This document shows, in pieces, positions 1 through 64,000 of a stretch of 64,000 nucleotides of DNA; position 1 is the first letter of the stretch, and the number at the start of each line of letters is the position of its first letter. Both the position numbers and the translations under genes were made by a program. This DNA is from an uncultured Acidobacteriota bacterium. GTDB taxonomy: Bacteria > Acidobacteriota > Terriglobia > Terriglobales > Acidobacteriaceae. The DNA is taken from positions 1-64,000 of the forward strand of contig CAINND010000094.1 of assembly GCA_903851035.1 (NCBI GenBank), in the 5' to 3' direction. The notes beneath the pieces were generated by a model. The model saw only the letters and a list, made by a program, of their open reading frames with translations. It had not been told where the DNA came from and did not search any database.

Positions 1-452
1 GGCGTGCCGCTCAGCAGTCCGGTGTTCACGCCGCGCACCGTGCTTCCGCTCTTGGCCAGCAGAATGTCGGTGTCGGCAATGTCCAGGTTGTAGCGCGCAA
101 TGGCGATGTCGAAGTTGTTTTCCAGCACCAGCGCCACCGCGTCGTTCAGGCTCAAATAGAGCTTGCCGTCGCGGATTAGTCCGTGCAGGCGGTCGCTGTT
201 CTTCAGCACCGGCTGCGGCAGCGTGTGCGGAACATACAGCTTCCACGGGGTGCGCGCCGGATAAGGCTTCGTCTCCGCCGCCAGCGGCGCCACCAGCGTG
301 GCCTGCGCCTGGGGTGCGGAAGACGTCGCGGATGAAGTCGCGGAGGAAGATGCTGCCGCCTCCTGCGCCCACACACTACTGCTCATCATGCATGCCACGC
401 ACATCATGGCAACCAGCTTGCGCAATCCTTCTACTGCACGCCTACCGGACAT
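1..452 (-). CDS. TolC family outer membrane efflux protein, N-terminal part (runs off the left edge)
   Basis: The reading frame is open from an ATG at 452 to the left edge, giving about 150 residues. A signal peptide ends near SSVWAQ, a low-complexity Ala/Ser stretch follows, and then comes LSLNDAVALVLENNFDIAIA. That segment is typical of the first helix of TolC-type outer membrane factors (A-L-x-NN-D/P-x-I/L). Such proteins form the outer membrane duct of tripartite efflux or type I secretion. The C-terminal barrel and coiled-coil repeats lie outside the window, so the substrate cannot be inferred. The gene diverges from truA. Confidence 0.7.
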   Translation of the reverse strand, partial: MSGRRAVEGLRKLVAMMCVACMMSSSVWAQEAAASSSATSSATSSAPQAQATLVAPLAAETKPYPARTPWKLYVPHTLPQPVLKNSDRLHGLIRDGKLYLSLNDAVALVLENNFDIAIARYNLDIADTDILLAKSGSTVRGVNTGLLSGT

Positions 453-876
453 TCGTTCTTCTCCGTCATCAGATATCTGTTGTCTGCCCGCAAACTACCG
501 GGCGCATTCCGTCTTCCCGACGTACTCCGTAATGCAGCAGCGCGTCAGCGGACGCGCCTCCGCGGTGGCCAATCCGTTCCATCCATAACTTTGTACGCAA
601 TCAGGCCTCGGGCGGTTCCGCGCCACTTCCGCAAGCAGCACCACCACGTCCGAGTATAGCCGACCACGGGGGGCGGTTTGGCGGCGGCCAGCAAGTTCCT
701 GCCTTCTTAATTCGCGCCACGATTGACGCCGCCGTGATGCCCCGCAGGCAGGGTGATTGCCCGCACGCAAGTTGTACGTGGCGTACACGGTTGGCGGTTT
801 GCTGTTTCCGAATCGCGTTCATTTGACATCCCAGTCAAAAGCCGCCAACCTTGAATCCTTTAGGACCACGCTCACC
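453..876. other. Intergenic spacer between divergent tolC-like gene and truA
   Basis: About 420 bp with no convincing gene. Short frames here lack ribosome binding sites and have atypical composition. It should hold both divergent promoters, but no clear -35/-10 pair stands out. Confidence 0.5.
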
Positions 877-1692
877 ATGCCCTCGCGCACCCTCAAACTC
901 ACGCTCGCCTACGACGGATCGCCCTTCCACGGCTGGCAGGTGCAGCCCGGCCGCGCCACCATCCAGGGCCTCCTGGCCGAGGTGCTGGAGAGCCTGACCG
1001 GCGAACGGGTGTTGCCGCAGGGCAGCGGGCGCACCGACGCCGGCGTCCACGCACTGGCCCAGGTGGCTACCTTTCAGACGATGAGCGCCATCCCGGCGGC
1101 CAACATCAAAACCGTGCTTAACGACCGCCTGCCTGCGGCCATCCGCGTGCTCGCCGTCGAGGAGGCGCCCGAAGGCTTCCACGCCCGGCACTCCGCGCGC
1201 GGCAAGCGCTATCACTATCGCATCTGGCGAGGCGAGGTCGTTCCGCCATTTCTCGCCCGCTACGTCACCCATCATCCTTATCCGCTGGACGAAAGCGCCA
1301 TGCAGCAGGCCGCCGCCTTCGTCACCGGCGAGCACGACTTCACCAGCTTCGCCGCCGTCGATCCCGATCGCGCCCAGCGCCTGGCCGAACTTGAGGCCGA
1401 AGCCGCGCAAGATTCCGCCGGAGAGATCTCCATCGCTCCCACTCTCCGCGGCAATACCCGCACCATCCACGAGAGCCGCTTCGAGCGCCACGGCGACGAG
1501 CTGCTCTACATCGTTCGCGGCAACGGATTCCTGCATCACATGGTGCGCAACCTGGTAGGTACGTTTTTGCTGGCGGGCAAGGGAAGCGTCGCGCCCGCGC
1601 AGATTCCACAGATCCTCGCCGCCCGCGACCGCCGCATGGCCGGACCGACGGCTCCGCCGGAGGGGCTGTACCTGGTGGAAGTGGAGTATTAG
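877..1692 (+). CDS. truA: tRNA pseudouridine(38-40) synthase TruA
   Basis: 271 aa. It isomerises uridines 38-40 in the anticodon arm of many tRNAs. The catalytic aspartate lies in GSGRTDAGVHAL (D54), and the N-terminus shows LTLAYDGSPFHGWQ, both hallmarks of TruA. The frame opens upstream at 757, but family length and the conserved N-terminus place the start at 877 (MPSRTLKL). There is a short insertion around residues 165-190 (AELEAEAAQDSAG) before the conserved HHMVRNLVG segment. The family identification is secure. Confidence 0.95.
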   Translation: MPSRTLKLTLAYDGSPFHGWQVQPGRATIQGLLAEVLESLTGERVLPQGSGRTDAGVHALAQVATFQTMSAIPAANIKTVLNDRLPAAIRVLAVEEAPEGFHARHSARGKRYHYRIWRGEVVPPFLARYVTHHPYPLDESAMQQAAAFVTGEHDFTSFAAVDPDRAQRLAELEAEAAQDSAGEISIAPTLRGNTRTIHESRFERHGDELLYIVRGNGFLHHMVRNLVGTFLLAGKGSVAPAQIPQILAARDRRMAGPTAPPEGLYLVEVEY

Positions 1693-1720
1693 CTTTTTAA
1701 AGGTTCTAAGAAAAAAAGCT
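1691..1720. terminator. AT-rich hairpin between convergent truA and the DUF1905 gene
   Basis: AGCTTTTT (1691-1698) pairs with AAAAAGCT (1713-1720) between the 3' ends of two convergent genes. It could end transcription in either direction. The stem is weak and the loop is long. Confidence 0.35.
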
Positions 1721-1749
1721 CCTCGATTTATTTCGCATTTACGCTCCGC

Positions 1750-2223
1750 TTACGATCTGCGTTCCTTCTTCCGAATCATCTCCACGGCCTTTACCGCCCG
1801 AGCCACTCGCGTCTCTTCCTTTTTTCCGCCGCTGATCCAGTCGGTGAACTCGCGCTTGTGCGATGGGATGAGCGTCTCAAATACCTTCGCCGCCGCCTTG
1901 TCTTTCTTGAAGGCCGCCGCCAGCTCCGGCGGAACCTCCACCTCGCGCGGCTTCGTGTCCACGCGCAGCACCACCTTTACCTTGGAACCCTGCCCCACCC
2001 CGGCGCCCGCCATCATCTCCTTGCTCACGCTCATATGGTGCGTGCCGTCGCCATTCGGCATCAGGCTGGTGCGAAAGGCGAAGCCGTTCACAGTGCCCTC
2101 CACCGGCACGCGAGCCCGGCTGCCGAACGTCTCCTCCACGTTGAATGGAATCGGCATATAGGTCCACGCCCCATTCGGCCCGCGCGGAGTAAACACCGCT
2201 ACAAAGCGCATTTCCTTGCTCAT
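1750..2223 (-). CDS. DUF1905 / YdeI (OmpD-associated) family protein
   Basis: 157 aa from the ATG at 2223. Residues 1-95 match a DUF1905 beta-barrel pattern (RFVAVFTPRGPNGAWTYMPI, then a segment around residue 60 with NGDGTHHMSVSKEM). The C-terminal 60 residues match the YdeI/OmpD-associated tail (VPPELAAAFKKDKAAAKVFE, SHKREFTDWI, Lys-rich RKKERRS). This fusion is common in soil bacteria. Its biochemical role is unknown, and some relatives are annotated as bacteriocin-protection proteins. It is convergent with truA and divergent from the aldehyde dehydrogenase gene. Confidence 0.75.
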   Translation of the reverse strand: MSKEMRFVAVFTPRGPNGAWTYMPIPFNVEETFGSRARVPVEGTVNGFAFRTSLMPNGDGTHHMSVSKEMMAGAGVGQGSKVKVVLRVDTKPREVEVPPELAAAFKKDKAAAKVFETLIPSHKREFTDWISGGKKEETRVARAVKAVEMIRKKERRS

Positions 2224-2390
2224 GTTTTTAATCCTTTTAGTGGCAGCCCCACCTGGCCCCTTCGTGTGCCTGGAGCCAGCTTTCTGGGCATCATAGCGCA
2301 AAATTCCCGTCGCCGCCTCGCCGTAAATATCTGCCGCAAAGCCTCTGCCGGGCTTCCCTTGTCCACCCCAAAGGTAGTACAAATTCCTGC

Positions 2391-3983
2391 ATGTCCAGCG
2401 GCATCCATCTCATCTTCAAGGCCGGCGAGCGCTTTACCACCACCAATCCCGCAAACGGCCAGCGTCTTGCCGACTACGCCATTGCCGACGCCACGGAGGT
2501 CAACGCGGCCATCGCCCGTGCCCGCCAGGCGCAGCAGTGGTGGAGCCAAGTGCCGCTCATCCGCCGCGCCGCCCTGCTGCGCCGTGTCGCCCGTCTGCTG
2601 AACGAGTCGAAGCAGGCCCTCGCCACGGTCATCACCGGTGAAAGCGGCAAGCCAATGCTGGAGGCCTTGCTTAACGACGTGCTGGTCTCCGCCGACGCCG
2701 CCCTCTTTTGCGCCACGGATGCGGCCAGCGTTATGCGCTCCGAAGATGTGCCGCACCACAACATAGCGCTGCGCCTTAAGCGCGGTCGCATCGAGTGGGA
2801 GCCACTCGGCGTCATCGGCATCATCGCACCGTGGAACTATCCGCTCTCCATCCCTGCGGCCGATACCTTTGCCGCCCTCGTCACCGGCAACAGTGTCGTG
2901 CTCAAGCCCAGCGAGCTGACTCCGCAAACCGCGCTCGCGCTCGAGCAGGTCATCAACCACGCGCTGGATGAAGAAGGCCTCACCACGCTGCCGCGCCCCG
3001 TGCAGGTCATCCTCGGCCTGGGCCCCACCGGAGGCCAGCTTGTGGAAGGCGAGATCGACAAGCTGATCTTTACCGGCAGCGTCTCCACCGGCCGCCGCGT
3101 TGCCATGGCCGCCGCCGAGCGCCTGCTGCCCGTCACGCTCGAACTCGGTGGTAAAGACGCCATGATCGTCCTTGACGATGCCGATCTGGACGTGGCCACC
3201 TCGGCCGCCGTCTGGGGCAGCATGCTCAACGCCGGGCAAACCTGCGTCAGCGTGGAGCGCTGTTACGTGCAGCGCAAAATCTATTCCAAGTTCATCAGCC
3301 AGTGCGTGCAAAAGATTCAGGCGCTCAAGGTCGGCCCCGGCGCCGATCAGCAGACCGACGTTGGCCCGCTCATCACGCAGCGCCAGTTGCACATCGTGGA
3401 GCAGCAGGTGGACGAGGCCCGCGCCCTGGGCGCCATCGTTCAAATTGGCGGCCACCGCCTGCCCGAACTCGGCGAAAACTTCTACGCGCCAACGCTCGTC
3501 ACCGACGTGGATCACACGATGAGCCTGATGTGCGAGGAGACCTTCGGCCCCGTGCTGCCGGTCACGCCCTTCGACGCGGATGAAGACGCCATCCGCATGG
3601 CCAACGATAGCGACTTCGGACTGGCCTCCAGCGTCTGGGGCAGCACGCGCCGCGCGGAACCTATCGCCCGCCAACTGCAGGCCGGAACCGTGTTGGTCAA
3701 CGATCTCATCAGTGGATTCGCCGTCGCCGCCGCGCCCCACGGCGGAGTGAAACACAGCGGCCTCGGCCGCACCCACGGACGCCTGGGCCTGCGCGAACTC
3801 GTCCGCCCGCGCTACGTGGACGTGGACCTGATGCCCAGCATGAAAAAGCTGTGGTGGTACCCCTACGCGCAAAACTTCCAACCCATGGCGGCCTTCGTGG
3901 ACATGCTCCACCAGCCCGGCCTGCTGGCCCGCCTGCGTGCCTCGCTCAAAACCATCCCCCTGCTGCTGCGGCGGAGGCGGTAG
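2391..3983 (+). CDS. NAD(P)+-dependent aldehyde dehydrogenase
   Basis: 530 aa. It oxidises an aldehyde to the carboxylic acid with NAD(P)+. The general base E251 (TLELGGKD) and nucleophile C285 (NAGQTC) are 34 residues apart, as in the ALDH superfamily. The cofactor loop APWNYPL and the C-terminal GGVKHSGLGR motif are also present. The chain is about 40 residues longer than a typical 490-aa ALDH. The extra C-terminus is basic and hydrophobic (LRASLKTIPLLLRRRR) and may attach to the membrane, as in class 3-like ALDHs; that is inference. The substrate is unknown. Confidence 0.9.
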   Translation: MSSGIHLIFKAGERFTTTNPANGQRLADYAIADATEVNAAIARARQAQQWWSQVPLIRRAALLRRVARLLNESKQALATVITGESGKPMLEALLNDVLVSADAALFCATDAASVMRSEDVPHHNIALRLKRGRIEWEPLGVIGIIAPWNYPLSIPAADTFAALVTGNSVVLKPSELTPQTALALEQVINHALDEEGLTTLPRPVQVILGLGPTGGQLVEGEIDKLIFTGSVSTGRRVAMAAAERLLPVTLELGGKDAMIVLDDADLDVATSAAVWGSMLNAGQTCVSVERCYVQRKIYSKFISQCVQKIQALKVGPGADQQTDVGPLITQRQLHIVEQQVDEARALGAIVQIGGHRLPELGENFYAPTLVTDVDHTMSLMCEETFGPVLPVTPFDADEDAIRMANDSDFGLASSVWGSTRRAEPIARQLQAGTVLVNDLISGFAVAAAPHGGVKHSGLGRTHGRLGLRELVRPRYVDVDLMPSMKKLWWYPYAQNFQPMAAFVDMLHQPGLLARLRASLKTIPLLLRRRR

Positions 3984-4006
3984 CTGGGGAGTGGTACTTG
4001 ATAGAG

Positions 4007-4025
4007 ATGTGACTTATAGTCCGTG
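4007..4025 (+). promoter_or_regulatory. C-box operator of the restriction-modification controller
   Basis: ATGTGACTTATAGTCCGTG contains the palindromic core GACT-N3-AGTC followed by CCGTG. This is the arrangement known for operators of C proteins of the PvuII/AhdI/Esp1396I class. It lies 35 bp before the controller gene. The adjacent GCATTAAAAGCTAC could be a weaker right-hand site. Operator identity is by motif only. Confidence 0.75.
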
Positions 4026-4059
4026 GCATTAAAAGCTACAAATAAGAATACTCCCCTCG

Positions 4060-4314
4060 ATGAATGCGGACGAACGTAAACGTGTGTCAAGACAGCTTGG
4101 CCTTAAGGTTAAGCACTTCCGAGGGACGCAAGGTGTCTCACAAGAAGAGTTGGCATTTCGTATTGGCATCGACCGCACATATCTATCCGGAATCGAACGT
4201 GGTCAAAGAAATCCCACGTTGACGGTTTTGTGCCGCATCGCTCATGGCCTGGGGATTCCGGTCGCGAATCTACTTCAAGGGGTTGATGCTCGTGCCACTA
4301 AAGCTAAATTTTAG
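4060..4314 (+). CDS. XRE-family controller (C) protein of a type II restriction-modification system
   Basis: 84 aa, the usual size of C proteins. Almost the whole chain is an HTH_3/XRE domain (SQEELAFRIGIDRTYLSGIE is the helix-turn-helix). C proteins bind as dimers to C-boxes upstream of their own gene. They first activate and then repress the C-R operon, so methylation precedes cleavage. The C-box at 4007 and the overlap of its 3' end with the endonuclease gene (4286) fit this role. The local sequence is AT-richer than the flanking housekeeping genes, which suggests horizontal acquisition. Confidence 0.88.
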   Translation: MNADERKRVSRQLGLKVKHFRGTQGVSQEELAFRIGIDRTYLSGIERGQRNPTLTVLCRIAHGLGIPVANLLQGVDARATKAKF

Positions 4315-4993
4315 AGAAGGTTCCCTCCAATCAAGAGTATTTAAGGTTCTCAAAGACCAACGCTGGCATTGTCGTAAATGTGAATACCCAGGGATTCCTA
4401 TCGAACAATTCGCTGGTGGCGGAGGCATTCAAGGCTTACAACGCGGGACTAGGTCTCGTGTTGGTTTAGTTATAGAGTCAGCGAATCGTAGCTGTACTAA
4501 GTGTGGATCCACACGCCATGACCGATGGACAGGAGAGACACGCGCAGCAAATGCTGCCTCTGGAATTGCGCCCAAATTAGCGGCCAGAATTCTGGCTCAC
4601 TTTGATTATGTGGATGTGATTGAGGAACGCAAACGTCCAGCTCACGAACTTGTAATCGATCACAAGCTGCCGATGGAACGTTGGGGCTCTACCGAGGAGC
4701 CGAATGAATCAGATATGTCCGAGGAAGAAATCGGGCAGAAATTTCAACTTCTCAAGAAGGACGCGGCCGGGAATCACAACTTACTTAAAAGCCGTGCATG
4801 CGAGCGCTGCGTAGCAAATGGTCAGCGAGGCACACCTTTTGGAATCAATTATTTTTATGTGGGAGATGATAAGTGGCCCAAAGGCGTACTTGAGCGCGGG
4901 CCATCTGCCGAAAGTGGATGCGTCGGTTGCGGTTGGTATGATTTTGATAAATGGCGGACTGGACTGAATGGACTGCTAGAGAAGAAGCGTTAA
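4286..4993 (+). CDS. Putative HNH-type type II restriction endonuclease
   Basis: 235 aa from an ATG inside the end of the C gene (29-bp overlap), consistent with translational coupling. No exact family was recognised. The chain has four CxxC pairs (C29/C32, C70/C73, C172/C175, C212/C215), suggesting two structural zinc sites. Between them lies a beta-beta-alpha-Me-like core with D125-H126 (HELVIDHK) and N163/N165 (GNHNLLKSR). The position behind a C gene and tail-to-tail with an m5C methylase makes a cognate restriction enzyme the best reading. The recognition site is unknown. A longer upstream frame (from 4244) would overlap the C gene further and is less likely. Confidence 0.75.
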   Translation: MLVPLKLNFREGSLQSRVFKVLKDQRWHCRKCEYPGIPIEQFAGGGGIQGLQRGTRSRVGLVIESANRSCTKCGSTRHDRWTGETRAANAASGIAPKLAARILAHFDYVDVIEERKRPAHELVIDHKLPMERWGSTEEPNESDMSEEEIGQKFQLLKKDAAGNHNLLKSRACERCVANGQRGTPFGINYFYVGDDKWPKGVLERGPSAESGCVGCGWYDFDKWRTGLNGLLEKKR

Positions 4994-6204
4994 AGAGAAG
5001 TACCATCGGCGCAAAGGAATGGCTGAACACCACTAATTGCCTCACCATGATTCGGAATATCAATATCACCCTGAATCTCTCCTGCATCGGCAATTGCATT
5101 CATGTAAGGCACTAGCGCAAGTCCGATGCATTCCGCCAACCGTGGAGGTATGGCGTTACCTATCTGCCACATCGCTTTCTTCATAGGGCCTTCAAAAATG
5201 AACGAGTCCGGGAAGGTCTGCAACCGAGCCATCTCTCTGGCTGAGATCACTCTGTTCAGGTGAGGGTGAATGTGCGTTCCACCGTGGTTTTCCTTAACCG
5301 TCATGCTCGGCAGCCCAGGATATTGACGTTTGAAAGCATCAAAGTAGGTTTCATACAACGATCCACCCGCAGGAACCTTCGATATACGGTCCATGAAGTT
5401 CTTCGAATGTTTTGTCCATTCGTGGTTAATCTCGGGAATAGGTGTGTATTCCGGAAGGTCGCTAATTGCTGATTCTATGGGAACATATTCATCTGGGCGA
5501 AGTTGCGGTTTTGGAAATGGATTAGGCAGGCCAAAACGGTTGGCTACAAAAATAGCACGAGGGCGTATTTGGGGGACACGATAGTCTGCACTTTCAAGCA
5601 CGGCAACAGAGGTTTTGTATCCGATCTCTTCAAATGCTTCGACGATGGCATATCGAACTGCCCCATTCTTCATCGTCAGAATCCCCGGCACGTTTTCCAT
5701 AACAAAGTACCACGGCCTCAATTCTGCAACGATCCTTACATATTGCCGAAACAAAACGTTCCTTGGATCGTTCGGGTCGCGCTTACCTGCAACAGAAAAG
5801 CCCTGACATGGAGGCCCGCCCGCAACCAAATGCACCGATTTGCCTTCGAGCCATTCAGATGGATTGAAATTCTTGATATCACCTGAAAAATGTTTGCATT
5901 CGGGAAAATTTCTACAGTGAGTTGCAGAGGCGATTTCTATCAGTTCAACGCTAGCTACCGGAGTAAATCCAGCCTGACGCAAGCCCTGACTGAATCCACC
6001 AGCGCCAGAGAATAAATCAACAAAATTCATCCCATTTGCGCGACCATCAACATCACGAAGTTCAACAAAACGCTTAAGTGGGTCGCGATCCTCCATCGCC
6101 AATTTCCTCTTAATCGCATCGTAGCGCCCCAGTTTTGGACGCTTCCGCCTTGGCGGATTCTCAACAGCTTCCGGCTTGATATCGCCAAACAGATTCCCGT
6201 TCAT
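4990..6204 (-). CDS. DNA (cytosine-5-)-methyltransferase of the C-controlled RM system
   Basis: 404 aa. Ordered m5C motifs are visible: I (NFVDLFSGAGGFSQGL), IV with the catalytic Cys (GGPPCQGFSVAG), VI (MENVPG), VIII (QIRPRAIFVA), IX (REMARLQTFPDSF) and X (IGNAIPPRLAE). The target recognition region lies between VIII and IX. The ATG at 6204 is preferred over 6210 because AGG sits 8 nt upstream of it. The gene is convergent with the endonuclease gene and the stop codons overlap by 3 nt. It should protect the host from the neighbouring nuclease. Confidence 0.93.
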   Translation of the reverse strand: MNGNLFGDIKPEAVENPPRRKRPKLGRYDAIKRKLAMEDRDPLKRFVELRDVDGRANGMNFVDLFSGAGGFSQGLRQAGFTPVASVELIEIASATHCRNFPECKHFSGDIKNFNPSEWLEGKSVHLVAGGPPCQGFSVAGKRDPNDPRNVLFRQYVRIVAELRPWYFVMENVPGILTMKNGAVRYAIVEAFEEIGYKTSVAVLESADYRVPQIRPRAIFVANRFGLPNPFPKPQLRPDEYVPIESAISDLPEYTPIPEINHEWTKHSKNFMDRISKVPAGGSLYETYFDAFKRQYPGLPSMTVKENHGGTHIHPHLNRVISAREMARLQTFPDSFIFEGPMKKAMWQIGNAIPPRLAECIGLALVPYMNAIADAGEIQGDIDIPNHGEAISGVQPFLCADGTSL

Positions 6205-6603
6205 ACACATAGCCTATCGTTAAACGACACCTTTTGTGCAATGACAATCTCTAGCTACTCGATAACTCCAACCAATCAGGTTCGTCGAAGCAACCTCGTC
6301 CCAATTGTAAACTGGACAGTATTTACGCCCATAGCCCACTATAATCACACCAAAGCCTCCCCCCACTCCAACCCTTGTCAACCCCACTTTTTGACGAAAT
6401 CCGCGCAAGCCGCTGATTCCGCACGGACTATAAATTGCCCGCCGCTGAGGGTCACCCCCCATCCAAATTGCTATCCTGAAAGTAGGGCAGAGGTTTGGGC
6501 GCGGCGTGGCGAATTGCCTTGGTTTTCCGCGCATCCGCCTTGAGGCGTTTCACGCAAGGCTAGTCCCGCTTGCATAAGCGGTTTACAATCGCGGCCAAGA
6601 CAT
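6205..6603. other. Intergenic spacer holding a dispersed repeat
   Basis: About 400 bp between the divergent methylase and channel genes. Short open frames exist on both strands, but most of the spacer is the dispersed repeat at 6377-6487 and neither frame looks like a protein family. Promoters for both genes should lie here. Confidence 0.5.
6377..6487 (-). repeat. ~110-bp dispersed repeat, copy A
   Basis: Read on the minus strand this resembles 42243-42355 on the plus strand. Shared blocks include AGCAATTTGGA, GGGGGGTGACCCTCAGCG, TTTATA, CGTGCGGAATCA and GGGGTTGACA in the same order and spacing. It is noncoding as far as can be seen. It may be a miniature element or a structured RNA module. 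Confidence 0.75.
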
Positions 6604-7614
6604 ATGCGTGCTCTGCGGAATGTAAGGATACTTTCGGCGGCGTTGTTGCTGGTGGCCATCACGGGCACGGCCGGCTTCCATTACATCGAGCACTGGAGCT
6701 GGTTTGACGGCTTCTACATGGTGCTCACCACCCTGACGACAATCGGTTATCAGGAGGTGCATCCGCTCAGCCAGGCGGGCCGCTACTTCAACGTCTTTGT
6801 CATCATCTCCGGCGTCGGCCTGCTCTTCCTCATCCTGGGAGCCCTGGGCCAGGCGCTGCTGGAATTCGAGTTCAATCAACTATTTGGCAGGCGGAAAATG
6901 GAACGCGATATCGCTCGCTTGAAGGGTCACTACATCATCTGCGGAGCCGGACGGGTGGGCCGCGCCGTCGCCCGTCAGTTGGAGAGCAAGCCCGCGCAGT
7001 TCATCATTTTGGAGGCCAACGAGGCCAAGGCGCAGCGCATCCGCGAGGAGACCAAGTGGCTGGTGGTGCATGCCGACGCCACCTTGGAGGCGCAGCTCGA
7101 AGCGGCGCGCATCCACGACGCCGCCGGACTGGTGGCCGCCACAACCACGGACGCCACCAACACTTACATCGTGCTCACCGCCCGCGGCATGAGTCCGGAA
7201 CTGAAGATCATTGCGCGCGCCAGCGAGGAGGGTGCGGAGAAGCACATGCGCACGGCCGGTGCCGACCAGGTGATATCGCCCTACAGCTTTGCCGGCTTCC
7301 GCATTGCGCAGGCTTTTCTGCGGCCGCACATCATCAACTTTCTTGAGGTGGCGCTGCTGCGCAACGACGAGCTTGGCCTGGAGCTGGAGGAGCTGACCAT
7401 CGAGCACAACTCGGTGTATGTGGGCAAAACATTGCAGGCCTCCGGCATCCGTCACGATCTCGGCATTACGGTGCTGGCCATCAAGCGCGAGGGCAAGGAA
7501 ATGCGCTACAGTCCCGAGGCCGCAACCATCCTCAACGCCGGGGACCACCTGATTGTGATGGGTGATCCCAGCCGCCTGCGCGAGCTGGAAGTACTGGCCG
7601 GAGGCCGCAAGTGA
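6604..7614 (+). CDS. Potassium channel protein with RCK (TrkA-N/TrkA-C) domains
   Basis: 336 aa, the MthK-like layout. TM1 is at residues 8-26, a pore loop carries the selectivity filter TTIGYQEV (about 46-53), and TM2 is at about 62-85. A Rossmann RCK domain starts at HYIICGAGRVGRAVARQL (about 103) and a TrkA-C domain covers about 250-330. It conducts K+ across the inner membrane under ligand or redox gating by the RCK ring. The stop codon overlaps the GTG start of nnrD/E (GTGA), so the two are probably translationally coupled. Confidence 0.9.
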   Translation: MRALRNVRILSAALLLVAITGTAGFHYIEHWSWFDGFYMVLTTLTTIGYQEVHPLSQAGRYFNVFVIISGVGLLFLILGALGQALLEFEFNQLFGRRKMERDIARLKGHYIICGAGRVGRAVARQLESKPAQFIILEANEAKAQRIREETKWLVVHADATLEAQLEAARIHDAAGLVAATTTDATNTYIVLTARGMSPELKIIARASEEGAEKHMRTAGADQVISPYSFAGFRIAQAFLRPHIINFLEVALLRNDELGLELEELTIEHNSVYVGKTLQASGIRHDLGITVLAIKREGKEMRYSPEAATILNAGDHLIVMGDPSRLRELEVLAGGRK

Positions 7615-9191
7615 AGATCACCTCGGCCGCCGAGATGGCTGCGATCGACCAGGCAACGACCGCGCAGTTTGGCGTGCACGGGCTGACGCTGATGGAGAAC
7701 GCGGGTTCGGCCGTGGCCGGTTTTGCCCTGGAGCAGTGGCCCCAGGCAGGCCGCATCACCATCGTCTGCGGGCGCGGCAACAACGGCGGAGACGGCTTTG
7801 TGGCCGCGCGCCGTTTGCATGCGGCGGGCAAGGTGGTGGAGGTGCTGCTGCTTGGCCCGGCGGAGGGCTTGAAGCCCGATGCGGCGGCCATGCTGGGGCG
7901 TCTGCCATTCCGCCCCATGATCGTAAACACGGTGGCGGAGATTGCGCGGGAGTGCTCGCGCAGCCTGGCCGGTGCCGAGCTGATCATCGACGCCATCTAC
8001 GGCACCGGCTATCAGCAGCGCAGCGGAGCAAGCGCGGCGCAGCAGTTGGCGGAGGCCGCCATCGCGGCCATTAACGCCGCTTCGGCTCCGGTGCTGAGCG
8101 TGGATGTGCCCAGCGGCGTGGACGCCGACCAGACGACATCCACGGCCGAGGGGGTTGTGTGCCGGTCGAATGCCGTGGTGACGTTTACGGCCGCCAAGCC
8201 GGCGCATGCCTTTGCCGCACTCACCCGCGGCCCGGTGGTGGTGGCTAACATCGGCTCACCGGCAGAGGCGATCCAGAGCAAGCAGAATCTGAACATCATC
8301 ACTCCGCAGGAGGTGGCCGCGCTCTTTGCACCGCGCCAGGTGGATGCCAACAAGGGGCGTTACGGTCATGTGCTGGTGGTTGGCGGATCGGTTGGCAAGA
8401 GCGGCGCCGCGGCCATGAGCGCGATGGCCGCCCTGCGCGTGGGCGCCGGACTGGTGACAGCCGCCGTGCCTGCGAGCGTGCTGCCCATGGTGGCCATGGC
8501 CGCGCCAGAGCTGATGACCGAGCCGCTCGGCGATGCCAACGCAACATCGTTCAGTACGGCCGATGCCGCACGCTGCCTGGAGCTGGCGAAGTCGCGCACC
8601 GTGCTGGCCGTTGGTCCGGGCCTGGGGCAGAAGCCTGGTGCAGCGGAGTTTGTGCGCAAACTGGTGAAGGGGGCGCACGCGCCGGTGGTGTTGGATGCCG
8701 ATGGGCTGAATGCTTTTGTCGGCGCCGCGCAGGAACTCAATGGCTCGCGTCCTCTGGTGCTGACGCCGCATCCGGGAGAGATGGCGAGACTTTTGGGGCG
8801 CACTGTGGCCGAGGTGCAAAGTGACCGTGTTGGCACCGCCCGCGACTTTGCCCGCCGCCATCACTGCACGGTGGTGTTGAAAGGCTTCCGCACCATCATC
8901 GCCTCGCCCACGGGTGAGCTTTGGGTTTCGGCCACAGGCAATCCCGGCATGGCCACCGGTGGCACGGGAGACATTTTGACCGGCATGATTGCCGGGGCCA
9001 TCGCGCAGTTTCCGCAGCGGCTGGAGGAGGCGGTGCGCGCAGCCGTTTATTTGCACGGGCTTGCCGGAGACGTAGCCGCCACTCGCGGCGCCGAGGAGAG
9101 CCTGGTGGCAACCGATCTTTTGCGCCTGCTGCCCGCGGCTTTCCGCACCTTGCGCCGCCGCGCCGAAGCGAAACTCATCCGGCTGAACTGA
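7611..9191 (+). CDS. nnrD-nnrE (fused): Bifunctional NAD(P)H-hydrate epimerase / ADP-dependent NAD(P)H-hydrate dehydratase
   Basis: 526 aa. It repairs hydrated NADH/NADPH in the cytosol. The N-terminal YjeF_N epimerase domain (about 1-215) has CGRGNNGGDGFVAARRL and DAIYGTGYQ. The C-terminal ribokinase-like dehydratase domain (about 240-515) has GRYGHVLVVGGS, VLDADGLNAF, LTPHPGEMARLL and the signature NPGMATGGTGDILTGMIAG. The GTG start at 7611 overlaps the stop of the channel gene. tsaE follows 55 bp downstream, a pairing seen in many bacteria. Confidence 0.95.
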   Translation: MKITSAAEMAAIDQATTAQFGVHGLTLMENAGSAVAGFALEQWPQAGRITIVCGRGNNGGDGFVAARRLHAAGKVVEVLLLGPAEGLKPDAAAMLGRLPFRPMIVNTVAEIARECSRSLAGAELIIDAIYGTGYQQRSGASAAQQLAEAAIAAINAASAPVLSVDVPSGVDADQTTSTAEGVVCRSNAVVTFTAAKPAHAFAALTRGPVVVANIGSPAEAIQSKQNLNIITPQEVAALFAPRQVDANKGRYGHVLVVGGSVGKSGAAAMSAMAALRVGAGLVTAAVPASVLPMVAMAAPELMTEPLGDANATSFSTADAARCLELAKSRTVLAVGPGLGQKPGAAEFVRKLVKGAHAPVVLDADGLNAFVGAAQELNGSRPLVLTPHPGEMARLLGRTVAEVQSDRVGTARDFARRHHCTVVLKGFRTIIASPTGELWVSATGNPGMATGGTGDILTGMIAGAIAQFPQRLEEAVRAAVYLHGLAGDVAATRGAEESLVATDLLRLLPAAFRTLRRRAEAKLIRLN

Positions 9192-9246
9192 CGGATTCAT
9201 CAAGGATTACGCGTCCTTTCGCCCCATCCAGTGCTATGATGCGCGA

Positions 9247-9678
9247 ATGACGCGTGACTACACCTCGCACTCGGCCACGGAGACCATCGAACTGGGACGC
9301 CAGTTGGCGCCACTGCTGGAAGGTAAGCACCTGGTGCTGCTGCGCGGCGACCTGGGCGCGGGCAAGACCACGCTGGTCAAGGGAATCGCCGAGGGCTTCC
9401 ACGCAGCCGAGGCCGACGAGGTCACCAGCCCGACATTCACGCTCATCCACGAGTATCACGGCCCGGAGAAGGATATTTACCACATTGACCTCTACCGGCT
9501 GGACAAGCCCGGCGAGCTGGATTCGCTGGGGTTGGAAGACCTGATGCTGGAGGAGCGCAACGTGCTGCTGATCGAGTGGGGAGAAAAATTTCCGCGCATC
9601 CTGCAACACAAGGACGCGGAGATTATCATCCTGCGCAGCGGTCACGACGAACGCAAGGTGAGGTTGACGACGGCGTAA
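9247..9678 (+). CDS. tsaE: tRNA threonylcarbamoyladenosine biosynthesis ATPase TsaE
   Basis: 143 aa, a normal length. TsaE is the P-loop ATPase that resets the TsaB-TsaD complex in t6A37 synthesis on ANN-decoding tRNAs. It shows Walker A GDLGAGKTTLVKGIAEG, the TSPTFTLIHEY motif, HIDLYRLD and LLIEWGEKF. It follows nnrD/E on the same strand. Confidence 0.95.
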   Translation: MTRDYTSHSATETIELGRQLAPLLEGKHLVLLRGDLGAGKTTLVKGIAEGFHAAEADEVTSPTFTLIHEYHGPEKDIYHIDLYRLDKPGELDSLGLEDLMLEERNVLLIEWGEKFPRILQHKDAEIIILRSGHDERKVRLTTA

Positions 9679-9705
9679 AGCAGTACGACTTTCGCCTTAC
9701 AGTTA

Positions 9706-11766
9706 CTATTCGTGCGGTCCGAGGAATTTGTCGCCGTTAAAGTGAATCATATGTTCCGGGCTTTCGGCGATCCACACCTCTGTTTCCCATGCGATTCTCA
9801 TAGACCATTTGCGAAAATCTGACTTTGTTAGGAAGGCAGTTACAAAGACTCGACCAGCGGTGCATCCCTCAGTCAAACTGGTGAGTAGTGCATGCCTTCT
9901 TTCGTCGATTGGGTTACTGCTATGGACGGCTTCCACAAAGAAAACCCAATTCCGTTCCTTTTCATAAGCGACAATATCAGGAAGAGGATCACCTCTTTCG
10001 GGCGCTGTTAACCCGATTTCCTTCAATCCATCTTCGTCGACAAGTAGTGATTTCTTTTCAGTATCTCCAACATAGAGGACTTGTGCGCCCCTCGAAAAAC
10101 CCGGCAAGAACTCCTCAATTACTGCCTTCTGAATCAAATTGTGTGGGCCAGGTGATAGAACGAGCGATTTGCCGCCCGGAAATCGCACCGGAACTTTCTG
10201 GAGGTCCCTAGATTTTGCCAGCCTGTCACGAATTGCAGGCAGAGCGGAACGGAAGTCCTTAAGGGCGGAATCCCACCCGGGAGTACGGAATGCACGAAGC
10301 AAGCGAAGGCCGTCAACGGTTAATGCATAACCTCTAGTTCCATCGTTTGTGTCCGCGGCGGCGTCCTTAGCACTTCTTGCCACAATTCCTGCATCGCAGA
10401 GCAAGGCAAGATCTTTGCGGCGCACATCGTCGTAAGACCCAGAGGAAAGCCCCTCGTGGTAATGCTCATTCCGAAAGTTGATGATATCTCTGGAACGAGA
10501 AGCCTTGACTTTTGTATCTTCAAGGCAGCTTTTAGCTTTTTTCCAAGAGGACTCAGGCAGGAGCTGTGCCACGGCAAGCAGACAAAGTGCAGCCCTCTCT
10601 CGACCTCTGGGTGTTAGGTCACGCAGAACGACTCCGGCTTCCCTCAAAATTGTTTGGGCTTGCTCAATCTTTACCTGCTTGGGTGAATTGTCTAATAGCT
10701 TGTTCTTGGGCTGCTTCCGAGTTCCAGCCATAGGGAAATTCTCCAGAAATTTAAACGCCTGTCGCGCTAATGCATAACCCAGTAACGGTGGTACAGCGTT
10801 ACCGATTTGTTCGGCTTGCTCGTATGTCGAACCCGTAAATTCAAACCAATCAGGAAAACTCTGAAGACGGGCACCTTCTCTGATATGGAGCATTCGCCGC
10901 CGCCCATCTGAGAGGACAATTCGCAACATATCAGCTGTGGCCCCACCTAGATTGCGGCAGGTTACCGTTCTTGATGGCTTGTCTAGATGAAGATCTCTAG
11001 GGCGAATGCAGCTACTTGCTTTTTCATATGCTGCGACATATTCATCCATGCTTGAGGTAAGGAAGCGGCTCTCTTCCTCGATATGGCTTGCCATGCTGCC
11101 GAGAGCTTGCCCGGCAGTTACAGGCTCGTCAACGACTACCTCGGGCCATTCCCAGCCCACCATAGACGCGACAATTACAACCCGCTCCCTTTTTTGCGGT
11201 ACGCCAAAATCGACGGCTTTCAAAAGGCGAACATCAACAGCGTAGCCAAATCGCTCAAGCTCGGCCATAACTAGACGCAGATAATCTCTATTCCTAAAGA
11301 GAAGCCCTCGTACATTTTCGATTATTGCGATTTTCGGACGTATTCTATTAACCGCATCCAAAAAAATCGGGAAGCCATCCCTTGGGTCACGAGTACCCCG
11401 TTGGTATCCAATCTGAGAAAATGGTTGGCAGGGAGGCCCACCAATGATGATGTCAGCATTGCCTTCTGGCTGGCCTATGCTTAGCATCGTCTCAGTACAG
11501 TGATTACCTAAGTTAAAATTGTAAGTTTGAACAGCTTCCGGCTTCATTTCAAAGCCGCGAGTCAGCATTCCGGCTGCTTCAAAGCCGAGTGCAAGCCCAC
11601 CGCACCCCGCAAATAGGTCTATGACGACTGGCGCACCTGAGGATATTTTCGGGCGGGTAAGAGTGGTATTCAGCCACTCTATCCATTCGTCGCTAGTATT
11701 AAAGCGGCGCCGGGGTGGGCTGAATAAATCCCTTGAAACAAAAGTTGGAGTGAAGGAGGTCGTCAA
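9706..11766 (-). CDS. Fused m5C DNA methyltransferase and BsuBI/PstI-type restriction endonuclease
   Basis: 686 aa in one frame. Residues 45-345 are a cytosine-5 methylase: motif I VIDLFAGCGGLALGFE, catalytic C113 in GGPPCQPFSQIG, ENV at 150-152, motif VIII VPQKRERVVIV, IX REGARLQSFPDWF and X QIGNAVPPLL. Residues about 375-500 look like the helical/HTH N-terminal domain of BsuBI/PstI enzymes. Residues about 525-686 match their catalytic domain: LPDIVAYEKE with D597, FVEAVHSSNP with E612, IAWETEVWIAE and MIHFNGDKFLGP. The start is TTG at 11766, with GGGAG 8 nt upstream. Both halves look intact. The gene lies 40 bp downstream of fabI on the same strand and is AT-richer than it. The recognition site is unknown. 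Confidence 0.88.
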   Translation of the reverse strand: MTTSFTPTFVSRDLFSPPRRRFNTSDEWIEWLNTTLTRPKISSGAPVVIDLFAGCGGLALGFEAAGMLTRGFEMKPEAVQTYNFNLGNHCTETMLSIGQPEGNADIIIGGPPCQPFSQIGYQRGTRDPRDGFPIFLDAVNRIRPKIAIIENVRGLLFRNRDYLRLVMAELERFGYAVDVRLLKAVDFGVPQKRERVVIVASMVGWEWPEVVVDEPVTAGQALGSMASHIEEESRFLTSSMDEYVAAYEKASSCIRPRDLHLDKPSRTVTCRNLGGATADMLRIVLSDGRRRMLHIREGARLQSFPDWFEFTGSTYEQAEQIGNAVPPLLGYALARQAFKFLENFPMAGTRKQPKNKLLDNSPKQVKIEQAQTILREAGVVLRDLTPRGRERAALCLLAVAQLLPESSWKKAKSCLEDTKVKASRSRDIINFRNEHYHEGLSSGSYDDVRRKDLALLCDAGIVARSAKDAAADTNDGTRGYALTVDGLRLLRAFRTPGWDSALKDFRSALPAIRDRLAKSRDLQKVPVRFPGGKSLVLSPGPHNLIQKAVIEEFLPGFSRGAQVLYVGDTEKKSLLVDEDGLKEIGLTAPERGDPLPDIVAYEKERNWVFFVEAVHSSNPIDERRHALLTSLTEGCTAGRVFVTAFLTKSDFRKWSMRIAWETEVWIAESPEHMIHFNGDKFLGPHE

Positions 11767-11806
11767 TTTCTCTTCTCCCGCACATCATACAATGCATTGA
11801 ACCCTA

Positions 11807-12580
11807 CTAATACCCCATCACGTTGTATCCACAGTCCACGTGGATGACTTCTCCGGTGATGCCGGCGGCGCCATCGGTGGCGAGGAAGGCGGCGGTGGCT
11901 CCCACTTCGGCCACGTCCACGTTGCGCTTGAGCGGCGAACGCTCCTGCACGACCTTGAGGAAGTCACCGAGCGAGCCGACGCCGCGCGCGGCCAGGGTGC
12001 GGATCGGTCCGGCACTGATGGCGTTGACGCGGATGGCCTTCGGTCCCAGTGAGGCGGCCAGGTAGCGGACGGTGGCTTCCAGGGCGGCCTTGGCCACGCC
12101 CATCACGTTGTAGCCCTGCATCACTTTTTCCGCGCCCAGGTAGGTGAGGGTGATGATGCTGCCGCCCTCGGTCATCAGGGGCTCTGCGGCGCGGGAGATG
12201 GCCACCAGCGAATAGACGCTGACATCGTGTGCGATGCGGAAGCCCTCGCGGCTGGTCAGCAGAAAGTCGTTCTTCAAGTCCTCGGCCGGAGCGTAGGCCA
12301 CGGAGTGCACCAGGGTGTGAATCTTGCCGTGGTAGCGCTCGCCAATCTGGCGGAAGACCTCGGCGATTTCGTCGTCATTGCTGACGTCGCACTGGAAGCC
12401 GGTGGCTCCGGGCAGGCTCTGGATCATGTCCTCGGCTTCCAGGCGCAGGCGCTCGTTCTGGTAGGTAATGGCGATCTCGGCGCCTTCTTCGTGCAGCTTT
12501 TGGGCGATGGCCCATGCGATGCTGCGCTTGTTGGCGAGTCCGAATATGACGGCGACCCGCCCTTGCAGGCTATTTGCCAT
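11807..12580 (-). CDS. fabI: Enoyl-[acyl-carrier-protein] reductase (NADH) FabI
   Basis: 257 aa from the ATG at 12580. It catalyses the last reduction of the fatty acid elongation cycle. FabI features are the atypical cofactor motif AVIFGLANKRSIAWAIAQKL, SVAYAPAEDL and the catalytic Tyr/Lys region GAEKVMQGYNVMGVAKAALE. The C-terminus has ISAGPIRTLAARGV and GEVIHVDCGYNVMGY. The upstream in-frame extension to 12706 has no conserved sequence and was rejected. Confidence 0.96.
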   Translation of the reverse strand: MANSLQGRVAVIFGLANKRSIAWAIAQKLHEEGAEIAITYQNERLRLEAEDMIQSLPGATGFQCDVSNDDEIAEVFRQIGERYHGKIHTLVHSVAYAPAEDLKNDFLLTSREGFRIAHDVSVYSLVAISRAAEPLMTEGGSIITLTYLGAEKVMQGYNVMGVAKAALEATVRYLAASLGPKAIRVNAISAGPIRTLAARGVGSLGDFLKVVQERSPLKRNVDVAEVGATAAFLATDGAAGITGEVIHVDCGYNVMGY

Positions 12581-12766
12581 TGTGCTGTTTGCTCCCAAGC
12601 TTGTCGGTAAAGGAATGAATCCCGTATGACGTAAGGATAACAGCCGGAAGGGGCTTTGGGGAACCCGGCGGGCGGTGAGGGTGGCCGGGGACGGGGCGGG
12701 CATCACCCCGGGTTGTGAGTTTCATCACGGTGCGGCGGGTGAAAGCTGGCTACTCTTTGACTCGCT

Positions 12767-13078
12767 ATGACGACCAAGAACCTCGAAACCATTGCCGTGA
12801 CTCCCGAAGCGTCTGCTTGTGAGCCACACCGGGGAGCTTGTGTTGAGTTCGTGAAGTTCTGCAAGGAGCAGCATCTCAACTCCCGTGCAGCCAACACGTT
12901 CCTGCGCGTGCTCCACAACCATAACTGGGAAGCCGAACGCGACCACATCCGGGAGTCCATGCGTCCCGAGGTGGATCGCCTTTTTGCACCGGCGGAAGAA
13001 GCCCTGAAGGAAGGCCGCAACTGCATTGAAGTGCTGGATATGCTGGTGGCCACCCTGCAAAAGAACGAGAAGCTGTAA
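12767..13078 (+). CDS. Hypothetical protein, 103 aa
   Basis: No family recognised. The protein is small, mostly helical and charged, with three cysteines in the middle (CEPHRGACVEFVKFC) and a C-terminal helical segment (EALKEGRNCIEVLDMLVATL). Composition matches the GC-rich chromosome. It stands alone between fabI (divergent) and the methylase-nuclease gene. There is no signal peptide or membrane segment, so a cytosolic protein is likely. Confidence 0.6.
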   Translation: MTTKNLETIAVTPEASACEPHRGACVEFVKFCKEQHLNSRAANTFLRVLHNHNWEAERDHIRESMRPEVDRLFAPAEEALKEGRNCIEVLDMLVATLQKNEKL

Positions 13079-13135
13079 GCGTACGGACATAAAGCGTTCA
13101 ATAGTTTTCATCCTAATTTCAGCCCTGTAACTCTA

Positions 13136-13157
13136 CCCGCCCTTACCGGCGGGCTTT
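13136..13157 (+). terminator. Weak terminator after the 103-aa gene
   Basis: CCCGCC (13136-13141) pairs with GGCGGG (13148-13153), followed by CTTTGTTG. The stem is short and the T tract is interrupted. Confidence 0.4.
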
Positions 13158-13221
13158 GTTGTTGGCGGGCAGATGGCGCGGGACTTTGTGCCCCGCGCCG
13201 GTGCGTTGTAAGCTGTCCTGC

Positions 13222-14754
13222 ATGGCCAAGGCAAAGAAATCCGCAGCCACCTCCGGAGTGGCGATGACGCCTCCGGGCAAGCCGTCTGCACTGATTGATA
13301 CCCGGGTTGTGTATTGCGGCGACAACCTGGAGCAACTAACAAAGCTGCCGGACGAATGCGTGGACCTCATCTACATTGACCCTCCCTTTAACTCCAACCG
13401 GAACTACGAGGTCTTTTGGGGCGAGAAGAAGGAACTGCGCTCATTTGATGATCGCCACGAGTCCACACAGGCATACATCGACTTCATGCGTCCACGCTGC
13501 GTGGAGTTGGCGCGCGTGCTGAAAAAGACAGGCAGTTTTTATTACCACTGCGATTGGCACGCCAGCCACTACGTCAAGGTGATGCTCGACCAGATTCTTG
13601 GCGAAGAAAAATTCATAAACGAAATCATCTGGAAAAGACAGTCGGCACACAACGATGCAAAGCAGGGCTCCAAACATCTAGGCCGTGTTCATGACAGCAT
13701 TTTCTTGTATAGCGGTGGCGGAGACTACTACTTCAAGCACCTATACACGCCTTACAACGCCGAGTACATCGAGAAGTTTTATAAGAACGTGGAGCCCGAA
13801 ACAGGGCGGCGTTACCAGTTGGGCGACCTAGGAGCGCCAGGAGGTGCAGCACCCTCTAAGGGTAACCCTCATTACGAGTTCTTAGGGGTCACCAGATACT
13901 GGCGTTACTCAAAAGAGAATATGCAAAAGCTATATGAAGAAGGGCTAATCGTGCAGGCAAAGCCTGGCGCTGTACCTCGCTTCAAACGCTATCTAGACGA
14001 GGGCAAAGGCGTACCGTTGGGCTCGGTATGGGATGATATCGGCCCTGTACAGGGTCAAGCTACTGAACGTTTGGGCTACCCAACCCAGAAACCACTCAAG
14101 TTATTAGAGCGCATTATCGAAATCTCCTCGCAGCCCAATGATATAGTCCTCGATGCCTTTTGTGGCTGTGGCACGGCATTGGTCGCGGCGCAGAACCTTG
14201 GCCGCCAGTGGATTGGCATAGACATTTCGCCCACCTCCTGCGTTGTGATGGCAAAGCGACTGCGCGATATTTGCAAGCTCCGCGAAGGTGAGCATCAGCG
14301 CCTGCGCGGCAAAGGCTTCATGGTGCGCGAACTGCCAACTACGGAAAAACAATTGCGCGAGTTGCCTCCCTTTGAGTTTGAGAACTGGGCAGTGCTCGCC
14401 CTGGGTGGAATCAAGAACAAGGCCCAGGTGGGTGACATGGGCATTGACGGGCGAATCTTCCCGGTGGGCAGTGGCCCGGAGACGAGCGGCAAGGATGCCG
14501 GGGAACTCGACTTTATGGATGAGTGGTATCCGGTGCAGGTGAAACAGAAGGAAAAGGCGGGAAGGCCGGACATAGACAATTTTGAGGCGGCAATGATGCG
14601 CGCCAAGCGTAAACGCGGCTACTTTGTCTCCTTTGGCTTTACCGGCGATGCCATTGATGAGATACGGCGGTTTAAGCGGGAAGAGAACATCCACATTATT
14701 CCCGTTACCGTTGAAGAGATTTTGGACGGCAGCGTTATAGATAAGTTGATTTAG
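13222..14754 (+). CDS. Beta-class N6A/N4C DNA methyltransferase fused to a PD-(D/E)XK nuclease-like domain
   Basis: 510 aa. Motif IV DPPF (53-56, in IDPPFNSNRNY) comes before motif I VLDAFCGCGTALVAAQ (about 308), which is beta-class order. It is followed by GRQWIGIDISP. Residues about 380-510 form an Mrr-like restriction domain: GDMGIDGRIF near 404 and VQVKQKEKAGRPDIDNFE near 438, giving a D...QxK active-site pattern. One chain may therefore methylate and cleave, or cleave in response to modification. The start is ATG 13222 (MAKAKKSAA); the extension to 13156 is unlikely. The central section (about 13600-14300) is AT-richer than both ends, suggesting a mosaic origin. Confidence 0.85.
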   Translation: MAKAKKSAATSGVAMTPPGKPSALIDTRVVYCGDNLEQLTKLPDECVDLIYIDPPFNSNRNYEVFWGEKKELRSFDDRHESTQAYIDFMRPRCVELARVLKKTGSFYYHCDWHASHYVKVMLDQILGEEKFINEIIWKRQSAHNDAKQGSKHLGRVHDSIFLYSGGGDYYFKHLYTPYNAEYIEKFYKNVEPETGRRYQLGDLGAPGGAAPSKGNPHYEFLGVTRYWRYSKENMQKLYEEGLIVQAKPGAVPRFKRYLDEGKGVPLGSVWDDIGPVQGQATERLGYPTQKPLKLLERIIEISSQPNDIVLDAFCGCGTALVAAQNLGRQWIGIDISPTSCVVMAKRLRDICKLREGEHQRLRGKGFMVRELPTTEKQLRELPPFEFENWAVLALGGIKNKAQVGDMGIDGRIFPVGSGPETSGKDAGELDFMDEWYPVQVKQKEKAGRPDIDNFEAAMMRAKRKRGYFVSFGFTGDAIDEIRRFKREENIHIIPVTVEEILDGSVIDKLI

Positions 14755-14775
14755 CTGGCCGAGGAGCACATTTCC

Positions 14776-15543
14776 ATGAAACTGACAGGCAACACGATTC
14801 TGATTACCGGCGGAGGCAGCGGCATTGGCCGCGGACTGGCCGAGGGCTTTCAACGGCTGGGCAACCAGGTCATCATCGCGGGCCGCCGCAAAAGCGCGTT
14901 GGACGAGGTGACGGCGGCCAATCCCGGCATGAAGAGCGTTGTGTTCGACGTGGAGAACAAGGCCGGCATCCGCGACTTTGCCGCCCGGGTTTGTGCCGAA
15001 TACCCCGCGCTGAATGTGCTGATCAACAACGCCGGCATCATGCGCCCGGAGGATTTGCTGCACCAGCCGGACGAGCTTACGGACGCCGAGGCCATCGTCA
15101 CCACGAACCTGCTAGGCCCAATCCGGCTGACGGCGGCCTTGCTGCCGCATCTCCTTCAGAAATCTTATGCAGCCATTGTGAACGTGAGCAGCGGGCTGGC
15201 CTTTGTTCCGCTGGCCAGCACGCCGACGTATTCGGCCACCAAGGCGGCTCTGCACTCCTACACACAGAGTCTGCGCTACCAGTTGAAGGGCTCGCCGGTG
15301 GAGGTGCTGGAGTTGATTCCGCCGTATGTGCAGACGCACCTGATGGCGGGCGCCGAGGATCCAAGGGCGATGCCGCTGAAGGAGTTTTTGGCCGAAGTGT
15401 TTGGAATTTTAGAGGCCAATTCGGCGATAAAAGAGATCTGCGTGGAGCGCGTCAACGGTTTGCGCCGGGCCGAAGAGAGCGGAAAGCATGAGGCGGTCTT
15501 CCTCGGGCTGAATGACGCTATGTCTAAGAATGCAAAAGAGTAA
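14776..15543 (+). CDS. SDR family oxidoreductase (DltE-like)
   Basis: 255 aa classical short-chain dehydrogenase/reductase. It has the NAD(P)-binding TGGGSGIGRGLAEGF, NNAG (LINNAGIMRPEDL), the catalytic Ser in VNVSSGLAFV, and YSATKAAL (Y-x3-K). The NAAIKE-type C-terminus and overall pattern resemble DltE-like SDRs. It is 21 bp downstream of the methylase-nuclease gene and could be cotranscribed. The substrate is unknown. Confidence 0.88.
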   Translation: MKLTGNTILITGGGSGIGRGLAEGFQRLGNQVIIAGRRKSALDEVTAANPGMKSVVFDVENKAGIRDFAARVCAEYPALNVLINNAGIMRPEDLLHQPDELTDAEAIVTTNLLGPIRLTAALLPHLLQKSYAAIVNVSSGLAFVPLASTPTYSATKAALHSYTQSLRYQLKGSPVEVLELIPPYVQTHLMAGAEDPRAMPLKEFLAEVFGILEANSAIKEICVERVNGLRRAEESGKHEAVFLGLNDAMSKNAKE

Positions 15544-15801
15544 GGGGATTTTTCGCGAACATTCGTCGTCGGCTTCTGGGGGGGAGAAATCGCCGGAGGT
15601 GTTCAATTTGAGACATCTATGCACTGCTATGCATCTGTATTGTAACGTTTTGTTCTAGAATGTAACCCGTCGGAGACAGGGGTAGTGGTTTACTGCCCTT
15701 GTCGCGGCGCTTAGCGCATCTTCCCGACTCCTACCGGGTACGTCCGCAGTGCCGCAGCTTCCGCTGAGTCAATAAGAACATCTGTAGGCCTGGAGGTCTG
15801 A

Positions 15802-17424
15802 ATGAAAATGCGTCGTTTCATGTTGGTTGCTTCGCTGCTGGTAGCACTGGTGGTTGTTCCCACACTGCTGTTTGCCCAGAGCACGGATGTGCCCAAGTAC
15901 ACCCTCTTCGGTGGTTATTCCTACTACCACCCGGGTGGCAACGTGGACACCTACAATCAGGAGCCGTTTATTGCACATCCCATGGCTCCCGGTGGCAATG
16001 GCAACGTTCCGGTCACCGACCTGAAAAAGGGTTGGGCGGGCCAGTTCACCTACAACCTGAACCGCTGGGCCGGCATCACGGCCGACGTAAACGGTCACTA
16101 CGGCGACTATTCGACGGCCTACTCGGTGGCCGCGGGACCGCAGTTCCGCCTGCGCACGCAACTGGTGCAGCCCTTTGCCGAAGCACTCATCGGCTGGCAG
16201 CGCATCTCGCCTAAGTACTACGAGGATCAGAACACGGCCACCTTCTGGGTGGGCGGCGGCTTGGATTATCCGGTCAGCCCGCGCTTTTCCATCCGCCTGT
16301 TCCAGGCAGACTACGTGAACTCGTACTACAACAAGCTCTCGCCCTCGGGCACGAACAACAACTTCAACGGACTGCGTTTGCAGGCCGGATTGATTTACAA
16401 CTTTGGCCTGCCGAAGGTGGTCAACAATGCCAGCGCAACCTGCTCTGCCGAGCCTGTCGCGGTGGATGCCGGCGTACCGGTAAAGTTCCTGCTGACGCCT
16501 GCGGGCTTCAACCCGAAGCGCAAGCTGGGCTATAGCTACTCGACGAATGCCGCCACCAAGATCAGCTCGGTGGATGGCGTGTCCACGGTGGAAACTGCTG
16601 GCCTGGCGCCGGGCAAGTACACGGTCAGCGGCCGCGTCAGCGATGACGGCAAGGCCCCGCACCAGGCTTCGGCGAGCTGCGCGGCCAGCTTCACGGTCAA
16701 CCAGCCTCCGATGCATCCTCCGGTTCTGTCGGTGTCGGCGCGTCCGGCCTCGCTGGTCTCCGGTGATGCCTCGGTGATTACGGCTACGGGCAGCAGCCCG
16801 GACAACCGTCCGCTGAGCTACACCTGCACCTCCAACGCCGGACGTTTGACCGGCAGCGGCACGGGCTACACGCTGGATACGGCGGGCGTGGGCGCGGGCA
16901 CGGTCACCATCAGCTGCACGGTGACGGATGACCGCAACCTGACGGCCATGGCCAGCACGACGGTGAAGGTATCGGTTCCGCCGCCGGCGCCGGTAGCGCG
17001 TGAGTTCGGCAAGATCAAGTTCGAGCATGACCTCAAGCGTCCTGCCCGAGTGGACAACGAAGCCAAGGGCGAACTGGATCGCTATGCCGATGCACTGGCC
17101 GCCGATCCCAGCGCCAAGGGCTATGTAGTGGGCTATGAGACGGCCCAGGAAGCTGCCGCGCACAAGGGCAAGAAGACGCCCAGCCTGGCCGCCGATCGCG
17201 CCGTCAACACCAAGGACTACCTGGTGCACGAGAAGGGTGTGGATGCCAAGCGCATCACTCCGCTGACCGGCGCCGGTGTAAGCGAAAAGACCACCGATCT
17301 GTGGATCGTTCCGGCCGGAGCTACCTTCCCGGCGGCGGGCACCACTGCGGTGGACGAAGCCAAGGTGAAGGCCGTGCCGCGCGTGGCACCGGTCAAGGTC
17401 AAGAAGGCTGCGGCGAAAAAGTAA
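15802..17424 (+). CDS. Outer membrane protein with beta-barrel, Ig-like domains and OmpA-like C-terminus
   Basis: 540 aa. A signal peptide ends at TLLFAQ. Residues about 30-205 have the alternating pattern of an outer membrane barrel (YTLFGGYSYYHPGG, GWAGQFTYNLNRWAGI, GLRLQAGLIYNFG). Two Ig-like/PKD-type modules follow (about 210-390), then an OmpA-like peptidoglycan-binding domain (about 395-510: FEHDLKRPARVDNEAKGELD, AADRAVNTKDYLVHEKGVD). The tail is Ala/Lys-rich. It probably anchors the outer membrane to peptidoglycan. GGAGG lies upstream of the ATG, and a terminator at 17480 closes the unit. Confidence 0.82.
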   Translation: MKMRRFMLVASLLVALVVVPTLLFAQSTDVPKYTLFGGYSYYHPGGNVDTYNQEPFIAHPMAPGGNGNVPVTDLKKGWAGQFTYNLNRWAGITADVNGHYGDYSTAYSVAAGPQFRLRTQLVQPFAEALIGWQRISPKYYEDQNTATFWVGGGLDYPVSPRFSIRLFQADYVNSYYNKLSPSGTNNNFNGLRLQAGLIYNFGLPKVVNNASATCSAEPVAVDAGVPVKFLLTPAGFNPKRKLGYSYSTNAATKISSVDGVSTVETAGLAPGKYTVSGRVSDDGKAPHQASASCAASFTVNQPPMHPPVLSVSARPASLVSGDASVITATGSSPDNRPLSYTCTSNAGRLTGSGTGYTLDTAGVGAGTVTISCTVTDDRNLTAMASTTVKVSVPPPAPVAREFGKIKFEHDLKRPARVDNEAKGELDRYADALAADPSAKGYVVGYETAQEAAAHKGKKTPSLAADRAVNTKDYLVHEKGVDAKRITPLTGAGVSEKTTDLWIVPAGATFPAAGTTAVDEAKVKAVPRVAPVKVKKAAAKK

Positions 17425-17479
17425 TAAGCACCAACGAACAAGCCGGGCGTGGCCATAAACCCGCCCGGCATTTCACCTT

Positions 17480-17511
17480 CCGGCCGGGACATTTTTCCTC
17501 GGCCGGTTTTT
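17480..17511 (+). terminator. Intrinsic terminator after the OmpA-like gene
   Basis: CCGGCCG (17480-17486) pairs with CGGCCGG (17500-17506), followed by TTTTT. A second stem (GCCGGGCG / CCGCCCGGC) lies just upstream. This argues that the next gene starts at 17531 rather than 17513. Confidence 0.85.
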
Positions 17512-17530
17512 AATGTCCGTAGAGGTCAAT

Positions 17531-19477
17531 ATGCTGATGCCACGTTCGCGTTGCTTCCTCGCACTGACGGTTCTGCTACTCGTCACGCTGCCCGTCTTCG
17601 GTCAATGGACGCCCATCGGCCCCTGGGGCGGCAATGCCCGCGCCCTGGCCTACGATCCGCTGAACCCCAGCCACATTCTGCTGGGATCGCCGGCAGGCGC
17701 CATCTTTGAATCCATCGACGGCGGACAGCACTGGCACTACTTCGTGCATCTGGGCCTGGGCCATGAGCTGATGCCCGAGAACATCGCATTTGACGCAACG
17801 CGCCCGGGATACATCTACGTGGCGGGATGGAACGTGACCGGCCTCGGCGGCGGCTTCTGGCTAAGCCGCAACGGCGGCAAGAGCTGGTGGCAGCCCACGC
17901 AACTGCGCGACAAGAGCATCCAGGCCCTGGCACTGGCCGAAGCCACGCCGGGCATGCTGGTGGTGGGCGCGCTGGACGGCCTATACCGCAGCATGAATTA
18001 CGGCGAGAGCTGGGAGCGCATCACTCCCGAGGGCCACGCCGACCTGAAAAACTTTGAGAGCCTGGCCATCGATCCGCACAACCCGAACGTCATCTACGCC
18101 GGCACCTGGCACCTGCCCTGGAAGACCACCGACGGCGGCGCGCACTGGTTCAACATCAAGCAGGGCGTCATCGACGATTCGGACGTATTCAGCATCATCC
18201 TCGACCACTCGAACCCGGCCACGGTCTATGCCAGCGCCTGCTCCGGCATCTACAAGAGCGAGAACGCGGGCGAACTCTTCCACAAGGTGCAGGGCATTCC
18301 GGGCAGCGCGCGCCGCACCCGCGTGCTGGAGCAGGATCCGGTGGACGCGCAGGTGGTGTACGCCGGAACCACCGAGGGACTTTGGAAGACCAGCGACGGC
18401 GGCAAGGCGTTTCATCTTATCTCGCCGCCGAACTACATCCTGAATGATGTGCTGGTGGATCCGCGCCACACGCGCCGCGTGCTGATTGCTACCGACCGCG
18501 GCGGAGTGTATGCCAGCGACGACGCCGGCGCGAGCTTCCACCCGTCGAATATCGGCTTCAGCAAACGCCAGGTCAGCGCGCTGCTGGCAGAGGCGCGTGA
18601 GCCGGGCGTGCTGCTGGCCGCCGTGCTGAACGACAAGGAGTTCGGAGGGATATTCCGTTATCGCGCCGGGGAATGGACGCAGTTCGGCAAAGGCCTGGAG
18701 GGAGCCGAGGTCTTCGACCTGGCCGAGTCTCCGGAGGGACACCTGATGGCGGCCACCAATCGCGGAGTGCATCTGTATGACGCCGCCACGGGGCGCTGGC
18801 TGGCACGCACGGATGTGGTCAATCAGCACGCCGTACCGCAGCCGCGGGCGCGCCGGGTGAACGGCAAGCTCGTCCAGCCCAAGCCGCTTCCGCCGATGGT
18901 GGTGCGCAGCAGCTTCAAAGGACGCGCCTCGGCCGTGGCCTATGGCAACCGCTGGTACGCCGCCACGGAGAATGGTCTGCTGATGAGCCAGGACCTGGGA
19001 AAGAGCTGGCAGGGCGGTCCCTTTGACGGCGAGAAGGAGTTGCTGGGCGTAGCCGCCAGGGGTGCGCTGGTGGCCACCGTGGGCCTGCACGAGGTATGGC
19101 AGAGCCAGGACGAGGGGCAAAACTTCGTCCGGCTGACGCTGCCTGCATGGGTGACCCGGCTGTATGGCGTGGCCATTGCCGCCGATGGCGCACTATGGGT
19201 GGCCAGCCGCGAGGGCGCGCTGCGCTACGAAGGCAGCAGCAACACCTGGGAGCATGTGCTGGCCGGGCTGCCCGCACGCGAAGTCACCTCCATCCGTGCC
19301 CAGGACGATTTGCTGCTGGCCACCGCCGATGGCATGGAGAGCGTGGCCGTGAGCCGCGACCAGGGCAAGAGCTGGCAGGTGCAGTCCGCCACGGGATACG
19401 AGGTTAGCGGCGCGGTAATGGCCGGCGGCCGGTTGTACCTGGCCACCCGCCACCACGGTGTGCTGGCGCAACAGTAA
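17531..19477 (+). CDS. Secreted BNR/Asp-box (Vps10/sortilin-like) beta-propeller protein
   Basis: 648 aa. AGAGG at 17521-17525 selects the ATG at 17531 and gives a clean signal peptide (MLMPRSRCFLALTVLLLVTLPVFGQ starts the chain). At least eight propeller blades carry Asp-box-like S-x-D-x-G-x-(S/T)-W motifs: SIDGGQHWHYF, SRNGGKSWWQP, SMNYGESWERI, TTDGGAHWFNI, TSDGGKAFHLI, SDDAGASFHPS, SQDLGKSWQGG and SRDQGKSWQVQ. Similar folds occur in sialidases, xyloglucanases and sortilins. No catalytic set was identified, so a carbohydrate- or protein-binding role is as likely as hydrolysis. Confidence 0.82.
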   Translation: MLMPRSRCFLALTVLLLVTLPVFGQWTPIGPWGGNARALAYDPLNPSHILLGSPAGAIFESIDGGQHWHYFVHLGLGHELMPENIAFDATRPGYIYVAGWNVTGLGGGFWLSRNGGKSWWQPTQLRDKSIQALALAEATPGMLVVGALDGLYRSMNYGESWERITPEGHADLKNFESLAIDPHNPNVIYAGTWHLPWKTTDGGAHWFNIKQGVIDDSDVFSIILDHSNPATVYASACSGIYKSENAGELFHKVQGIPGSARRTRVLEQDPVDAQVVYAGTTEGLWKTSDGGKAFHLISPPNYILNDVLVDPRHTRRVLIATDRGGVYASDDAGASFHPSNIGFSKRQVSALLAEAREPGVLLAAVLNDKEFGGIFRYRAGEWTQFGKGLEGAEVFDLAESPEGHLMAATNRGVHLYDAATGRWLARTDVVNQHAVPQPRARRVNGKLVQPKPLPPMVVRSSFKGRASAVAYGNRWYAATENGLLMSQDLGKSWQGGPFDGEKELLGVAARGALVATVGLHEVWQSQDEGQNFVRLTLPAWVTRLYGVAIAADGALWVASREGALRYEGSSNTWEHVLAGLPAREVTSIRAQDDLLLATADGMESVAVSRDQGKSWQVQSATGYEVSGAVMAGGRLYLATRHHGVLAQQ

Positions 19478-19568
19478 ATTGCAGAGTTTATTGGTGATTA
19501 TGTTTTCCCCCGGCAGTGAGCGGAGCGATATGCCCTTCTTGCTGCCGGTTTAGGGGGAGCATTGCTGT

Positions 19569-19643
19569 CTCCCGCTTTGAACCGCCTCCCATTTCGACAA
19601 TTTTCTCCCATTCTGACAAAAAGTCTCCCATCTGGGTAAATGC
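19569..19643 (+). repeat. Direct repeats CTCCC(A/G), candidate enhancer for a sigma-54 activator
   Basis: Units begin at 19569 (CTCCCGCTTTGA), 19586 (CTCCCATTTCGACAA), 19605 (CTCCCATTCTGACAA) and 19625 (CTCCCATCTGGG). The spacing is 17, 19 and 20 bp. They lie about 165-220 bp upstream of the sigma-54 promoter at 19787, the usual distance for an upstream activating sequence. Function is inferred. Confidence 0.6.
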
Positions 19644-19786
19644 AGTCTGTATGGGGATTTAGTAGCATTTGCGCGTCCGGACAGGTTCTGAAGCGGGAAT
19701 CGCGGTTTGCGCATGCAATCCGGGGAGCAGTGTGCTGACAGGCCGCAACTGTTGAGATTTCAATCCTTTGCGATTTCTAAGCCGAT

Positions 19787-19804
19787 TTGGCACCCGAGTT
19801 GCTT
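19787..19804 (+). promoter_or_regulatory. Sigma-54 (RpoN) promoter
   Basis: TTGGCACCCGAGTTGCTT has the -24 GG at 19789-19790 and the -12 GC at 19801-19802, separated by exactly 10 nt. It matches TGGCACg-N4-TTGCt at all but one consensus position. The predicted transcript start near 19814 fits an ORF start at 19828. Confidence 0.85.
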
Positions 19805-19827
19805 TTCAAATTGGCGTGGAAACCGAA

Positions 19828-20196
19828 ATGAATGCGAGCCGTAAGAGAGCGCAGAAAGCATCGCAGGGCGATAAGCACAACGCAGGGCAAGGCGCCCCGC
19901 AAGAGGTGCAGCAGGGAATCCTGCTGAGCCAGCAGAGCGTGCGGCAGATGCGCCGCAACCTGCACGAGCTGGCCAACACCCTGACCGGAGTGATGATTGC
20001 GGGCGGGCTGTTGACCCAGTATCTGGAGGGCGGATCGCTGGCCGGATACGCGGCCGACGTCTGCGAGGCCACGGAGCGCGGCAGCCACCTGGTGCGGGAG
20101 CTGCGTGGCTATCTGCTGGCCGCCTACGGCGAGATGGATGCCGGCGGCGGATTGACGAAGCCGGAAGCCGGGCATGGAGAGGCTGCAACACAGTAG
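19828..20196 (+). CDS. HisKA-like dimerisation/phosphoacceptor protein without ATPase domain
   Basis: 122 aa. The start at 19828 is chosen because the sigma-54 promoter overlaps the upstream frame (from 19768). The core (about residues 40-105) reads NLHELANTLTGVMIAGGLLT...TERGSHLVRELRGYLL. It resembles a histidine kinase HisKA hairpin with H-E-L-x-N retained, but there is no HATPase domain. It could be a phosphotransfer protein or a dimeric scaffold for the activator encoded next. The assignment rests on motif resemblance only. Confidence 0.6.
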   Translation: MNASRKRAQKASQGDKHNAGQGAPQEVQQGILLSQQSVRQMRRNLHELANTLTGVMIAGGLLTQYLEGGSLAGYAADVCEATERGSHLVRELRGYLLAAYGEMDAGGGLTKPEAGHGEAATQ

Positions 20197-20308
20197 AGGT
20201 CAGTTTATTAAAGAGCACGGTTGTTTGTTATTCCGGGTCGTTGTTTTATTCGATGCACATTTTCATGGCGCGGCGCGCGGTTCCAACGCAGCGCGGAGGC
20301 GGGAGAGA

Positions 20309-21892
20309 ATGACAGCTAAGGGAATCACGGCACGCAGCGTGTTGCAGGCGTCGGACGGCCTTGCGGCGGGGCCGCTTGGCCGGGCACTGCCCATCCGGAG
20401 TCACATGGCACAGGTGCCGCAGGGCACAGGCGCGGGTGACGAGGGCCCTTCCGGTTTGGAGGTTCCTATCAGTACCATTCTGGGCGCCCTGGCCATGGAA
20501 CCTTCTCGCGACAAGGCGGAGGCGAATCTTCTGAATCTGCTCATCGTGGACGATGAACGGACGATCCGGGAGGGCTGCCGAGACGTGGCCCAGGGGATCG
20601 GCTACTCCACCTACGTGGCCGATAACGCCGAGCACGCCTTCCGCGTGCTGGACACCACCAGCATCGACGTGGTTCTGCTGGACCTGCCCCTGCCCGGCCT
20701 GGGCGGGCTGGAAGTATTGAAGGAAGTGAAGCGCCGCCGTCCGGAGACCGTAGTCATCGTGATGACCGGCTATGCCAGCGTGCAGAGCGCGGTGCAGGCG
20801 ATGAAGCAGGGCGCATTCGACTACGTGACCAAGCCCTTCAACCTGGAAGAGCTGCGGCTGATTCTGGACCGCGTGCTCGGCCACCTTCAGCTCTCCAGCG
20901 AGAACCGCATCCTGCGCCAGCAGGTCAAAAGCAAGGAGGGCTTCGGTGCCATCGTCGGCCGCTCGCCGGAGATGGAAAAGCTCTACCGCATCATCAGCAA
21001 GGCGGCGCACAGCTCGCACCCGGTGCTGATCCTGGGCGAGAGCGGCACGGGCAAGGAGCTGGTGGCGCGCTCCATCCACTACAGCGGACCCTACCGCGAC
21101 AAGCCCTTCGTCGCCGTGGACTGCGGCTCGCTGGTGCCATCGCTGATAGAAAGCGAACTCTTCGGCTACGTGAAAGGCGCCTTTACCGGCGCGGCCAAGA
21201 ACAAGGACGGGCTGTTGCAGGCAGCCGACGGCGGAACCATCTTCCTGGACGAAATCGGCGAGCTGCCGGTGGACCTGCAGAGCAAGCTGCTGCGCGCCCT
21301 GCAGGAAAAAGAGATCCGTCCGGTGGGCGGCACCAAGGCCATTCCGGTGGACGTGCGCGTGCTGGCCGCCACCAACCGCGACCTGGAGCAGGCGGTGGCG
21401 CAGGGCGACTTCCGCAAGGACCTCTACTTCCGATTGAACGTGCTGAGCCTGCGCATCCCCTCGCTGCGCCAGCGTAAGCAGGATATTCCCCTGCTGGTGG
21501 GGCACTTCCTGGAGCGGATGACGCGCTCGACCGGAGTGCAGCGCAACATCAGCGACGATGCGCTGAAGATGATGCTGGCCTACGAGTGGCCGGGCAACAT
21601 CCGCGAGCTGGAAAACTGCATTGAGCGCGCCTGTGCCCTGACCAGCGGTCCGACGGTGCACGTGGCCGATCTGCCAACGTCCATCCAGAACTGGCATGAG
21701 CAGACGGAGACGGCTATGGGCGCCCAGGCGCCGGTGCGGCTCGGCATTCTGCCCATCGCCGAGATGGAGAAGCAGGCGATCCTGAGTGCCATCGAAATGC
21801 TGCACGGCGACAAGCTGGAGGCGGCGCGGCTGCTCGGCATTGACAAGTCCACCCTTTACCGCAAACTGAAGGAATACGGCGCGCTGCAGTAG
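20309..21892 (+). CDS. NtrC-family sigma-54-dependent response regulator
   Basis: 527 aa. The start at 20309 follows GGAGGCGGGAGAGA; the open frame upstream is probably untranslated. After about 75 unconserved residues comes a receiver domain (LLIVDDERTIREG, phosphoacceptor Asp in VVLLDLPLPGLGG, MTGYASV, TKPF). The AAA+ domain has Walker A GESGTGKELVARS, the sigma-54 contact loop GAFTGA, Walker B GGTIFLDEIGEL and the R-finger region FRKDLYFRLNVL. A Fis-type HTH (EAARLLGIDKSTLYRKLKEY) ends the chain. It probably activates the promoter at 19787 and other RpoN promoters. The N-terminal 75 residues are unusual. Confidence 0.95.
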   Translation: MTAKGITARSVLQASDGLAAGPLGRALPIRSHMAQVPQGTGAGDEGPSGLEVPISTILGALAMEPSRDKAEANLLNLLIVDDERTIREGCRDVAQGIGYSTYVADNAEHAFRVLDTTSIDVVLLDLPLPGLGGLEVLKEVKRRRPETVVIVMTGYASVQSAVQAMKQGAFDYVTKPFNLEELRLILDRVLGHLQLSSENRILRQQVKSKEGFGAIVGRSPEMEKLYRIISKAAHSSHPVLILGESGTGKELVARSIHYSGPYRDKPFVAVDCGSLVPSLIESELFGYVKGAFTGAAKNKDGLLQAADGGTIFLDEIGELPVDLQSKLLRALQEKEIRPVGGTKAIPVDVRVLAATNRDLEQAVAQGDFRKDLYFRLNVLSLRIPSLRQRKQDIPLLVGHFLERMTRSTGVQRNISDDALKMMLAYEWPGNIRELENCIERACALTSGPTVHVADLPTSIQNWHEQTETAMGAQAPVRLGILPIAEMEKQAILSAIEMLHGDKLEAARLLGIDKSTLYRKLKEYGALQ

Positions 21893-21973
21893 TGGCCGCG
21901 TTGGCGCTGCGTCACCGGAGTACATTCCGGGCACCCGCCCCTGCGCGCGGCGCCCACCACTATCGAGGAGACC

Positions 21974-22462
21974 ATGATTCTACTTGTGACATCGAGCAAC
22001 CGCCGCGTGGAAGTTGGAGAGGCTTTGGAGCAGGCTCTGGGTGAGAGCGTCGAGGTATGCGAGAGCGTGCGCCGCGCCGCTTCGCAGCTGCGCAACAACG
22101 AGTACTCGGCCGTGCTGCTGGACGATCCGATGGTGGAGGCCGAGGGCGACGCCCTGGACGGCATGCTGCATCACCTGGGACTGGCCGTGCCGGTGTACGT
22201 AAACCTGGCCATCAGCAACGCCGAGCGCATTACGCGCGAGCTGCGGCTGGCCCTGCGCCGCAACCGCGAATCAAGGCTGATCGCCATCCGCGCGGCCGAG
22301 AGCCAACTGCGCAGCGAGATTCGCGACGCGGTGACGGGCATCCTGCTGAGCACGGAGCTGGCCATGCGCACCCCGGAGATGCCGCTGGAGGCCGTGGAGC
22401 GTCTTAGCTCGGTGTGCCAACTGGCAACCAGCATCCGCTCGCGGCTGGAGAGCGTGAACTAG
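21974..22462 (+). CDS. Receiver-like protein with degenerate HisKA-like tail
   Basis: 162 aa. The N-terminal 85 residues (MILLVTSSNRRVEVGEALEQ, YSAVLLDDPMVEAEGD) have the strand/helix rhythm of a receiver domain but lack the usual DD pair near the start. The C-terminal part (LRSEIRDAVTGILLSTELAM, LSSVCQLATSIRSRL) resembles the HisKA-like segment of the 19828 protein, with the histidine missing. It sits 81 bp downstream of the NtrC gene and is probably part of the same signalling unit. No exact family was recognised. Confidence 0.6.
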   Translation: MILLVTSSNRRVEVGEALEQALGESVEVCESVRRAASQLRNNEYSAVLLDDPMVEAEGDALDGMLHHLGLAVPVYVNLAISNAERITRELRLALRRNRESRLIAIRAAESQLRSEIRDAVTGILLSTELAMRTPEMPLEAVERLSSVCQLATSIRSRLESVN

Positions 22463-22596
22463 CACAACGGACGGTGATCAACGGCCGTCACCTGCTCGCC
22501 ATCGGTCCTCCCACCGGTGGCGAGTACTTTTTGACCGCCGATAGCACGGCGTGCCCGCCGAGTGGCCGGTGTGCGAAAATCCTTGCTGGAGGAAAC

Positions 22597-22836
22597 ATGG
22601 CCAAGGTAAAGATCAGCGTGCGCCCCAATGGACCGTTTCGCGTGGAAGACCCGGAAGGATTGCTCGAAGTGCTGGACCCGAATGGCACTCCCTACGACAT
22701 GACCGGCAAGCCGGTGTATGCCCTGTGCCGCTGCGGCGTCAGCGCCATTCGTCCCTTCTGCGACGGCGAACACAAGCGCTGCGGCTTTCAGTCGGCAGAG
22801 ACGCTGCCGCTGCCGGGCGAAGCCAAGCCGGAATAA
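22597..22836 (+). CDS. CDGSH iron-sulfur domain protein
   Basis: 79 aa from the ATG at 22597, preceded by GGAGGA. The motif CRCGVSAIRPFCDGEH gives the 3Cys-1His ligand set (C-x-C-x2-S-x3-P-x-C-D-G-x-H) that binds a [2Fe-2S] cluster, as in mitoNEET-type proteins. The protein is small, cytosolic and has one CDGSH domain. Its role is probably redox or cluster transfer. The upstream in-frame extension to 22414 overlaps the previous gene and is rejected. Confidence 0.92.
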   Translation: MAKVKISVRPNGPFRVEDPEGLLEVLDPNGTPYDMTGKPVYALCRCGVSAIRPFCDGEHKRCGFQSAETLPLPGEAKPE

Positions 22837-22861
22837 TCTGCATCATCGCGTTGCGCGCACT

Positions 22862-22902
22862 CCCACCCTAACGCTCCCACGGCAGGCGCGCTAAGGGTGG
22901 GG
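22862..22902. repeat. REP-like palindrome 1
   Basis: CCCACCCT (22862-22869) pairs with AGGGTGGG (22894-22901), with partly pairing inner sequence, followed by GGCATCCCCC. It is a member of the variable-stem palindrome group. Confidence 0.65.
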
Positions 22903-22972
22903 CATCCCCCGGAGTAATGTTCGAAAGGATGGGCCAGCCCCCACTCGGCGTGAACAAATTCAACAGACCCAC

Positions 22973-23006
22973 GTCTGGCCAAATGCTGGCCAGACATGGG
23001 GCACCC
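22973..23006. repeat. REP-like palindrome 2 with GGGGCACCC foot
   Basis: GTCTGGCC (22973-22980) pairs perfectly with GGCCAGAC (22988-22995), followed by ATGGGGCACCC. It is closely related to the palindrome at 24594. Confidence 0.8.
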
Positions 23007-23024
23007 TCAACTTGGAGGTTTCAG

Positions 23025-23270
23025 ATGTGGGCCACCCGCCATCGATTCAAAATTGCACTTCTATATATATTGGCGCTACTTGTAGTTGGCGGTAGACTCG
23101 GAAATGCTCTTAGCCACCCTGACCATTTCTGGAGTTCAATTATCAACATTCATGTGCCAATTTCCTCCGAAGCACTTGGTGCTGATGCTTGGTCGCTACT
23201 TGAGTATTTTGTGGTCTATTCCGCCGGATCACACTTATATGGAATTTTGAAAAAACTCATAGGTAGGTGA
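23025..23270 (+). CDS. Small hypothetical membrane protein flanked by REP-like palindromes
   Basis: 81 aa from ATG 23025 (MWATRHRFKIALLYILALLV). One N-terminal membrane segment (about residues 9-26) and a second hydrophobic patch near LLEYFVVYSAGSHLYGIL are visible. No family recognised. The coding sequence is AT-richer than its neighbours. The ATG lies inside a half REP foot (AGATGTGGGCCACCCG), and palindromes lie on both sides (22973, 23327). It may be an imported cargo gene or a chance frame. The longer start at 22917 runs through palindrome sequence and is unlikely. Confidence 0.45.
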   Translation: MWATRHRFKIALLYILALLVVGGRLGNALSHPDHFWSSIINIHVPISSEALGADAWSLLEYFVVYSAGSHLYGILKKLIGR

Positions 23271-23320
23271 ACAGCATTTGGCTGGTGGTCCACATCTCTC
23301 CACCGAATTACACCCTCTGA

Positions 23321-23356
23321 GGGTGCCCCACATCTGCCGCAGTTAGCAGATGTGGG
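23321..23356. repeat. REP-like palindrome 3
   Basis: CCCACATCTGC (23327-23337) pairs perfectly with GCAGATGTGGG (23346-23356). It is preceded by the foot GGGTGC. It lies downstream of the small membrane gene and could end its transcript. Confidence 0.8.
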
Positions 23357-23370
23357 TCTTTGAATTCGAT

Positions 23371-23778
23371 TCATTGACATGGCACCTTGAGCATTGTACC
23401 CACTCTTCCGTCTCGCCGATCCGCGGTCCATTGCGATTCAATCTCCACCAATCCGGCTTCACCCGTTATGTAGTGTCGAAAGCTGCTCCACTTCCAATCT
23501 TCGGGCCTCTCCGCGAGTCCACGCTTGACGGGATTGCGATGGATGTAACGAAGTTTTTCGACGAAGCTCTTATGAGTACGCACGTTGTGATCGTAATAAC
23601 GCTTCTGCCAAAATGTGGCGTCAGCTTTGTTGTGATAGCGCATTTCGCGCCGCGCGACGGAAATTTTCAATGCCTGCGCGGGTGGCCCATTCAAGCCCCG
23701 CTGTTGGGCTTGAGTGGGGTATCGCCCGAGCCGGCCCGGACTCCCATCCGGGAGGTTCTTGGCGGGTGGCCCGGCCAA
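23371..23778 (-). pseudogene. Remnant of a RAYT (REP-associated tyrosine transposase, Y1_Tnp)
   Basis: Residues about 45-125 match the C-terminal half of RAYT/IS200-like transposases: FWQKRYYDHNVRTHKSFVEK, LRYIHRNPVKRGL and EDWKWSSFRHYITGE. The N-terminal half with the HUH metal-binding motif is absent. In its place the frame reads through a REP-like palindrome (23686-23718). Full-length relatives are usually longer, with N-terminal strands before this block. It is therefore a truncated, probably inactive copy, sitting within the palindromes such enzymes are thought to move. Confidence 0.8.
23686..23718. repeat. REP-like palindrome 4 (inside the RAYT remnant frame)
   Basis: CCCATTCAAGCCC (23686-23698) pairs with GGGCTTGAGTGGG (23706-23718) with one mismatch. 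The outer foot is GGGTGG on the left. Its stem resembles the palindrome at 42429. Confidence 0.75.
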
Positions 23779-23807
23779 CGTTCACAACAGAGATTACCCT
23801 GAGGGTG

Positions 23808-23840
23808 CCCCATCCTAACCCGTTGTTGGTTAGGGTGGGG
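23808..23840. repeat. REP-like palindrome 5
   Basis: CCCCATCCTAACC (23808-23820) pairs with GGTTAGGGTGGGG (23828-23840) with one mismatch and a 7-nt loop. GAGGGTG precedes it. Confidence 0.8.
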
Positions 23841-23905
23841 TAGTTGACTTTGTTATTGATTAGCCACCGGCGGCGGAATCAGCCTTCGGGAACTGTTTTG
23901 ACGCA

Positions 23906-24508
23906 CTACACGCCGCTGGAGCAGTCGTTGCAGGAGTTTGCGGCGGACTTTGCTGGATCGAATCTGGAACCTTTGGGAACCGGGTACGAGGCTTTCGTCG
24001 CCGGACGGTTTCGCAAGGCTTCTATGTAGTCCGGCGGCAGGCCGTTTTCGGTGGCGCCGCGCACAATGTGCTCCAGATACTCCTGGCTGGGGTCGCGCGG
24101 CTCGCCCTGCGCATCCTTCCGATACAGGCGGACCTGGTGCTCGCGGCCCTCGCGGTCGGTGACCGTGGCGGGAGAGTGGAAGTACTGGCCGGAGCCATCC
24201 ATGCGCGCGTCCTGCTGATCGTCCAGGCTCTCCCAGTCGCGGTGGCTGAGACGGTAGAGCACTCCCCAGACATGGCTGCCCGGCGCGGGCTCGACCGTTT
24301 CCAGCGCGCCATCCCAGATTGCGCTGTGTCCGTAGAAGCCGAGGCGGAAGTCCGCCAGGCGCGCCACGGAGACGACCTCCGGACGGCTGCAGCGTGAGCG
24401 GATCTGTTCGAGGTTCATGTTGGAGCCGTAGGCGAAGTAGTAGGCGCCGGGCTCCGCGTTGGCCGCGGAATGATCCCCGAGAATCGAAATCAGTTGGTTT
24501 CCACCCAT
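23906..24508 (-). CDS. Gamma-glutamylcyclotransferase-like (GGCT/AIG2) protein
   Basis: 200 aa. The signature YYFAYGSNMNLEQI at residues 23-36 and GVLYRLSHRDWESLDDQQDA near 82-101 identify a GGCT/AIG2 fold. Family members release 5-oxoproline from gamma-glutamyl amines or peptides. The C-terminal 35 residues (RNRPATKASYPVPKGSRFDP) are outside the fold and poorly conserved-looking. It may act in glutathione-type dipeptide turnover; the substrate is not determined by sequence. Confidence 0.82.
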   Translation of the reverse strand: MGGNQLISILGDHSAANAEPGAYYFAYGSNMNLEQIRSRCSRPEVVSVARLADFRLGFYGHSAIWDGALETVEPAPGSHVWGVLYRLSHRDWESLDDQQDARMDGSGQYFHSPATVTDREGREHQVRLYRKDAQGEPRDPSQEYLEHIVRGATENGLPPDYIEALRNRPATKASYPVPKGSRFDPAKSAANSCNDCSSGV

Positions 24509-24593
24509 CTGCTGTATCCCCCGCTATTCATCATAGCGAAAGAGAGTCCGCTTCGGTGCAGCGCCTTGGGCATCGCACCACACGAATTTCCAC

Positions 24594-24622
24594 GTCTGGC
24601 CAAAAGCAGTCCAGACATGGGG
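24594..24622. repeat. REP-like palindrome 6
   Basis: GTCTGG (24594-24599) pairs with CCAGAC (24611-24616), followed by ATGGGGC. It is a diverged copy of palindrome 2. It lies just past the 3' end of the minus-strand gene at 24640. Confidence 0.7.
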
Positions 24623-24639
24623 CTGGGCGGCTCTAGCGG

Positions 24640-24963
24640 CTACGACGCCCAGTGAGAAACGAGCTTTCGAAACAGTCCTACTCCGAATGCGATCAGTGCG
24701 AACAGTGCTCCATAGAGAACTGCATTGCCTAAGATCGTTATCGCGAACCATTCCGCCTGACTAGTTATACCGTTCCAGAAGCCGAGTATAAAGAATGGGC
24801 AGAGCCTAAAGCTCGCCCTTTCAATAAAGCCATTTATAGGAATTGAAAACGGCCTCAACTGGACAAGCGAAATCATGATGATCGCGATTCCGACTCCAGT
24901 TACGGCTCCTATTTCAGCGCCTTTGATTGCTCCGGTTACGATCCGCATGGATGTCTCCATCAT
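24640..24963 (-). CDS. Small hypothetical membrane protein
   Basis: 107 aa with three hydrophobic segments (about residues 12-34, 55-67 and 73-98) and a glycine-rich start (GAIKGAEIGAVTGVGIAIIM). No family recognised. It is AT-richer than its neighbours, as is the small membrane gene at 23025, and REP-like palindrome 6 lies just downstream. The first, second or sixth codon could be the start. Confidence 0.5.
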   Translation of the reverse strand: MMETSMRIVTGAIKGAEIGAVTGVGIAIIMISLVQLRPFSIPINGFIERASFRLCPFFILGFWNGITSQAEWFAITILGNAVLYGALFALIAFGVGLFRKLVSHWAS

Positions 24964-25017
24964 GGTGCTTTGGCTGGTCGTCCCTAGGTGGCTCTTTTCA
25001 ACTGTGGCTCGGGGGCT

Positions 25018-25335
25018 TCAGCCTTCCAGCTCTTCCAACATGGATTGCATTTCGCTTTGGGCGTGGCGCTGGCCGGTGCGGGAGGCCGTGGCAATGCCGT
25101 TGCGCAGCCACTCGATGGCCTCTGGCGTACGCCCGGCGTTGTGCAGGGCCTGGGCGCCCATGAACCAGGCGTTGGCGTAGTTGGCGTCCACCTCAAGAAG
25201 GGTGTGGAACTCGGCGATGGCCGCATCGGTCTCTCCGGCGGAGACCAGTTCCATGCCGAGGGCGTAGCGGGCAAAGGTGCTCTTCGGATCCTGCTCAAGA
25301 ACTTGCCGCAGATGGTTGATGCGTGCTGCGCTCAT
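25018..25335 (-). CDS. Short tetratricopeptide-repeat protein
   Basis: 105 aa from ATG 25335 (MSAARINHLRQVLEQDP). Two TPR-like units are visible: ARYALGMELVSAGETDAAIA followed by EFHTLLEVDANY, and AWFMGAQALHNAGRTPEAIE followed by WLRNGIATA. It probably mediates protein-protein contacts in the cytosol. It is divergent from the thioesterase gene. The six-codon upstream extension to 25353 is possible. Confidence 0.75.
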   Translation of the reverse strand: MSAARINHLRQVLEQDPKSTFARYALGMELVSAGETDAAIAEFHTLLEVDANYANAWFMGAQALHNAGRTPEAIEWLRNGIATASRTGQRHAQSEMQSMLEELEG

Positions 25336-25484
25336 ATGGCCAGAGACTATCACAGTGTCCCTGGCGTTTGCCGCTCATTCAGGTGGCGGGATGCGGGCCA
25401 GCCGTCCCTGCGGAAATCCCTTGCGACCTGCGGGGGCGGTGGGCAATCTAAGCAGATATAAGACTTCATTGCGTTTTGGCAAAG

Positions 25485-25503
25485 CGGCGCGTGTGACGCG
25501 CCG
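25485..25503 (+). promoter_or_regulatory. Perfect hairpin in the leader of the thioesterase gene
   Basis: CGGCGCGT-GTG-ACGCGCCG is a perfect 8-bp inverted repeat 22 nt before the GCGAGG ribosome site of the next gene. TATAAG at 25456-25461 could be a -10 element. It may be an operator or a leader hairpin. Confidence 0.4.
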
Positions 25504-25537
25504 ACTACGCGAAGCATTCCGATTGCGAGGAACTACC

Positions 25538-26086
25538 GTGAATCCTACTGAGAGTAAAACTGGCGAGAGCACGACCGCCCAGAAGCAGCCCGACCTGACG
25601 CCGCGCGCGGTGAAGGACTCCGCCAGCGAGATGGTGGAACTGGTGCTGCCCAACGACGCCAACCCTTTGAACGCACTGCTGGGCGGGCGGCTGATGCACT
25701 GGATTGACATTGCCGGAGCACTGGCCGCGCATCGCCACTCCCGCAGCTACGTGGTGACGGCCAGCACCGACCACCTGGACTTCCTGTTTCCGGTGCGCGT
25801 GGGCGACCTGGTGATCTTCAAGAGCTCTGTGAACCGCGCCTTCAGCACATCGATGGAGGTGGGCATCAAGGTGTTTGTGGAGAGCTACTTCACGGGCGAG
25901 CGACATCACGTCAGCTCCGCCTATTTGACCTTTGTCGCCGTGGATCGCCAGGGCAAAAAGTTGCCGGTGCCGCCCGTAGTGCCGGAGACGAGCGAAGAGC
26001 ATCGCCGCTACGAGGACGCCGGACGCCGCCGCGAACTGCGCCGGGCTGAAAAGCAGCGCAAAGCGCTGGCGGCCAGCAAAGGTTAA
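25538..26086 (+). CDS. Acyl-CoA thioesterase (hotdog fold, YciA-like)
   Basis: 182 aa from GTG 25538, with GCGAGG 7 nt upstream. The hotdog-domain signature LNALLGGRLMHWIDIAGALA contains the catalytic Asp and is followed by ASTDHLDFLFPVRVGDLVIF and TSMEVGIKVF. The C-terminus is an Arg/Lys-rich helix. It hydrolyses acyl-CoA to the acid and CoA in the cytosol. A terminator follows at 26128. The frame extends upstream to 25277, but that part is not conserved. Confidence 0.9.
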   Translation: MNPTESKTGESTTAQKQPDLTPRAVKDSASEMVELVLPNDANPLNALLGGRLMHWIDIAGALAAHRHSRSYVVTASTDHLDFLFPVRVGDLVIFKSSVNRAFSTSMEVGIKVFVESYFTGERHHVSSAYLTFVAVDRQGKKLPVPPVVPETSEEHRRYEDAGRRRELRRAEKQRKALAASKG

Positions 26087-26127
26087 TCCGCTACAAGCTC
26101 CACCGTTGATGGCCGAGCAGAGAGAAG

Positions 26128-26157
26128 GGCCTCCGCCGCGAGCGGGGGCCGTTTTTT
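26128..26157 (+). terminator. Intrinsic terminator after the thioesterase gene
   Basis: GGCCTCCGC (26128-26136) pairs with GCGGGGGCC (26142-26150), one mismatch, followed by GTTTTTT. Confidence 0.85.
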
Positions 26158-26455
26158 ATCCGCGAAAACATTTGCGCGTGCGGCCTGCGAGCAGCGGCGA
26201 GTGAGTCCGAGGGGGCGTGGGCAGATTATCCCGGTGCGGGCACGAAAGCTCCTTGCCTCGGATAGAGGTTGGGGCTACAATCCGCGCGCTGAGGATTGGG
26301 TAGTGTTTTGCCCATCTAGCTGCCGGTTGGATTTTGCCGCCGAAAGGGAAAACTGAGACGTAGTTGGCGGCGGCGGCTGGAATGTTGAGCCAGGAATCTG
26401 ATATTTATCATAGACTTAGCGCGATTGAATCTTTTCGTATAAGATAGTCATCAAA

Positions 26456-26476
26456 GTTGAGTACGTTTGACTCAAG
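26456..26476 (+). promoter_or_regulatory. HAIR operator (HspR-associated inverted repeat) in front of lon
   Basis: GTTGAGT-ACGTTTG-ACTCAAG matches the HAIR consensus CTTGAGT-N7-ACTCAAG at 13 of 14 positions with the exact 7-bp spacer. It runs into the AAGGAG ribosome site of lon, so a bound repressor would block transcription or initiation. HspR itself is not in the window. Confidence 0.75.
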
Positions 26477-26484
26477 GAGCCACA

Positions 26485-28917
<2,433 letters not shown>

Positions 28918-28940
28918 GCCGATTCACTGGGAAATCACAG

Positions 28941-28971
28941 AGGCCGGTTCCGTACAGGGACCGGCCTTTTT
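28941..28971 (+). terminator. Intrinsic terminator of lon
   Basis: AGGCCGGT (28941-28948) pairs with ACCGGCCT (28960-28967), followed by a T run. Confidence 0.9.
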
Positions 28972-29191
28972 GCGTCTGTGCTGCGTGGAAGTCGGCGTGC
29001 CGTGGCCGCATTCTGCAGCGTAAAAAGCAGGGCTGCGCCGCCGATAAGCACGGCTGACGTAGCTCTGCGGGCGACGCCAGGCACCAGAGGTGCCAGCACT
29101 TGAGTATCTAGGTTGTCACCTGTAACCCCCTTGTGTTGCACCTACCACATTGCGAAGATGAAGCATCATTCCCGGGTCAGGAGAGTTCAGG

Positions 29192-29680
29192 ATGCTGCAT
29201 CGTGTGATGGTTGTGCTGGTTGTTGCCTGTTTGGCCTTGCTGTGGACCGGCTGCGGCCAGACCTATGAGTTGCAGTCAATCACGGTTGTTTCGACGAACA
29301 CCGGTACGGCAACCACGAACCTGGAGGGGATTGGCGCACCGGATTCGTTCATCGTGACGGGGCACTACTCGAACACGAAGAGCAACGTGGTGACGGCGAA
29401 GTCCACATTTGAGCTGGGCGCCTCCGGCGACGCGAATGCGCCGCTCGCTTCGCTTTCGCTGAATAACTCCGGGATCGTCAAGGTGGTGAACACGGCCTGC
29501 ACCTGGCACGCGACGCCCACCAATGTGGCCGACACCACCTTTGCCTATACGACGCAGCCCTACACGGTGACCATTACGTTTGAGGGCTTCACGACGACGG
29601 CGTATGTGAATGTGGACAATTCCGGCGGATGCTATGACGGCATCGGCTACCCGGCGCCGAGTGGTTTTACCGGCAATTAA
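29192..29680 (+). CDS. Hypothetical lipoprotein
   Basis: 162 aa. The signal peptide ends in a lipobox, LALLWTGC (Cys at about residue 21), so the mature protein should be lipidated and envelope-bound. The rest is Thr/Ser/Asn-rich beta-type sequence resembling an Ig-like domain (SFIVTGHYSNTKSNVVTAKS, YTVTITFEGF). Two further cysteines (TACTW, GGCYDG) could form a disulfide. No enzyme signature. AGGAG lies upstream of the ATG. Confidence 0.7.
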   Translation: MLHRVMVVLVVACLALLWTGCGQTYELQSITVVSTNTGTATTNLEGIGAPDSFIVTGHYSNTKSNVVTAKSTFELGASGDANAPLASLSLNNSGIVKVVNTACTWHATPTNVADTTFAYTTQPYTVTITFEGFTTTAYVNVDNSGGCYDGIGYPAPSGFTGN

Positions 29681-29825
29681 GTGGTCTGCCGGAGCAGGGG
29701 AAGCCGTCAGGTTGGCGCGCTTCCGGATGGATGGATTATTAAACCGCAGCACCCGCCCGACGGGGCTGCGGCGTTTGCTTGAAACGCGATTTTTGATTTT
29801 GCGATAGCCGAACCAGAGGCCGAAC

Positions 29826-32800
29826 ATGAAGCTGAAGCTCCGCACGTTGCTGCCCGCTGCCGTTGCGCTAGTTAGCGCGCTCACGCTGTTTGCCCAGAGC
29901 ACGCCCGAACAGGCCGTCCGCAAGACGGAGGCGGCCAAGATGTTCGGCAAGCTCCCGCTGAGCTTTGAGCCTTCGCCCGACGCCACGGCTTATGTGGCGC
30001 ACAGCGGCGCCAGCCTGGTGACGGTGAGCAACCGTGGCGGAGCTGTGGCCGTGCGCGATGCACTGACCCAGCGCAGCCAGTCCGTCCGCTTTCTGTTTGA
30101 GCAAAGCTCGGCCACGGCGGCCCTTGCGGCCCTTGACGAGCAGCAGGGCGTCACCAACTATCAGCGCGGCAACGATCCCGCCAAGTGGCGGCTGGGCGTG
30201 AAGAACTACGGCCGGGTGCAGGTGCGCGGCGTCTATCCCGGCGTGGACGTGGTGTACTACGGCGATCATCGCCGCATGGAATTTGATTTCAACGTCGCTC
30301 CCGGAGCCGACGCCAGCGGCATTGCCCTGCGCTTTGACGGCCAGGAGCGGCTGTACACGGATGCCAACGGCGACCTGGTGGCCGAAGTGCTTGGCCAGCC
30401 CGTGCGCTTTGCCCGTCCCTACGCCTATCAGCGGGTTGCGGGCGGCACCAAGGCCGTGGAAGCCGGTTATGTGCTGATGGCCGGCAACGTCGTCCGCATG
30501 AAGCTGGGCGAGTACGACAAGACGAGCGAGCTGGTGATTGATCCCGTGGTGACCTATGCCACCTACGTTGGCGGCAGCGGCATCGACGTGGCCAACGGCA
30601 TTGCAGTGGATGTTGCCGGCAACGCATACATTACGGGCCAGACGGCCTCGTCGGACTTCCCCAAGCCCAATAACCCGACCGGATACAGCTTCAGCGGCGG
30701 CAGCGATGCCTATGTGGTGAAGCTGAGCGCCGACGGACAGACCTTCGTCTATACCACGATTCTTGGCGGCACCAATCCCACCCTGGGCTTTGCGCAGGGC
30801 AACGGCATTGCGGTTGACGCCAACCGTCAGGCCTACATCGTAGGCGGCACCAGTTTCAAAGATTTACCGGGCATCATCAACAGCTACCAGGGCGGCGACT
30901 CCGATGCGTTCATCATCATGCTGGATGCGAACGGAGTTGTAGTGCGCTCCACTTACCTGGGCGGCAGCGCGGCGGAAATCGGTTACGGCATTGCGGTGGA
31001 TACGACGGGCGGCATCAATACCGTGACTGCCGTGGGCCAGACCTGCTCATGGGACTATCCGACATACAACGCCATAGAGACCAAGGTGGAGGCCTGCGCG
31101 GCCTTCATCACCAAGCTGGATAATGGCCTGCATGTTGGCGGCAAGGCCGACCCAACGTCTTCAGCGCAGTCTCCCGCGCCTGCCTCCTGCGGCGGTGCAA
31201 CATGCTATTTCTCCACCTATTTTGCCGGACAGCCGGTGCCGCCGTATCCCACGGCGGTGTACGCCTCTAACGCGACTTATATTTACGCGGCCATCGTAGA
31301 GGACACGAACAATCCTCCAAACATTCAGATTGACACTACCGGTGGATACTGCACTACGGGCGCCAGCATTCCCACCTGGAACACGACGCTGTATGGAACC
31401 ACGATTGACGGCACCTGCTATTGGCTGAACGCCGGCCCGCCGGCCTCTCCCAGCGCATCCTTTTACACGGAAGCCTACGGCGTGGCACTTGACCCCGTGG
31501 GCGACGTCTTCGTTGTGGGCGGAACCAACTCCACCACGATGTCCACCTACTTATATCCGTACAACGCGCGTGGCGGCACCGGCGCGTGGATCCTCAAGCT
31601 GAGCAAAGACCATGGCGTCTTCATCTACGGCACTACGCTGGAAGCGACCCCGACCGACGAGACGCTGACCATTGACACGGCGCGCGCCGTGGCCGTGGAC
31701 AGCCAGGGCCAGGCCTATGTGGTTGGCACCGCCACCGGCACGCTCTATACCTCCGCCAACGCCTACCAGAAGAACGTGGCCGGCGGAACAGACGCCTTCC
31801 TGGTGCGGTTGAATAACCAGGGATCGGCCATCGAGTTCGCCACCTACTTTGGCGGCAGCAAGGACGATCAGGCGCTGGGCGTGGCCGTGGACAGCAACCT
31901 TACCGCCTACATCGCCGGCACCACCAAGTCGCCGGACTTCCCCACGACCAACGCGCTGGAGAACCCGAACAGCTCGGTGCAACTTACGCTCAGCGGCGGC
32001 CAGGATGCCTTCATTACCAAGTTCACCAGTGATGGCTCGGCGCTGATCTTCTCCAGCTACCTGGGCGGCAGCGGCAGCGATCAGGCCAACGCCATCGCCG
32101 TGGATTCGACGAACCTGGGCAACATGTATGTGGCGGGCAACACCTCATCGCTCGATCTGGAGACGACGCTCAACCTGCAGCCGACTCCCTTGAATCCGAT
32201 CGTGTACACGCCGCCGCAGACCAGCAACGCAGGCAACGGCGACGGTTTTGTGGCCATGGTTCCCAGCAGCGGCCTGCCGGAAGTTTCGGTTACGCCGGGC
32301 AGCCTGTACTTTGTGGATCAGGATTTGAACACGCAGAGCGCGGCGCAGGCCGTGCAGTACACCAACACCAGCACCACCGCCAGCGTCACCATCCAGAGCA
32401 TCGTCTTTAATCCGAGCGCCAACTTCGGGCAGTCCTTTGTCAGCGGCAGCCCGGCACCGAACTGCACTCCGGATGTGATTGCCGCCAGCTCGGTTTGCGA
32501 CATCTGGGTGACGTTTACGCCAACGGTGGTGGGCACCACCACGGGCACGTTGACCATCACGGATTCGGCCAGCAGCGAGGCGCATGTCATCAACCTGCTG
32601 GGCCAGGGCGCGGCTCCGTATGACGTGCTCTCTACTAGCAGTCTTACTTTTGCCACGCAGGGCGTCAGCACAACCAGCGCGGCGCAGAGCATCACGCTGC
32701 AAAATACGGGCAAGGGAACGCTGTACATTTCCAGCCTGGTGGCACAGGGCATCACCGTGGCCAGCGACTTCGCCCAGACCAATACCTGCGGAGCGCAGCT

Positions 32801-35771
32801 CTCGCCGGGCGGCAGTTGCACCATCAGCGTTACCTTTACTCCATCCGGCACGGGCACGCGTAACGGCGCCGTCACCATCACGGATAACGCACAGGGCAGC
32901 CCGCATGTGGTCAGCCTGACCGGCACGGGGCGGCTGGTGACCAACACCTTCTCCACCACGTCGCTGATCTTCCCGCAGCAGCAGATCAAGGCAGACAGCG
33001 CACCGCAGACGATCACGATCCAGAACACGGATGCATCGCAGAACCTGGTGATCAATTCGGTCACCGTCAGCCCTAGCTTCCTCATCAGTCTGAATACCTG
33101 CGCCTCGGCTGCCATATTGCCGGGCGGAACCTGTGCCATCCAGGTGGAGTTTGATCCGTCCACCTCGGGCTCTTTCACCGGCACGCTTTCCATCGTTGGC
33201 AACGGCACGCTGATGCCGGGCAGCATCAGCCTGAGCGGTACGGCGGGAGCCACGGCAACCCTGACGCCCGCGAATCTGAACTTCCCCGGCACCGTGGTGG
33301 GTGTTACCAGCCCGGCGCAATCGGTCACGCTTGCCAACCTCAGCACCTTCCCATTCAACATCAGCAGCGCGGTGTTGAGTGGAGCGGCCGCCGCCGACTT
33401 TTCGCTGGTCAACAACTGCGGAACCAGCCTGTCGGCTTTACCCGCCACCTGCACCTTCTCCATCAGCTTTACGCCCTCCGCGGCGGGCAACCGCAACGCG
33501 GTGCTTACGGTCACCAGTGACGCGGCCGCGTCGCCGCAGACGGTCAACATCCTGGGCGTGGGACTGGCTCCGGCGGTAACGCTATCCCAGGGCGCCACGC
33601 AAAACGTGACCTCCATCAGCTTCGGTAATCAGGCCATCAGCGAGGCTTCGACGCCCATTGTGCTGACCCTGACCAACTCCGGCACCGCGCCGCTCAACAT
33701 GAGCAGCATCACCTTTACCGGCGCCGGCGCAGGTGAGTTCAGCCAGACCAACACTTGCGGCACGCAGGTGCTGGCAGGCAGCAACTGCACCATCAACGTC
33801 GTGTTTACGCCCTCTGCCTTGAACGGACAGGGCGCAACCCTGGTGATTACCGACAACGCCACGCCATCTTCACAGACGGTGGCGCTGAACGGCTACGGCG
33901 TGCAGCCCACGGCTCCGAGCTTTAATCCCACAACAGCCGTGGGTCTGGCCTTTGGCGGCGAACCGGTTAACTCGACCACCGCGGCACAAACCATCACGGT
34001 GACCAACAACGATGCGAACTATGCCATCACGCTGGGAACTCCGGTGATGGCGGGCGACTTCGCGGTACAGGCCAGCGGTACAACCTGCGGTACGCTGTTG
34101 GCGAAATCTACCAGTTGCGTGATTGCCGTTACCTTTACTCCCACCGCAACCGGCAGCCGTACCGGCACGCTCACGCTAAGCAGCAACGCGCTCACCAACG
34201 CGGCGGTCTTCCCGCTCACCGGCACCGGCACTACGCCGGTAGTGAGCCTGAGTCCGACGTCATTAACCTTCAGCAGCCAGGCGGATAACACGGCCTCGGC
34301 GGCGCAGACCATCACTCTCACCAACACCGGCAACGGCGCGCTTACGCTGAACAGCATCGCCATCAGCGGCACCAACTCCGGTGATTTTGCGCAGACCAAC
34401 ACCTGCACGGGTACGGTGGCGGCCAGCGGTGGCAACTGCACCATCAGCGTCACCTTTACTCCCACGGCAGTGGGCAGCCGCAGCGCCAGCGTCGTATTCA
34501 CGGATAACGCATCCGGCAGTCCGCAGTCGGTGCCGCTCACCGGCACGGGCATTGCAGGCTCCGGCACGTTGAGCCTGTCGCCCACCACTTTGGCTTTTGG
34601 CAATGTGGCAAAGGGCAGCACCAGCCTGGCGCAGACCGTAACCATCTCCAACACCAACACCTCACAGGTGCTGAATGTGACCGGCATCGTCATCAGTGGC
34701 AGCTCGGACTTCGCCATTGTGACGAGCGGTTGCAGCGCCACGCCGTTTAATCTGGCCGTTGGCGGCAGCTGCACGGTGAGCATCAAGTACGCCCCCACGG
34801 TGCTGGCCGCGGAGTCGGCCACGCTGACGGTAAGCGCCGGTTCCACAAACTCGCCGCAAACCGTCTCGCTGACGGGAACCGGCATCGCCGCGCAGGGCAC
34901 GCTCTCGCTCTCGCCGAGCACGATTAGCTTCGGCAGCATTGCCGAGGGCACCAGCTCGGCGGCGCAGACCATCACCATCTCGAATACGTCCACAACCTCT
35001 TCGCTGGCCGTGACCGGCATAGTGATCTTGACCAACACCGACTTCTCCGTCAGCTCATCCACTTGCGGCAACACGCCGTTCACGCTGGCCACCAGCGGCA
35101 GTTGCACGGTGAGCGTGATCTATTCGCCGACGGTGTTGGCGAGTGAGACGGCGAACTTTACGGTGACTGCCGATTCGGCCAACTCGCCCCAGGCAGTGCA
35201 GATGAGCGGCACCGGCACCAGTTCGACCGGTTCGCAGCCTTACACGGTCACGCCATCCACCACGGGCGTGAGCGTGGTGCAGGGCGGCACCGCAACCTAC
35301 ACTCTTACCGTGGCTCCGCAGGCGGGCTACACGCAGACGATTGATTTCACCTGCAGCGGCCCCACCAACTCCACCTGCACCATGTCGCCAACGTCGCTGA
35401 CCATGGACGGCTCGACGGTCAAGACGACGACCCTGACTGTCACGACGACGGGCGGCAATGGCGGTTCGGCCTCGATGAGGCCGGCACAGCATCCCTTGCA
35501 GCGCACGCCGGCGGGAATCTTCTACGCCCTGCTGCCGTTCACCATCTTTGGCATCGTGCTGTTGCGTCGCGGCAAAGGCTGGAAGGCGGCCTTGGTTGTG
35601 GCAGCCATCGGCATGGCCATGTTCATGGCCTCCTGCGGCGGCGGCGGATCGAGCAGCAGTTCGACGAATCTGGCGCCTGGCACATACAACGTGACGGTGA
35701 CGGCAACTTCGACCGGTTCAACCGTAACCACCGTCAAGACCACTCTGCAACTCGTGGTCACCTCGAAATAA
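29826..35771 (+). CDS. Giant secreted SBBP-repeat / choice-of-anchor-D protein with C-terminal membrane hairpin
   Basis: 1,981 aa. A signal peptide (to LTLFAQ) is followed by an N-terminal domain found with SBBP proteins (about 25-240: RVQVRGVYPGVDVVYYGDHR). SBBP beta-propeller-type repeats cover about 240-820 (GGSGSDQANAIAVDSTN type). Nine tandem ASPM-SPD-2-Hydin-like domains of about 108 aa follow (about 820-1797). Most carry a Cys pair, e.g. TNTCGAQLSPGGSCTISVTF, and end in SLTGTG. An Ig-like domain near 1800-1880 is followed by two membrane segments (about 1900-1937) and a CGGGG-Ser linker, then a final beta strand set. The likely role is adhesion or surface structure. A terminator follows. 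Confidence 0.85.
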   Translation: MKLKLRTLLPAAVALVSALTLFAQSTPEQAVRKTEAAKMFGKLPLSFEPSPDATAYVAHSGASLVTVSNRGGAVAVRDALTQRSQSVRFLFEQSSATAALAALDEQQGVTNYQRGNDPAKWRLGVKNYGRVQVRGVYPGVDVVYYGDHRRMEFDFNVAPGADASGIALRFDGQERLYTDANGDLVAEVLGQPVRFARPYAYQRVAGGTKAVEAGYVLMAGNVVRMKLGEYDKTSELVIDPVVTYATYVGGSGIDVANGIAVDVAGNAYITGQTASSDFPKPNNPTGYSFSGGSDAYVVKLSADGQTFVYTTILGGTNPTLGFAQGNGIAVDANRQAYIVGGTSFKDLPGIINSYQGGDSDAFIIMLDANGVVVRSTYLGGSAAEIGYGIAVDTTGGINTVTAVGQTCSWDYPTYNAIETKVEACAAFITKLDNGLHVGGKADPTSSAQSPAPASCGGATCYFSTYFAGQPVPPYPTAVYASNATYIYAAIVEDTNNPPNIQIDTTGGYCTTGASIPTWNTTLYGTTIDGTCYWLNAGPPASPSASFYTEAYGVALDPVGDVFVVGGTNSTTMSTYLYPYNARGGTGAWILKLSKDHGVFIYGTTLEATPTDETLTIDTARAVAVDSQGQAYVVGTATGTLYTSANAYQKNVAGGTDAFLVRLNNQGSAIEFATYFGGSKDDQALGVAVDSNLTAYIAGTTKSPDFPTTNALENPNSSVQLTLSGGQDAFITKFTSDGSALIFSSYLGGSGSDQANAIAVDSTNLGNMYVAGNTSSLDLETTLNLQPTPLNPIVYTPPQTSNAGNGDGFVAMVPSSGLPEVSVTPGSLYFVDQDLNTQSAAQAVQYTNTSTTASVTIQSIVFNPSANFGQSFVSGSPAPNCTPDVIAASSVCDIWVTFTPTVVGTTTGTLTITDSASSEAHVINLLGQGAAPYDVLSTSSLTFATQGVSTTSAAQSITLQNTGKGTLYISSLVAQGITVASDFAQTNTCGAQLSPGGSCTISVTFTPSGTGTRNGAVTITDNAQGSPHVVSLTGTGRLVTNTFSTTSLIFPQQQIKADSAPQTITIQNTDASQNLVINSVTVSPSFLISLNTCASAAILPGGTCAIQVEFDPSTSGSFTGTLSIVGNGTLMPGSISLSGTAGATATLTPANLNFPGTVVGVTSPAQSVTLANLSTFPFNISSAVLSGAAAADFSLVNNCGTSLSALPATCTFSISFTPSAAGNRNAVLTVTSDAAASPQTVNILGVGLAPAVTLSQGATQNVTSISFGNQAISEASTPIVLTLTNSGTAPLNMSSITFTGAGAGEFSQTNTCGTQVLAGSNCTINVVFTPSALNGQGATLVITDNATPSSQTVALNGYGVQPTAPSFNPTTAVGLAFGGEPVNSTTAAQTITVTNNDANYAITLGTPVMAGDFAVQASGTTCGTLLAKSTSCVIAVTFTPTATGSRTGTLTLSSNALTNAAVFPLTGTGTTPVVSLSPTSLTFSSQADNTASAAQTITLTNTGNGALTLNSIAISGTNSGDFAQTNTCTGTVAASGGNCTISVTFTPTAVGSRSASVVFTDNASGSPQSVPLTGTGIAGSGTLSLSPTTLAFGNVAKGSTSLAQTVTISNTNTSQVLNVTGIVISGSSDFAIVTSGCSATPFNLAVGGSCTVSIKYAPTVLAAESATLTVSAGSTNSPQTVSLTGTGIAAQGTLSLSPSTISFGSIAEGTSSAAQTITISNTSTTSSLAVTGIVILTNTDFSVSSSTCGNTPFTLATSGSCTVSVIYSPTVLASETANFTVTADSANSPQAVQMSGTGTSSTGSQPYTVTPSTTGVSVVQGGTATYTLTVAPQAGYTQTIDFTCSGPTNSTCTMSPTSLTMDGSTVKTTTLTVTTTGGNGGSASMRPAQHPLQRTPAGIFYALLPFTIFGIVLLRRGKGWKAALVVAAIGMAMFMASCGGGGSSSSSTNLAPGTYNVTVTATSTGSTVTTVKTTLQLVVTSK

Positions 35772-35797
35772 GGGTTAGACCGAGTAAACAACAATTC

Positions 35798-35834
35798 GCC
35801 GCCGGGGCATGATGACCATGTTCCGGCGGCTTTT
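35798..35834 (+). terminator. Intrinsic terminator of the giant surface protein gene
   Basis: GCCGCCGG (35798-35805) pairs with CCGGCGGC (35823-35830), followed by TTTTCTTT. Confidence 0.8.
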
Positions 35835-35879
35835 CTTTGTCTGCGGACAAGCGCGCGGCAAAACTGATATCTTGCTGGC

Positions 35880-36596
35880 ATGAAGGTGCGCATACTCAGC
35901 TTTGGACGCCTGCGCCATCTGCTGGCCGCAGAGTGCAGCATGGAGCTGCCCGCCGCTTCGACCGTGGGCTCACTGTGGCAGCAGTTGAAGTCCGCCCATT
36001 CCGAGCTTGCGGCCTATGAAGGCTCAATGGCGATTGCCGTCAACCAGCATTTTGCCGGGCTGGCAACGGAGCTGCATGAGGGTGACGAGGTGGCCTTGCT
36101 GCCGCCCGTGAGTGGTGGCAGTGCTCAGCCTGACGCGCAACTGCCGCTGCGTTCCACTCATGCCGTACTGCAGCGTGAGCCGCTGGACGCCGTGTTGCTG
36201 GCATCTTACTGCCGTGCGGGCGAAGATGGCGCCACCGTGCTCTTCGACGGCATGGTGCGCAACAACACTCGCGGCCGACAAACCCTGTATCTCGAGTACG
36301 ACAGCTATCCCGCAATGGCCGTGGCGGAGATGGAGCGGCTGGCCGTGGAGGCTCTCGGCAACTTCGCCATCCGCGACCTGCGCCTCGCGCATCGCGTCGG
36401 GCGCGTGGAGATCGGCGAGAGCAGCGTGCTCATCGTTGTCGCCAGCGCGCATCGTGCCGCGGCCTTCGAGGCCTGCCGCTGGCTGATCGATTCGTTGAAG
36501 AAGACCGTGCCGGTGTGGAAGCGGGAGTTCTTTGCCGACGGCGCCGAGTGGGCTGATGGCGATCCATTTCCGCCCGAGGTCACTCCCAGGTTTTAA
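35880..36596 (+). CDS. Fused molybdopterin synthase, MoaD-MoaE
   Basis: 238 aa. Residues 1-80 are a ubiquitin-like MoaD (MKVRILSFGRLRHLL, EVALLPPVSGG). Its Gly-Gly at 79-80 is normally the free C-terminus that carries the thiocarboxylate. Residues about 100-238 are MoaE (ATVLFDGMVRNNTRGRQTLYLEYDSY starts the core, RLAHRVGRVEIGESSVLIVV, SLKKTVPVWKREFF). Together they convert precursor Z to molybdopterin. The buried GG implies cleavage after G80, as reported for the MoaX fusion of mycobacteria. No other Moco genes are in the window. Confidence 0.93.
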   Translation: MKVRILSFGRLRHLLAAECSMELPAASTVGSLWQQLKSAHSELAAYEGSMAIAVNQHFAGLATELHEGDEVALLPPVSGGSAQPDAQLPLRSTHAVLQREPLDAVLLASYCRAGEDGATVLFDGMVRNNTRGRQTLYLEYDSYPAMAVAEMERLAVEALGNFAIRDLRLAHRVGRVEIGESSVLIVVASAHRAAAFEACRWLIDSLKKTVPVWKREFFADGAEWADGDPFPPEVTPRF

Positions 36597-36662
36597 GCGG
36601 CAGGATGCAGCCCGCCATAGTTGCCGAACTCTTTCGGTCGCTATGCCTATAATGGCCATTAC

Positions 36663-37601
36663 ATGAAACTGCATTTCGCATCTCTGCTTTTGTGCGTGCT
36701 GCCCATCACGGCCTATTCCGCGCCGCAAATCCCACAGCAATCCGCCGTACCGGGCGGCACCATCGAGGTAAATGTAAGGCTGGTCAACGTGCTGACCAGC
36801 GTGGAAGACCGCACCGGCGCTCCCTATGGCGGATTGCAGAAGGAAGACTTCCGCCTGACGGAAGATGGCGAAGTGCAGAAGGTTGCCGTCTTTGAAAAGC
36901 AAAGCGAGCTGCCGCTCTCCATCGTCATGGCCATGGATACCAGCATGAGCACCCGCAAGGATCTGCCCTTGGAGGTGGCCAGCGCGCGGCGTTTTACGCG
37001 GGCCATCCTGCGGCCGGTGGATGCCGTTGCCGTCTTTCAGTTCTCCACCTTCGTCAGCCAGGTACAGGGTTTTACCAGCGACGCGCGCAGCGTTGAGCAG
37101 GCGCTCAGCCACCTTAAGACCGGTGTCGCCACCGCGCTCTACGACGCCATCTACCTCAGCGCCGAGGCCCTGGAAAAACGCAAGGGGCGCAAGGTCATCG
37201 TGCTCATCACCGATGGTGGAGACACCAGCAGCAAGACCAATTACGCCGAGGCCCTGCGCGCGGCGCAGATCGCCGAGGCCATGATCTTCTCCATCATCAT
37301 GGTGCCCATCCAGGCCGATGCCGGCCGCGACACCGGAGGCGAGCACGCCCTGATGCAGTTGAGTGAAGACACCGGCGGACGCTATTTCTACGCCTCTTCC
37401 ATCACGCAGCTCGATGAAGCCTTCCGCCGAATCAGCGACGAGCTGCGCACCCAGTACCTGCTGGCCTACTACCCCAACCGCAAGGTGGGCGCGGAGTTCC
37501 GCCGCATCCATCTGGAGTTGACCCCCGCCGCGCTTGAGCGCCATGGCCGTTCGCTCAAGCTGCGTTATCGCACCGGCTACTACAACAGCAAAATCGAATA
37601 G
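36663..37601 (+). CDS. VWFA-related domain protein (acidobacterial type), secreted
   Basis: 312 aa from ATG 36663. A signal peptide ends near AYSA. Next come a conserved VNVRLVNVLTSVEDRTG strand and the segment LQKEDFRLTEDGEVQKVAVF, typical of the VWFA-related family expanded in Acidobacteriota. The VWA domain has the MIDAS start MAMDTSMSTRKD, ALYDAIYLSAEAL and KVIVLITDGGDTSSK. It ends with LAYYPNRKVGAEFRRIHLEL. It probably binds partner proteins in the periplasm in a metal-dependent way. Confidence 0.92.
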   Translation: MKLHFASLLLCVLPITAYSAPQIPQQSAVPGGTIEVNVRLVNVLTSVEDRTGAPYGGLQKEDFRLTEDGEVQKVAVFEKQSELPLSIVMAMDTSMSTRKDLPLEVASARRFTRAILRPVDAVAVFQFSTFVSQVQGFTSDARSVEQALSHLKTGVATALYDAIYLSAEALEKRKGRKVIVLITDGGDTSSKTNYAEALRAAQIAEAMIFSIIMVPIQADAGRDTGGEHALMQLSEDTGGRYFYASSITQLDEAFRRISDELRTQYLLAYYPNRKVGAEFRRIHLELTPAALERHGRSLKLRYRTGYYNSKIE

Positions 37602-37670
37602 TGCTGCGCCGCCCGCCGGTCGGGAAGCGGTTTGACACGCCGGGCGGCAATTTCGGCTAGAATCGTTGGC

Positions 37671-37967
37671 ATGCCTTTACGCCCCAACCCAAAGAGCAAA
37701 ACTCCTCCGCCAGAAGAGACACTGGAAGAAGCCAATTACCTCAAGCAACTTGGTGAAAAGCAGAAGCCCGTGAGCATCCGCCTGCTGGGGGGCGAAGTTG
37801 TGCGCGGCTGGATTGAGTATTACGACCGCGACATGCTGCGCCTGACCCGCGAGGGCGAGCCCAACCTTTTCATCTTCAAAAGTGAGATTGCCTACATCGC
37901 CGAGGGTGAAATTACTACACCCAAGGCGCGACGCTCGGCGGCCAAACAAGCCGCTCCGGAGGCCTGA
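37671..37967 (+). CDS. Hfq-like Sm-fold RNA-binding protein
   Basis: 98 aa from ATG 37671. Residues about 22-75 follow an Hfq/Sm pattern: an N-terminal helix (NYLKQLGEKQ), Sm1-like strands (VSIRLLGGEVVRGWIEYYDR then MLRLTREGEPNLF) and an Sm2-like FIFKSEIAYI. The usual Hfq Sm2 motif Y/F-K-H is FKS here, so the histidine is lost. The tail is basic (KARRSAAKQAA). It likely acts as a small RNA chaperone or a divergent Sm protein. It is 2 bp upstream of suhB and presumably cotranscribed. Confidence 0.7.
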   Translation: MPLRPNPKSKTPPPEETLEEANYLKQLGEKQKPVSIRLLGGEVVRGWIEYYDRDMLRLTREGEPNLFIFKSEIAYIAEGEITTPKARRSAAKQAAPEA

Positions 37968-37969
37968 GG

Positions 37970-38815
37970 GTGAGCGCAACTGCCGGCAGCGGAATCCTCG
38001 GCCAGGCCACGGCCATTGCCCGCGAGGCCGGGCAACTGCTGATGCCGTATTTCGAGCGCCGCATCGGCTACGAGTACAAGGGCGACGCCGACCTGGTCAC
38101 CGAAGCCGACCGCGCCAGCGAGACGCTCATCGTCAGCCGCCTGCGTGCAGCCTTCCCCGAGCACGGCATCGTGGGTGAAGAAGGCACGCGCGACGAGCAC
38201 GGCTCCGAGCTGCGCTGGTTTGTCGATCCTCTCGACGGCACCACGAACTTCGCGCATGGCTTTCCGGTCTTCTGCGTCAGCATGGGCCTGGAGCGCAAGG
38301 GCGAGCTGGTGGCGGGCGTGGTGTACGATCCCACCCGCGATGAAATGTTCGCCGCCGAAAAGCGCTGCGGAGCCACCGTCAACGGCCGTCCCATGCGTGT
38401 CAGTGGCACCCGGCAGCTGGTGGAAGCCATCCTGGCCACGGGCTTTCCCAGTTTCAAGCGCCACAAAAATCCCAACATTCACTTTTATCATCAGCTCACG
38501 CTGCGCTCACATGGCATACGGCGCGCCGGTTCGGCGGCCATTGACCTTGCCTACGTCGCCAGCGGGCGCTTTGACGGCTACTGGGAGTTCAACCTCAATC
38601 CATGGGACACCTCTGCCGGCGTGCTGCTGGTGCAGGAGGCCGGAGGCCGGGTCACGCGCTTCGACGGCTCCCCCTGGCTGCTGGATAGCCGGGAGACCCT
38701 GGCCAGCAACGGGCTGATGCACGACGAGCTGATGCAGAACTTTCAGGAAATCTTTGCCGGCCGCGGGTTGGACGACCTGCCCTCGCTCGAAGAGTTCAAG
38801 GCCCAGCGCCAGTAG
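37970..38815 (+). CDS. suhB: Inositol-1-monophosphatase family protein (SuhB)
   Basis: 281 aa. The start is GTG 37970, 2 bp after the stop of the Hfq-like gene, with GGAGG inside that gene's end. Metal-binding motifs of the family are present: VGEEGT with the first Glu, WFVDPLDGTTNF, and the C-terminal NPWDTSAGVLLVQEAGG. It dephosphorylates myo-inositol-1-phosphate and related sugar phosphates. In enterobacteria SuhB also acts in rRNA antitermination. The neighbouring RNA-binding gene makes an RNA-linked role conceivable but unproven. Confidence 0.93.
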   Translation: MSATAGSGILGQATAIAREAGQLLMPYFERRIGYEYKGDADLVTEADRASETLIVSRLRAAFPEHGIVGEEGTRDEHGSELRWFVDPLDGTTNFAHGFPVFCVSMGLERKGELVAGVVYDPTRDEMFAAEKRCGATVNGRPMRVSGTRQLVEAILATGFPSFKRHKNPNIHFYHQLTLRSHGIRRAGSAAIDLAYVASGRFDGYWEFNLNPWDTSAGVLLVQEAGGRVTRFDGSPWLLDSRETLASNGLMHDELMQNFQEIFAGRGLDDLPSLEEFKAQRQ

Positions 38816-38895
38816 TCCCCGGCAGGGCAGGGTTTTGCTACAATCATGAGTTTGCTGGTAAGAACGACTCTGTAGGAAAAGGACGCTTCAAGTTT

Positions 38896-39156
38896 ATGGC
38901 TTACGTGATTGCTGAACCCTGCATTGGAACCAAGGACACCGCCTGCGTGGACGCCTGCCCGGTGGATTGCATCCACCCGAAAAAGGACGAAGCCGCTCAT
39001 GGCGCCGAGGAGATGCTCTACATCGATCCCGTGGAGTGCATTGACTGCGGCGCCTGCGTTCCGGTGTGCCCGGTCTCGGCCATCTTCGCCGTCGATGACC
39101 TGCCGGAGAAGTGGCAGCACTTCACCGAGCGCAACGCCAAATATTTCGGACGCTAG
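38896..39156 (+). CDS. 7Fe/8Fe bacterial ferredoxin (FdxA-like)
   Basis: 86 aa. The first cluster segment is PCIGTKDTACVDACPVDCIHP (C9, C17, C21, C25 region) and the second is VECIDCGACVPVCPVSAIF (C-x2-C-x2-C-x3-C-P). The C9-x7-C17 spacing is that of FdxA-type [3Fe-4S][4Fe-4S] ferredoxins. It is a small cytosolic electron carrier whose partner is unknown. Confidence 0.92.
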   Translation: MAYVIAEPCIGTKDTACVDACPVDCIHPKKDEAAHGAEEMLYIDPVECIDCGACVPVCPVSAIFAVDDLPEKWQHFTERNAKYFGR

Positions 39157-39222
39157 CCGCCGGCGCAAGGCGACAGCAATATTGATTTCCGCGCGTCACC
39201 ACGCGCACTAGGAGATACGGTC

Positions 39223-40251
39223 ATGCCTCTGGTTTCGATGCGGCAGTTGCTGGACGAGGCCGCCAAGGGCGGTTACGGCGTTGGCGCCTTCAACGTAAAC
39301 AACATGGAACAGATTCAGGCCATCATGGAGGCCGCCCGCGATACCAAGTCGCCGGTCATTATCCAGGCCTCGCGCGGCGCGCGCAGCTACTCGCAGGATC
39401 TCTACCTCTACCACCTGATGCTCGCTGCCAGCGAACTCTATCCGGAAATTCCGCTGGTCATGCACCTAGACCACGGCAACAGCTTTGAGACCTGCAAGTC
39501 GGCCATCGAGCTGGGCTTCACCTCCGTGATGATGGACGGCTCGCTGAAGGAAGACGGCAAGACCCCCGCGAGCTTCGAGGAGAACGTCGCCGTTACCCGC
39601 AAGGTGGTGGAACTGGCGCACAAGCACGGCGTCACCGTCGAAGGTGAAATCGGCGTGCTGGGCGGCATCGAAGACGGACACGGCGCCGGCGGCACGGGCC
39701 TCGAGCATGTCACCGACCCCGAACAGGCCGTCGAGTTCGTCAAGCAGACCGGCGTGGACGCGCTGGCCATCGCCATCGGCACCAGCCACGGCGCTTACAA
39801 GTTCAGCAAAAAGCCGGATGGCAGCGTGCTCAAAATGGATGTGCTGATTGCCATCCACAAGCGCCTGCCCGGCGTGCACCTTGTCATGCACGGCTCGAGC
39901 TCGGTGCCCAAGGATTTGCAGGACGTCATCAACCAGTACGGCGGCAAGCTCAAGCCGACCTGGGGCGTGCCGGTGGAAGAAATTCAGCTCGGCATCCGCA
40001 ACGGCGTGCGCAAAATCAACGTGGACACCGACAACCGCCTGGCCATCACCGGAGCCATCCGCAAGGTCTTTGCGGAAACGCCGGAGAAGTTCGATCCGCG
40101 CGACTACCTGAAGCCCGCGCGCGAGGCGATGAAGAAGGTCGTGGCCCTGCGCATGACGCAGTTCGGCCAGGCCGGACACGCCGGCGACTACAAGCCCATT
40201 TCGCTGGCCGACATGACGAAGGTTTACGCCAGCGAGGCTGCGGCAAAGTAG
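39223..40251 (+). CDS. fba: Class II fructose-bisphosphate aldolase
   Basis: 342 aa, AGGAG upstream of ATG 39223. It interconverts fructose-1,6-bisphosphate with DHAP and glyceraldehyde-3-phosphate. Zn2+ and phosphate-binding motifs are [58 protein letters not shown] and [11 protein letters not shown]. The length and motifs fit the CbbA/FbaA-type Calvin-Benson-Bassham clade. A bidirectional terminator separates it from rph. Confidence 0.96.
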
Positions 40252-40289
40252 TTCGCGTCAGTTTGCAAAGGGTGTTTATTCGCTCAATA

Positions 40290-40324
40290 AAAACGGCGGA
40301 GGAGCCAAGCTCCTCCGCCGTTTT
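40290..40324. terminator. Bidirectional terminator between fba and rph
   Basis: AAAACGGCGGAGGAG (40290-40304) pairs perfectly with CTCCTCCGCCGTTTT (40310-40324) around a 5-nt loop. A and T tracts on either side serve both convergent genes. Confidence 0.93.
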
Positions 40325-40346
40325 ACGTTTCAACAATTGTCCTCGG

Positions 40347-41084
40347 CTACAGCTTCACTCCCACCGACGTCAGCAACTCGCGCTGCGCGGCCGTGATCTC
40401 CTCACAGCCCTTGCGTCCCAGCGCCGTCATCTGCGCCAACTGCTCGTCGCTGAAGGCTTCGTGCTCGGCCGTGGCCTGCAGTTCGATGAATTTTCCGCCG
40501 CCGGTGAGGACGAAGTTCATGTCCACGTCGGCGCGCGAATCCTCTTCGTAGGCCAGGTCGAGCAGCGGCGCGCCGTCCACAATGCCCACGCTGATGGCGG
40601 CCACTGTATCTTTTAGCGGCCACTGCTTCAGTTTGCCGGACTGGCACAGGCGGTTCAGGGCCAGCGCCATGGCCACGTAGCCTCCGGTGATTGAGGCCGT
40701 GCGGGTGCCGCCATCGGCCTGCAACACGTCGCAGTCAATCCAAAGGGTGCGCTCGCCCAGCTTGGAGGTGTCCACCACGGCGCGCATGCTGCGGCCAATC
40801 AGGCGCTGAATCTCATGCGTGCGTCCGCCCTGCTTGCCGCGTGCGGCCTCGCGCGGGGTGCGGGTCAGGGTGGCGCGCGGCAGCATGCCGTACTCGCTGG
40901 TCACCCATCCCTTGCCCTGGTTGCGCATCCAGCCAGGCACGCTTTCCTCTACGGTTGCGGTGCACAGCACGCGGGTGTGGCCCACCTCAATGAGGCAGCT
41001 GCCCTCGGCGGTGCGCAGGAAGTCGGGCGTCAGCTTGAGCTGGCGCATCTGGTCGGCCAGTCGGTTATCGGAGCGGAAGGTCAT
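40347..41084 (-). CDS. rph: Ribonuclease PH
   Basis: 245 aa. It is a phosphate-dependent 3'-to-5' exonuclease that trims tRNA 3' ends. Family motifs are [72 protein letters not shown] and [17 protein letters not shown]. It is followed downstream on the same strand by nothing but the fba terminator, and it lies downstream of murI, with which it may be cotranscribed. Confidence 0.97.
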
Positions 41085-41158
41085 GGTTCATCCTTGCGGG
41101 CGGAAAGTCTGTGGCCCGTCGAGTTGCGGCGCGGTGCGCCGGGGTTTGCTACGGAAAC

Positions 41159-42055
41159 TCAGGCGGTTGCGACGGGGACGCCTTCGGGGGCGTCCAGGTC
41201 GGCGCGCTCCACGTGTTCGGCCTCAAAGCCGAGGAAGAGCGGCGCCTGGCGGTGGAACTTCTCCACCGAATCAGTGACGTAGAAGCGGTAGCTGGGCACT
41301 CCGGCGGACAGCTCGGCGCCGTGCAACTGCTGCACCACGGCGCGGGCGGTGGCCTCTGCGGAATCCACAATCTGGATGCGCTGCGGCACCACGCGGCGCA
41401 GCAAGGGGCGCAGCAAGGGGTAATGCGTGCAGCCCAGCACGAGTACGTCCACGTTGGCGCTGGCCGTGCGCAGGGCCTCAATGGTGTAGGTGCGGGCCAC
41501 CTGCTCGGTTACAGATGACTCCAGCCAGCCCTCTTCCACCAGCGGCACCAGCAGCGGACAGGCCTTCTCATGGGTGGCAAAGCCGCGGCGGGCCAGCGCA
41601 CGCTGGTATGCGTGGCTGGCGCAGGTGGCCTCGGTGGCAAACACCAGGGCCTCGCGGCTCTTGCTGATGGCGGCCGCCGCGTCGGCACCAGGTTCGATGA
41701 CGCCGAGCACCGGCACGCTGACGGCGGACTTCACGTCATACAGCGCCAGGGCCGAGGCTGTGTTGCAGCCGATGACCAGCAGATCGATGCCGCGCGCGGC
41801 CAGAAAGCGTGCCGCCAGGGTGGTATAGCGGGCGACGAACTCCTGCGACTTGGTGCCATAGGGCAGGCGCGCCGTGTCGCCAAAGAAGAGATAATCGGCG
41901 TTGGGAACCAGCGCGGCGATGGCCCGCAGAACGGTCAAACCGCCAACGCCGGAGTCGAAGACTCCGATGACGGGACGACGAGGCTGGGCAGCGGCAGTCA
42001 CTTCTCCCAATGTAACGCAAAAGCCGACGGCGCGGAATCGCCGGGGATTGCCCAT
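41159..42055 (-). CDS. murI: Glutamate racemase
   Basis: 298 aa. It makes D-glutamate for peptidoglycan. The two catalytic cysteines lie in VIGCNTASALALY and VLGCTHYPLLRPLL, and VIGVFDSGVGGLTVLRAI opens the domain. The ATG at 42055 has a GGAGGGGG ribosome site, so the 27-residue N-terminal extension before the core is probably real. It precedes rph on the same strand by 74 bp. Confidence 0.95.
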   Translation of the reverse strand: MGNPRRFRAVGFCVTLGEVTAAAQPRRPVIGVFDSGVGGLTVLRAIAALVPNADYLFFGDTARLPYGTKSQEFVARYTTLAARFLAARGIDLLVIGCNTASALALYDVKSAVSVPVLGVIEPGADAAAAISKSREALVFATEATCASHAYQRALARRGFATHEKACPLLVPLVEEGWLESSVTEQVARTYTIEALRTASANVDVLVLGCTHYPLLRPLLRRVVPQRIQIVDSAEATARAVVQQLHGAELSAGVPSYRFYVTDSVEKFHRQAPLFLGFEAEHVERADLDAPEGVPVATA

Positions 42056-42188
42056 ACCCCCTCCCCCCTATATTTCCCCGTAAAAATTTGAGAAAGAACG
42101 GGTTGGAGGTGTCGGATGTGTCGAAGGTTTCGGATGTTTCAGTTGTCAAAGAGCAGAACCTTTGAAGCTGGGGTGAACGGCGCTGATT

Positions 42189-42223
42189 CCCACCTTAGCC
42201 ACAACTGCGGCGTCGAAGGTGGG
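42189..42223. repeat. REP-like palindrome 7
   Basis: CCCACCTT (42189-42196) pairs with AAGGTGGG (42216-42223), followed by GGCACCCG. Confidence 0.65.
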
Positions 42224-42242
42224 GCACCCGTGCTTACCTTTT

Positions 42243-42355
42243 TCCCCTACTTCAAGAGTAGCAATTTGGAGGGGGGTGACCCTCAGCGCGGGGCGTTTTA
42301 TATATCGTGCGGAATCAGGCGGTTGGGAGGAATCTGGGAAAAACAGGGGTTGACA
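42243..42355 (+). repeat. ~110-bp dispersed repeat, copy B
   Basis: It shares ordered blocks with the minus strand of 6377-6487: AGCAATTTGGA, GGGGGGTGACCCTCAGCG, CGTGCGGAATCA and GGGGTTGACA. It differs mostly by short substitutions and 1-3 bp indels. It lies in an intergenic region, like copy A. Confidence 0.75.
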
Positions 42356-42428
42356 GAAAAAAGTGGCGGGCGGAAATAGGGTGCGTTTTTCAGGGAATAC
42401 CGACGCACAGGGGAACGATAGAATGCCC

Positions 42429-42460
42429 CCCACTCAAGCCCAACGAGGGGCTTGCATGGG
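42429..42460. repeat. REP-like palindrome 8
   Basis: CCCACTCAAGCCC (42429-42441) pairs with GGGCTTGCATGGG (42448-42460) with two mismatches, followed by CCACCCG. The stem is related to palindrome 4. Confidence 0.75.
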
Positions 42461-42491
42461 CCACCCGCCCAGACATGGGGCGCCGAACTTT

Positions 42492-43052
42492 CTATTTAGG
42501 AGAGATGTGGGCTACCTCTCGCTCTGTATTAACTCCCTTGATGAGGAGCCAGAGCATCAGCGGTATTTCGCCGAGACCTCCTCCGATGTAGTTATACGGA
42601 GTGCACAGGGCAGCAAGGCGTGGCGAGACAAACGTGAGCCAGCCAGCGCCCGCCAGAAAAAGAAGGGCTCCGAAGAGGCGCGGCATGAAACCCGAAAGAA
42701 GAATCAAGACACCAATTAGCGTGCAGTAGACGCCGAAGTAAACCAGGCTATGAATATGAAAAGGAAATAAATCATAGCGCCATAGTAGCTCGTTAGCCGA
42801 ACCAGCAAGGCCGAACAAGGCCGCGACCAGCGAAAGACTCCGGCTCACCGGCTTGAAGAGGAAATAGAGGAGAACGACTACGGCCATATAGGACATGCTA
42901 GCCGTCAAGTTGCATGCGGTGAGAATCCAGCCACTCACCTTGCCAGAGAAGCCGACGAGCGAGGTGATGGTGTTAACCAAGTAGAAGACTCCGGCAAGTC
43001 TTGCCCGGAACTGAGTAGAAGCACCGAGGGAATCATTCGTTATATTTCCCAT
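42492..43052 (-). CDS. DUF4386 family membrane protein
   Basis: 186 aa from ATG 43052, with AAAGGA upstream. About five to six membrane segments are seen; the first is ARLAGVFYLVNTITSLVGFS, followed by MSYMAVVVLLYFLF, LSLVAALFGLAGSANELLW, SLVYFGVYCTLIGVLILLSG and LFGALLFLAGAGWLTF. The pattern fits DUF4386, an inner membrane family of unknown function. The sequence is AT-richer than the core genes. The start at 43109 is possible but lacks a good ribosome site. Confidence 0.82.
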   Translation of the reverse strand: MGNITNDSLGASTQFRARLAGVFYLVNTITSLVGFSGKVSGWILTACNLTASMSYMAVVVLLYFLFKPVSRSLSLVAALFGLAGSANELLWRYDLFPFHIHSLVYFGVYCTLIGVLILLSGFMPRLFGALLFLAGAGWLTFVSPRLAALCTPYNYIGGGLGEIPLMLWLLIKGVNTEREVAHISPK

Positions 43053-43310
43053 CACATATCCTTTGGCCGAAGGTGAAAACTGTGACAATTCCCTCGTTTG
43101 GCTACACACAGATAGACCCGCTACTTGTGTTTTCGAATACCCTTTGCTTGCTAAACGCGATGCAGGAGAACTCGGAATCTGGCGCTAATGAGTAAATTCT
43201 GCAGTTGCCTCAGGAACCACCGACCATGAATACGCATGCGAACCAATAAAGTTCCGGGAACTCGCAGAGAGATTCCTGGCGAAATGCAGAATGTCTAAAC
43301 AGTAATAGGG

Positions 43311-43346
43311 GTCCTTCGACTCCGCTGCGCTCCGCTCAGGATGACA
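43311..43346. repeat. Widespread dispersed repeat that encodes spurious HPERSAAESKDP
   Basis: GTCCTTCGACTCCGCTGCG followed by CTCCGCTCAGGATGACA is a short element known from intergenic regions of many unrelated bacteria. Read on the minus strand it gives CHPERSAAESKDP, a frequent mis-annotated peptide. Confidence 0.75.
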
Positions 43347-43410
43347 CTTCAAAACAAAGAACAAAGACAAAAACAAGATCAACGTCAACTGCAAGTGCAA
43401 GGTCAACTAC

Positions 43411-43445
43411 CCCACCCTCCGCCAAAGGATGGCGGAAGGGTAGGG
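43411..43445. repeat. REP-like palindrome 9
   Basis: CCCACCCTCCGCC (43411-43423) pairs with GGCGGAAGGGTAGGG (43431-43445) allowing a small bulge, followed by the CACCCG foot. It lies just past the 3' end of the hydrolase gene and may end its transcript. Confidence 0.75.
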
Positions 43446-43471
43446 CACCCGCAGTTTGTGTACTTGCCGGC

Positions 43472-44851
43472 TTAGTTGGCGTTGATCCAGGTGGCGATTT
43501 TGTCGAGCACCTGCGGGGCGATGGTTTCCTCGATGGTGGCGTACTCGCTGACCGCGCCGGTTTTGGCCGTCTGGAACAGATGGTTGAGACCGGGGAACTC
43601 GACGATTTCAAAGTGTTTATTGTCGCCATCGGTAAGAGCCTTGCGGATGGCCGGCAGGTTTTGCGCGGGTGCCACCTGGCGGTCCAGTTGGCCGTTAAGG
43701 GCCAGCACAGGGATGTGCAACCGGGCGAGGTCCGTCGCCGGGTTATAGGCGAGGAAGTAGCGGTACCAGGGCGAGGTCATGGTGTTAACCGTGGCCTCAA
43801 GCTGCGCCTCGGGCACGGTGCCCTTGAGCTTATCGGTGAGTTTGCGGCGGATGGTGTCCAGATCCTTTTCGCCGGTGATGATGGCGAGGACATCGCGCTG
43901 TGCCGCGGCGGCCTGTTCCGCCCCGGCCTCGGGTGCGCCGCTGGAAAGGGCAATCTGGCGGACCTGTTCGGGTAGCAGATCGGCGCCGCTTACGCCGTAT
44001 CCGGCGAGCATGACGATGAAGGCCACGTCCTTATTTCGCGCGGCCACCATGGGAGCAATTCCTCCGCCCTCGCTGTGGCCGATCAGGCCGATGCGGGCGA
44101 CCTCGGGACGCGACTTGAGGAAGGCCACGGCCGCCTCGGCGTCGGCGGCGAAGTCGGCGCTGGTAGAGCCCTTGAACTGGCCGCCGCTCTGTCCGATGCC
44201 GCGCTTATCCACGCGCAGCACCTCAAAGCCATGGCGGGTCAGGTAGTCGGCAAGGACGAGGAAGGGCTTGTGCTCCATGATCTCCTCGTCGCGATTCTGC
44301 GGGCCGCTGCCGCTGATGAGCACGATGGCCGTAAAGGGTCCCTTGCCGTTGGGATGCGTGATGGTTCCGGCCAGCTTGATGGCGGCCGCTTTGTTTTCAA
44401 AGGTCACATCCTCGGCGAGGTAGGGGTAGGGCTTGGTGGGCATCTGCGGGCGGCGGGCGGTGATGGCGGCCACGTCCTTGACACGGGAGAGGGTCAGCGG
44501 AAGGCGGCCGGCATTCTGCGTCCAAGTGCCAGCGATGGAGGAGCCATCGGCGCTGAACTTACCCACAAAGACGCCGCCGATTGCGGTGACATTGATGGTG
44601 ACATCGCCGCCCTGCGCGGCCACCGAAGAGATGGGAATGCCGCGCGCGCCCTGATCGACGCTATCCATCGTGCCTGTGAGGCCGCCGGGAGTGTTCTGGA
44701 TGTGAAAGAGCAGCCGCAGCGAGAGTCCGTTGCCCAGGGTGAGGCTGCCCAGCCAGTCGCCCTGCACATCCGGCGGCGGCGCCATGGGCTGGGCCAGCAG
44801 TGGGAGCGTGCAGGCAAGGATGGCGAAAATCAGAAGAGTACGCTTAGTCAT
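43472..44851 (-). CDS. Secreted alpha/beta hydrolase (prolyl oligopeptidase-like)
   Basis: 459 aa from ATG 44851 (MTKRTLLIFAILACTLPLLA, a signal peptide). Residues about 30-130 form a beta-rich N-terminal domain (GDWLGSLTLGNGLSLRLLFH). The C-terminal alpha/beta hydrolase domain has the oxyanion-region ISGSGPQNRDEE, the nucleophile elbow IGLIGHSEGGGIAP, an acid near LNGQLDRQVAP and the histidine in FPGLNHLFQ. This layout is common among periplasmic esterases/peptidases of unknown substrate. Starts at 44893 or 44869 are possible. Confidence 0.88.
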   Translation of the reverse strand: MTKRTLLIFAILACTLPLLAQPMAPPPDVQGDWLGSLTLGNGLSLRLLFHIQNTPGGLTGTMDSVDQGARGIPISSVAAQGGDVTINVTAIGGVFVGKFSADGSSIAGTWTQNAGRLPLTLSRVKDVAAITARRPQMPTKPYPYLAEDVTFENKAAAIKLAGTITHPNGKGPFTAIVLISGSGPQNRDEEIMEHKPFLVLADYLTRHGFEVLRVDKRGIGQSGGQFKGSTSADFAADAEAAVAFLKSRPEVARIGLIGHSEGGGIAPMVAARNKDVAFIVMLAGYGVSGADLLPEQVRQIALSSGAPEAGAEQAAAAQRDVLAIITGEKDLDTIRRKLTDKLKGTVPEAQLEATVNTMTSPWYRYFLAYNPATDLARLHIPVLALNGQLDRQVAPAQNLPAIRKALTDGDNKHFEIVEFPGLNHLFQTAKTGAVSEYATIEETIAPQVLDKIATWINAN

Positions 44852-45063
44852 GAGAATATCCTGCGTCATTCGAAAACCCTGCATGGAAGACACCTCAACG
44901 GGCGCTGAAAAGAGCGTGGATTTGTGTTCGGGCAGTATATACCGCCCAGCGCGGAATGCGAAAAGCTGCGAGGGAGCTGGAGCGGGCTATCCGACCAAAA
45001 AAATCGCCAATCCATAACCTATTGTATCTAAATCACATAAATTCTTTTGATGGGGGCTTTGGG

Positions 45064-45093
45064 TTGCGCCGTGGGGAGAGCTGTGGCTATACT
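45064..45093 (+). promoter_or_regulatory. Predicted promoter of the isc operon
   Basis: TTGCGC (45064-45069) and TATACT (45088-45093) are separated by 18 bp, upstream of iscR. The operators at 45097-45145 would overlap the transcription start. The rest of 44852-45063 holds no gene. Confidence 0.6.
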
Positions 45094-45096
45094 CTT

Positions 45097-45145
45097 ATTG
45101 GCGACTTAAATGGTCGTAGATATTGGCGACCAGTGTGGTCGCAAT
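45097..45145 (+). promoter_or_regulatory. Two tandem palindromic operators, probably for IscR
   Basis: Site A at 45097-45121 is ATTGGCGAC-N6-GGTCGTAGAT. Site B at 45122-45145 is ATTGGCGAC-N6-GGTCGCAAT. The two abut, 25 bp apart start to start, immediately downstream of the -10. Negative autoregulation by the Rrf2-type protein encoded next is inferred. Confidence 0.65.
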
Positions 45146-45183
45146 TAGCAGGGCGTCATTACTTAGACAAGGATGAGCAGGCG

Positions 45184-45663
45184 ATGCTGAAGCTGACGAA
45201 AAAGGCCGACTACGGGCTCATCGCAATGCGTCATTTGGCCGAGCACGCCGACCTGGGGGCGTGCAGCGCCAAGGACCTGGCGGAGATGTACGGCATTCCG
45301 CAGGAGGCGCTGGCGAAGATATTGCAGCGGCTGGCCCGGCACAAGCTGCTGACATCGCTGCAAGGAACCAACGGCGGCTATGTGCTGGCACGCGACGCGC
45401 GGCAGATCAGCGCGCTGGAGGTGATCCGGGCCATAGAAGGGCCACTGTTCATCACCAGTTGCAACTCGGCGAAGAAGAGCTGCAGCCAGAGTTCGAAGTG
45501 CACCGTGCGCGAGCCCCTGCAAAAGGTGAGCCGCACGATTGAAGATGTGCTGGGCCGACTGACGGTTTGGGAGCTGCGCGAAGGCATTGAGGAAACAGCT
45601 CCTCCGGTGGTGGAGGATGAGCTGGTAAAGATCGAAGCATTGGGAGGCGATTATGGCAAGTGA
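45184..45663 (+). CDS. iscR: Rrf2-family Fe-S regulator IscR
   Basis: 159 aa from ATG 45184. A winged helix-turn-helix ([56 protein letters not shown]) is followed by the cluster-binding loop with three cysteines, [16 protein letters not shown]. In IscR these cysteines hold a [2Fe-2S] cluster that reports Fe-S status. The C-terminal acidic segment is slightly extended. The 3' end overlaps iscS by 11 bp. Longer frames upstream run through the operators. Confidence 0.93.
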
Positions 45664-46891
45664 AGTGAAGCTACCGATTTACATGGACAACCACGCGACG
45701 ACGCGAGTAGACCCGCGTGTGATCGAGGCAATGCTGCCGTACTTTGGCGAGATTTATGGCAACGCGGCGAGCCGCAATCATGAGTTCGGCTGGGTGGCCG
45801 AGCAGGCGGTGGAGACCGCCCGTGAGCAGGTAGCCAAGCTGATTGGCGCCACGGCCAAGGAAATCGTCATCACCAGCGGCGCCACGGAGAGCAACAACCT
45901 TGCAATTAAAGGCGTGGCCGAGATGTACCGCGAAAAGGGCAACCACATCATCACCCAGATGACCGAGCACAAGTGCGTGCTGGACACCTGCAAGCGGCTG
46001 GAGAAGCACGGCTATCGCGTGACGTACCTGGCTCCGCAGACTGACGGGCTGGTGAATGTGAAGGAGCTGGAAGCGGCGATGACGCCGGAGACGATTCTGG
46101 TCTCCATTATGGCGGCCAACAATGAGGTTGGCGTGCTGCAGCCGATCCGCGAAATTGGCAAGCTGTGTCACGAGCGCGGCATCATCTTCCACAGCGACAT
46201 CGCGCAGGCCATCGGCAAAGTGCCGATCAACGTGATTGACGACAACATTGACCTGGCGTCAATTTCGGCGCACAAGATTTACGGACCCAAGGGCGTGGGC
46301 GCGCTGTATGTGCGGCGCCGCAATCCGAGGGTGCAGCTGGTGGCGCAGATGGACGGCGGCGGCCACGAACGCGGCATGCGCAGCGGAACCCTGAACGTGC
46401 CCGGCATTGTGGGCATGGGCAAGGCCTGCGAGCTGGCCGGCGAAGAGATGGCCGTGGAGAGCAAGCGGCTGTTGGCTCTGCGCGAGAGCCTGCGCAAGCA
46501 GATCTTCTCGGAGCTGGACGAGGTGTTCGTGAACGGCAGCATGGAGCACCGGTTGCCGGGGAGTTTGAACATCAGCTTTGCGTATGTGGAAGGCGAGAGC
46601 CTGCTGATGGGCATCAACGACATTGCGGTGAGCAGCGGTTCGGCCTGTACCAGCGCCACGCTGGAGCCGAGCTACGTGCTGAAGGCGCTGGGCGCGGGCG
46701 ACGAGCTGGCGCACAGTTCGATTCGTTTTGGGCTGGGGCGCTTTAACACCCAGGCCGAGGTGGATTACGTGGCAAAGAAGATTGTGGACGTGGTGAGGAA
46801 GCTGCGCGAACTGTCTCCTTTGTACGAGATGCACAAGGAAGGCATCGACCTGAGCAAGGTGAAGTGGCAGGCGGAGACGGCGGCGCATTAA
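45653..46891 (+). CDS. iscS: Cysteine desulfurase IscS
   Basis: 412 aa. This PLP enzyme takes sulfur from cysteine as a persulfide and passes it to IscU. It has [29 protein letters not shown], the PLP lysine in [14 protein letters not shown], and the mobile-loop cysteine in [17 protein letters not shown]. The C-terminus ([18 protein letters not shown]) matches IscS, group I. It overlaps iscR by 11 bp, which points to coupled translation. Confidence 0.97.
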
Positions 46892-46972
46892 TCCGCGCTG
46901 AAGTTGAGAAGAAATTGAGCAAGACGAGCGCTGCGTGGGGCAGCGGACGGGCTAGAACAAGGAGAATTTACG

Positions 46973-47356
46973 ATGGCATACAGCGACAAGGTACTGGATC
47001 ACTACACGAATCCGCGCAACGTGGGCACGCTGGACAAGAACAGCGGCGAGGTGGGCACGGGACTGGTGGGAGCTCCGGAGTGCGGCGACGTGATGAAGCT
47101 GCAGATACGGGTGAATCCCGCGACGAATGTGATTGAAGAAGCCAAGTTCAAGACGTTTGGCTGCGGCTCGGCCATCGCGTCCAGCTCGCTGGCCACCGAG
47201 TGGGTGAAGGGCAAGACCGTGGACGAGGCTTTGCAGATACGGAACACGGACATCGTGAAAGAGCTGTCACTGCCGCCGGTGAAGATTCACTGTTCGGTGC
47301 TGGCCGAGGATGCGATCCGCGCGGCGATCTCCGATTGGAAGAAGAAGAACGGCTAA
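46973..47356 (+). CDS. iscU: Fe-S cluster assembly scaffold IscU
   Basis: 127 aa, AAGGAG upstream. The three ligand cysteines are in APECGDVMKLQI, KFKTFGCGSAIASSSLATEW and VKIHCSVLAEDAI, with the conserved Asp after the first Cys. The segment LPPVKIHCS is the HscA-recognition region (LPPVK). The nascent [2Fe-2S] cluster is assembled here with sulfur from IscS. Confidence 0.97.
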   Translation: MAYSDKVLDHYTNPRNVGTLDKNSGEVGTGLVGAPECGDVMKLQIRVNPATNVIEEAKFKTFGCGSAIASSSLATEWVKGKTVDEALQIRNTDIVKELSLPPVKIHCSVLAEDAIRAAISDWKKKNG

Positions 47357-47396
47357 CCGAGCCAGGGAGGGTGGCGGGCCAACCAGCCCGCCGATC

Positions 47397-47750
47397 ATGA
47401 CGGAAACGACGGCAACAGCAACGGGTATCAACATCACGGCGAAGGCGCTGGAGCACATCCGCGCGGCGATGGAGAAGGAAGGCATCTCCTCGGCCGAGGG
47501 TGGACTGCGCCTGGGGGTGCAGGGCGGCGGCTGCTCCGGCCTGAGCTACAACATTCGCTTTGACACGCAGCCGAGAGAGCGGGACCGCATTTTTACCTAT
47601 GGCGACGTGCGGGTGTTTGTGGATCCGAAATCATTCATCTACCTGAACGGCATGACAGTGGAGTGGGAAGAGACGCTGATGCATCGCGGTTTCGTCTTCC
47701 AGAACCCGAATGCCAAGAAGAGCTGCGGCTGCGGCAGCAGCTTCAGCTAA
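47397..47750 (+). CDS. iscA: A-type Fe-S carrier IscA
   Basis: 117 aa from ATG 47397. The HesB/IscA fold has its three cysteines in GVQGGGCSGLSY and KKSCGCGSSFS. The extra N-terminal METTATATG-like Thr-rich tail is variable in the family. It accepts clusters from IscU and delivers them to target enzymes. The upstream extension to 47310 overlaps iscU and is unlikely. Confidence 0.95.
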   Translation: MTETTATATGINITAKALEHIRAAMEKEGISSAEGGLRLGVQGGGCSGLSYNIRFDTQPRERDRIFTYGDVRVFVDPKSFIYLNGMTVEWEETLMHRGFVFQNPNAKKSCGCGSSFS

Positions 47751-47760
47751 AAGGGACGCG

Positions 47761-48489
47761 ATGAGCGAAGCCATCAAGACGGAGTCGAAGCCGATGAGCG
47801 GGCCGAAGTTGAATGTGCTGCAGGCTCCTCCGGTGCAGCACCGCTGCTGGAGCTGCGGCGACATGCGGGCCGAACATTTTTGCGGCGAGTGTGGACACGT
47901 GCAGCCGGCGCTGCCGACGGACTTCTTTTCGTTCTTTGGGCTGCCGCGGCTGCTGGAGTTGGACGAAGACCGGCTGGAAGCCGAGTTCTACAAGCTGAGC
48001 CGCAAGCTGCATCCCGATGTGTACAGCCGGGCCAGCGACCGCGAGCAGCAGTGGAGTTTGGAGAAGACCAGCCAGCTCAACGACGCTTACCGCACACTGA
48101 AGGACCCGATCAGCCGCACGGAATACCTGCTGATGCTGCAGGGAATTCAACTGGAAGAGCAGAGCAAGATTGCCACGGAGCAGGCTCGCGCATTCGGCGT
48201 GGAGAAGAAGCAGACGGTTCCGGCGGAGTTGCTGGAAGAGGCCTTTGAGCTGAACATGCTATTGGAAGAGGCCAAGCATGGCGGCGTGGACGATGACGTC
48301 CGTGCGCAGTTGATTTCCACGCGCGATGCGCTGACGGCACGCATGGAAGGCCTCAGCCAGGAGCTGCAGGCGGCGTGGCGGCGCTGGGACGAGGGCGATG
48401 CCGCAGCGACCGAGGCGATGGTGGACGTGCTGAACCGGCGCAGCTATCTGCGCAATCTTTTGCGGGACATTCATGAAGTACTGGGCTAA
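47761..48489 (+). CDS. hscB: Co-chaperone HscB with an N-terminal CxxC zinc-finger-like module
   Basis: 242 aa from ATG 47761. Residues about 25-45 carry [20 protein letters not shown], two CxxC pairs that can bind zinc. A J domain follows ([26 protein letters not shown], with HPD for stimulating HscA). The C-terminal three-helix IscU-binding domain includes [16 protein letters not shown]. The CxxC module is absent from E. coli HscB but is known in eukaryotic HSC20. It is a normal partner of the hscA gene 12 bp downstream. Confidence 0.93.
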
Positions 48490-48500
48490 GCGCAATCAAA

Positions 48501-50435
<1,935 letters not shown>

Positions 50436-50473
50436 CGGCTGGCCAGGCAAGGCGAGATAGAGGCGGAAAAATT

Positions 50474-50902
50474 ATGGAAACGACTGAGCAGATCAAGAAG
50501 ACGAATGCGGCAGAGCAGAAGACGCTGGCACCGAACATGGTGCGGCTGACTTTTTTGCCCAGCAATGAGAGCGTGGAGTTCGAGGCAGGAAAGCTGCCCT
50601 ACCAGGAGCACGGCAAGCAGGGATCGATCCTGGATGTGGCGATCAACAGCGGGATTCACCTGGAGCATGCCTGCGGTGGAAACTGTGCCTGCACAACGTG
50701 CCACGTGGTGGTGAAAAAAGGACGCGAGCTGCTGAACGAGGTGAGCGAAGAAGAAGCCGACCGTCTGGATACGGCCGCGGATCTGCAACTGCACTCGCGG
50801 CTGGGCTGCATGGCGGTGATTGAAAAGCCGGGCGAAGTGGTGGTGGAGATTCCCAGCTGGAATAGAAATTATGTGCGCGAAGGCGGCGGCAGTACGTTGT
50901 AA
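50474..50902 (+). CDS. fdx: [2Fe-2S] ferredoxin of the ISC system
   Basis: 142 aa. Adrenodoxin-type ligands are in HACGGNCACTTCHVVV (C-x5-C-x2-C) with a fourth Cys in SRLGCMAVIEK. The sequence VMEIPSWN-like VVEIPSWNRNYVREG ends the fold as in Isc Fdx. It supplies electrons for cluster assembly on IscU. An N-terminal extension of about 30 residues precedes the domain. Confidence 0.95.
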   Translation: METTEQIKKTNAAEQKTLAPNMVRLTFLPSNESVEFEAGKLPYQEHGKQGSILDVAINSGIHLEHACGGNCACTTCHVVVKKGRELLNEVSEEEADRLDTAADLQLHSRLGCMAVIEKPGEVVVEIPSWNRNYVREGGGSTL

Positions 50903-50952
50903 ACTCTTTGGCTGCGGGCTGGGCTCGGTAAGGCCTGCCCGGGAGTGGACGC

Positions 50953-51168
50953 ATGCTTGAGCTATCGTGGGATGACGCAGGCGATATCGGCATTGAGTTG
51001 TACGAGAAGTTTCCGGCCAAGGATCCGCTGACCGTGCGCTTTACGGAACTGCGTCTGATGGTGGTGGAGCTGAAGGGTTTCACCGACGATCCGCAGGCAT
51101 CAAGCGAAGGCAAGCTGGAGGCGATCCAGATGGCCTGGTACGAGGAATGGAAAGACAATCAGGAGTAA
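50953..51168 (+). CDS. iscX: IscX (YfhJ) family protein
   Basis: 71 aa. The family pattern is clear: LSWDDAGDIGIELYEKFPAK at the start, DPLTVRFTELRLMVVELKGF in the middle, and LEAIQMAWYEEWKD at the end. The acidic protein binds IscS and iron and tunes the rate of cluster assembly. It is the last gene of the operon. The defence island begins directly after it. Confidence 0.94.
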   Translation: MLELSWDDAGDIGIELYEKFPAKDPLTVRFTELRLMVVELKGFTDDPQASSEGKLEAIQMAWYEEWKDNQE

Positions 51169-51210
51169 ATAGTAAATATATCAACGACATATGAATGGTT
51201 ATCGATATTG

Positions 51211-51227
51211 TGTACAAAATTTGTACA
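51211..51227. promoter_or_regulatory. Near-perfect palindrome upstream of the integrase
   Basis: TGTACAAA-A-TTTGTACA is an 8-bp inverted repeat with a one-base centre, 42 bp before the integrase start. It could be an operator or the core of an attachment site. Confidence 0.5.
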
Positions 51228-51268
51228 TACCATGATATCCTGTTTTCTATCAATAGTTTGGAGACAGG

Positions 51269-52666
51269 ATGAACAGGGAAACGCTGCTGAAGAATCAATG
51301 GGGAAGCGTTAATCCCTACACTCGCCACATATCTGACTGCTCCCAAACAGCAAACACAAATTTCAATTCCTGCCGATGTCCGAAGTGGCTTTATGTCAAT
51401 AAACGCGGCGAAAAACCCACTCGCTATGCACTGAACACCAACTCCTGGTCCGAAGCAAAGGAACTGGCGGCTGAAGCGCTACGGGTATTCGATCCTGAAA
51501 TTGCCGAGGCACGCGAGACCAAGCAGAGGAAGAAGCGCGCTTCGCGTACAGTGCTTGAGGCCATCAATCTCTGGCTGGATCGCACGCGTACAGCCTATGG
51601 CGAAGACTCGACCATCGTTAAGCAATACAAGAGCACATTCGGATGGGTAGACGGGGACGGCGTTACTCATGGCTCTCTTCTCCAATTTATTGAAAACTGG
51701 AATCTGAGTCATCCCGAAGAACGAATTGAAGCGATCAATGAGATAACGACCCTGATCTGCCAGGAGTGGCTCTCCTCTAAATGGTTCAGTAAATTGAGTT
51801 CGGTAACCCGAAATCAGCGATGGGGAACTGTGCGTTCGTTCTTCAATTTTCTGGTTGGGGTGGATGTGATTGAGCGTAGCCCTGTGGCGTCCATCAAGGC
51901 TCCGCCGGCAAACAACATTTATGCCAATGCTCCATTTACGCCTGAACAGTACAAGCTGATCCTGGAGCAGGCGGACTGGTATGTAGATGATCGAGTGCGG
52001 AATGGCGAACGCGAAGTGTACTGCACGCGTCTGCACAATTTCATCGAAGTCCTCCGGCACACCGGCATGGACATCATCGACGCGGTACAGCTTCGGCCGG
52101 CATTACAGATCACATATGAGCTGGTAGACGACGATTTGGTTCCCGTGTTGAGGTACATGCGTACTAAAACCGGAGTCGAAGCTGTCATACCCTTAACCCC
52201 GCAACTTGCAGAGAAAATCAGGGCGACACCTGCGGTCCCGCAGTCGGCGCCCGGGATGCCATTTCGCTATGTGGAGACACTCATACGCTCAGATGCACAT
52301 AATTGGGCACGCAGAGTTAAAGTACTGTTTCCACTTGCCAGCGTGGATGCAATCCAGCTCATGGGCAAAGATGGACGTCCTGCAGTTGACAGCTATGGCG
52401 CGCCAATTATGAAACGGCCCAACGTCAAGATGCTTCGTCATACTTTTGCAGTGGGAAGCCTGTCTGCTGGAATACGCGAGGAGACTGTTGCAAAAATGTT
52501 AGGCCATAAGTCTGTCGAGATGGTGCGTGAACATTACGGACCCTGGTGCAAGCAGAGAGATGAGGCACATATTCGTGAAGTATTTACGGTGATGAAGCCG
52601 GTGAATGCACCAGCAGCTCCCAATTCAAAATCAACGCGCAAACGCCAGCCAAGACTCACGCAGTAA
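51269..52666 (+). CDS. Tyrosine recombinase/phage integrase family protein, possibly impaired
   Basis: 465 aa. An N-terminal Cys/His segment (HISDCSQTANTNFNSCRCPKW) precedes a SAM-like core-binding domain (about 95-215). The catalytic domain (about 230-430) has (H/K)-x-x-R as K387-M-L-R390-H, H413 in MLGHKS and the nucleophile Y423 in EHYGPW. The position of the first catalytic arginine, normally T-G-L-R, is T-G-M-D268. This would disable strand cleavage unless another residue serves. It may be a decayed integrase or a binding-only relative. A terminator follows at 52687. Confidence 0.85.
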   Translation: MNRETLLKNQWGSVNPYTRHISDCSQTANTNFNSCRCPKWLYVNKRGEKPTRYALNTNSWSEAKELAAEALRVFDPEIAEARETKQRKKRASRTVLEAINLWLDRTRTAYGEDSTIVKQYKSTFGWVDGDGVTHGSLLQFIENWNLSHPEERIEAINEITTLICQEWLSSKWFSKLSSVTRNQRWGTVRSFFNFLVGVDVIERSPVASIKAPPANNIYANAPFTPEQYKLILEQADWYVDDRVRNGEREVYCTRLHNFIEVLRHTGMDIIDAVQLRPALQITYELVDDDLVPVLRYMRTKTGVEAVIPLTPQLAEKIRATPAVPQSAPGMPFRYVETLIRSDAHNWARRVKVLFPLASVDAIQLMGKDGRPAVDSYGAPIMKRPNVKMLRHTFAVGSLSAGIREETVAKMLGHKSVEMVREHYGPWCKQRDEAHIREVFTVMKPVNAPAAPNSKSTRKRQPRLTQ

Positions 52667-52686
52667 ATTTACTCAGCAGAATCAGA

Positions 52687-52708
52687 AAGGGAGCCCGAAG
52701 GCTCCCTT
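52687..52708 (+). terminator. Hairpin downstream of the integrase gene
   Basis: AAGGGAGCC (52687-52695) pairs perfectly with GGCTCCCTT (52700-52708), followed by GTCTTGTCC. The stem is strong and the T tract is weak. It lies between the convergent integrase and HTH genes. Confidence 0.7.
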
Positions 52709-52726
52709 GTCTTGTCCGATCGTTGA

Positions 52727-52996
52727 TCATCGGTTGCGGTATCTCGCCAAAACACGAATCACCACTGATTCGGGGATCCTCAAAGTGTAATATCTTCTCT
52801 TGAGGGCCCGTCCCATCCTGCGTGATGGATTGCCGATCTTCAGGACTCCCGGCTCGTTCTCAAATAACCGGCGTACTTTGTCATCAGAATACGTAAGCCG
52901 CTCAGCGACCTGCGCAACGGAGTAGTGGCGTTCCACACGCTCCAGTGGGGACGTCCGGCAGGAACGTCCCCCTTCAATGAGGTTTAGCTTACCCAT
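52727..52996 (-). CDS. Small HTH DNA-binding protein (excisionase-like)
   Basis: 89 aa. Residues 24-48 form a helix-turn-helix of the excisionase/MerR-like type (HYSVAQVAERLTYSDDKVRR), followed by a wing with basic residues (RRMGRALKRRYYTLRIPESV). It likely binds DNA as a recombination directionality factor or a regulator of the adjacent integrase. It is convergent with the integrase. Confidence 0.72.
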   Translation of the reverse strand: MGKLNLIEGGRSCRTSPLERVERHYSVAQVAERLTYSDDKVRRLFENEPGVLKIGNPSRRMGRALKRRYYTLRIPESVVIRVLARYRNR

Positions 52997-53073
52997 GGAG
53001 CTTCTGCTTGCTGCAGATAGGGTCTGCTGTTGACAGGGGAAATCGCTAATTCAATTACAGAGAGATGGGTCAT

Positions 53074-53478
53074 CTATTCCAACCCTCCGACGATGATGAG
53101 GTGATCTTCTTTGAATGCCTGCAGAGTGCTGAGCGCATAACGAACCGGGCCGTTGTCGCCATACTGGTAGTAGTCAGGACCCTGGTGGCGTTGCCGCCAT
53201 TTCTTCATCGCAGCAACGGTGACACCAAGAATTGTTGAGGCTGAGCGATCATTAAAGACGGGGTCGTCGTTGATGGCCGAGAGCGGGATGGGTGGTTCGA
53301 GATGCATGTAGCGGGCGGGAAGCACTACCCGGCGGGCCATGCCTTCAATCGCCGACGGAGCCGGCAGTACAGCCGGGGAATCCCCGGCCTGACTAGCGGT
53401 AGGTTGCTTCCGTCGTGCATCACTGGATGTTGCGCGGATCGGTACTGTGTCGCCCGCGGAAAACGCAAATGTAGTCAT
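53074..53478 (-). CDS. Hypothetical protein with C-terminal HTH (group 17-like)
   Basis: 134 aa. The first 60 residues are low-complexity Ala/Ser/Arg sequence. The last 65 look like a helix-turn-helix with a wing (RSASTILGVTVAAMKKWRQR, then GPVRYALSTLQAFKEDHLI), as in HTH_17/AlpA-like proteins of islands. It probably regulates island genes. It has the same orientation as the 52727 gene. Confidence 0.6.
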   Translation of the reverse strand: MTTFAFSAGDTVPIRATSSDARRKQPTASQAGDSPAVLPAPSAIEGMARRVVLPARYMHLEPPIPLSAINDDPVFNDRSASTILGVTVAAMKKWRQRHQGPDYYQYGDNGPVRYALSTLQAFKEDHLIIVGGLE

Positions 53479-53641
53479 AAAACTCCAATCAAAATTGATC
53501 CTGGAAGCACAGGAAAGCTACGCTCCCAGGTAGAACGGGAATCAATGCCTATGCGCACAGCAAATGCTGCCCGCATAGACATGGAACTCTGACGTGCATT
53601 GCTGCACGCTTTTTCACTATTAATTCTTGGGATTTGGGGCT

Positions 53642-53698
53642 GCCGACTTCTAGTCCCGGCTATTTGGACCGCCAACATCTGGTCCCGGCGAAGTGGGG
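53642..53698. repeat. Imperfect tandem repeat, 29-bp period
   Basis: GCCGACTTCTAGTCCCGGC (53642) and GCCAACATCTGGTCCCGGC (53671) are two units with spacers TATTTGGACC and GAAGTGGGGAG. Multiple terminal repeats like this occur at ends of some IS families (IS21-like), so it may be an IS end left behind. Confidence 0.4.
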
Positions 53699-53763
53699 AG
53701 CCGCCTACAGCTTGGCTCCGTGTTGGCTAAGGGATTCGTCTCAAATGACGATTCTCTACAATG

Positions 53764-53780
53764 TCATGATTATATCATGA
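53764..53780. promoter_or_regulatory. AT-rich palindrome TCATGAT-TAT-ATCATGA
   Basis: A perfect 7-bp inverted repeat with a 3-bp centre in an AT-rich patch. It could be an operator for one of the island HTH proteins. No gene start is close enough to assign it. Confidence 0.35.
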
Positions 53781-54682
53781 TAAATACCTATATCAGACAA
53801 AGTGTATCTATGTTCTTATTAATCTATATGATAGACAATATTGTCCTAATGCGCGACCACATGTATTTCGCTGCGGGGCGGCAAGAGAGAATAACGGATA
53901 TATAACGATTCACATAACTCAATTAAGAATTTGCATGTTTCGGATTCTACGATGTTGTCATTCCGCCGGGTCTGGCCATTTCAAGATCGTTAGACACATG
54001 ACTGGTGATGAGGGGCTGCGGCGCCCAGCAGACATGGATAGTCGTCCGAGCCGAATGCGCATCATGGGGCAAAAATATAGTCGTCTGGCCCTAGGCATTG
54101 TCGGGCTGTCTCTAAAGGGTTTGGCAGCCCTTCTATTCGTGTTCGAGGCGGCTTCCTCTTCCGATTGCCATGTGCATAATGGCATCCAGACCTGCTGTGG
54201 GCTCTTAACCCTTTTCTCACGCTTGGAACCTACACCAGATAGCAAAAGCTGTTTGGAAATGCCTCCCAAGCAGCCTTCTGGCACCCGCGTAAACAGCGGG
54301 CCGAAAACGACTGCCTAGCCCGTTTTGCTGTGTGTGGAAACCTATGGTTTAGATCACGCCAGCCCGACCTTAGCTGTCTGCCTTTCTGCATGGCGTTTGT
54401 CGAGACAAATCCAGGATAAGGTTAAGCCGACAATGCGACCGGACCATGTTTGCTCCACCAAGTGGCCACCGTCTGCTTTCGCCAACAATAGCTCTCTGCA
54501 ACAAGCGCTAGTGCTCTTATTACGTGTGTCATCCCGAACTCTTTGCAGTCGTTTACTTTCGTAGCAGTTTCGCTTACCCTGTCTGAGTGATTCCTTCACT
54601 GGCTAGTTCGAGCAGCTATGCTCAGTATGTGTGCTTTCTGGATCTTTTTCCACCCATCAATCCCTGTTCCTAGGAACTGACA

Positions 54683-57600
54683 ATGGCTCTCGACAACGAC
54701 CTCGTAGTCGATCTCCTCACATACATTGAGCAAGTCGAAAAGCTCAAGGTCAAACCCGCATTCTCCGTTCCGACTGAGTACTTTGCCGCCTACCAGCACG
54801 AGCTTAAGGGCCTTCCAGAAATCCGGTTCAACATCCAGGCGGATGGCGAGGACGTGTGGCTCTGTATCCCGCGACTCAAGGAGATACAGGCCCCCTCGCC
54901 CGATGAGAAACTTGCCCCTTGGATCACGATCTACAGGACGCCGACGAGAACGCCAGAGTTGAGACCCGCGATTGAGACACCTGCGAGCCCGGAAACTCCA
55001 GATCGCACCGAGATCCGTGAACTCTTCGATTGGTACATCAAGAACCAGTGGATGCCTTGGGCGGCAGCGGAACTGCCACGCCGCAAGACGATTCACCGCT
55101 ACAACCAGGTCTTCGCCATCCAACAAGCGATCGCAAGCGGTGGTGCTGACATGCCCCTCGAGCTGGTCTGGGGCATCGGCATGGCTCTCTGGAATAAGGA
55201 AGGCAATGCAAGCACGCTCAAGTACCCTCTGATTACGCAAGGCTGCGAAATCAACCTAAATCGCCACACATTCGATCTGGAAATCAGACCCCGCAACGTC
55301 GATGCCCGCATCGAATTGGACTGTTACGCCGAGATGGAAGTGTCCGGCGTGACGCAGGTGGAAGCGTTCTGGAAAAGCGCCATCGACAGCGCCACGAATC
55401 GGGTCAATCCGTTTGAATTCTCGACGTTTGAACCAACACTCAAAACTGCCGTAGGTTTTCTCGACCCCTCCGGCTCCTATGAGGTCCTCGCCGAAGACCC
55501 AACCCTGCCAGCACCATCGGACAAGCTCAAGATCATGAGCACATGGGTCCTGTTCGCCCGTAAGCGAACGGCCACGATCTTCCTCGAAGACGTGAAACGC
55601 TTAAGAGAGAAAGTGAAAGAGGCCCGCTCCCTTCCGCCTGTGATCCGCAGTTTTGTAGTGCGTGGCGACGAGGAGGTGCGAACCCGAACTGAGCGCGTCT
55701 TCCGCGGCCTGTTATCAAGCGAAGCTCCCTCCGATGCTGCGGAACTCTACTTCCCTCTCCCCTACAACGATGAACAGGTTTCTATCGTTCAAAAGCTCGA
55801 GCATGGTGATGGCATCGTTGTGCAGGGCCCACCGGGTACCGGCAAGACGCACACGATCGCGAACATAATCTGTCATTACCTGGCAGCAGGCAAACGCGTA
55901 TTGGTCTCCTCGAAGGGAGAGACTGCGCTTACCGAGGTGATTGGCAAGCTGCCGGAGCGGATTCGCCCGCTTGCGGTAGGCCTTCTATCGAACGAACGTG
56001 AAGGAATGAAGCAGTTTGAGCATTCAATCCAGACAATTGCGTCAACCGTGACGGCACTTAATCCTCAGCGTTCCGCTAGGGAGATCAACCGGCTCGAAGA
56101 TCAGGTCAATCGCCTTCATTCGAAAATTTCGCAGATCGATTCTTCGCTAAGAGCACATGCCACGAAGCACATGTGCTCTTACAAGTTCCAAGGACGGGAA
56201 TCCACCCCCGAAGAGATTGCGAAGTACGTCGTTGAGCACGAGGAAGCGCACAACTGGATGGACGATGCGCTTCCGGCCAATGGTATGGAACATCTCCAGT
56301 TTGATGAGCGCTCAATTGGCGCGCTGCGCCAAGCGCGGCTGAGGGTGGGCAAGGACATCATCTACCTAGATTCCTCTCTGCCAATTAGCGATGATTTTCC
56401 TGCTTGGCCCTACCTCCTCAGTCTGCATCGCGACCTGATAAAGGCCAAGGACCTTGATGCGCGAGTCTCCGACGGGACCATTCTGGACTTAATTGATTCA
56501 ACACCCGGGACCTACGAGAAGGCCGTGGCGCTGCTTAGATTCTTAACAGAGCGGACAGATCTGCAGAAGCGGGTCGCCTCATATCCTACAGTCGGCCTGA
56601 ACGTTCTGCGCGAGCATCTGGCCAAGATGAAGCCAGACGATATCTTGCTCGACTCCCTCGTGCAGGTCTGCCGCGACATCAATTTGCTCGACTGCACCAG
56701 GCGTGATCTTGTCCCGAAATCCATCGTCCTCCCTACAGGCGCCGAAGACGATGATGATTTCCTTTCGGCTATCGTGCGCCTCAAGCAGGGCAAAAGCGCC
56801 TTCGCTTTTCCATTCGGAAAGTCGGCAGCCCGCAAGCTAGTAGAGGGTGTAGCGGTTCTCGGGTCCTCTCCGGAAGGTGCGGAGCAGTGGGAAGATGCCT
56901 ACGCCATGATTTCCTGGCGCATGTCTGTTAAGAAGTGTCTCGCGCGGTGGAACTCAGTCGCCAGAGAGTTCGGGTTTGAGCCCCGGACGGGCGAACTCGA
57001 AGACGTATTCCGTGGGGCCGCCCAGCTTCAGGCCCAGGTCATGGAACTGCACAGTCTCGTGTTCGACTACGACGCAAAGCTGGTCGCCGAAACCCAGAAG
57101 GTATTCGGAGAGCGCGTTGCCGCTCGATTTAAGAGCGAAGGCGAGAAACTTGTGCAGGAGGTCATCACCTGCCTGCAGTTCCATATTGACCGGGGTAATC
57201 TTGCATCCACGCTCTTCCGGATCGAGACCATTCGTCAGAAGCTAATTGGCCGGAAGGGGCCGATCGTAGACGAGGTTCGCGAGTTCTTCACGTCCTCGCT
57301 CGGCAACAAGCAAGAAGACGATTTAAGGTTGCAGACGAAGTGGCATGCGCTGGTATCAGAACTAATCCGCCTGGGTAGCATTCGTCCGGACCTCGACCAG
57401 ATTGCCCTCATCTCAGCCGAGATCGAAAGGTCCAGTGCTCTGCATTGGGCCGCACGCATTCGAACGCAAGCCGCTGAAGTCGACCACGACCCGGTTGTGC
57501 CTTCCGACTGGAGAGAAGCCATCGAATGGCGCTGTGCGGTCGCGCTCCTGGATTCGATTGACATTCACCATCTACTTAGGAATCTCTCCGATGAACGCCG

Positions 57601-59176
57601 AACGCACACGAGCTCTCTCGCCCACAAGTATCAGGAACTCGTGGCCGAAAAGTGCTGGCTAAACGTTTTCAACAATTCGCCAGATTCAGTGCAGCAGGAT
57701 CTCAAACGGTACCTAAATGCCATTCAAGCGATGGGGACCGGGCTTGGCTTGCGCGCGATGCGCTATAGGAAAGACGCACAGGAAGCTATGACTCGCGCTT
57801 ATCGCGCAGTTCCTTGCTGGGTCTTGCCCCAGTGGCGCGTCAGCGAGACTATCCCATCCGAGGTCGGGCTCTTCGACCTCGTCATCATTGATGAGGCGTC
57901 CCAGTCGGACATATGGGCGCTTCCCGTTCTTCTTCGGGGTAAGAAGCTCTTAATTGTAGGAGACCGCAAGCAGGTGTCTCCATCTGCGATCGGAATGGCT
58001 GAACAGAGGATCACGGACCTGATCAGCCGCTTCCTGCAGAATCAGCCTTTCGGGTCCGAGATGACTCCCGAAAAGTCAATATACGACCTAGCCAGCGTCA
58101 TATTCGCCTCAAACGCTGTCATGCTGAAGGAACACTTCCGCTGTGTTCCGGCAATTATTGAGTTTTCGAATCGTGAGTTCTATCAAAATGATATTGTTCC
58201 GCTGCGCATACCTCATCCAAGCGAACGGCTTGATCCGCCACTCATTGATGTGTATGTAAGAGGCGGATTCCGGAAGGGAGACGTTAACGACCCCGAGGCG
58301 CAGGCCATCTTGCAGGAGATTCAGGCGATTCTCGCAAATCCTTCCCTTGGCGGCCGCACCATCGGCGTGGTCACACTTCTCGGAACGGATCAGTCTGCCT
58401 ACATCCACAAACTAGTCACCACACACATCTCGCCATTGGATATCTTGAATCGGCAAATTTCAGTAGGCCCGCCGCCCATATTTCAGGGCCGAGAACGAGA
58501 CATCATGCTCATCTCCATGGTCCTCGCACCGGGCGACCATTCCGCTCAGAATCGAGATGATCAGAAACAACGCTTCAACGTGGCCCTCTCGCGCGCAAGA
58601 GACAGGGAGTATCTCTTCCGTTCCGTGGATTACAGTGCTTTTGCCGACGACACTCTCAATGGTCGGCTGATCCGGCATTTCCGGGAACCTTTCCGGCAGA
58701 ACGCTCGCACTTCCAATGTGCTCCGTGAACGCTGCGAGTCTGATTTCGAACGAGACATGTTTGATGCGCTGGTAAAGAGGGGCTATCGCGTCGAACCGCA
58801 AGTGCGCTGCGGTGGTTTCAGAATAGATCTAGTAGTTGAGGGAAGGGAAGGTCGGCGGATTGCCGTAGAGTGCGATGGAGACCGATTTCATGGTCCTGGC
58901 CAATGGGCCGAGGATATGTCACGTCAGCGCGTCCTCGAGCGCGCCGGTTGGACCTTCTGGCGCTGTTTCGCTTCCAACTTTTTGCGCCGGCGTGCCGCAG
59001 TCCTTGAAGACCTCTTCGCCACCATAGGGAACCTTGGAATCGAGCCACTCGGCTCGGATGGGGTAGACAATACCGCGTGGGTCCATTCTAAGGAGGTTGA
59101 TCCCTACGCCGTCCAACTGGAAGAGGAAGCGGAGGAGGAAGAGGAAGACTATGGCGAAGCGGCCGTTCATCAGTAA
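54683..59176 (+). CDS. SF1 (Upf1/Dna2-like) helicase with C-terminal Vsr/MTES_1575-type nuclease domain
   Basis: 1,497 aa. Residues 1-330 match no domain I recognise. Helicase domain: Walker A QGPPGTGKTHTIANII (about 380), a long helical insertion (about 450-980), Walker B LVIIDEASQSDIW (D at about 1070), GDRKQVSPSAIG, EHFRCVPAIIEFSN, and the C-terminal motif RFNVALSRARDREYLF (about 1300). A PD-(D/E)XK fold of the DUF559/Vsr/MTES_1575 type follows: ESDFERDMFDALVKRGYRVE, D1382 in FRIDLVV and E1396-x-D1398 in AVECDGDRFHGP. The tail is acidic (EEEAEEEEED). Helicase-plus-Vsr-like chains are known phage-defence components. It overlaps the next gene by 26 bp. Confidence 0.88.
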   Translation: MALDNDLVVDLLTYIEQVEKLKVKPAFSVPTEYFAAYQHELKGLPEIRFNIQADGEDVWLCIPRLKEIQAPSPDEKLAPWITIYRTPTRTPELRPAIETPASPETPDRTEIRELFDWYIKNQWMPWAAAELPRRKTIHRYNQVFAIQQAIASGGADMPLELVWGIGMALWNKEGNASTLKYPLITQGCEINLNRHTFDLEIRPRNVDARIELDCYAEMEVSGVTQVEAFWKSAIDSATNRVNPFEFSTFEPTLKTAVGFLDPSGSYEVLAEDPTLPAPSDKLKIMSTWVLFARKRTATIFLEDVKRLREKVKEARSLPPVIRSFVVRGDEEVRTRTERVFRGLLSSEAPSDAAELYFPLPYNDEQVSIVQKLEHGDGIVVQGPPGTGKTHTIANIICHYLAAGKRVLVSSKGETALTEVIGKLPERIRPLAVGLLSNEREGMKQFEHSIQTIASTVTALNPQRSAREINRLEDQVNRLHSKISQIDSSLRAHATKHMCSYKFQGRESTPEEIAKYVVEHEEAHNWMDDALPANGMEHLQFDERSIGALRQARLRVGKDIIYLDSSLPISDDFPAWPYLLSLHRDLIKAKDLDARVSDGTILDLIDSTPGTYEKAVALLRFLTERTDLQKRVASYPTVGLNVLREHLAKMKPDDILLDSLVQVCRDINLLDCTRRDLVPKSIVLPTGAEDDDDFLSAIVRLKQGKSAFAFPFGKSAARKLVEGVAVLGSSPEGAEQWEDAYAMISWRMSVKKCLARWNSVAREFGFEPRTGELEDVFRGAAQLQAQVMELHSLVFDYDAKLVAETQKVFGERVAARFKSEGEKLVQEVITCLQFHIDRGNLASTLFRIETIRQKLIGRKGPIVDEVREFFTSSLGNKQEDDLRLQTKWHALVSELIRLGSIRPDLDQIALISAEIERSSALHWAARIRTQAAEVDHDPVVPSDWREAIEWRCAVALLDSIDIHHLLRNLSDERRTHTSSLAHKYQELVAEKCWLNVFNNSPDSVQQDLKRYLNAIQAMGTGLGLRAMRYRKDAQEAMTRAYRAVPCWVLPQWRVSETIPSEVGLFDLVIIDEASQSDIWALPVLLRGKKLLIVGDRKQVSPSAIGMAEQRITDLISRFLQNQPFGSEMTPEKSIYDLASVIFASNAVMLKEHFRCVPAIIEFSNREFYQNDIVPLRIPHPSERLDPPLIDVYVRGGFRKGDVNDPEAQAILQEIQAILANPSLGGRTIGVVTLLGTDQSAYIHKLVTTHISPLDILNRQISVGPPPIFQGRERDIMLISMVLAPGDHSAQNRDDQKQRFNVALSRARDREYLFRSVDYSAFADDTLNGRLIRHFREPFRQNARTSNVLRERCESDFERDMFDALVKRGYRVEPQVRCGGFRIDLVVEGREGRRIAVECDGDRFHGPGQWAEDMSRQRVLERAGWTFWRCFASNFLRRRAAVLEDLFATIGNLGIEPLGSDGVDNTAWVHSKEVDPYAVQLEEEAEEEEEDYGEAAVHQ

Positions 59177-59825
59177 GCTAGTCGACGAAATGGAAGTGAT
59201 GTTCAAGTCATCGGGGATGGAACTTCTGACACTTAAGGCGCTTGAGAATGAACTCGTTCACCGCTCAACGCCTCGGGCAGTCAGCCTGCTCAAGGTTGTA
59301 CGAAAGCAGCTATCACTACCGCAGTTCAGCGACAGTGCGATGGATCCTTCTCTCTTCGGCCCACCGTCCATTCCCACCAGTTTGGTCAATCCAACTCCGC
59401 CGCAACGAGCAGATTCCACACCTGAATTGGCACCGAAGCCTCACCAAGCGCCTCAACCTGTGTCGGTGAACCAACCTATGATATTTCCGTCTCCGCTGGT
59501 TTCTGGTGGCGAGCCCTTACCTTTATCTGCCCTCGTAGAACTTAGACACGAAGTTGGCAACTCGATTATGTCCCCCGAAGAGGCAAGTAAGGTGCTTCAA
59601 GTCACCTTAGGAGCGGCTTGGGAGACAATTGAGAAATCCCGCCGCGGGATCGTCCAGAAATCACATCCCGACAATATCCGATCACTCTCCCCAGAAAGGC
59701 GAAGAGTGCTAGTCGAACATGCGCGCCGGGCGAACGAGGCGGTCCAGGTTCTGTCGGGCTTGCGAGTCCCAAGAGAGACCCATGTCAGCAAGTTGCATGA
59801 AAACGCCGAGCCTGCACGAGAGTGA
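59151..59825 (+). CDS. J-domain-like protein coupled to the helicase gene
   Basis: 224 aa from ATG 59151, inside the end of the helicase gene, with a long purine-rich ribosome site (GGAGGAGGAAGAGG). The first 60 residues are a helical region (FISKLVDEMEVMFKSSGMEL), and a Pro-rich linker follows (about 65-110). The C-terminal part (about 135-205) resembles a J domain: SRRGIVQKSHPDNIRSLSP with HPD at 172-174, then ARRANEAVQVL. A J-like protein could recruit Hsp70 or bind the helicase. No matching defence family was recognised. Confidence 0.7.
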   Translation: MAKRPFISKLVDEMEVMFKSSGMELLTLKALENELVHRSTPRAVSLLKVVRKQLSLPQFSDSAMDPSLFGPPSIPTSLVNPTPPQRADSTPELAPKPHQAPQPVSVNQPMIFPSPLVSGGEPLPLSALVELRHEVGNSIMSPEEASKVLQVTLGAAWETIEKSRRGIVQKSHPDNIRSLSPERRRVLVEHARRANEAVQVLSGLRVPRETHVSKLHENAEPARE

Positions 59826-59896
59826 TTTCTGCTTCCCACAACCGAGTGTAGCCACCCGATACACCACAATTGCCGCCTATGGTACAGCGTTAAACG

Positions 59897-61306
59897 ATGA
59901 CGAACGAACACGATCGACTGGATTCTCGATTCAGCATTGTCAGCGCCTTTTGGAAGCCGCAAATACCCCAGCACGTCCTCACAGGCACGCTGACAAATGA
60001 CGACGATGGGCTGACATTCACCACATCTCCGCGCTATAGCTACCGTGTTCGCGTGGACTCGCTTGCTTCACTGATGAGGCTGTCTGAAGGCGATGCGGTT
60101 CCTCGAATACAGGTGATGCACGGATTCTCCGCGGATGGCATTTGCACCCTGTGTCAACTCATAGAGATTGCGCATCCCGGCCTCAATGACACAGCTTCAG
60201 GCCACTGGATCGAAGCAAACTCCTATCGTGCATCGGTTTTTGTTGGTGGAATCCATTTAGGCGGCATAGATGACAGATCCCTCACGTCCGCACATTTCAC
60301 CTTCACCGGAATTGGTGAGTGGCTCCCAGGGCCACTGAATGAGGTCTGGGAGACCGATCATATTGTGCTGAAGATTCCCCTGACCGAAAAGGAGGTGTTC
60401 AGCCTTGGCGTTCGCGAGACGCATGTGCATGTCAGTCTGAAGGTCATATCGGAGATCAAGTCCAATGGAGACGATGGAGGCCGCGTCACGCGCCCGGTCG
60501 CATTCATAGAGATCAAGAGCTACGAGCCGGAATCTTTGAATTGGTACCTTGCCATCGGCAATCGCATAGAGAACATCTTTTCTTTACTGCTCGGGGCTTC
60601 GCTCGCGATGGAGACAATGTTCGTTTTTAGAGGTGATGAGGTGGGCCACGTCGTCAGTAAACGCAAACGCGTGGTTGAGAAAGTGGGAGTATTCGATTGT
60701 GTGCGTTGCACAACGAGCCAACTCGCTCAGGCAATCGCTATATGGCTCAGTCAACCTGATGAGTTTAGCTTGGTCGAAAGCCTCGCTCTCGGCGTACTCC
60801 GTAAGGGAGACCTATTCTATGAAACGGAACTGTTGTCTTTGGCACAAGCGCTGGAAGGGTTCCATCGAGTGACCTCTGAAGCGATACCGGTAGATAAAGC
60901 AACGCTCCGAAGGATTAGAAAATCGTATGCTGCCCTGTTGCGGCAGGAAGGGGTCGAAGAAGCACTGGCATCGCGTTTGTGCTCCGCTATGGCTCACGCT
61001 AATGATCCAACATTCGCTGCGCGCCTAACGGACCTCTGTAGTCGCCTGTCAGACATTGCGTTGCATAATATGGGCATCGAGCCAGCAAGCTTTATCCCTC
61101 AGGTTGTGGCGACAAGAAACTATTACACTCACGCGGGAAACAAGATTTCCTCTCACTGGCGAGCCCTTCCTTTATCGGGAGTACCTATATTCTTTCTAAA
61201 TCAGAAGCTTCGAGCATTACTTCGAGGGGTTCTTCTCTTGCATATTGGATTGCCGGAGCAACAGATCACTGCATTAATAACGCGTGAGGCTACACGATGG
61301 AGATAG
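59897..61306 (+). CDS. ApeA-like HEPN domain protein, candidate defence RNase
   Basis: 469 aa. The first 230 residues are beta-rich (FSIVSAFWKP, LTFTTSPRYSYRVRVDSLAS, GHWIEANSYRASVFVGGIHL), in the manner of the ApeA N-terminal domain. The C-terminal half is helical and contains RNYYTH (R407-x4-H412), the HEPN active-site motif, in VATRNYYTHAGNK. ApeA-type HEPN proteins protect against phage by abortive infection through RNA cleavage. It lies 71 bp after the J-like gene on the same strand. No clear ribosome site precedes the ATG. Confidence 0.82.
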   Translation: MTNEHDRLDSRFSIVSAFWKPQIPQHVLTGTLTNDDDGLTFTTSPRYSYRVRVDSLASLMRLSEGDAVPRIQVMHGFSADGICTLCQLIEIAHPGLNDTASGHWIEANSYRASVFVGGIHLGGIDDRSLTSAHFTFTGIGEWLPGPLNEVWETDHIVLKIPLTEKEVFSLGVRETHVHVSLKVISEIKSNGDDGGRVTRPVAFIEIKSYEPESLNWYLAIGNRIENIFSLLLGASLAMETMFVFRGDEVGHVVSKRKRVVEKVGVFDCVRCTTSQLAQAIAIWLSQPDEFSLVESLALGVLRKGDLFYETELLSLAQALEGFHRVTSEAIPVDKATLRRIRKSYAALLRQEGVEEALASRLCSAMAHANDPTFAARLTDLCSRLSDIALHNMGIEPASFIPQVVATRNYYTHAGNKISSHWRALPLSGVPIFFLNQKLRALLRGVLLLHIGLPEQQITALITREATRWR

Positions 61307-61696
61307 GGGCCAACAATCATCCGGCACAACCTGCGAGCCCCACGAGCGGCTCCAGCGGATTTATCTCCTGAAATGTTCATCCGGCCGGCAATTGGGAGTA
61401 AACAAGGAGAGGTGGAATCCCGAACGCTAGCCGACTTGGGGTCTAAGCCAGCCGAGAAGCATTGATAAAATCCAAAGATAATGACATACTTCGAGGTTGC
61501 AGTGTTGCACTGGTTACATGATGGAAACTCGAATTAATCCGGCCAGAAGCCGATCGGAAAACACGCCTTTAGCTGCACATGGTCCAGAGTCGTCTCCTGT
61601 CTTATCCAACCGCATAAGTAACAGAGTGGATGCTCTGTGAGGAAAGGAGCTTCTCTCCTCGGGCCCCGTGACACGCCTTATCTCAACACATCTGGC
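61307..61696. other. Intergenic spacer between convergent HEPN and AAA genes
   Basis: About 390 bp of mixed composition. No gene, repeat or clear terminator was found. Confidence 0.45.
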
Positions 61697-62947
61697 CTAT
61701 TTTACCGGCATCAAGAATCGCTCGACTGGACGAGATTGAAGGCAGAGCACGTCATCTTCGGACACGAGCTTCTCGTCAACTCCCCTCATGATCACATAGG
61801 GCTCAAACAACGAGTCACTAAACCGAAAGCGATATCGCCGCCTCTCACCTCTGCTTTCAAGAACTGCACCTCGCCCCTCGCTGCAGAACTGTTTGAGATG
61901 GCGCATATAAGCATCAATGCCGTATTTTTTCTTTTTTATTGCAAGAAGAGGAGCGCGAAGATCCCCAGCTGTGAAATACCCAAGCTCGTCAGTTGGACAA
62001 AGTGCCGCAGCAAGAAGAATTTCCTTATAAATGTTTGGATGCGGACTGCTTATTGCCTTGAGGTATGAAGAAACAAGCGTTTGACGCGCACTCTTTAATG
62101 AACGACGAATGGCTGATTCGACATCGGCGCAGACAGCAATCAGTCTTCCATCGTCCAGGGCTGCGTGACCAGTAAACATTCCTAATTCATGAGCATTATG
62201 TGGAAGCCCACGAGATAAAGCCGCAATCTGAACAACAGCGTCCTTATCGATGCTCAACTTCGCATGCAGAAATCCCCTTTCAACAATCTCTGCAAGCTCC
62301 GATTCCAACATTCTAGGCACCTGAATCTGTACGAGTGCCCTTTCAATGGATGCATGTTCAGCTATCAGTTCGTCTATTGAATCAGCCACGCCCACGATAA
62401 TCAGGGTTGCGTCGACAGCATGGTCGGAGAGGCTCTTGATGGTATCGGCAAAAAGGGTAGCAGTTGATGGATCTTCGATTCTATCGAACTCGTCGATAAT
62501 TATGATTGCAGGTGAACCAAGCTGTTTGAGGAGAAAGCGCACATCCTCCGCTGTTCCGTCTTCCGGAAATGACACCTTGGACCGAACGGCGGCAGTCAAG
62601 TTTTCACCTGTATCGCCAGAGTGCAGATTCCTAAGGAAGAAAAGCTCTCGAAACACTCCCTGCCAAATCGTCACAAAATTTGCTGTAGCGTCGCAGTTCA
62701 GGCGAACCACCTGATAATTCCATTTTTCTAAAGACCGCAAGGAATCATTCAAGAGATTTGCGAGAGACGTCTTCCCGACGCCTCTCTCTCCGTAGATCAG
62801 CACATGCTGTCCGAGCTGAAAAACAGCATCCATAAGGCGGGTTTTCTCTTCTGCTCTACCGGAAAAAAATTCTCCCCTAGCTGGCGACGTTGGCGTGAAT
62901 CCCTCTGACAGCCGCCCCCTAAGCTCAATTTTCTCTATATCTTCCAT
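61697..62947 (-). CDS. Orc1/Cdc6-like AAA ATPase
   Basis: 416 aa from ATG 62947 (MEDIEKIELRGRL). An N-terminal FSGRAEEKTRLMDAVFQLGQ box leads into Walker A GERGVGKTSLANLL (53-60), Walker B IIIIDEFDRIED (D152-E153) and a sensor-1-like ATLIIVGVADS. The C-terminal third (about 285-400) looks like a winged-helix region (AALCPTDELGYFTAGDLRAP, RRRYRFRFSDSLFEPYVIMR). Similar ATPases are found in defence islands and as DNA-bound switches. It diverges from the CD-NTase gene, so it may regulate or assist it. Start 62977 is also possible. Confidence 0.8.
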   Translation of the reverse strand: MEDIEKIELRGRLSEGFTPTSPARGEFFSGRAEEKTRLMDAVFQLGQHVLIYGERGVGKTSLANLLNDSLRSLEKWNYQVVRLNCDATANFVTIWQGVFRELFFLRNLHSGDTGENLTAAVRSKVSFPEDGTAEDVRFLLKQLGSPAIIIIDEFDRIEDPSTATLFADTIKSLSDHAVDATLIIVGVADSIDELIAEHASIERALVQIQVPRMLESELAEIVERGFLHAKLSIDKDAVVQIAALSRGLPHNAHELGMFTGHAALDDGRLIAVCADVESAIRRSLKSARQTLVSSYLKAISSPHPNIYKEILLAAALCPTDELGYFTAGDLRAPLLAIKKKKYGIDAYMRHLKQFCSEGRGAVLESRGERRRYRFRFSDSLFEPYVIMRGVDEKLVSEDDVLCLQSRPVERFLMPVK

Positions 62948-63188
62948 ATGTGCCACCAGATAAAGCATACCGCACAATATGTGGCCACATCAGTTTATTA
63001 TTTGAAATAATCAGTCAATTCTAGTCGTTATATAAACAATTGATATTGACAATAAGTCAATAAAACGACAGAATCAGCTGTAATTATCTGCTCAGAACCA
63101 AGAATTCTGGGCAATCGGACTCAACTGCGAAGCAGGGTTGATGTCCAGAGTGCCTCACTGGGCTGCTTCATATGAGAGGAGATCCACG
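62948..63188. promoter_or_regulatory. AT-rich divergent promoter region with palindromes
   Basis: ATGTGGCCACAT (62979-62990) is a perfect 12-bp palindrome, and TTGAC-AATAA-GTCAA (63046-63060) is a second inverted repeat. GAGAGGAG (63175-63182) is the ribosome site of the CD-NTase gene. Shared control of the AAA and CD-NTase genes is inferred. Confidence 0.5.
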
Positions 63189-64000
63189 ATGGCAGCAGTT
63201 CCAGTCGCACATAACAGAATCATCGAAGCGATCATGGAGACAATAGAGATTCCGGATTCCGCTTACGATACAGCCGAAGCTCGTTACAAAGACATCGGTA
63301 ACTGGTTTGGCCGACAGGACTCCAACTGCGGTCGATTTGAGCCCCACATTCTGCCCCAAGGCTCGTTTCGCCTGGGAACGGTAAATCGACCATTGGACGA
63401 AAATACCGCCTACGATCTCGACCTGAGCTGCAAACTCGAAAACGGCATCACGAAACAGACATTTACGCAGGAACAGCTGAAGGTCCTGGTGGGTGTTGAT
63501 GTCGAAAGCTATCGAAACGCGCGCGGAATCAGCGAGCCGACACGAGAAAAACACCGTTGCTGGAGGTTGATCTACGCTGATCAACTTAGCTTTCACATGG
63601 ATATCGTGCCCTGTATACCTGAGGAAACAACCGCAAGAAAGACCGTCGAAGAGGCAATGCTTAAAGCCGGCGCCGATCGGATACTTTCCCAACGAGTCGC
63701 GAACCTGGCCGTCTCAATCACCGATAACCGGCACCCCAGCTATCGCCAAATCAGTCCTATTTGGAAACTCAGTAATCCTGAGGGTTATGCTCAATGGTTT
63801 GAAACGAGAATGAAGCTCGCAGCTGGACTGCTCGAAAAACGTGCGGCGGACGCTCGGCTCGCGCAGATCGACGAGTTGCCTGTGTTCCGTTGGAAGACCC
63901 CATTGCAGCGCTGTGTTCAGCTCCTAAAGCGCCACCGCGACCTCATGTTTCAGACGAACTCCGACGTTCATCCAATCTCAATAATCATAACAACGCTAGC
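63189..64000 (+). CDS. CD-NTase (cGAS/DncV-like nucleotidyltransferase), 5' part, runs off the right edge
   Basis: At least 270 codons, open to the edge. The nucleotidyltransferase signature is clear: LPQGSFRLGTVNRPL with G58-S59, D76-x-D78 in AYDLDLSCKL and the third acid D138 in LSFHMDIVPC. An ISPIWKLSNPEGYAQWFE segment and a helical C-terminal part follow (LQRCVQLLKRHRDLMFQ). These are features of CBASS CD-NTases, which make cyclic oligonucleotides on phage infection and trigger an effector. The effector and any accessory genes would lie to the right. Confidence 0.9.
   Translation, partial: MAAVPVAHNRIIEAIMETIEIPDSAYDTAEARYKDIGNWFGRQDSNCGRFEPHILPQGSFRLGTVNRPLDENTAYDLDLSCKLENGITKQTFTQEQLKVLVGVDVESYRNARGISEPTREKHRCWRLIYADQLSFHMDIVPCIPEETTARKTVEEAMLKAGADRILSQRVANLAVSITDNRHPSYRQISPIWKLSNPEGYAQWFETRMKLAAGLLEKRAADARLAQIDELPVFRWKTPLQRCVQLLKRHRDLMFQTNSDVHPISIIITTL

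Follow-up and report, generated by a model that had tools for sequence, protein, structure and literature searches.

UPF1-like helicases act on DNA or RNA, and chains that join a helicase to a nuclease are common in bacterial immunity, where the trigger of such chains is mostly unknown. Among the closest described systems are CoCoNuTs and MTES_1575. In CoCoNuTs of types II and III-A the helicase CnuH occurs with the wHTH-HEPN protein CnuE, and in type III-B CnuH is a UPF1-like helicase fused to Vsr (PMC11090510). MTES_1575 of Microbacterium testaceum carries HEPN, SF1 helicase and Vsr parts in a single chain (PMC3710099). The window, by which we mean the whole 64,000-nucleotide stretch of DNA analysed here, holds three successive plus-strand genes: HEL (54683..59176), whose 1,497-residue product is, by Pfam and sequence matches, a UPF1-like SF1 helicase with a C-terminal MTES_1575/Vsr-like nuclease; J (59151..59825), which overlaps HEL by 26 bp and encodes a 224-residue partner annotated from homologues, a predicted model and a fold search; and HEPN (59897..61306), which follows J after a 71-bp gap and encodes 469 residues of the ApeA type by Pfam. 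Full-length homology shows all three to be real genes, and purifying selection acts on J in relatives. An earlier reading made from the letters alone (the sequence-only reading) had the ORFs, strand, overlap and gap exactly right, and had gone on to propose that the three genes form one defence system. Scans of the 71-bp gap between J and HEPN found no promoter-like or terminator-like site, with promoter matches close to the shuffled expectation and terminator matches below it, and Rfam returned zero matches.

Pfam places the SF1 core of HEL in AAA_11 (residues 361–495) and AAA_12 (residues 1142–1307) and an MTES_1575 REase domain at residues 1355–1448 (PF18741, E 1e-30), in line with the SF1 helicase ending in a Vsr/MTES_1575-like nuclease that had been named beforehand. 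Its motifs comprise Walker A K388, a DE pair at 1070–1071 and the nuclease residues D1382, E1396 and D1398; the helicase and nuclease catalytic residues, among them the D1382 and E1396 singled out by the sequence-only reading, are invariant in 75 of the 75 HELs compared. An insertion of ∼600 residues lies behind Walker A. Sequence matches among solved structures put the core closest to UPF1/NAM7, SEN1, SMUBP2 and DNA2. Residues 1–378 were modelled with a mean pLDDT of 85, and comparison of this model with the PDB gave no significant match; Aquarius and Sen1 aligned weakly (Z no higher than 3.7), a hint of a UPF1-type stalk/barrel region in the predicted structure.

Scanning genome contigs with an alignment of HELs returned 79 loci, around which J partners were located by profile search, with two duplicates removed. 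The sequence-only reading had suggested looking for the genes side by side in other genomes, and for HEL and J this association is borne out: J lies immediately 3′ of HEL, in the window as in 20 further loci, all within one HEL clade, and every J partner found has this position. In most of the other loci the two genes overlap by 4 nt or lie a few bases apart. Because L086 and L092 are contigs of one assembly, the 20 loci stand for 19 genomes or records. Full-length J occurs in 4 of 397 genomes of the order (the window and three others, each beside HEL), and a further full-length relative sits beside HEL on a Variovorax plasmid. The J profile, run across the whole phylum, found the window's J as its only full-length match; its three hits in other genomes were partial, spanning the J-domain half and leaving out the N-terminal domain. 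Phage records and viral contigs contained no J; viral contigs contained no HEL relatives, and phage records two distant partial HEL matches.

In a quick tree of HEL, which carries a long-branch warning on some distant joins, the 19 full-length HELs with a J partner, counting that of the window, fall into one clade of 21 (SH-aLRT 99). The remaining members, L025 and L038, are without J and represent two losses, L025 being the nearest relative of the window's HEL at 65% identity. Some 45 HELs at ∼35–38% identity are also without J, as is every HEL more distant than the J clade apart from the L044 fusion described below, and a search for hidden J domains in the C-terminal tails of J-less HELs gave no match. 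J is therefore dispensable for some HELs, as L025 and these ∼45 J-less HELs indicate. The J-bearing clade spans Acidobacteriota, Nitrospirota and Beta/Gammaproteobacteria, and a single clade across phyla fits transfer of the HEL–J pair as a unit. No conserved third gene lies downstream of J among the neighbours of the 20 HEL–J loci. At the other end of the pair, in four loci (L017:7241-7498, L026:638-886, L029:9636-9983 and L039:9744-9983), a small ribbon-helix-helix-like gene, possibly a regulator, overlaps the HEL start by 4 nt; it is absent from the window.

The HEPN protein matches HEPN_Apea (PF18739, 2e-22, 80.7 bits, above the cut-off of 24.4) and ApeA_NTD1 (PF18862, 2e-16, 60.8 bits, above the cut-off of 25.5), and the R-x4-H motif that the sequence-only reading had recognised is present as R407-N-Y-Y-T-H412 and conserved among its relatives. 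It shares both domains and the motif with the HEPN anti-phage protein ApeA, from which nothing notable sets it apart, and looks like an ordinary member. No ApeA gene lay in the flanks fetched around the 20 other HEL–J loci. Three of these flanks say little, because J is no more than 130 bases from the end of L018 and L030 and no more than about 1.5 kb from the end of L086, and the whole-genome search covers them: PF18739 was found in 0 of the 19 HEL–J genomes or records by a search that detected 4 of 4 known-positive genomes. In the reverse direction, a HEPN protein search of the order found nine other genomes, and HEL and J were absent from the stretches fetched around these ApeA-like loci. 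Since ApeA is missing from HEL–J loci and genomes, and HEL and J from the surroundings of the nine ApeA-like loci, the outcome is the one that the sequence-only reading had itself named as refuting its proposal, and the three-gene linkage, searched in both directions, was rejected for want of co-occurrence. We judge from these distributions that HEPN is not part of the HEL–J module and that it most likely stands on its own in this island, as a defence protein of a known single-gene type. The first reading is corrected accordingly on this point: neighbours in a defence island need not form one system. One HEL without J (L070) has a remote HEPN match ∼9 kb away, a proximity that defence islands can produce.

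The J partner consists of a three-helix N-terminal domain (residues 1–60), a variable linker (61–139) and a J-like domain (140–206). Its AlphaFold model is confident in two places, the N-terminal domain, whose helices lie within residues 11–55, and the J domain (140–205), with a pLDDT of ∼98; the linker is of low confidence. J domains fill the top ranks of the fold search, with those of HscB, CbpA and DnaJ among the best. For residues 140–205 the Foldseek probability is 1.00 with E-values of 0.1 and up, and the top Z is that to 6rzy_A (VIA Z 8.4, rmsd 2.7 over 66 residues); the Z and E-values are modest for such a small domain, but the matches are consistently to J domains. Against Pfam DnaJ (PF00226) the window's J reaches E 0.07 and 13.7 bits, below the cut-off of 27.8, and 15 of 20 family members match, the best at 5e-5. 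A J-domain fold is predicted on this basis. The HPD-containing J-like C-terminus described by the sequence-only reading holds for the window, where HPD occupies residues 172–174 of the predicted J fold, but not as a family trait: HPD is intact in only 5 of the 21 J partners (the window, L018, L026, L039 and L033) and degenerate in the other 16 (HPS, HPA, HPE, HPV, RPD, QPD, SPA, SPV, SPI or NPE), often by loss of D, so that P is its sole invariant residue. Given this degeneracy, we use ‘J-like’ for the fold only. The linker of one partner with intact HPD (L033:4748-5341) bears a CxC...CxxC zinc-ribbon-like motif.

In a single case, from Luteimonas colneyensis (L044:9677-14548), a divergent HEL carries the J N-terminal domain (∼60 residues; E 3e-11) as a fusion at its own N-terminus and has no J domain; the N-terminal domain of J is therefore probably the docking part. 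Nonsynonymous change is several-fold faster in J than in HEL in three of four close pairs, at comparable dS (dN of 0.197 versus 0.025 for L026/L029, 0.130 versus 0.022 for L028/L036 and 0.156 versus 0.021 for L028/L080), while the L092/L086 pair shows no faster change in J. Variability is highest in the linker, and both end domains are conserved. A conserved small partner of one HEL clade that evolves this fast is a direct candidate for the sensor or regulator of these enzymes.

To the left of these genes, two genes named from sequence, one hscA-like for an Hsp70 (48501-50435) and one ferredoxin-like (50474-50902), are directly followed by a tyrosine integrase found by Pfam (51269-52666), the apparent left boundary of an island. 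The GC content drops from about 0.63 to 0.49–0.56, and no repeats of at least 14 bases occur within 50850-51300 itself. In another locus a large protein that clusters with the window's hscA-like Hsp70 lies ∼1 kb downstream of HEL–J (L035:8989-11478), where J is without HPD. To the right, a minus-strand AAA_16/nSTAND-type ATPase found by Pfam (61697-62977) separates HEPN from a DncV-like CD-NTase that runs from 63138 to the window end at 64000; past the window end, L126:3139-6013 continues from the CD-NTase with an ORF without a Pfam match and then a patatin-like phospholipase. By gene content, the CD-NTase, the middle ORF and the phospholipase as effector are a CBASS locus, and it looks as though HEL–J, the ApeA-type HEPN and CBASS share one island. 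Elsewhere, the neighbours of HEL–J include Wadjet, type I RM, Qat, PrrC, AbiLi, Lamassu, Gabija, DISARM-type and SAVED proteins, a list of presence and not of enrichment, as well as integrases. Upstream of one HEL–J pair lie Double-GTPase 1 and GAP1-N1 genes of a GTPase-centred conflict system (L019:422-3396).

The best explanation, to which we give a probability of roughly 0.6, is that HEL–J is an anti-invader two-gene helicase–nuclease module with a docked J-like adaptor, beside an unrelated ApeA and CBASS. Such a defence role is favoured by the defence and integrase neighbours, by a patchy occurrence in several phyla and by the nuclease family. HEL would bind foreign nucleic acid and translocate along it, the substrate probably being DNA that is partly single-stranded; having loaded on and unwound the invading molecule, it would cut with its C-terminal Vsr-like nuclease. 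CoCoNuTs have been proposed to couple a nuclease to a helicase in broadly this way (PMC11090510). J would dock on HEL by its three-helix N-terminal domain, and the J-like domain, held on a flexible linker, would serve as a protein-binding adaptor or sensor that regulates HEL. We infer docking, anti-invader role, DNA substrate and regulation by the J-like domain alike. HEL–J is a real, conserved and apparently undescribed two-gene module; a literature search, with subscription papers outside its reach, did not find a helicase and J-domain defence system. The further idea of a new immune module, in which a UPF1-like helicase–Vsr chain is controlled by a J-derived adaptor or infection sensor mostly uncoupled from Hsp70, is tentative, and we put it at slightly under even odds. 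A J-fold protein, usually without HPD, acting as sensor or regulator would put a chaperone domain to unusual use.

Alternatively, J could be a genuine co-chaperone of Hsp70, recruiting DnaK or HscA so that HEL is assembled, activated or held in check. The retained HPD of the window's J, its high-confidence J fold and the presence of HscB, CbpA and DnaJ J domains among its best matches would suit this role, but we consider it unlikely: the fold is there, yet the window's J misses the Pfam DnaJ cut-off and HPD is not conserved in the family, being lost in 16 of 21 members and often at D. Moreover, HSP70 (PF00012) occurs in only 1 of 89 neighbour proteins scanned, and the hscA-like gene of the window sits ahead of the integrase, outside the island. 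The UPF1/SEN1/DNA2-type core of HEL would also suit a DNA-repair or RNA-surveillance factor, with no defence module involved. The very patchy spread (4 of 397 genomes of the order with full-length J), the presence of HEL–J across phyla, its island context and the description of HEL's fused nuclease family in conflict systems (PMC3710099) speak against this, and we regard it as more doubtful still. A three-gene system in which the helicase senses, J transmits and the ApeA HEPN cleaves RNA is suggested by the common strand and the 71-bp gap, and CoCoNuTs do pair a UPF1-like helicase with a HEPN effector (PMC11090510). However, the failing co-occurrence (ApeA in 0/20 fetched flanks and 0/19 genomes or records, HEL or J at 0/9 HEPN loci) and the intact nuclease already within HEL make it highly improbable.

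Compared with catalogued defence proteins, HEL has its best PADLOC match in PDC-S37 (2e-63, 212.7 bits, from a model that gives no curated cut-off), which is also the best match for all five related HELs tested, with or without J; the best stretch covers residues 898–1480, the C-terminal ∼600 residues. PDC-S37, a helicase–nuclease candidate for phage defence, is a one-protein model, its name suggesting a single-gene candidate, and unlike HEL–J it comes without a J partner. The anti-phage proteins Hhe (NF042953) and ProA (NF058533) match the SF1 core and nuclease of HEL over about 400–1,100 residues, at NCBIfam scores of 158.8 and 240 bits that are far below the curated cut-offs of 2000 and 1500, respectively. 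DUF4011, a criterion for Hhe, had no match in HEL by Pfam at E up to 1, and a literature search on ProA found no paper.

For the partner, the nearest parallel in role is offered by Tim16/Pam16, a degenerate J-like protein without HPD that acts as an adaptor. The Tim14–Tim16 structure 2guz_A is among the fold matches of J (Z 7.0), and the J fold and loss of HPD are common to both, although Tim16/Pam16 belongs to the mitochondrial import motor and, unlike HEL–J, has no helicase. For the helicase, CoCoNuT CnuH and HEL are both UPF1-like SF1 enzymes with a large insertion after Walker A and with a fused Vsr or a downstream accessory gene, but that gene is J-like beside HEL and wHTH-HEPN in CoCoNuTs. 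The McrB-like CnuB of CoCoNuTs was not seen as a conserved HEL–J neighbour in a neighbour scan without a CnuB-specific profile; the window genes that flank HEL–J are HEPN, the opposite-strand AAA_16/nSTAND ATPase and the CD-NTase. MTES_1575 is the prototype of HEL's nuclease domain and has an SF1 helicase in the same chain too, but unlike HEL–J it carries an in-chain SWT1/Abi2-type HEPN together with transglutaminase and wHTH domains, and no J is reported for it. The HEPNs joined to helicases in CoCoNuT and MTES_1575 are of other types than the ApeA HEPN.
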